Below are positions 1 through 23,374 of a DNA stretch of 23,374 bases, piece after piece. Positions within the stretch are counted from its first letter, which is position 1, and every line of letters begins with the position of its first letter. Source of the stretch: a virus; IMG/VR virus record IMGVR_UViG_3300025759_000727, positions 1 to 23,374 of that record; one strand, written 5' to 3'. The notes beneath the pieces are model-generated. The model had not been told where the DNA came from. It worked only from the letters and a program-made list of their open reading frames with translations, and ran no database searches. A program made the position numbers and the translations under genes.

Positions 1-11
1 GAATTGTAATA

Positions 12-278
12 ATGCCAAAAGAAAAAGACCCTAGATTAAAACGTGCTGGTGTAGAGGGCTTCAATAAACCAAGACGTACTCCCAAGCACAAAACCAAATC
101 ACACGTTGTTGTGGCAAAAGAAGGTGACAAGGTGAAAACAATACGATTTGGTCAACAGGGTGTATCAGGTGACAAAGGTGATACAGCAAGATCAAGAAGC
201 TTTAAAAAAAGACACGCCAGTAATATAGCTAAAGGCAAAATGTCAGCAGCATATTGGGCTAACAGGGTTAAGTGGTAG
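12..278 (+). CDS. Small basic conserved phage protein
   Basis: An 88-residue, strongly basic protein. The N-terminal 40 residues are Lys/Arg-rich and probably disordered. The C-terminal half carries an FGQQGV motif (residues 46-51), RSFKKRH (62-68) and an aromatic end, YWANRVKW (81-88). This layout (RFG-x-n, R-SF-RH, YW-x-W) recurs in small proteins of many tailed phages. I know the family as conserved but without an established function. The basic character would suit nucleic-acid contact, which is inference only. The ATG follows a TAA at 7-9 that may be the end of the preceding gene. Its stop codon overlaps the GTG start region of the next gene, so the two are probably translationally coupled. 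Confidence 0.8.
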   Translation: MPKEKDPRLKRAGVEGFNKPRRTPKHKTKSHVVVAKEGDKVKTIRFGQQGVSGDKGDTARSRSFKKRHASNIAKGKMSAAYWANRVKW

Positions 279-1975
279 TGGCTGAAAGTATTTTTGATTT
301 CTTTACAAGGGAAGCTGGGCAGAAAAGGCGCAGAGCATTAGATGATGCAGTCGGTGGTTTATTAGAGTATTTAACACCACCAAACCTACGTCCAGCAGCA
401 GAATTTGCAGCACAAGTAAATCCAATACAAGGTATGTCAGATAGCATGGCGGCAAGTGGCGTTGTGTTTGACCCAGAGCAAACAGCAGAGGCTAGGAAAC
501 GTGCTGCGTTAGATATGGGCATGGAGATGGCATTTGCTCTTACCCCTGCTGCATTGGCTGCTAGAGGCTATCTCACACCTGTTCAGGGCGTTATGGAAGG
601 GCTGTTAGGTGGCTCACCAGCGCAAAAAGCAATTACAGACGATATAGTAGAAAGATTTACGCAACCTGGTGAAGTTCCTGTTATGGGCAGTGGTCTGGGT
701 GGCGCATATGAAATGATTGGTTCTGACTTGCGAAAAAATATGGGTAACGAGCCATCATCTAGAGAAATTACAGGTCAAAATTTTGAAGGTAAAGGCGCAA
801 ATTTTTCTAATATGAAAGGGCAACGATCTAGTATTATAGATGACCATTATAGTAGAGGTTTATTGTCAACAGAAATGACACCGCCAGTGCCAATAACTTA
901 CAATGATTTAGCTGGTAAAACTATTATGGGATTAGTGGGTGATCCGACAGCTAGAAAAACAGTTACGCAAATAGGGGATTTACGTTTGGAAAATCCAGTA
1001 GACGTTCAAGCTGGTGCGGAATTTATGGATATTTACGGTTATGCATCTGCAAGGTCTGCAATGTCAGCGCAATTGCAAGAAGCTGCAAGCAGTGACGATG
1101 CGTTTTTTACTTTTCTAAATATGGCTGAAAAGTCAGGTGATTTTGCAAAGCATACAGGTGAAGCTGTTGGTGAAGCTTTTAGGGCTGCTATGACAAGTAA
1201 TAGTAACCCAATACTCCGTGACAAAATACCAATGATAAACGAAAAGATTAGAAAAATTGGCGTACCTAAAAGTGAAAAAGTTGTAGATAGTAACGGTAAC
1301 GAAATATTATTACCAAGTGGTAATCCAAAAACAAAAAACTATACGGTCTATCCGTTTGAAAATTTTAAATCTGTAGAAGACCCAAATTACATGGCAGAAT
1401 ATATTGCAAGTATTCCAACAGGATCAGAACGTGCAGCATTTATAAAAGGCTTAGATAAGGATGCATTACAAAAAGCTGGTGTGCCAAACATCGGTCAAAT
1501 TAGAGTTGCGTTGGCTAATCCAGATTTAATTGGTAGAGACTTTTTAAGTGCAGGGTATCGTGGATTTTTCCCAGATTATGATAAAGGATTAATGGATACG
1601 ACAGATGATATTCATAGAACTTATGACACATATGTAGAAAAAGTTGGGCCTTCATATACTTTAGATCAAGGCGGTGGCGGTGTGCCAGCTAATTTATTGT
1701 TTGTAGATAAAGCAGAAAAACAACGTGCAAAAGGCACTGGCGGTTTATTAGTTCCTACCTCACCTGATTATAAACAATACGAGATGTCACCAGAAGCATC
1801 TAAACAAATTATGGATGATCGTGCAGTAGAAATAGCTGATACATTTGTAGAAATAGAAAAAAGATTTGGTCGTGGTGCAGCATTGAGATATGGACATGAA
1901 CTTCTTTCAGGTGGCAGAATTAGTGGAAGTATGATAGATAGTGCTAGAAAAGCTAACGCACCAGGAATTTACTAG
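272..1975 (+). CDS. Large phage protein of unknown function, possibly an internal virion protein
   Basis: A protein of about 567 residues with a GTG start. A second GTG at 278 overlaps the previous stop as TAGTG and would give a protein starting MAESIFDFF; the AGGG at 264-267 lies 4 bases from the first and 10 from the second, so the start is unresolved. The N-terminal ~120 residues are Ala-rich and helical with a hydrophobic patch (about 85-105). The middle and C-terminal parts are soluble mixed sequence with no catalytic motif I recognise; a GGGGV loop lies near residue 470. The position just before the adaptor gene, with structural genes downstream, suggests a virion or head-associated protein. 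A polyvalent-protein fragment or a toxin-like ejected protein is an alternative. That it is a real gene is sure; its function is not known. Confidence 0.75.
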   Translation: MVVAESIFDFFTREAGQKRRRALDDAVGGLLEYLTPPNLRPAAEFAAQVNPIQGMSDSMAASGVVFDPEQTAEARKRAALDMGMEMAFALTPAALAARGYLTPVQGVMEGLLGGSPAQKAITDDIVERFTQPGEVPVMGSGLGGAYEMIGSDLRKNMGNEPSSREITGQNFEGKGANFSNMKGQRSSIIDDHYSRGLLSTEMTPPVPITYNDLAGKTIMGLVGDPTARKTVTQIGDLRLENPVDVQAGAEFMDIYGYASARSAMSAQLQEAASSDDAFFTFLNMAEKSGDFAKHTGEAVGEAFRAAMTSNSNPILRDKIPMINEKIRKIGVPKSEKVVDSNGNEILLPSGNPKTKNYTVYPFENFKSVEDPNYMAEYIASIPTGSERAAFIKGLDKDALQKAGVPNIGQIRVALANPDLIGRDFLSAGYRGFFPDYDKGLMDTTDDIHRTYDTYVEKVGPSYTLDQGGGGVPANLLFVDKAEKQRAKGTGGLLVPTSPDYKQYEMSPEASKQIMDDRAVEIADTFVEIEKRFGRGAALRYGHELLSGGRISGSMIDSARKANAPGIY

Positions 1976-1984
1976 GAGCTACTA

Positions 1985-2605
1985 ATGGCAATAACAACTT
2001 ACGCAGAGCTTAAAACAGCCGTAGCTAATTGGCTTAACCGCGATGATTTAACTGCTGTTATTCCTGATTTTATTTCACTAGCAGAAACAGATATAAACCG
2101 TAAATTAAGACATTACAAAATGATTGAACGTATGGATGCAACATTAGATAGTCGCTATGTGCAAGTTCCTAACGGTTGGTTAGAGACAATGCGGTTTAAT
2201 ATTACTAATTCTTCTACGGTAAAATTAGACTATATTGGACCTGAAGATATGCTGCAAAAACGTGAACAGAATAGTGATGCAGTAGGTGTTCCACAGTTTT
2301 ATTCTCAGATTGGTGATGCAATAGAAGTATTTCCTACACCGTCAGGTGAGTTTCCAATGCAGCTTGCTTTTTTTGAAAGAATACCATCACTGAGTGATAC
2401 CACGACATTTAACTGGTTATTACAAGATGAACCAGATTTGTATTTATATGGCACGTTGATGCAATCAGCACCATATTTATTAGATGATGCACGAACACAG
2501 ACTTGGGGCGCGTTATATACAAACGCTTTAAATTCTTTGCAAGTTGCATCAGATGACACACGTTATGGTGGTTCTGGTCGCAGAATTATCATATCTAGTT
2601 ATTAA
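1985..2605 (+). CDS. Head-tail adaptor protein (SU10-type phage adaptor)
   Basis: A 206-residue protein recognised from its start, TYAELKTAVANWLNRDDL, followed by a helix with an acidic-polar ISLAETDINRKLR segment. This is the usual opening of the SU10-like/podoviral adaptor family. The middle is beta-rich (VPNGWLETMRF; PQFYSQIGDAIEVFPTP), and a helical segment near the end (DLYLYGTLMQSAPYLLDD) is also typical. Adaptors of this family form a dodecameric ring between the portal and the tail nozzle, where fibers attach. The start is supported by GGAG five bases before the ATG. The nozzle partner is at 9089 and the portal at 16080, so the fiber block separates components that touch in the particle. 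Confidence 0.85.
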   Translation: MAITTYAELKTAVANWLNRDDLTAVIPDFISLAETDINRKLRHYKMIERMDATLDSRYVQVPNGWLETMRFNITNSSTVKLDYIGPEDMLQKREQNSDAVGVPQFYSQIGDAIEVFPTPSGEFPMQLAFFERIPSLSDTTTFNWLLQDEPDLYLYGTLMQSAPYLLDDARTQTWGALYTNALNSLQVASDDTRYGGSGRRIIISSY

Positions 2606-2618
2606 TATAAAAATGGTG

Positions 2619-2624
2619 TATAAT
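2619..2624 (+). promoter_or_regulatory. Candidate -10 promoter element before the fiber block
   Basis: A perfect TATAAT lies in the 48-base gap between the adaptor and the first fiber gene, one of the longest gaps in the window. The expected start of transcription would fall about 20 bases before the ATG at 2654, leaving room for the AAGGGA ribosome site at 2640-2645. The -35 region about 17 bases upstream matches TTGACA poorly (TAGTTA), so this would be a weak or activator-dependent promoter, or chance in AT-rich DNA. Confidence 0.3.
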
Positions 2625-2653
2625 GCACAAAGATTGATTTAAGGGAAAGCCAT

Positions 2654-3040
2654 ATGTCTTTTACAAATACTTTTGAAACCCATGTTTTAAATTATGTTTT
2701 TACTGCCACCAGTGTAACACGCCCTACAGCTTGGTATGTTGGTTTATTTACTGCTGATCCAACAGATAGCGGTTCTACAGCAAATGAAATATCAGGTAAC
2801 GGTTACGCAAGAACAGCGGTAGCTTTTAGCGTATCTAATGATTTAGCAACTAACTCAGGGGCGGTAGAGTTTCCAGCAGCATCAGGCGGCAATTGGGGAA
2901 CAATAACACACATGGCGGTAATGACTGCTTCCAGTGGTGGTACAATGATTGTTCATAGTGCTTTAACAGTTGCAAAAGCAATTAATGACGGTGATGTTTT
3001 CCGCATACCAACAGGTGACTTAGACATTACGTTAGCCTAA
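2654..3040 (+). CDS. Tail-fiber-associated structural protein
   Basis: A 128-residue protein of a pattern common in phage tail regions: an N-terminal amphipathic stretch (LNYVFTAT), then WYVGLFTADPTD, a SGNGYART loop, FPAASGG-WGTITHMAV, and a closing GDVFRIPTGDLDITL. It is beta-rich and lacks catalytic motifs. Members of this family are usually annotated as putative tail fiber proteins; I am not aware of a structure-based role for this branch. The ribosome site AAGGGA lies eight bases before the ATG. The stop codon shares its last base with the next gene's ATG (TAATG), indicating coupled translation. It opens the fiber block and may be the part that anchors fibers. Confidence 0.7.
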   Translation: MSFTNTFETHVLNYVFTATSVTRPTAWYVGLFTADPTDSGSTANEISGNGYARTAVAFSVSNDLATNSGAVEFPAASGGNWGTITHMAVMTASSGGTMIVHSALTVAKAINDGDVFRIPTGDLDITLA

Positions 3041-3825
3041 TGACTGTTTACCGCGCTAATTACGGTGATGCTTTATATGGTCAGGATACTTACGGTTTAT
3101 CTGGCTCTGTAATTGACGCAGCAGCAAGTATTACACCAATTTGCTCTGTAACAGCAACAGCGGTTAAAGTATTTCAAGGTGCATCTACGGCAACTACAGC
3201 GTGTTCTGTCACAGCTTCTTTGCAACAGGTTAAGTCAGGCGCTTCTACTGTAGCTTGTACGTCAAGTGTAACTGCAAATTCTGATACAATTATTGGTGGT
3301 GCTTCTGCCACAACGTGTACATCTGCCACAACTTCATCAGCAATTAAGGTAAGAACGGCTGCTGCTAATATTGTCTGTCAGGGCGTTGTTGTAACGGTTG
3401 CGGTAGAATATCCAGAAGTACCAGGTTTTAGACCAGGTTACGGTAAAAACACATATGGCTCATATATTTATGGTATTAACCACAGTGTAGAAGAGGGCGC
3501 TGCTGCAATTAACCTTGCTTGTAACGTCACAAGTGCTGGTATTCGCATTGCAGATGCAGCGTCAAATATCACCTTAACATCTACTATGACAGCTAACGGT
3601 GTCATAGATGTTGTGGGTCAGGCAAATATTGCACTATCATCTAGCGTAAATATAGAGTATAATCGCGTCAGATTAATGGCTGCTAGTTTAAACGTAGCTG
3701 CAACAGTAACGATTAAATCAAGGTATAAATGGTTAGATGCGCCAAATCCAACTACAACATGGACGGATGTATCAAACCCAAGTACAACTTGGACAGAAGC
3801 AGATTATTTAGAAAGGGCCGCATAA
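3040..3825 (+). CDS. Repeat-containing fiber-like protein (20-residue repeats)
   Basis: A 261-residue protein rich in Ala, Ser, Thr and Val. It has two blocks, each headed by a Tyr-Gly triplet motif: YG-x4-YG-x4-YG at residues 8-19 and a similar one at 134-145. After each header come repeats of exactly 20 residues with pattern AAxIxxxCxVTAxxxxVxxG: five after the first header (28-127) and four after the second (154-231). The tail has a short duplication, NPTTTWTDV / NPSTTWTEA. The strict period suggests a beta-solenoid or a stacked-strand fiber shaft, probably trimeric. Sequences of this style occur near fibers in other marine phage genomes, without known function as far as I know. The gene is coupled to its neighbours at both ends (TAATG start; the next ATG follows the stop directly). 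Confidence 0.7.
   Translation: MTVYRANYGDALYGQDTYGLSGSVIDAAASITPICSVTATAVKVFQGASTATTACSVTASLQQVKSGASTVACTSSVTANSDTIIGGASATTCTSATTSSAIKVRTAAANIVCQGVVVTVAVEYPEVPGFRPGYGKNTYGSYIYGINHSVEEGAAAINLACNVTSAGIRIADAASNITLTSTMTANGVIDVVGQANIALSSSVNIEYNRVRLMAASLNVAATVTIKSRYKWLDAPNPTTTWTDVSNPSTTWTEADYLERAA
3121..3732 (+). repeat. Nine in-frame 20-codon repeats in two blocks
   Basis: Protein-level repeats with a 60-base period lie inside the gene at 3040-3825. Units 1-5 are contiguous; a 26-codon spacer with a YG header follows; then come units 6-9 (the last slightly short). The conserved positions are the opening Ala-Ala/Ala-Ser, a Cys or small residue near position 6-8, V-T-A at 10-12 and a small residue at 20. 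The DNA copies are divergent, so this is an old protein repeat rather than a recent tandem DNA duplication. Confidence 0.7.
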
Positions 3826-4095
3826 ATGCCAGCATCAACAACTAATTATTCATGGAACTTACCTACCGTTGGCGGTGATGAAGATGCCTGGGGTGGTTTT
3901 TTAAATACAAATTGGACGAATTTGGACACGCTTTTAGGGGGTGTAACAAATACTGAGTTTGAAATTTTAGATGGCGCGACAGTGTCTACTGCTGAATTTA
4001 ATTATTTAGTTGGCACAACTAGCGCAATACAAACTCAGTTAAACGCTAAAGCATCAACTGGTAAGGCGATTGCTATGGCAATGGTGTTTGGATAA
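3826..4095 (+). CDS. Short tail-fiber protein (mini-fiber)
   Basis: An 89-residue protein with recognisable phage-fiber parts. The N-terminus has NYSWNLPTVGGDEDAWG and LNTNWTNLDTLLGG, a common opening of marine phage fibers. One ILDGATVSTAEFNYL unit followed by AIQTQLNAK is normally found in several tandem copies in longer fibers. The C-terminus, TGKAIAMAMVFG, is a common end module. The protein is therefore a minimal fiber with a single shaft unit, either complete in itself or a subunit assembled with the neighbours. No ribosome site is clear and the ATG directly follows the previous stop, so expression probably depends on re-initiation. Confidence 0.7.
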   Translation: MPASTTNYSWNLPTVGGDEDAWGGFLNTNWTNLDTLLGGVTNTEFEILDGATVSTAEFNYLVGTTSAIQTQLNAKASTGKAIAMAMVFG

Positions 4096-4109
4096 TATAG
4101 GAGTTTTTC

Positions 4110-4472
4110 ATGGCAAATCCAAATGTAGTCGCAGTAACTAGTATTTTAGCTCAAACAGTTTTAGATGCTGATGTTGCTGCAAGCGCAGTTAGTTTATTAA
4201 CGTGTGCATCAGATAAGTTATGTAAAATTAATTCATTAGTAATAGCTAACATAGATGGCACTAATTCTGCTGATATTTCAGTGTGGATTACACGATCTAG
4301 CGTTGATTATTACATAGCTAAAACAATCACAGTATCGGCTGATAGCACATTGCTACCCATAGATAAGAACATGGGGCTGTATTTAAATGAGGGTGACATA
4401 CTCAAGATACAAGCAAGTGCAGCAGGAGATCTATCTGCTGTTCTTTCATATGAAGAGATTGATGACGCTTAA
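4110..4472 (+). CDS. Small beta-rich structural protein near the fibers
   Basis: A 120-residue protein, beta-rich throughout, with conserved-looking segments LLTCASDKLCKINSLVIANIDG, ISVWITRS, YYIAKTITVSADSTLLPIDKNMGLYL and EGDILKIQASAAG. Proteins of this pattern are frequent in marine phage fiber regions and resemble small beta-sandwich decoration or fiber-attachment proteins. No enzyme motif is present. A good AGGAG site lies seven bases before the ATG. The fold is inferred from strand patterning and the role from position only. Confidence 0.65.
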   Translation: MANPNVVAVTSILAQTVLDADVAASAVSLLTCASDKLCKINSLVIANIDGTNSADISVWITRSSVDYYIAKTITVSADSTLLPIDKNMGLYLNEGDILKIQASAAGDLSAVLSYEEIDDA

Positions 4473-4486
4473 TAGAAAGTAGCTTA

Positions 4487-5935
4487 ATGAAAGCTTTCGG
4501 TAATATTGCAAAGGATGGTCAGGTCAGGGCAGTAGCTTCTGGTGCTTTGACTGATGGTAAAGCTGTTATTGTAAACTCTGATGGAACTGTGAGTGTTGTT
4601 GTTGAGACATCTTCTTCTGAAAATCTTGGTTCTGACGTTACTTTTAATGCTGCTAGTACATCTTTTGTAGCAAATGCATTTGATAGTACAAACAACAAAG
4701 TTGTTGTAGCGTACAGTGATGGTGGTAATAGCAGTTATGGACATGCTAGAGTTGGTACGGTAGACTCTTCAGATAATTCTATTTCTTTTGGCACAGAAGT
4801 TACTTTTATAAGTTCTGCTGTTCAGTATATTTCTGCTTGTTTTGACTCTGCAAACGGAAAAATAGTTATAGCTTACCAAGACATAAATGATAGTAATAAA
4901 GGTAAGGCTATTATAGGAACAGTAAGTGGAACTGATATATCTTTTGGCTCTTCGGTTGAATTTCAAACTGGAGAAACAACATGGATTAATGCTGTTTATG
5001 ATACTAGCACATCTAAAGTAGTTATAGTCTATAGAAACTCAAGTGGTACTGGTAAGGCCATAGTTGGAACAGTAAGCGGTACAAGTATTTCCTTTGGGTC
5101 TGCAGTAAGTACAGGACATGGTGCTCTTCAAGGAACGGCCGTCTATCACGCAGCAGCATCAAGAATTGTTGCAGCAGGAAAAGTAGACAACTCCACTGCT
5201 AATGCAGTGGTAGGGGCGGTAAGTGGTACAAGTATTAGCTTTGGAAGTGCAGTTGCATATGGAACATCTAGCGCACAAAAAAATAATAATAAAATTGGAT
5301 ATGACAGTGCCTCAGAAAAAGTAGTTGTATTTTATAGAGATGAGGGAGACAGTAGTGACGGAAAAGCTTCTGTAGGTACAGTGGACTCATCAGACAACTC
5401 CATCTCTTTTGCCACAGCAGTAACAGTTACCACAGACACAGTTGATATGGTTGGTGTACAAGGTTTTAGTTCAGGTGGTCAAATAATATTTTTATACTCT
5501 GATACGGACAACACTAAAGGGGATTTAAAAGTAGGAACAATTTCAGGGACAACTCTTTCTGTTGGCAGTGAATTAAATGTGCGTAATGGGGGTAATACAA
5601 ATTACTGGGGGCTTTGTGAAGATACTACTAATGACAGAATAGTGATTGCTTATGAGGGAGCTAGTAGTCATGGTATATCTAATGTTTACAATCCTGATTT
5701 TTCAATAACCAACATCACCTCAGAAAACTTCATAGGCTTCTCAGATGGTGCATTTGCAACCACTCAGAGTGCAGCAATAAACACAACTAACACAATAGAC
5801 AGAAACCAAAGCGGCCTCACAGCAGGGCAAACATATTTTGTGCAAGCAGATGGCACACTTGGAACAACAGCAGCTTCTCCCTCAGTAACAGCAGGAACTG
5901 CTATATCAGCTACGGAACTAATAGTGAAGGGTTAG
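4487..5935 (+). CDS. Seven-repeat beta-propeller-like fiber/adhesin, paralogue 1
   Basis: A 482-residue protein with three parts. The N-terminal module (1-48) carries AVASGALTDGKAVIVNSDGTV, a start seen in other phage fiber proteins. Seven repeats of 49-56 residues follow (about 49-102, 103-154, 155-204, 205-253, 254-309, 310-360, 361-405). Each has the pattern: Phe or Tyr-Asp-Ser-xx-x-Lys-hydrophobic-Val-hydrophobic-x-Tyr, a Gly-Lys-Ala strand, then VGTVSGTSISFG. The C-terminal module (409-482) has TSENFIGF, SGLTAGQTYFV and DGTLGTTAASPSV. Four strands per repeat and seven repeats fit a seven-bladed beta-propeller. The probable role is surface recognition, perhaps glycan binding; no catalytic residues are evident. 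The ribosome site is weak. Two more copies follow downstream. Confidence 0.7.
   Translation: MKAFGNIAKDGQVRAVASGALTDGKAVIVNSDGTVSVVVETSSSENLGSDVTFNAASTSFVANAFDSTNNKVVVAYSDGGNSSYGHARVGTVDSSDNSISFGTEVTFISSAVQYISACFDSANGKIVIAYQDINDSNKGKAIIGTVSGTDISFGSSVEFQTGETTWINAVYDTSTSKVVIVYRNSSGTGKAIVGTVSGTSISFGSAVSTGHGALQGTAVYHAAASRIVAAGKVDNSTANAVVGAVSGTSISFGSAVAYGTSSAQKNNNKIGYDSASEKVVVFYRDEGDSSDGKASVGTVDSSDNSISFATAVTVTTDTVDMVGVQGFSSGGQIIFLYSDTDNTKGDLKVGTISGTTLSVGSELNVRNGGNTNYWGLCEDTTNDRIVIAYEGASSHGISNVYNPDFSITNITSENFIGFSDGAFATTQSAAINTTNTIDRNQSGLTAGQTYFVQADGTLGTTAASPSVTAGTAISATELIVKG
4631..5701 (+). repeat. Seven ~50-codon repeats (propeller 1)
   Basis: In-frame protein repeats marked by recurrent SGTSISFG-type ends and FDS-xx-NKVVVAY-type centres. 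Units 1 and 5 have the longer VDSSDNSISF variant of the closing loop. Unit 4 is the most degenerate, with an Ala-rich centre. Unit 7 lacks the SGTSISFG end and runs directly into the C-terminal module. Confidence 0.7.
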
Positions 5936-5938
5936 ACA

Positions 5939-6202
5939 ATGAAAACTATCGTGGAAACATCAACTAAGTTAAGCAAGTATCTACTTGCAGATGACGTAGC
6001 AATTACAGCAACATCAGATAATATCACAGTAGGAGATCCTGCACAGTTTATTATCGCTGATCTAAACAGTGGCAACACGACTATTACTGAGAACGTGACC
6101 AACGCACCAAGCGATTGGACAGGCAACAAGTATTTCTTAGATGGCACAACTTGGTCAGCTAATCCTGATTGGGTAGACCCAGAAGCGGATGACGGAGAGT
6201 AA
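5939..6202 (+). CDS. Small conserved fiber-region protein
   Basis: An 87-residue acidic, beta-rich protein opening KTIVETSTKLSKYLL, with VGDPAQFIIADLNSGNT, ENVTNAPSDWTGNKYF and an acidic tail, DWVDPEADDGE. Proteins of this type occur beside fiber genes in marine phages, and I know of no demonstrated function. It lies three bases after paralogue 1 and five before paralogue 2. Co-expression with the propellers as a connector, chaperone or fiber subunit is plausible but inferred. The end of the previous gene (GAAGGG) supplies a modest ribosome site. Confidence 0.7.
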   Translation: MKTIVETSTKLSKYLLADDVAITATSDNITVGDPAQFIIADLNSGNTTITENVTNAPSDWTGNKYFLDGTTWSANPDWVDPEADDGE

Positions 6203-6207
6203 AAGCA

Positions 6208-7662
6208 ATGCGTATCATTGGTAATGATCCAAGCGTACCAAGACAGGAACACGCTGTAGCTAGTGGTACGTTGACGAATGGTTCAAGTGTTATTGTTAAT
6301 TCTGATGGGACTGTCAGTGTTGTTGCAGGGTCTGACACTACTTCTGGAACGGCTGTTCAGTTTGAATCTGGAAACATAAACAAACCAAGATCTGCTTATG
6401 ATACTACTAATAATAGAGTAGTTATAGCTTACGCAGACTTAGGTAATAGTTATTATGGAACGGCTGTGGTCGGAACAGTTTCTGGCACAAGTATTTCTTT
6501 TGGAACTCCTGCTGTATTTAATAGCGCCCAAAGCAACGGTAGTATGAGTATCGTCTTTGATGATAATGCAGGTAAAGTTGTAATTTCATATCAAGATGGT
6601 GGAACTAATCAGGGAGAGTCTGTGGTTGGCACAGTATCAGGAACTTCTATTAGTTTTGGGTCTACTGCTACTTTTTTAGGTAATGATTTTAATAATTTAG
6701 TCGCATCTTACGACAGTAATTTAAATAAAGTTTTACTTGTTTACAGAGATGGAAATACCTCAAATCGTGGGGCTGCTGTAGTCGGAACTGTGTCTGGTAC
6801 AACTATAAGTTTTGGAAGTCAGGCTCTTTTTACGGCAGATACCCCTGCAAGACCTAACGTGTGTTTTGACAGTAATGCTAACAAGTTTTTAATTGTTTAT
6901 GATGACGGCGGAGATAGTAATAAAGGAAAATCTGTTGTTGCTACAATTTCAGGCACGAGTGTTAGCTTTGGTAGTGAAGTTACTTTCCATGATGCAGGGA
7001 CAGATTGGATAGGAACATCTTTTGACAGTGATGAAAACAAAATATTAGTTGTTTATGAGGATACAGCAGATAGCAATAAAGGTAAGGCGGTTGTCGGAAC
7101 AATCTCAGGGACGAGTGTTAGCTATGGTTCTGAAGTAGAAATTGGAAACTCTTCTGCTACTCTGGCTGAGATTGGAGTAGTGTATGATACAAATTTAGAT
7201 GCTCATGTAATTACATTTCGTCCAGACTCATCAACACGGACACTTGAAACTATTGCTGCACAAGTATCAGGAACAACTGCAACATTCTCTAGTTCAGTTT
7301 CTTTAACAAATTCTGTATCAGATGAAATAGCTTTTCCAATATTTGATCCAGATACAAACAAAGTTATACTAGCATATCGTGATGAAAATGATAGCGGCAA
7401 AGGTAAAGCAATAGTTTTAAGTCCTGGGCTTGGCTCTAACATCACCTCAGAGAACTTTATAGGCATAGCTCGTAGTGGTGCAGCTTCTGGTGCAGGGGCT
7501 ATCATAGATACGCAAGGTGCAATAGCCGACAACTTGTCTGGGCTAACAGCAGGGCAAAGCTACTTTGTTCAGGGTGATGGCACACTAGGTACAACGGCTG
7601 CTAGTCCTAGCGTCTTTGCAGGGACGGCTGTGTCAGCAACTAAACTTATCGTGAAAGGTTAG
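6208..7662 (+). CDS. Seven-repeat beta-propeller-like fiber/adhesin, paralogue 2
   Basis: A 484-residue paralogue of the gene at 4487. The N-terminal module (1-46) carries AVASGTLTNGSSVIVNSDGTV. Seven repeats follow (about 47-99, 100-151, 152-203, 204-255, 256-307, 308-360, 361-406). The first five are very regular at 52 residues, with closing motif SGTSISFG or SGTSVSFG. Repeat 6 is divergent (centre AHVITFRPD, end SGTTATFS). The C-terminal module (411-484) has TSENFIGI, SGLTAGQSYFV and DGTLGTTAASPSV. The conserved frame with varied loops between the first strand and the FDS motif suggests a common scaffold carrying different binding surfaces. GGAG precedes the ATG inside the end of the 87-residue gene. 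Ligand unknown. Confidence 0.7.
   Translation: MRIIGNDPSVPRQEHAVASGTLTNGSSVIVNSDGTVSVVAGSDTTSGTAVQFESGNINKPRSAYDTTNNRVVIAYADLGNSYYGTAVVGTVSGTSISFGTPAVFNSAQSNGSMSIVFDDNAGKVVISYQDGGTNQGESVVGTVSGTSISFGSTATFLGNDFNNLVASYDSNLNKVLLVYRDGNTSNRGAAVVGTVSGTTISFGSQALFTADTPARPNVCFDSNANKFLIVYDDGGDSNKGKSVVATISGTSVSFGSEVTFHDAGTDWIGTSFDSDENKILVVYEDTADSNKGKAVVGTISGTSVSYGSEVEIGNSSATLAEIGVVYDTNLDAHVITFRPDSSTRTLETIAAQVSGTTATFSSSVSLTNSVSDEIAFPIFDPDTNKVILAYRDENDSGKGKAIVLSPGLGSNITSENFIGIARSGAASGAGAIIDTQGAIADNLSGLTAGQSYFVQGDGTLGTTAASPSVFAGTAVSATKLIVKG
6346..7425 (+). repeat. Seven ~52-codon repeats (propeller 2)
   Basis: The most regular of the three repeat arrays: repeats 1-5 are 52-53 residues each. Repeat ends read SGTSISFG, SGTSISFG, SGTTISFG, SGTSVSFG and SGTSVSYG, then a variant SGTTATFS. 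The seventh unit ends without the motif, as in the other two paralogues. Confidence 0.7.
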
Positions 7663-7664
7663 AC

Positions 7665-9080
7665 ATGTTAAAACGTATAGGTGCTGAAGAGAGTGGTGAG
7701 TTTAAAGCGATAGCCAGTGGCACATTGCCAAGCGGTAAGCCAGTGGTGGTTAATGCTGATGGGACTGTGAGTGTTGTTAGTGGATCGGATGCTTCTATAG
7801 GATCAGCAGCAGTTTTTGAAAGCGCAAGCACAGGTAAAACCGCTTCAACATTTGACTCAAGTAATAATAAAATAGTTATATGTTATAGGGATGTGGGTAA
7901 TAGTTCTCACGGCACTGCCGTTGTAGGTACAGTTAGTGGAAGTTCTATTTCTTTTGGAACACCAGTAGTATTTAATGCTGCCTATACTAATGAACTAAGT
8001 GTTATCTTTGATAGTAATTCTAATAAAGTGGTGGTGGTTTATGCAAATAGTTCGCAAGGGACTGCCAAGGTAGGCACAGTGTCAGGAACTAGTATTTCAT
8101 TTGGAAGTGCTACTGTCTTTGATGCGGCTCAAGGTGTCTACTTGGGTGCTACTTTTGACAGCAACAGTAACAAAGTTGTGGTAGTTTATACAGGAACAAA
8201 CAACTATGTTGAGTCAAGAGTAGGAACTATTTCTGGTACGTCCATAAGTTTTGGTACTGCTGTAGTTGCTAAATCTTCTTCTACAGACGGAAATGCAATC
8301 ACTTTTGACAGTAATAGGAACAAAATAGTAATAGTATCTAGAATAGGCACAAACGCTCAAGCAATGGTAGGAACAGTTAGTGGTACGTCTATAAGTTTTG
8401 CAAGTTCTGTTGGTATAGGAACTCAAACTAAATTTTTAGCTCTTACTTTTGATAGCTCAAATAATAAAGTTATTACTGCTTTTGTGGATGGTAGCGATGC
8501 AGATCAAGGTAAAGTTATTGTTGGAGACATAGACGGTAGTGGAGTTATAAGTTTTGGCACTGCTGTTGAATACAATGCTAATATAGATGAACAGCAAGGA
8601 GTTGCTTTTGATAGCAATGCTAACAAAGTTATTGTTGCTTACGACTCAGCAGGTACAAGCAAAGGGCAGGTGATAAGCGGTACAGTTAGTGGTACTAGTA
8701 TATCCTTTGATTCGGAGACAGTATTTGAGGCTGCAAATGTTGAAGGTGTTTCTGTTGCTTTTGACAGCAATGCTAACAAAAATGTTATTTCTTACATAGA
8801 TGGAGATAATTCAAGATATGGTACTTCTGCTGTCTTTGCTCCTGCTTCCACCACCATGACCTCAGAAAACTACATTGGTATGTCCAAAGGTGGGGCTGTA
8901 GCTGACACCAAGGGTGCAACCGTAGATATTATTGGTGCAGTAAATGATGAGCAATCTGGCCTCACACCAGGACAACAATATTTCGTACAGAATGATGGAA
9001 CGATAGGCACAACGGCTGCAACGCCAAGTGTACTGGCAGGGACTGCTATTTCAGCGACAGAATTATTAGTAAAAACGTAA
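7665..9080 (+). CDS. Seven-repeat beta-propeller-like fiber/adhesin, paralogue 3
   Basis: A 471-residue paralogue starting two bases after paralogue 2. The N-terminal module (1-45) carries AIASGTLPSGKPVVVNADGTV. Seven repeats of 48-53 residues follow (about 46-98, 99-147, 148-197, 198-246, 247-298, 299-349, 350-394), with centres of FDSN-x-NKVVVVY type. Repeat 5 has a variant close, DIDGSGVISFG. The C-terminal module (398-471) reads TSENYIGM, SGLTPGQQYFV and DGTIGTTAATPSV. It is shorter than its paralogues because several loops are trimmed, not because a repeat is missing. AAAGG at the end of paralogue 2 serves as the ribosome site. Probably an alternative or additional receptor-binding or decoration protein; no catalytic residues recognised. 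Confidence 0.7.
   Translation: MLKRIGAEESGEFKAIASGTLPSGKPVVVNADGTVSVVSGSDASIGSAAVFESASTGKTASTFDSSNNKIVICYRDVGNSSHGTAVVGTVSGSSISFGTPVVFNAAYTNELSVIFDSNSNKVVVVYANSSQGTAKVGTVSGTSISFGSATVFDAAQGVYLGATFDSNSNKVVVVYTGTNNYVESRVGTISGTSISFGTAVVAKSSSTDGNAITFDSNRNKIVIVSRIGTNAQAMVGTVSGTSISFASSVGIGTQTKFLALTFDSSNNKVITAFVDGSDADQGKVIVGDIDGSGVISFGTAVEYNANIDEQQGVAFDSNANKVIVAYDSAGTSKGQVISGTVSGTSISFDSETVFEAANVEGVSVAFDSNANKNVISYIDGDNSRYGTSAVFAPASTTMTSENYIGMSKGGAVADTKGATVDIIGAVNDEQSGLTPGQQYFVQNDGTIGTTAATPSVLAGTAISATELLVKT
7800..8846 (+). repeat. Seven ~50-codon repeats (propeller 3)
   Basis: In-frame repeats with the same frame as in the two upstream genes. The FDSN-x-NKV centre is more uniform here than in paralogue 1, suggesting more recent internal homogenisation or stronger constraint. 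The seventh unit again lacks the SGTSISFG end and joins the C-terminal module. Confidence 0.7.
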
Positions 9081-9088
9081 GGTGAATA

Positions 9089-10567
9089 ATGCCGTTAATT
9101 TCTATGCAAATTCCAAAAGGTCAGTATAGAAATGGCACTGATCTTATGTCACAAGGTAGATGGCGTGATGTAGATTTAGTTCGTTGGCATGAAGACGCTT
9201 TGCGTCCTATAGGTGGTTGGCGTCAAAGGCAAAGCGTAAATATTAGCGGTGTTGCTCGTTCAATAATAGCTTGGGAAGATAACAGCGCCAACAGAAGACT
9301 AGCTACTGGAACTTTTAACAAATTATATGCATTACAAGCTGATGGAACTTCAGCAGATATTACTCCTGTTGGACTTACTGCTGGGCGTGTAGATGCAACT
9401 ATAAACACTGGTTATGGCGCTAGTTTTTATGGGCGTGAAGAATACGGACTGCCAAGAGCCGACAGTGAAAACATATTAAAAGCTACCGTTTGGTCATTAG
9501 ATAACTATGGAGAATTTCTTCTAGCTATGTCTCCTGACGATGGAAAATTGTATGAATGGCAGTTAAATAATGCTGTTAAAGCTGCACAAGTAACTAACGC
9601 TCCTACTTCTTGTTCTGGGTTTATGGTTACAGAAGAAAGATTTGTAGTTTGTTTTGGCGCTGGTGGTGATAGCCGAAAAGTGCAGTGGTCAGATCAAGAA
9701 GATAACACAACTTGGACAGCAGCCGCTACAAACCAAGCTGGTGATATACTACTACAGACTAATGGTGTTATTTTACGAGGTTTAAGAACAAGAGGGCAAT
9801 CACTGATTTTAACCACAGAAGATGCCCACAGCATGACCTATCAAGGGCCACCATTTGTTTATGGTCTAGAAAGAGTTGGAACGTCTTGTGGGTTAATAGG
9901 CGCTGCTGCTGCTGTAGCTGTGGACGCTGGAGTGTTCTGGATGGGTCAGCGTGGTTTCTTTGCTTATTCTGGTGGTAGGGTTCAAGATATACCATGTGAA
10001 GTTGGAGATTATGTTTTTTCTGATTTTAATAATGACCAACGTAGTAAAGTTAGTGCTGTAGTAAACTCTGCTTGGAATGAAATATGGTGGTTTTATCCTA
10101 GCTCAGATAGCATGGAATGTAACAGATATGTAGCTTACGATTACGCAGAAAACATATGGACTACTGGTTCTATGGATCGCACTGCTGGAGTTGATCGTGG
10201 TGTATTTCGTTACCCTATGTACATCAAAAGCAATGGTATTTTATACGAACACGAAATAGGTTATAATTATGACACTGGAACGCCATTTGCTGAAACAGGG
10301 CCAATATCAATTGGAAATGGTGAAAACTTAATGAATGTTGTAGAACTTATACCTGATGAAAAAACATTAGGTGACGTTACTGCAAAGTTTAAAACAAGGT
10401 TTTATCCTACTGCTGCTGAAACAACTTACGGCCCATTTACAATGAGCAACCCAACATCTGTAAGGTTTCAGGGGCGTCAAGTTCGTATGCGTGTAGAGGG
10501 CAACACAGCGTCAGATTGGCGTGTTGGCATAATGCGATTAGATGCGCGGCAAGGTGGGCGTAGATGA
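9089..10567 (+). CDS. Tail nozzle / packaged-DNA stabilization protein (P22 gp10-like)
   Basis: A 492-residue protein I recognise with high confidence. Its hallmarks, in order, are QIPKGQYRNGTD, GRWRDVDLVRWHE, LRPIGGWRQRQ, IIAWEDNS, a GYGASFYG-x-EEYG loop, WSLDNYGEFLLA, DDGKLYEWQLN, VTEERFVVCFGAGG, VQWSDQEDNTTW, WMGQRGFFAYSGG, WNEIWWFYPS, FKTRFYPT and a basic RLDARQGGRR end. In P22 the family plugs the portal channel after packaging; in SU10-like phages it forms the tail nozzle below the adaptor ring. The repeated Trp-rich strands fit a beta-propeller body. AAGGTGA lies before the ATG. The stop overlaps the next ATG (ATGA), linking it to the jelly-roll protein that probably docks on it. Confidence 0.88.
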   Translation: MPLISMQIPKGQYRNGTDLMSQGRWRDVDLVRWHEDALRPIGGWRQRQSVNISGVARSIIAWEDNSANRRLATGTFNKLYALQADGTSADITPVGLTAGRVDATINTGYGASFYGREEYGLPRADSENILKATVWSLDNYGEFLLAMSPDDGKLYEWQLNNAVKAAQVTNAPTSCSGFMVTEERFVVCFGAGGDSRKVQWSDQEDNTTWTAAATNQAGDILLQTNGVILRGLRTRGQSLILTTEDAHSMTYQGPPFVYGLERVGTSCGLIGAAAAVAVDAGVFWMGQRGFFAYSGGRVQDIPCEVGDYVFSDFNNDQRSKVSAVVNSAWNEIWWFYPSSDSMECNRYVAYDYAENIWTTGSMDRTAGVDRGVFRYPMYIKSNGILYEHEIGYNYDTGTPFAETGPISIGNGENLMNVVELIPDEKTLGDVTAKFKTRFYPTAAETTYGPFTMSNPTSVRFQGRQVRMRVEGNTASDWRVGIMRLDARQGGRR

Positions 10568-11214
10568 GGATTGTCCCACCGTATACACCAGATATACAAT
10601 CATGGGCTGAAAATATTAGGAAGTTTCTTGGCAAAGCCCTCAATCAATTAGATGCAAAAGATCAGTATAGTTCTGCTGCTGAAGATGGTGTTATTTTATA
10701 TGATAGAGTAAATGGATACCCTGTTGTCAGTAAAAACGGTGTGTGGCGTCAAATAGTTTTAGAAGGTGGACACGGTGATTTTTATATTAATACAGACGTA
10801 ACAGCGGCAAGCGCAAATACAGAGTATCAACTTACATACACGGCTGAAGCTAGTAATTCTGGTATTACTTTGGGAAGTCCTGCAAGTAGAATTGTTTTTG
10901 GAGAAGCTGGGCAGTATGTTATAGCTTTCTCAGCGCAAATATCATCTACATCGGCAAGCACTGTTCATTTTTATTTCTGGCCTAGCGTAAATGGAACAGA
11001 TATAAATAATAGCGCAATGACCACAGCTTTGCACCAAAACAATGCAACTTTGGTTGCTGCAAGAACTCAGGTTTTTACGGTAGCGGCTAATGATTATTTA
11101 GAAGTAAATTGGATGACAGATAGCACTAGTGGTTTTTTAAATGCTACGGCTGCCTCTGCGCCAGTGCCAAATATTCCTGCTTCAACTTTGTCAATTACAA
11201 GATTACATGGGTAG
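10564..11214 (+). CDS. Jelly-roll (C1q/TNF-like) fiber protein
   Basis: A 216-residue protein. The N-terminal ~60 residues are helical and look like an attachment segment (QSWAENIRKFLGKALNQLD, then DGVILYDRVNGYPVVSKNGVW). From about residue 75 there is a beta-sandwich pattern typical of trimeric C1q/TNF-like heads: NTEYQLTYT, IVFGEAGQYVIAFSAQ, VHFYFWPSVNGTDI, TQVFTVAANDYLEVNWM, ending IPASTLSITRL. Such heads occur at fiber tips and as head fibers in tailed phages. The ATGA overlap with the nozzle gene suggests stoichiometric expression and a place on the tail. Exact location, tail tip or capsid, cannot be told from sequence. Confidence 0.72.
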   Translation: MRIVPPYTPDIQSWAENIRKFLGKALNQLDAKDQYSSAAEDGVILYDRVNGYPVVSKNGVWRQIVLEGGHGDFYINTDVTAASANTEYQLTYTAEASNSGITLGSPASRIVFGEAGQYVIAFSAQISSTSASTVHFYFWPSVNGTDINNSAMTTALHQNNATLVAARTQVFTVAANDYLEVNWMTDSTSGFLNATAASAPVPNIPASTLSITRLHG

Positions 11215-11246
11215 GGGTGTAAATATGTATAAACTATGGTAAAATT

Positions 11247-11639
11247 ATGAAAGATTTTATTTTAAGCGATGATTTAGAAAGATGTCAGCCTTGGATAGAG
11301 GACGCACTGCAATACTCAGGTGGCACACATACTTTTGATGATATTGTTTTAGGTATTGCTGAAATGAGGATGCAATTATGGGCTGCACCAAAGGGGTGCA
11401 TTGTCACAGAAATTGTGGTATATCCTAAAAAGAAAGTATTACATCTGTTTTTAGCTGGTGGTGATTTGGAACAATTAATAGATATGAACAACGATATAAC
11501 TAATTGGGCGGTTGGTCAGGGTTGCACTGGTGGAACAATCACAGGTAGATTAGGTTGGAAAAAAGCATTAGCGCCATTAGGGTGGAAATTAAAAAGTGCT
11601 AATTACGCATTTGATTTAAATAATAGTGAAAGTGATTAG
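11247..11639 (+). CDS. GNAT-like phage protein, probable virion-associated
   Basis: A 130-residue protein resembling the GNAT-like small proteins that sit before ejection-protein genes in podoviruses; T7 gp13 is a remote analogue. Visible features are a helical start (LERCQPWIEDALQY), LGIAEMRMQLWAAPKGCIVTEIVVYPKKKVLHLFLAGGDLEQLI and a C-terminal Gly-rich turn, GCTGGTITGRLGWKKALAPLGWK. The GR-GW-x3-L pattern matches the late part of the fold. No classical acetyl-CoA-binding signature is clear, so catalytic activity is doubtful. The ATG lacks a Shine-Dalgarno match: the preceding bases are GTAAAATT. Gene context is strong, molecular function weak. Confidence 0.6.
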   Translation: MKDFILSDDLERCQPWIEDALQYSGGTHTFDDIVLGIAEMRMQLWAAPKGCIVTEIVVYPKKKVLHLFLAGGDLEQLIDMNNDITNWAVGQGCTGGTITGRLGWKKALAPLGWKLKSANYAFDLNNSESD

Positions 11640-11648
11640 GAGATAATT

Positions 11649-12089
11649 ATGGGTGGTGGTTCTCAAGAAACAAAAGCAACCTTACCGAAATTTGCGGAAA
11701 CAGGGGTTCAACAAACTTATGGGATGGGTAGAGATGTTGCAACTCAACAGGCTACTTATGTTCCTACATACGGCCCAACAGTAGCTGCATTAAGCCCTGA
11801 TGAACAAATGGCGATGCAATATACTGATATGCAAGCGAACGCATTTGGTATGCCTACAGCAAACAGGTCAGGTTATATGCCACAAGCAATGCAATATGAG
11901 GGTGGTATTCAGGGATATTCTGCTAGACCATTAGCAGATCAAGCAATTGGATTATTACGAGATGAAAACCCTGCTTTTGCTCAGTATACAGAAAGCTTTG
12001 GTATTGATCCAGAAACAGGAGAAGTTGGCTCAAGAGCGTTAGAAAACCAACCTGTAGAGTTAGAAATGCAAAGCAGTGGTGGGAAATAG
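11649..12089 (+). CDS. Virion/ejection-type protein, N-terminal segment family
   Basis: A 146-residue protein starting MGGGSQETK. Recognisable segments are TYVPTYGPTVAALSPDEQMAMQ, MQANAFGMP, EGGIQGYSARPLADQAI and FGIDPETGEVG. This combination is typical of the N-terminal part of a conserved podoviral virion protein often encoded upstream of Gln/Ala-rich ejection proteins. AGGAG lies before the ATG. The next gene also begins MG with a similar low-complexity start, so the two may together fill the role that one longer protein has in related phages. No TM segment or enzyme motif is seen. Confidence 0.65.
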   Translation: MGGGSQETKATLPKFAETGVQQTYGMGRDVATQQATYVPTYGPTVAALSPDEQMAMQYTDMQANAFGMPTANRSGYMPQAMQYEGGIQGYSARPLADQAIGLLRDENPAFAQYTESFGIDPETGEVGSRALENQPVELEMQSSGGK

Positions 12090-12098
12090 GAGAATATT

Positions 12099-13304
12099 AT
12101 GGGTAGTAGGGGACAAACACCAGGTGGGCAAGTAGCAACTCCAACGCCAGTAGCGCCAATGCCTAATGTTCAAGGCGCAGGGGGGGTAAATCCTTTTCAG
12201 CAAGCAGCAGCGGCACAAACGCAAGCTTTGGGAGCAACTACGGCTGGGACTACTTACGCAACTGACCCAAGGGCAATGAATAGAATGTCGGCTGGTATGA
12301 ATTATCAAGCACCAACCGCTGCAACAAATGCCCTGACTGCTGGTAGTAATTATCAAGCAAATCAAGCTGCTATGGGTGGCTTTCAGCAAGCTATGGGCTA
12401 CAACCCACAAAATGTACAAGGTACTTCTTATCAGGCGGCACAGCAAGCAGGGCCAGAACGTGCTGCTGTAGGTTTATCAGCCTATATGAACCCATATCAA
12501 CAGCAAGTAATAAATCCTGTTGCTGATGCAATAGAGAGACAAAGGCAATTATCAAATGTTGACTTAGCATCAAGGGTTGCAAAAGCAAAAGCGTTTGGAA
12601 GCCGTAGAGACGTTGAGCAAGACAGATTAGATGAAGCGGCATTGCGCCAAACAGGTCAAGCTTTAAGCCCACTTTACAACACTGGTTATAATCAGGCATT
12701 GCAAGCTGCACAATTTGATGTTGGTCAACAAAGTGCAATTGGTAGTGCTAATGTTGCTTTGGAAGATCAGGCTAGACGTTTTGGCGCTCAACAGGGAATG
12801 ACTGCACAGCAACTAAACCAAGCTGCTGGACTACAGGGTGCTAACTTGAATTTACAAGGCTCTCAAGCAATGTCTCAAGCAGATTTAGCTGCTGCTAATG
12901 CTCGTAGAGCGAGTGCTGCAAGTCTAGGAAGTCAGGCTGCTCAATCTGAACAACTAGGTATGACAGCAGCAAGAACTTTTGCTGATACAGGTCGGCAAGA
13001 CATGGCAACAAGATTGCAAGCTGCTAATCAATTATCTAATTTAGGTAGAACTAGTTTTGGTTACGGCACTGCAATACAAGACCGTATGGCTGCACAAGGC
13101 GCTCAACAGCGCGGTATTCAGCAGCAATTGATAGATCAAGCACAAGCAGAACAGCAGCGATATAGAGGTGGACCAGCGCAAGGTCTAAACACAATGCTTG
13201 GTACTGTTACAGGGCAAACTGGAAACTTAACTGGAAACACAGTAAGTCAGAACCCAGGTTTATTTAATTATTTGCAAGTAGCATCACAGTTTCCAACTGG
13301 TTAG
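12099..13304 (+). CDS. Gln/Ala-rich DNA-ejection (internal virion) protein
   Basis: A 401-residue protein dominated by Ala, Gln and Gly. The first ~120 residues are disordered with NYQA/TYQA-type repeats. The conserved core begins near residue 127 with LSAYMNPYQQQVINPVADAIERQRQ, followed by AKAFGSRRDVEQ, GYNQALQAAQFD and long amphipathic helices with GAQQG and LQGANL repeats. This YMNPYQQ-V-D-ERQR core marks a family of podoviral internal or injected proteins, which leave the head with the DNA and build a trans-envelope conduit. GGAG precedes the ATG. It is the second of four genes placed like the P22 gp7-gp20-gp16 ejection set; sequence identity to those is not claimed. Confidence 0.75.
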   Translation: MGSRGQTPGGQVATPTPVAPMPNVQGAGGVNPFQQAAAAQTQALGATTAGTTYATDPRAMNRMSAGMNYQAPTAATNALTAGSNYQANQAAMGGFQQAMGYNPQNVQGTSYQAAQQAGPERAAVGLSAYMNPYQQQVINPVADAIERQRQLSNVDLASRVAKAKAFGSRRDVEQDRLDEAALRQTGQALSPLYNTGYNQALQAAQFDVGQQSAIGSANVALEDQARRFGAQQGMTAQQLNQAAGLQGANLNLQGSQAMSQADLAAANARRASAASLGSQAAQSEQLGMTAARTFADTGRQDMATRLQAANQLSNLGRTSFGYGTAIQDRMAAQGAQQRGIQQQLIDQAQAEQQRYRGGPAQGLNTMLGTVTGQTGNLTGNTVSQNPGLFNYLQVASQFPTG

Positions 13305-13313
13305 GAGAAAAAA

Positions 13314-14309
13314 ATGACAATGAACCCTGATCCACAACAAAGCGGTTTGTTAGGTTTTTTTCAGCGCATGAGAAAGCCAAACGAGCAAACTGGCTTATCG
13401 CCATTTCAACAATTTGGTGCTGCTCTTGATCCGTTGATACTGCCACAAATGAGGGCTGGACAGCAAATTAGAGAACAGGGCGCACAGCGTGTTGCTCAAG
13501 GCAATAAAAATAAAACTATTCAGTTTTTGCAGCAAAAGGCAAGTGAAGGTGATACTGTAGCTGCTCAAATTTTAGCTGGTTTGGAAAATAATAGTTTAAG
13601 CGTTAAAGACGCAATGGCACTGTACTATAATCAAGTTTTCGCAAAACCAGGCAAAACAGGTACGTCTGCAATAGAAAATTATGAGTACGCAAAGAATGTT
13701 TTGGGTATGTCAGAAATAGATGCTCAAAAATTTGGCAAACAGCCGCCATTGGTAGATATGTCTGCAAAGCCAGAAGCGCAAGCAGCAGTAGATGCTGGGT
13801 ACAGATATACAAACGAAGTATTTGATCAGGCTAAAAATGCAAAACAGTCTCTCAATACTATTCGTAGGCAAATACAATTATCACAAAGTCAAGATTTTAC
13901 CAGTGGAATAGGACAAGAGTTTTTTAATCAAGCAAAGCAATGGGCAGAAAGATTTGGTTTTGGTGACGCAAATGTTTCAAGTAATCAAGAATTTGGAGCA
14001 TTGGTTAAGCAAACTGTTCTTGATGCTTCAGGTGGTAGTTTAGGTGTGGGTGTAAGTGCTAGTGATGTTGTTTATCTTGATGCTATGAGAGCAAATCAAA
14101 ATTATAATCCTAAAACAATAAGAAGTATGTTGTTTGCTCAAGAACTGTTAGATAATCGTAAAATTGAACTTAGAAATTTTGCAAATGAGTATATGAAGTC
14201 AGATATAAATAATGGCAAACAATACATTGTAAACAGATTTGATTTTGAACTTGCTGCTGAAGAATATTTTAAAGATAAGCCATTGTTTGGCGATTTATAC
14301 ATGGAGTAA
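13314..14309 (+). CDS. Probable internal virion / ejection protein
   Basis: A 331-residue, mostly helical soluble protein. Visible features are an N-terminal GLLGFFQRMRKP segment and LSPFQQFGAALDPLI, then IQFLQQKASEGDTVAAQILAGL and an ALYYNQVFAKPG motif near residues 102-113, and long helices to the end. Proteins with this NKTI-FLQQKA--GD--A-QIL---LYY order accompany the Gln/Ala-rich ejection proteins in marine podoviruses. A strong TAGGAG site lies before the ATG; a second in-frame ATG two codons later is an alternative start. No enzymatic motif (for example a lysozyme catalytic pair) is visible. The role is inferred from context. Confidence 0.65.
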   Translation: MTMNPDPQQSGLLGFFQRMRKPNEQTGLSPFQQFGAALDPLILPQMRAGQQIREQGAQRVAQGNKNKTIQFLQQKASEGDTVAAQILAGLENNSLSVKDAMALYYNQVFAKPGKTGTSAIENYEYAKNVLGMSEIDAQKFGKQPPLVDMSAKPEAQAAVDAGYRYTNEVFDQAKNAKQSLNTIRRQIQLSQSQDFTSGIGQEFFNQAKQWAERFGFGDANVSSNQEFGALVKQTVLDASGGSLGVGVSASDVVYLDAMRANQNYNPKTIRSMLFAQELLDNRKIELRNFANEYMKSDINNGKQYIVNRFDFELAAEEYFKDKPLFGDLYME

Positions 14310-14314
14310 ATTGC

Positions 14315-16072
14315 ATGGCGCAAAAAAAGCTTTCAGAAATGACATTAAAAGAATTAGAAACTGAATATAATTCAATAAAAAATGATAGTTCAAAATTGCA
14401 AAAAATTGAACAATTAGAAAATTTTGCAAAAAAGAAATTCAATGTTGATTTGTTTTCGGGAAAAATAAACGATCAAAATATTAATTTTACAGATAGAATT
14501 TTGGATGTTGCCCAAGCTGTTCCTAGAGGCGCTTACAATGTTGTAGAAGGTTTAATTGATGCACCAAGAGACATTGTCGGATTTGGCGCAAACATGTTAG
14601 AAAAAGGCTATACTAAACTCACTGGCGATGAACAATTGTATGATGATAGAACAAGAGCTTCTATTGATGCGGTCACTGGTAATAGGGATGTCGGGGCGTC
14701 AGAAGAAGTTTCCAATCAAAGTTTAGGTCAAACACTTTTAAATCCACCCAGATTAAGCCAAGTTCGCAAAGATATTCCATCACTTGACGCATTTGTAAAT
14801 CAAGAACCAAAAACAACGGCTGGCGCAGTAACTGAAAGAGTTACAGAGTTTGTTCCATTTGCTGGTAAGAACATTGTCACTCAGGGAGTAGTTCCAGCTA
14901 TTACTTCATATTTTGCTGGTCAATTTGAAGGGGTTAAAGGCACAAATTTACAATTTCCTGTAGAAGTAGCTAGTGCAATTTTTTCACCTACTATTTTTAA
15001 AAAAGTAATTAGTCCTAAAGGTGGGCAACTTGGTGGTGCTACAAAGGAGCAATTGGATTTATTAGAAGCAGAAGGTGTTGTACCAAGTGCTGGTTTATTA
15101 ACTGATGATGTTAATATTAAAGCGTGGGAAGAAGCCACTGCTGCTGGTAAAAACCTACAAGAAGCGTCTTATGAAGCCTTTAGTCGTGCTGCTTTAAAAA
15201 GAATTGGAATAGATGCTAATAGAGCAACGCCAGAAATGTTGGAGGCTGTATATAAACAACTAGGAGTTAATTTTAATAATTCTATTGGCGCAATACAATT
15301 TAAAAACTCCAAAATTGTTCCTACAACAAAAGATTTAGAAGATTTAAGTAAAATTTTAGGTACTTATGGCGGTCAAGTATCTCCATCTATGGCTGCACCA
15401 ATTTTTCGGGAAATTGATAGTGCATTGAAAACATCAGCGCGAACAGGTCAGTCTCTTAGTGGAAATCAGATTAAGCGTTTCCATGCTACTTTAAATGACA
15501 TGACAAGACGCGGTGATGTTGACGGACAATTTGCAAGAGAAACAATTTCAATTGTTAAAGATTTAATTAATAGAAACTTAACAAAAGAACAATCAAAGTT
15601 ATGGGTTGATACAAATAAAAAATATAGAGATTTTCTTACAATAGAAAAAACATTAATGAAAGCTGGAGATGCAACAAGCGGTTTGGTTACTCCACAAAAT
15701 TTACGCACAAGTGCTGGGCAAGTTTTTAAGCGCCAATATCTTTTTGGGAAGTCTGATCTAAGCAATTTAGCAAAAGCTGGCTCTGTTGTATTGAAGCCAT
15801 TGCCACAATCAGGAACACAACCACGTTTGGCGGCGGTAGGTCAGGGCGGTACAGGTACAGATGCAGCGCGATTTGGGGCAGCAGCTTATGGTTTTACAGG
15901 AGACCCAGGAATAGCCGCGACTGCTGCAACTGCTGGATCATTATTAAGTCCACTAAGAAACCAAGCAGTTTCTACACCGTTAGGACAAAATTATTTGAAA
16001 AACCAAATGATTACAGATTTAGAAAAAAACAATCTATTAAGAATGTTAGCAGCTACTACTATACCTAGATAG
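14315..16072 (+). CDS. Large internal virion / ejection protein candidate
   Basis: A 585-residue protein, the largest of the ejection-type set. Residues 1-55 form a charged helical start (LSEMTLKELETEYNSI). At about 68-95 lies VPRGAYNVVEGLIDAPRDIVGFGANML, an amphipathic segment of a kind found in injected proteins that meet membranes. A helical midregion follows, and the C-terminus from about 520 is Gly/Ala-rich (GAAAYGFTGDPGIAATAATAGSLLSPL), again suited to membrane or channel insertion. No transglycosylase motif is found. Position directly before the portal and after the other three helical proteins supports a role in DNA delivery. ATGGAG before the start gives a usable ribosome site. Confidence 0.65.
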   Translation: MAQKKLSEMTLKELETEYNSIKNDSSKLQKIEQLENFAKKKFNVDLFSGKINDQNINFTDRILDVAQAVPRGAYNVVEGLIDAPRDIVGFGANMLEKGYTKLTGDEQLYDDRTRASIDAVTGNRDVGASEEVSNQSLGQTLLNPPRLSQVRKDIPSLDAFVNQEPKTTAGAVTERVTEFVPFAGKNIVTQGVVPAITSYFAGQFEGVKGTNLQFPVEVASAIFSPTIFKKVISPKGGQLGGATKEQLDLLEAEGVVPSAGLLTDDVNIKAWEEATAAGKNLQEASYEAFSRAALKRIGIDANRATPEMLEAVYKQLGVNFNNSIGAIQFKNSKIVPTTKDLEDLSKILGTYGGQVSPSMAAPIFREIDSALKTSARTGQSLSGNQIKRFHATLNDMTRRGDVDGQFARETISIVKDLINRNLTKEQSKLWVDTNKKYRDFLTIEKTLMKAGDATSGLVTPQNLRTSAGQVFKRQYLFGKSDLSNLAKAGSVVLKPLPQSGTQPRLAAVGQGGTGTDAARFGAAAYGFTGDPGIAATAATAGSLLSPLRNQAVSTPLGQNYLKNQMITDLEKNNLLRMLAATTIPR

Positions 16073-16079
16073 GAATAAC

Positions 16080-18191
16080 ATGCGATTAGAACCATTAGAT
16101 CAAACACAAATTGAAAGCATTGTTTCCAAAGCTATTGAGGATGCCGTGGATTTTATAGAGGCTGAAATATCTCCAAGAAGGATTAAATCACAAAGGTATT
16201 TTGATGGTGAAGTAGATATAGGGCATGAAGATGGGCGATCTAAATGTGTTGCTACAAAATGCAGGGAAGTAGTTCGTGGCATAAAGCCATCTATTCAACG
16301 TATTTTCTTAACAAATGATAAGCCTGTAGAATTTGTTCCTAGAGGGCCAGAAGATGTGGCATTAGCTGAACAGGCTACTTCTTATATTTCGTATAAGTTT
16401 CAACAGCATAATGGCTATAAAGTTTTAAATGACCTCTTTCAAGATGCTTTAGTAAAGAAAACTGGCATTGCCTATGTCTATTATAATGAAGAAACAGACC
16501 AAGAAATTCACACTTTTACTAATTTAAGTGAAGAAGCTTTTGCCTTGTTGGTAGAAGATGATGAAGTAGAAGTTATAGAGCATGAAATGCGTATGAGCAT
16601 CAGTGTAGATGACATGGGCATAGACATAGAAGTTCCAGAGCATGATGTAAAAATATCAAGAACAATTCCCAAGGGTGATATTTGTATAGAAAGCGTACCA
16701 CCAGAAGATTTCTTTGTAGATCGTAATGCTCGTGGAATTGATAATTTCTATATTTGTGGTCACAGCACAGAAATGCGTGTGGGTGATTTGTTGGCTATGG
16801 GCTTTAAGCTAGAAGACTTAGATGGTTTAGAGGGTGGTCAATACAGCGTTGTTGATGATGAAGCAGAATTTGCTCGTAGAGGGTACTCTATAGATGAAGA
16901 TAGTGATGAAAATATTACTACAGCTTCAAAGAAAATAACCGTTACCCAGGCATATATGGAATTAGATATTGAGGGTACTGGAATACCTAAATTGTATCAG
17001 TTTATATGTGCTGGCTCTATCTACAAAGTATTAAACTTCTATGAAGCTGATAATGCACCATATGCTATATTTGAGTGTGATCCAGAGCCACACGCATTTT
17101 TCGGCACAAGCTTAGTTGATTTAGTAATGGATGACCAAGATGCTGCAACTTCTATGTTGCGTGGTATTTTAGATAATGTTGCATTAACAAACAATCCTGG
17201 TCTTCAAATTATGGATGGTCAGGTAGCCGTTGATGATCTTTTAAATAACGAAATTGGGCGCATTGTAAGAGTTAAATCACCAGGTGCAATAAGTGAAATG
17301 TCTGTACCATTTACTGCTGGAAGCACATTACCAGCATTGCAGTATTTTGATCAATTGGTAGATAATAAAACTGGTGTTTCTAAAATGGCGCAAGGGTTAG
17401 ACCCTGATGTGCTTAAATCCTCTACAGCAACAGCGGTAGCTGCTTCTATGGAAGGTCAAACAGGTCAAGCAGAAGTAATCGCAAGGAACTTTGCTGAAGG
17501 TGGTATGAAACAACTGTTTTCATTAATGCTAGAGCTAATGGTTAAAAACGCAGACGGTGAAGAAATGATGCGTTTAAATGGCTCTTTTGTACCTGTAAAT
17601 CCAGCAGCTTGGGAAACAGACATGGATTTAAGTGTAAATGTAGGCATAGGTACAGGACGTGAAAACGAGCGTATGGCAGCATTACAGCAAGCGTTTGGTA
17701 TTCAACAGCAAATATATAATACATATGGTGCTAACAACGGAGTAGTGACCCTTACACAAATAAGAAATACAATGGCTGATATGTTGGCTATTGGTGGTGT
17801 GAGAAATGCAGATCGTTATTTTATGCCTATGACGCCAGAAATAGAGCAACAAATGATGATGCAACAGCAGCAAATGATGCAGCAACAACAAATGATGCAA
17901 GGTCAACAACCTGATCCAAATGCTGCATTTATGCAGACAGAGGCAATGAAAGCTCAAACTAGAGCGCAAGTAGATATGTCTAAAGCCCAAATGGATATGC
18001 AGTATAAAATGCACAAATTAGGCATGGATGACGATTTATCCAGGGATGAAATGGTGCAAGATTTGGCCGTTAAAGTTGCTGAGATTTTAGGTAAATACGG
18101 TACTGCTGTAGACACGGCTAGTATTAAAGCAGAACAAGACGCAAGCAGACCACATAATGAACAAATGATGGGAATGGGCGTTGGATATTGA
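16080..18191 (+). CDS. Portal protein (P22-type)
   Basis: A 703-residue protein recognised as a P22-like portal. Features are an N-terminal helix (IESIVSKAIEDAVDFIEAEISPRR), YFDGEVDIGHEDGRSKCVATKCREVVRGIKPSIQRIF (about 39-76), a wing region, ESVPPEDFFVDRNARGIDN (about 207-225), FFGTSLVDLVMDDQDAATSMLRGILDNV (about 340-367) and a stem/crown segment, LDPDVLKSSTATAVAASMEGQ. An acidic insertion (LLVEDDEVEVIEHEMR) lies near 157-172. The C-terminus has a Met/Gln-rich low-complexity tract at about 590-611, then helices that in P22 form the barrel. The portal is the dodecameric DNA channel and the nucleus of procapsid assembly. TAGGAATA lies before the ATG. The stop overlaps the next gene. Confidence 0.88.
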   Translation: MRLEPLDQTQIESIVSKAIEDAVDFIEAEISPRRIKSQRYFDGEVDIGHEDGRSKCVATKCREVVRGIKPSIQRIFLTNDKPVEFVPRGPEDVALAEQATSYISYKFQQHNGYKVLNDLFQDALVKKTGIAYVYYNEETDQEIHTFTNLSEEAFALLVEDDEVEVIEHEMRMSISVDDMGIDIEVPEHDVKISRTIPKGDICIESVPPEDFFVDRNARGIDNFYICGHSTEMRVGDLLAMGFKLEDLDGLEGGQYSVVDDEAEFARRGYSIDEDSDENITTASKKITVTQAYMELDIEGTGIPKLYQFICAGSIYKVLNFYEADNAPYAIFECDPEPHAFFGTSLVDLVMDDQDAATSMLRGILDNVALTNNPGLQIMDGQVAVDDLLNNEIGRIVRVKSPGAISEMSVPFTAGSTLPALQYFDQLVDNKTGVSKMAQGLDPDVLKSSTATAVAASMEGQTGQAEVIARNFAEGGMKQLFSLMLELMVKNADGEEMMRLNGSFVPVNPAAWETDMDLSVNVGIGTGRENERMAALQQAFGIQQQIYNTYGANNGVVTLTQIRNTMADMLAIGGVRNADRYFMPMTPEIEQQMMMQQQQMMQQQQMMQGQQPDPNAAFMQTEAMKAQTRAQVDMSKAQMDMQYKMHKLGMDDDLSRDEMVQDLAVKVAEILGKYGTAVDTASIKAEQDASRPHNEQMMGMGVGY

Positions 18192-18429
18192 GCAAAAGGC
18201 CAAACGGTCTAAATCGTTATTAGAGAATGAGTGGTTTATGAAAACCATGCAGAATTTGCGAGAACAACAAATGAATGTTTTTGCGAATAGCGCAGCTACG
18301 GAAGTAGAAAAGCGTGAAAAGGCGCATAGTATGATACTAGCGTTAAATGCAATCCAGCGTGAACTACAAGCGGATATAGACGCTCTTACGCTTATTAGAG
18401 GGAAGGGAAAGCACCGTGGAAACGACTAA
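18181..18429 (+). CDS. Short helical protein between portal and scaffold
   Basis: An 82-residue protein predicted to be fully helical: RSKSLLENEWFMKTMQNL, then NSAATEVEKREKAHSMILALNAIQRELQADIDAL. Small proteins of this type sit between portal and scaffold or capsid genes in many podoviruses; I know no firm function. The start is TTG, the first possible initiation codon after an in-frame stop at 18166-18168, and it lies inside the portal's 3' end with GGGAAT just upstream. ATG at 18238 would remove the conserved first helix and is less likely. Overlap with both neighbours (11 and 14 bases) argues for coupled translation. Confidence 0.7.
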   Translation: MDIEQKAKRSKSLLENEWFMKTMQNLREQQMNVFANSAATEVEKREKAHSMILALNAIQRELQADIDALTLIRGKGKHRGND

Positions 18430-19402
18430 CCCCATCAACGGCAATGATTTACAGGCGGTTGCCGATAGTTTGATTATAGAAACGCCAAATAATCCTGAGA
18501 AATCTACAGAAGAAGTTGTAGAGGCAACTGATGACGGTCAGACCGAAATAATAGAAGATGCAGAAGAAGAACAGGATGACGTTGAAGCCCAAGCCAACGA
18601 AGATGATATGGGTGAGGAATACGAAGAAGCTGAACAGGACGAAGCTCAACAAGAGCCTGTATACACCGTCAAAATTGACGGAACGGAAAAACAGGTAACC
18701 TTGGACGAGCTTAAACGTGGCTATTCAGGGCAAAAGTATATCCAAAAGGGCATGGCTGACACTGCTGAAACTAAAAAGTCATTAGAACAGCAACAGCAAC
18801 AAATTGCCCAGGAACGCCAAATGCTTATGCAGATGGTACAACAAGTGCAGAATGGCAATGTTCCGTCTATTCCTGAATATCCGTCTGAGGAACTACAAGC
18901 TAGTGACCCTCTAGGTTATTTAGAGAAAGAGGCAGAATATCGTCGTGCCGTAGAAAAACGCCAACAATTTGACCAACAGGTTAATTATGTGGCGCAGCAA
19001 GAAGCGCAACAAAGGCAACAGCAGAACAATCAGTTTCTAGAACAACAGGCGCAACGCTTGTCGGAATGGATGCCTGAATTTGCTAATCCTGAGAAGCGTA
19101 ACGTATTTATTCAAGATATGTCTTCTAAAGCAAAAAAACATTACAATTTAACAGATGAACAAATTGGAACTGTTAAAACTGCTGAAGAAGTCCGTATACT
19201 AAATGATGCGTTAAAATGGCAAGACTTACAGGCTAATAAGGGCAAGGCTCAACAAAAAGCCGAAGGCGCTAGGCCAGTAGTCAAACCAGCAGCTAAACGT
19301 GCGGCAAATTCTGGACGAGTATCCAAAGCTAAAAAAGCAGAGGCAGCAATGAGGAGAACGGGTAGCATTGATGATGTTGCAGATTTCCTTATGAATAACT
19401 AA
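18416..19402 (+). CDS. Head scaffolding protein
   Basis: A 328-residue protein with scaffold architecture. The N-terminus is acidic and disordered (about 27-80, Glu/Asp-rich). A short conserved domain follows, YTVKIDGTEKQVTLDELKRGY-SGQKYIQKGM (about 82-113), then a long Gln-rich coiled coil (about 117-215), a helical core, and a basic C-terminus (about 278-315). It ends in the amphipathic segment GSIDDVADFLMNN, which in this class of scaffolds is the likely coat-binding part. It directs capsid protein assembly around the portal and leaves or is degraded before packaging. GTG start, supported by AGGGA at 18404-18408. It overlaps the preceding gene by 14 bases and lies 23 bases before the capsid gene. 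No protease motif seen. Confidence 0.85.
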   Translation: METTNPINGNDLQAVADSLIIETPNNPEKSTEEVVEATDDGQTEIIEDAEEEQDDVEAQANEDDMGEEYEEAEQDEAQQEPVYTVKIDGTEKQVTLDELKRGYSGQKYIQKGMADTAETKKSLEQQQQQIAQERQMLMQMVQQVQNGNVPSIPEYPSEELQASDPLGYLEKEAEYRRAVEKRQQFDQQVNYVAQQEAQQRQQQNNQFLEQQAQRLSEWMPEFANPEKRNVFIQDMSSKAKKHYNLTDEQIGTVKTAEEVRILNDALKWQDLQANKGKAQQKAEGARPVVKPAAKRAANSGRVSKAKKAEAAMRRTGSIDDVADFLMNN

Positions 19403-19425
19403 CTTTTGCATGAAAGGATACAGCA

Positions 19426-20418
19426 ATGGCTGTTACAGCAAATACAAATGAGACTTATGATGTCTCTACAATAAGAGAGGATTTAGCTTCTGCTATGGCC
19501 TCAATTTCGCCAACGGAGACTGTTTTTATGTCTGCTATTGGCACACGCAACGTTGACAACACTTACTTTGAGTGGAGTGAAGTTGACCTGGCGGCTACTG
19601 GCGCAAACAGGCAGATAGAGGGTGATGTAGGACTATCCAACACAGCACCAACTAACGCTGTTCGTAAGGGCGGATATACGCAGATCAGCGCCAAGGTTGT
19701 AGAAGTAAGTTCAACCAATCAGGCAGTCAACGGGGTGGCAAACGCACAAACTGTTGCAAAGCAAGTAGCTTACAAATTAAGCGAACTAAAGCGTGATATG
19801 GAAGCAATGCTTCTAGCAAACGTGGCAGCCGCTGTAGGCTCATCTGGTACTGCTAGACAAACAGCAGGGCTACCAGCTTACCTTACTTCTAACGTATCTC
19901 GTGGTTCAGGTGGTGCTAATGGTACTACATCTGGAACAGGTGAAAGTGGTTCGGTAAATGCAGCAGCAACAGATGGGACTTTGCGTCCTATTACAGAGAC
20001 ACTTCTTAAATCTGTAATTGCAGATTGCTGGAGTTCTGGTGCTACGCCAACTATTGTTATGTGTGGTTCTGCACAGAAGCAAAAAATATCAACTTTTACT
20101 GGTAACGCAACACGCTTTAAAGAAGCTGAAGATAGCAAACTAAATGCTGCTATTGATGTGTATATCAGTGATTTTGGTGAGCTTCAGATAGTGCCAAACC
20201 GTCATATGCGTGTAAGAACAGTGTCTAGTGTAGATTATACACCAGATGTTTTTGTTCTTGATCCAAACTATGCGGAAGTTGCTTATCTACAAACAGCAAA
20301 GCAAGAGCCATTAGCGAAAACAGGTCTGAGCGAAAGACGCCTCATTTCCTGCGAATATGGCTTACAGGTGACTTCACAGAAGGCACATGGTGTTGTTGCA
20401 GATATAAACGCATCATAA
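19426..20418 (+). CDS. Major capsid protein (SU10 type, DUF5309)
   Basis: A 330-residue protein matching the SU10-like major capsid family. Visible marks are DLASAMASISPTETVFMSAIGTRNVDNTYFEW at about 19-50, a Gly/Thr/Ser loop at 161-180 (SGGANGTTSGTGESGS), the helix ITETLLKSVIADCWSSG, and a beta-rich end with FGELQIVPNRHMRV and VFVLDPNYAEVAYLQT. The family has the HK97 fold and forms the icosahedral shell. It directly follows the scaffold gene, the usual order. AAAGGA lies nine bases before the ATG. A strong hairpin just after the stop may set the level of downstream transcription or protect the message. Confidence 0.88.
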   Translation: MAVTANTNETYDVSTIREDLASAMASISPTETVFMSAIGTRNVDNTYFEWSEVDLAATGANRQIEGDVGLSNTAPTNAVRKGGYTQISAKVVEVSSTNQAVNGVANAQTVAKQVAYKLSELKRDMEAMLLANVAAAVGSSGTARQTAGLPAYLTSNVSRGSGGANGTTSGTGESGSVNAAATDGTLRPITETLLKSVIADCWSSGATPTIVMCGSAQKQKISTFTGNATRFKEAEDSKLNAAIDVYISDFGELQIVPNRHMRVRTVSSVDYTPDVFVLDPNYAEVAYLQTAKQEPLAKTGLSERRLISCEYGLQVTSQKAHGVVADINAS

Positions 20419-20423
20419 TACTA

Positions 20424-20445
20424 AGGGGGGCAGCAATGCCCCTCT
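20424..20445 (+). terminator. Strong hairpin with GCAA tetraloop after the capsid gene
   Basis: AGGGGGGCA and TGCCCCTCT pair as a nine-base stem (one G-U) closed by the GNRA loop GCAA, six bases after the capsid stop. The stem is very GC-rich for this AT-rich DNA. The following bases (ACCAATGGAG) are not a T tract, so a classical intrinsic terminator is doubtful. Partial termination, 3'-end protection of capsid mRNA or a processing signal are alternatives. The structure is clear; its function is inferred. Confidence 0.6.
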
Positions 20446-20451
20446 ACCAAT

Positions 20452-20455
20452 GGAG
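20452..20455 (+). promoter_or_regulatory. Ribosome site that decides the 20462 start
   Basis: GGAG lies six bases before the ATG at 20462. An upstream in-frame ATG at 20450 overlaps this site and has only hairpin sequence before it, so 20462 is the preferred start. Confidence 0.6.
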
Positions 20456-20461
20456 TTTTAT

Positions 20462-20704
20462 ATGAAAATAAAAATTACTACAGATCGCCAACCATTTTTA
20501 GATGAAGAAGCTAGAAACATGGGGGATATTGTTGAGGTTAGTGCAGAAGAAGCTGCAACATTTATTGAAAACGGATTTGCAGAAGAAGTGAAAACAACAA
20601 GCAAACCTAAACGAGCGCGAAACGATAAAGGGCAGCTTATCGGAGATAATCCTGATACCCCTGACGTAAATGAAGCGTGGGAAGGCGGAGAAGCCCCAGA
20701 ATGA
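20462..20704 (+). CDS. Small acidic head-associated protein candidate
   Basis: An 80-residue protein starting MKIKITTDRQPF. The first ~45 residues form a compact beta/alpha pattern with VEVSAEEAATFIENGFAEEV, resembling the short 'set point' domain (I-V-EVS-EEA---I-NG-A) found in many small phage head or head-completion proteins. The rest is a basic stretch (KPKRARNDKGQ) and an acidic tail (PDTPDVNEAWEGGEAPE). Role in the particle is inferred from its place after the capsid gene. It overlaps the next gene by ATGA. Confidence 0.65.
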   Translation: MKIKITTDRQPFLDEEARNMGDIVEVSAEEAATFIENGFAEEVKTTSKPKRARNDKGQLIGDNPDTPDVNEAWEGGEAPE

Positions 20705-20985
20705 GCAATACAGTATTAAATACCTCTTACCACACAGAAGATGGAAAGCTCGTTGTAAAGCGTTCTCAGGACGTACAACGCATACTTGATTTTAACAAGG
20801 AACGAAACATAGAAGGTCACAACCCTAACAGCGAAATGCGGTTAGCTGGTTCTATCCCTTTTGTCATTGCAGAAATGTGGGCTAAAGAGTGTGGCGCAAA
20901 TATAGGATCGCAAGAGTTTCAAGAATATGTTAAAAAGAAACTAATGAGTGGCGATTTTTCTAAGTTAGTAGCAAACGGATATTGA
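20701..20985 (+). CDS. Small conserved head/structural protein
   Basis: A 94-residue protein starting MSNTVLNTSY. The start at 20701 overlaps the previous stop (ATGA); an in-frame ATG at 20677 would enlarge the overlap and adds a short Arg-rich stretch that looks non-native. Key segments are GKLVVKRSQDVQRILDFNKERN, a central RLAGSIPFVIAEMWAKECG and QEFQEYVKKKLMSGDFSKL. This order (KR-QDVQ-ILD-N, -ASIP---AE-W, KKKL--) is a conserved small-protein family in podoviruses following the capsid gene. No function is established that I know of. Confidence 0.7.
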   Translation: MSNTVLNTSYHTEDGKLVVKRSQDVQRILDFNKERNIEGHNPNSEMRLAGSIPFVIAEMWAKECGANIGSQEFQEYVKKKLMSGDFSKLVANGY

Positions 20986-20986
20986 T

Positions 20987-21157
20987 ATGAATAAACCAAC
21001 ATTAGCATCTTTGGATAAAAGGGTAGTAAAAGTGGAAACTCAACTTGATGAACGCTGGAAACAAATGATGGCAAGAATACAAAGGGTGGAAGTGGTTATT
21101 CTTGGCAGTGCTGGCGCAATTATCTTAATGTTGGTTTCTATTCTTACTAAGGTCTAA
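20987..21157 (+). CDS. XhlA-like small membrane protein
   Basis: A 56-residue protein found by direct translation. Residues 1-34 are a charged coiled-coil-like helix (LDKRVVKVETQLDERWKQMMARIQRVE), followed by one TM segment at about 35-55 (VVILGSAGAIILMLVSIL) and a short TKV end. This layout matches the hemolysin XhlA family of phage-encoded membrane proteins that act with holins and endolysins. Its stop overlaps the next ATG (TAATG). It opens the lysis/membrane cassette. The gene is well supported by layout and coupling; the lysis role is inferred. Confidence 0.65.
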   Translation: MNKPTLASLDKRVVKVETQLDERWKQMMARIQRVEVVILGSAGAIILMLVSILTKV

Positions 21158-21636
21158 TGCTTGACCCTATAAGCTGTGTAGGTCTTGCCACAGGCGCATT
21201 TAAGGCAATTAAGGCAACCGTAAGTGCAGGGCGTGATTTAGCCGACTGTGCAGGACAGCTTAATGAATGGGGAAAAGCTTTCTCAGATTTCAATAATTGT
21301 GAGCAAAGAGAACTTAACCCACCTTTCTGGAAAAAAACTTTTAAAGGTTCAGATGAAGAAAATGCCTTAGAAATTTTCGCTCAAAAAAAACGTTTAGAGG
21401 GGATGCGCCTTGAAATGAAAGAGCTAATTACCTGGCACTACGGAAAATCTGGGTACGAAGAATTATTGGCAATAGAGGCTCAAATGCGAAAAAAACGCAG
21501 AGACGAAGTATATAGAAAACAACAACAAATTGATAGTGTAATTAATTTTGCAATAGGTGCAGTAATATTTGGCATTGGTGCAGCTTTATTATTTGGGTTA
21601 TTTTATTTCTGGGGAAGCAAGCAAGGGCGCTGGTAA
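21157..21636 (+). CDS. Conserved phage membrane-anchored protein of unknown function
   Basis: A 159-residue protein starting MLDPISCVGLATGAFKAIKATV. A helical N-terminal half with AGRDLADCAGQLNEWGKAFSDFN is followed by NPPFWKKTF (54-62), ALEIFAQKKRLEGMRLEMKELITWHYG (70-96), a basic stretch, RKKRRDEVYRKQQQ (111-124), and one C-terminal TM segment at about 128-152. This is a widespread protein of marine podoviruses, consistently near lysis or tail genes, without a demonstrated function as far as I know. The TM end with basic flank on the N-terminal side suggests the body faces the cytoplasm. Coupled to neighbours at both ends by one-base TAATG overlaps. Confidence 0.75.
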   Translation: MLDPISCVGLATGAFKAIKATVSAGRDLADCAGQLNEWGKAFSDFNNCEQRELNPPFWKKTFKGSDEENALEIFAQKKRLEGMRLEMKELITWHYGKSGYEELLAIEAQMRKKRRDEVYRKQQQIDSVINFAIGAVIFGIGAALLFGLFYFWGSKQGRW

Positions 21637-21797
21637 TGTGGGTTTTACTTTGGGTGCAATTATCAACAGGTGGATTTGAACACTATCATGTTGGAAGCTA
21701 CACCAAGCAAGAGGTGTGTGAGCTTGCTAAAGAAGACGCTAAAGTTCTTGTCACAAGCGATAAAGCAAAAGTGGTATGTATTAAAATAGAGTTGTGA
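21636..21797 (+). CDS. Small two-cysteine protein
   Basis: A 53-residue protein found by direct translation. It has a short hydrophobic start (MWVLLWVQLSTGG), then FEHYHVGSYTKQEVCELAKEDAKVLV, and ends VVCIKIEL, with Cys at 28 and 48. The pattern (MW-LLW-QL, H--VG-Y---E-C, V-C) recurs among small proteins in marine phage lysis regions. The Cys pair could form a disulfide if the protein is exported, but the hydrophobic start is too short for a confident signal peptide. It shares TAATG with the preceding gene and GTGA with the next. Function unknown. Confidence 0.6.
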   Translation: MWVLLWVQLSTGGFEHYHVGSYTKQEVCELAKEDAKVLVTSDKAKVVCIKIEL

Positions 21798-21907
21798 CAC
21801 TTAAAGAATTTCGCAATAAATACATAATATATGACAAATTAGGAAAAGTTGTTATAATCACACGAGAAAAAAGAATAGCAATTGCATATGCTAGGGCGAA
21901 GAGATGA
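21794..21907 (+). CDS. 37-residue microprotein
   Basis: A very small basic protein read from GTG: MTLKEFRNKYIIYDKLGKVV, then IITREKRIAIAYARAKR. Support comes from context: its start overlaps the previous stop as GTGA, its stop overlaps the next ATG as ATGA, and it exactly bridges the 106 bases between two genes. The sequence looks like a small soluble beta-hairpin plus helix (YDKLGKVVIITR then a basic helix). Function unknown. If not coding, this gap would be the longest non-coding stretch in the window. Confidence 0.5.
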   Translation: MTLKEFRNKYIIYDKLGKVVIITREKRIAIAYARAKR

Positions 21908-22251
21908 CAGAGTTTGATAAAGTAGACGCCAATAAAAATGGTGTTATAGAAAGAAATGAGTGGGATAATCTGCGGTTGGAACAGGCCAGATTGGAGATGG
22001 TAGACCAAGATTTAAAGCGCAATTCAGAACGAAGATTTACTGCCTTTGCATTATTCGGGATGCTGATTTATCCTTTTTTTATATTGCTTGCCTCTGTCCT
22101 TGGTTTTGACAAAGCGGCAAGTTTAATCACAGATGTTGCATCAGTCTATGTATTGTCAGCGAGTGCCGTAGTGGGCGCGTTTATGGGCTTCAACGCCTAC
22201 AGCGCAAAGGCTAACGGTAAATCAGCAAGTGTAAAAATGGAGGGTGAGTAA
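21904..22251 (+). CDS. EF-hand protein with two membrane segments, holin-like
   Basis: A 115-residue protein. A canonical EF-hand loop lies at residues 8-19 (DANKNGVIERNE): Asp1, Asn3, Asn5, Gly6, Ile8 and Glu12 are all in place. A charged helix follows (22-44), then two TM segments at about 46-68 and 78-97 and a short basic tail. Size, two TM segments and position next to a holin candidate and an endolysin fit a holin or holin partner. The EF-hand suggests calcium binding on the N-terminal side. Proteins of this layout are known in marine podoviruses; activity has not been shown to my knowledge. Overlaps the microgene by ATGA and shares TAATG with the next gene. Confidence 0.7.
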   Translation: MTEFDKVDANKNGVIERNEWDNLRLEQARLEMVDQDLKRNSERRFTAFALFGMLIYPFFILLASVLGFDKAASLITDVASVYVLSASAVVGAFMGFNAYSAKANGKSASVKMEGE

Positions 22252-22631
22252 TGTTACAAGCGTTTATAGGGCCAATTGCTGAACTTGCTGGCGGTTGGTT
22301 AAATGCTAAAACTCAGAAGCAAGCGGCTGATGCAAAGCTCAAGTTAACTGAGGCTGAAGCAAAAGCTAAAATACTTTTAAGCAAAGAAACTTCTGTAGCT
22401 GATTGGGAACGCATGATGGCGCAAGGTTCTCAATCAAGTTGGAAAGACGAATATTTTGTAATAATTCTAAGTATTCCATTAATTTTATGTTGGATACCAG
22501 GAACAGAAGGTTGGGTTGATCGTGGTTTTGAACAGCTTTCCAAAGCACCAGACTGGTATTTTTACAGCTTGGGCATAGCAATCTCTGCATCGTTTGGTGT
22601 CAGAGGCGTACAGAAATTTTTTAAGAGGTAA
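22251..22631 (+). CDS. Holin candidate (GTA-holin-like)
   Basis: A 126-residue protein. The N-terminal part (IGPIAELAGGWLNAKTQKQ) is amphipathic, followed by a charged Ala/Lys/Glu helix (25-57), the conserved SWKDEY motif (63-68) and two clear TM segments at about 68-82 and 102-118, ending FGVRGVQKFFKR. The order (I-GP----GGWL, long charged helix, SWKDEY, TM, PDWY, TM, basic end) is that of the phage and gene-transfer-agent holin family, in which the first amphipathic stretch counts as a third segment. Likely role: inner-membrane lesions that release the GH19 endolysin encoded 430 bases downstream. Confidence 0.72.
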   Translation: MLQAFIGPIAELAGGWLNAKTQKQAADAKLKLTEAEAKAKILLSKETSVADWERMMAQGSQSSWKDEYFVIILSIPLILCWIPGTEGWVDRGFEQLSKAPDWYFYSLGIAISASFGVRGVQKFFKR

Positions 22632-22633
22632 AA

Positions 22634-22810
22634 ATGGCTAAAGGTATGAAGCACTATTTTAAAGATGGAACTGAGCATAAAGGCGGCACACATAAAATGC
22701 CAAATGGTCAGTTACATAGTGGTAAAACACATGGAAAAACCAGCAAACAATTAGTTCATTTTAAAGATTTAAGTGCTACTGCAAAAAAGAAAGCGCGTAA
22801 AAATGTCTGA
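22634..22810 (+). CDS. Small His/Lys-rich phage peptide
   Basis: A 58-residue protein found by direct translation. It is rich in His, Gly and Lys: KHYFKDGTEHKGGTHKMPNG (6-25), QLHSGKTHGKTSKQLVHF (26-43), then a basic KKKARKN end. The YFKDG...H-G-THKMPNG-L--G--H pattern recurs in marine phage genomes, commonly near lysis genes. Six His residues could bind a metal, which is speculative. GAGG at the end of the previous gene lies ahead of the ATG, and the 3' end overlaps the next gene by eight bases. Confidence 0.65.
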   Translation: MAKGMKHYFKDGTEHKGGTHKMPNGQLHSGKTHGKTSKQLVHFKDLSATAKKKARKNV

Positions 22811-23072
22811 TATGAAACTTCCAATAGCCCTTGTTTTTGCAATGGCTGTCCAGTTGGTTGCACTGGTGTGGTATATTTCTGGGCTAGTGCATGACATAGA
22901 GCATTTGCAAGGCCAAACATCTGCACAACAAGATATAATTGATATACTTAATGATGATGTAAATGACTTGTGGACGTTCTGTACATTCACAGAAAATAAA
23001 TGGGCAGAAGCATATACAACCGATATGGTTTACGAACGATTATGTGGAACAAAGGAATTTGTTAATGAGTGA
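22803..23072 (+). CDS. Single-TM coiled-coil protein, spanin-like
   Basis: An 89-residue protein starting MSDMKLPIALVFA; ATG at 22812 is a possible second start. One N-terminal TM segment (about 6-29) is followed by a helical, acidic segment (LVHDIEHLQGQTSAQQDIIDILNDDVNDLW, 28-57) and a C-terminal part with Cys at 60 and 81. An N-terminal anchor with a periplasmic coiled coil is the plan of an inner-membrane spanin, and the place just before the endolysin suits that, but no outer-membrane lipoprotein partner is visible in the window. A longer reading from TTG at 22773 lies inside the His-rich gene and is less likely. The stop overlaps the endolysin start by eight bases. Confidence 0.65.
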   Translation: MSDMKLPIALVFAMAVQLVALVWYISGLVHDIEHLQGQTSAQQDIIDILNDDVNDLWTFCTFTENKWAEAYTTDMVYERLCGTKEFVNE

Positions 23073-23374
23073 AGCATTAAAAAAACTCCAGGTTAAAATA
23101 GGCTCAAGTGCTGACGGTAGTTTTGGCCCTAATACCGCTAAAGCTATCTGCAATCACTACACGTTAAACCCAGAGCGTGGAGCGCACTTTCTAGGGCAGT
23201 TAGTGCATGAAAGTGGTACATTTCGTTACACAGAAGAAAACCTAAATTATTCTACAGCATCTATTCTTAAAGTTTTCGGTAAGTATTTTGACAGCGAAAG
23301 TGAAGCTGAAACGTGCGCTAGAAACCCACAGGCGCTTGCTGATAGGGTTTACGGACACAGATACGGTAATATGG
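23065..23374 (+). CDS. Endolysin, GH19 chitinase-like lysozyme (3' end cut by window)
   Basis: 103 codons are visible and the reading frame continues past the window. Residues 1-28 resemble a short peptidoglycan-binding or repeat-type start (LKKLQVKIGSSADGSFGPNTAKAI). The GH19 catalytic domain begins near 36: FLGQLVHESGTFRYTEENLNYS. Glu49 in the HESG-x-F motif and Glu58 in the ENLNY motif match the catalytic pair of the family. The stretch NPQALADRVYGHRYGNM is also typical. GH19 phage lysins cut the glycan backbone of peptidoglycan. The ATG overlaps the preceding gene; a partial AGGAA lies about nine bases upstream. No signal peptide is visible, so release by the upstream holin candidates is expected. 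Confidence 0.85.
   Translation, partial: MSEALKKLQVKIGSSADGSFGPNTAKAICNHYTLNPERGAHFLGQLVHESGTFRYTEENLNYSTASILKVFGKYFDSESEAETCARNPQALADRVYGHRYGNM

Follow-up and report, generated by a model that had tools for sequence, protein, structure and literature searches.

Beta-propellers have been reported to be rare in phage receptor-binding proteins (PMC4901313). The authors of that report cite propellers in the putative receptor-binding proteins gp131C of PhiKZ, which is seven-bladed, and P2 of PRD1. The SU10 nozzle protein brings a seven-bladed propeller into a podovirus tail (PMC9509320), and the Photorhabdus PLL/PHL lectins bind sugars between blades, at sites with Trp stacking (PMC6943638). For Alteromonas phage A5/V22, tail-fibre and chaperone modules for host recognition are described as common to distantly related phages (PMC10579305). 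Finally, in the Lentibacter phage vB_LenP_ICBM2 study the region around gp49 is said to encode three chaperones and two tail fibres (PMC6775973).

Gene context and repeat units

The window, meaning the whole stretch of DNA analyzed here, is a 23,374-base IMG/VR virus record from an SU10/GP4-like podovirus. The phage is marine and short-tailed, and its gene content places it in this group: an SU10-type portal, capsid and adaptor are all present together with a GP4 fibre I homologue, and the nearest named portal, that of Octadecabacter phage DB2, is 49% identical. The tail adaptor (1985..2605; PF24175 SU10_adaptor) and the fibre I homologue (2654..3040; PF23140 Gp80) are encoded on the plus strand, as is a virion structural protein (9089..10567; phrog_3287), which is 53% identical to DB2 gp13 and for which we infer a role in the tail tube or nozzle. 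In one relative, L001, the C-terminal part of a 216-aa ORF at 10564-11214 is replaced, the alignment ending at 10707 and restarting at 11236 in DNA that is elsewhere about 99% identical; this ORF is possibly a second site of receptor-binding exchange.

Three genes, F1, F2 and F3, are arranged nearly end to end on the plus strand, with an 87-aa ORF (5939..6202, plus strand), absent from the original prediction, intervening after F1. F1 (position 1; 482 aa) occupies 4487..5935, with an N-terminal module (N-module) at 4487-4624, seven units at 4625-5683 and a C-terminal module (C-module) extending to the stop. F2 (position 2; 484 aa) occupies 6208..7662 and F3 (position 3; 471 aa) 7665..9080; their N-modules lie at 6208-6339 and 7665-7790 and their seven units at 6340-7419 and 7791-8837, and in each the C-module again extends to the stop.

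The original prediction had read exactly seven repeats in each protein, framed by common end modules, with the seventh repeat lacking the terminal SGTSISFG. All three features were confirmed. A unit HMM trained solely on relatives less than 52% identical to the window proteins counts seven units of about 51 aa in each of F1, F2 and F3, scoring 20-75 bits per unit, whereas 300 shuffled sequences reach at most 9 bits. In F1 the units are located at 4625-4762, 4778-4930, 4931-5080, 5081-5227, 5228-5383, 5399-5548 and 5549-5683. The end modules are common to all three proteins, and the seventh unit has no D strand (SGTSISFG) because the units are circularly permuted, the first D strand being N-terminal. 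With the best cut of the unit, D-A-B-C, each protein totals seven D strands and seven A-B-C sets, a degenerate D strand preceding unit 1 ('ASIGSA' at residues ~43-48 of F3; 'ENLGSD' in F1). Judged by sequence, the outer strand of unit 7 sits at the N-terminus, as Velcro closure predicts.

Family searches did not assign these proteins: PHROGs gave no convincing family for F1, F2 or F3, and no curated tail family in Pfam or PHROGs matches them directly. A match of F1 to PF18050 (Cyclophil_like2) scored above the cut-off and was rejected as spurious: its 42 residues fall within a single repeat region, and the match reappears on the repeats. Taken at face value, this match on the repeats of 4487-5935 would mislabel these proteins.

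Fold and unit number

An AlphaFold2 model of the F3 monomer (mf0714093a5e8), built with 44 aligned sequences, was confident (pLDDT 92, pTM 0.85). Its residues ~40-395 superpose in VIA on solved seven-bladed propellers with Z of 29-36 over about 300 residues, among them CylK (Z 36, 324 residues, 2.4 A), YncE (Z 32) and the lectin PLL4 (Z 31, 310 residues, 2.6 A). The seven-bladed matches from Foldseek and VIA also include WD40 proteins. Several of these alignments begin at residues 40-45; the lectins align from residue 57, past the putative closing strand. The structure prediction thus returned a confident model with closed-propeller matches and no solenoid, and the seven-bladed propeller of the original prediction is strongly supported by the F3 model, its fold matches and the 7 or 14 units of the relatives. 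On this evidence, it is close to certain that F1, F2 and F3 each form a closed seven-bladed beta-propeller.

In one loose scan, matches that code for relatives came from at least 562 stretches of viral contigs. Units were counted in complete proteins from IMG/VR contigs, in two sets of 81 and 132. In the first, nearly all proteins of ~480 aa have 7 units and those of ~855 aa have 14. In the second, 7 units occur in 114 proteins and 14 units in seven, and a single protein of 2350 aa shows 27 detected units grouped 7, 7, 7 and 6; the remainder are divergent, have one weak unit missed or carry an extra stray match. The contig that encodes the 2350-aa protein (L077:5448-12500) has been assigned to a Euryarchaeota bin (MAG PBTA01000007.1). 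N-module and C-module lie 418-456 aa apart in seven-unit proteins and 788-818 aa apart in 14-unit proteins, and the sole in-between span, 695 aa in L082, comprises a seven-unit propeller and an extra unrelated domain.

Relatives with six or eight units, which would have counted against a ring of seven, gave no convincing case among the complete proteins. Apparent 6- and 13-unit proteins in L038, L065 and L034 were rejected, the missed degenerate unit being present on reading. In L006:1-525, an F1-like gene cut by the contig end, unit 3 is joined to the final blade, leaving about four units; this is possibly a real exception, or else an assembly artefact in which reads were joined across the recurring SGTSISFG motif. 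We propose that an incomplete ring would be unable to fold, so that unit number would change only by whole rings of seven. The model of a 14-unit relative (L029, 842 aa) was weaker (pLDDT 82, pTM 0.50); seven-bladed propellers were matched by its residues 44-394, and Sec12 (Z 29) by residues 417-779, each modelled half thus resembling a seven-bladed fold, as two rings would.

Exchange of propellers and probable receptor binding

Three genes in a row recur across many loci, including the divergent L034, L036, L037 and L060. Among the 16 loci with all three genes complete, identity between proteins at the same position exceeded that between proteins at different positions in the first 16 residues (0.607 vs 0.262), in the N-module (0.604 vs 0.459) and in the C-module (0.682 vs 0.558), with none of 500 permutations matching the difference in any of the three. 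For the propellers the values were 0.450 and 0.444 (27/500 permutations), a difference of only 0.006, and position-specific propellers were rejected. At this level of comparison, the first residues and the C-module are position-specific and the propellers are not.

Comparison with the DNA of relatives revealed four conserved blocks, all on the plus strand, with replaced DNA between them: 3955..4601 (the ORF at 4110 and the F1 N-module), 5710..6317 (the F1 C-module, the 87-aa ORF and the F2 N-module), 7438..7781 (the F2 C-module and the F3 N-module) and 8916..9089 (the F3 C-module). Replacement starts at the right edge of the first block. L057, for example, is 98.96% identical to the window over 1-4595, carries a different F1 propeller and is then 93% identical over 5710-7201. 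Propeller pairs that are 80-99% identical occupy different gene positions: L027 has an F2-like propeller in position 1, L006 has an F3-like one in position 2, and two propellers 99% identical as protein occupy position 1 of L008 and position 2 of L052, where the DNA stretch, flank included, is 92% identical. In L029, an F3 propeller 93% identical to that of the window is followed by a second propeller. In L001, differences from the window cluster at 4543-4577 and 5914-6097, with 4578-5913 identical, which fits tracts of recombination whose ends lie within the conserved modules. The alignments provide good support for whole propellers having been replaced between near-identical genomes, moved between positions and doubled to 14 units.

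The conserved N- and C-module DNA may serve as homology arms, through which recombination would swap the propeller and leave assembly undisturbed. Two other routes to diversity were discarded. Long exact repeats within the window, through which recombination might have run, are lacking: F1, F2 and F3 share no identical stretch of 20 or more bases. Diversification by a DGR is disfavored by the few propeller differences among near-identical genomes, where substitutions are not A-specific.

The original prediction had offered either a receptor-binding set with several specificities or a heteromeric fibre. A single heteromeric adhesin with one chain per position, in place of three independent adhesins, would account for the recurrence of exactly three genes even in the divergent loci and for the position-specific end modules. 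However, 7- and 14-unit proteins mix freely among positions, the three N-termini resemble one another in L036 and L060, and three genes could equally reflect three attachment sites; we regard the heteromer as rather doubtful.

The reading as a receptor-binding set fits the gene position, the module exchange, the tail-fibre N-terminal fusions of relatives and a chaperone-type relative of the adjoining gene. F1-F3 are encoded among tail genes, and the corresponding interval of DB2 is annotated tailspike, ribonuclease E and tail fibre. The 87-aa ORF, linked to the propeller genes in most loci, shares 42% identity with ICBM2 gp48 over the N-terminal 81 aa of the latter. The C-terminal half of gp48 is a Phage_tail_APC domain (PF16778), which ICBM2 gp50 also has; the ORF of the window lacks this half and gives no PF16778 match. 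In divergent relatives the end modules are fused to known tail N-termini: in L044 to Mtd_N (Major tropism determinant N-terminal domain), and in L043 to the phrog_892 tail-fibre N-terminus. In the L044 protein (L044:866-4483), the middle region between the end modules has diverged beyond what the unit HMM recognises. The layout of F1-F3, a conserved N-terminal attachment segment and an exchanged distal domain, is that of receptor-binding proteins. From this contextual evidence we conclude that F1-F3 are most likely tail adhesins, each with a position-specific N-terminal segment, one closed seven-bladed propeller and a C-terminal module, and that the propellers are likely exchangeable receptor-binding heads. 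The N-terminal segment and C-module would anchor each protein at its own site on the podovirus tail, and three different propellers would give one phage several specificities at once.

The term fibre, used in the original prediction, agrees with the gene position and suits the shape poorly, as each protein is a compact propeller preceded by a short N-terminal piece, and a shaft is not seen. The missing shaft, together with the lack of a direct match to curated tail families, would also be expected of capsid decorations or secreted glycan-binding proteins, which we consider improbable given the tail-gene position, the adjoining chaperone-type relative and the tail-fibre N-terminal fusions.

Loop comparison, suggested with the original prediction, placed the variation in the D-A and B-C loops. 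With each loop assigned to a face according to its place in the unit, as in other propellers, and with some sequences shared among the compared pairs, 20.2% of residues differ in these top-face loops (pN/pS 0.44) and 8.0% in the bottom-face loops (pN/pS 0.16). No sign of positive selection was seen, pN/pS being below 1 in every region compared. This bias suggests that constraint is weaker on one propeller face, which may be where ligand binds; this variable face would bind a host surface glycan or protein. That the propellers are instead sialidase- or depolymerase-like enzymes cutting host surface polysaccharide is unlikely: the Foldseek matches to F3 include sialidases and the glycoside hydrolase BT3686, but at ~10% identity, non-catalytic seven-bladed folds rank high in VIA, and a non-systematic look identified no catalytic signature. 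Least credible by far is an open solenoid or a row of separate domains with a coincidental seven, for although unit number often varies in repeat proteins, no tool result favours it, and the 7 or 14 units, the putative N-terminal closing strand and the confident closed-propeller matches oppose it.

Returning to exchangeable tail adhesins, we lean toward a three-position system that evolves by whole closed propellers, these recombining between positions and phages by way of the conserved end modules, fusing in sevens and being joined to unrelated propellers, which would give a combinatorial host range without a diversifying enzyme. Propeller swapping in three fixed positions could allow quick host change. 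With positions that recur, edges that are conserved and unit counts of 7 or 14, the evolution of host range through exchange of entire domains can be put to a direct test, and adhesins largely missed by current Pfam and PHROGs models can be recognised.

Comparison with described systems

Propeller receptor-binding proteins are already known; the recurring three positions and the exchange of whole propellers are new here. A literature search in which few subscription journals were covered found no description of a three-position propeller arrangement. The receptor-binding protein gp45 of Staphylococcus phage phi11 has a propeller closed by an N-terminal strand, as predicted for F1-F3, but differs from them in its five blades, homotrimeric assembly, and helical stem and tower (PMC4901313). 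For PhiKZ gp131C and PRD1 P2, that report mentions no tandem three-gene set or cassette exchange. The SU10 nozzle, although a seven-bladed propeller from a phage type whose genes the window shares, is an internal tail-channel protein, and the nozzle role in the window probably belongs to the gene at 9089 rather than to F1-F3.

The PLL/PHL lectins, with which F3 aligns at Z of about 30-31 and ~2.6 A, resemble it in having seven blades of four strands. A phmmer search of F3 against PDB sequences found no significant match. The Trp sites of the lectins are unmatched in F1, F2 and F3, which contain 2, 1 and 0 Trp, respectively.

The full-length relative in a named phage is the hypothetical protein gp49 of ICBM2 (AYP28108.1), 27% identical to F2 over 503 aa. 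Like the window genes, it adjoins a counterpart of the 87-aa ORF, gp48; unlike them, it is divergent, has a different N-terminus and is the only propeller gene of its kind in that phage. ICBM2 gp51 (L072:2272-3483) contains an unrelated propeller-like repeat of the DGTKMY...YSLSTAW type, with five units by eye, and in L050:9224-11488 a seven-unit propeller is followed in one protein by a five-unit (by eye) repeat of this type.

Alteromonas phage A5/V22 offers a parallel in the exchange of host-recognition modules. There the exchanged piece is a fibre plus its chaperone, whereas the phages related to the window swap a single propeller between conserved end modules.
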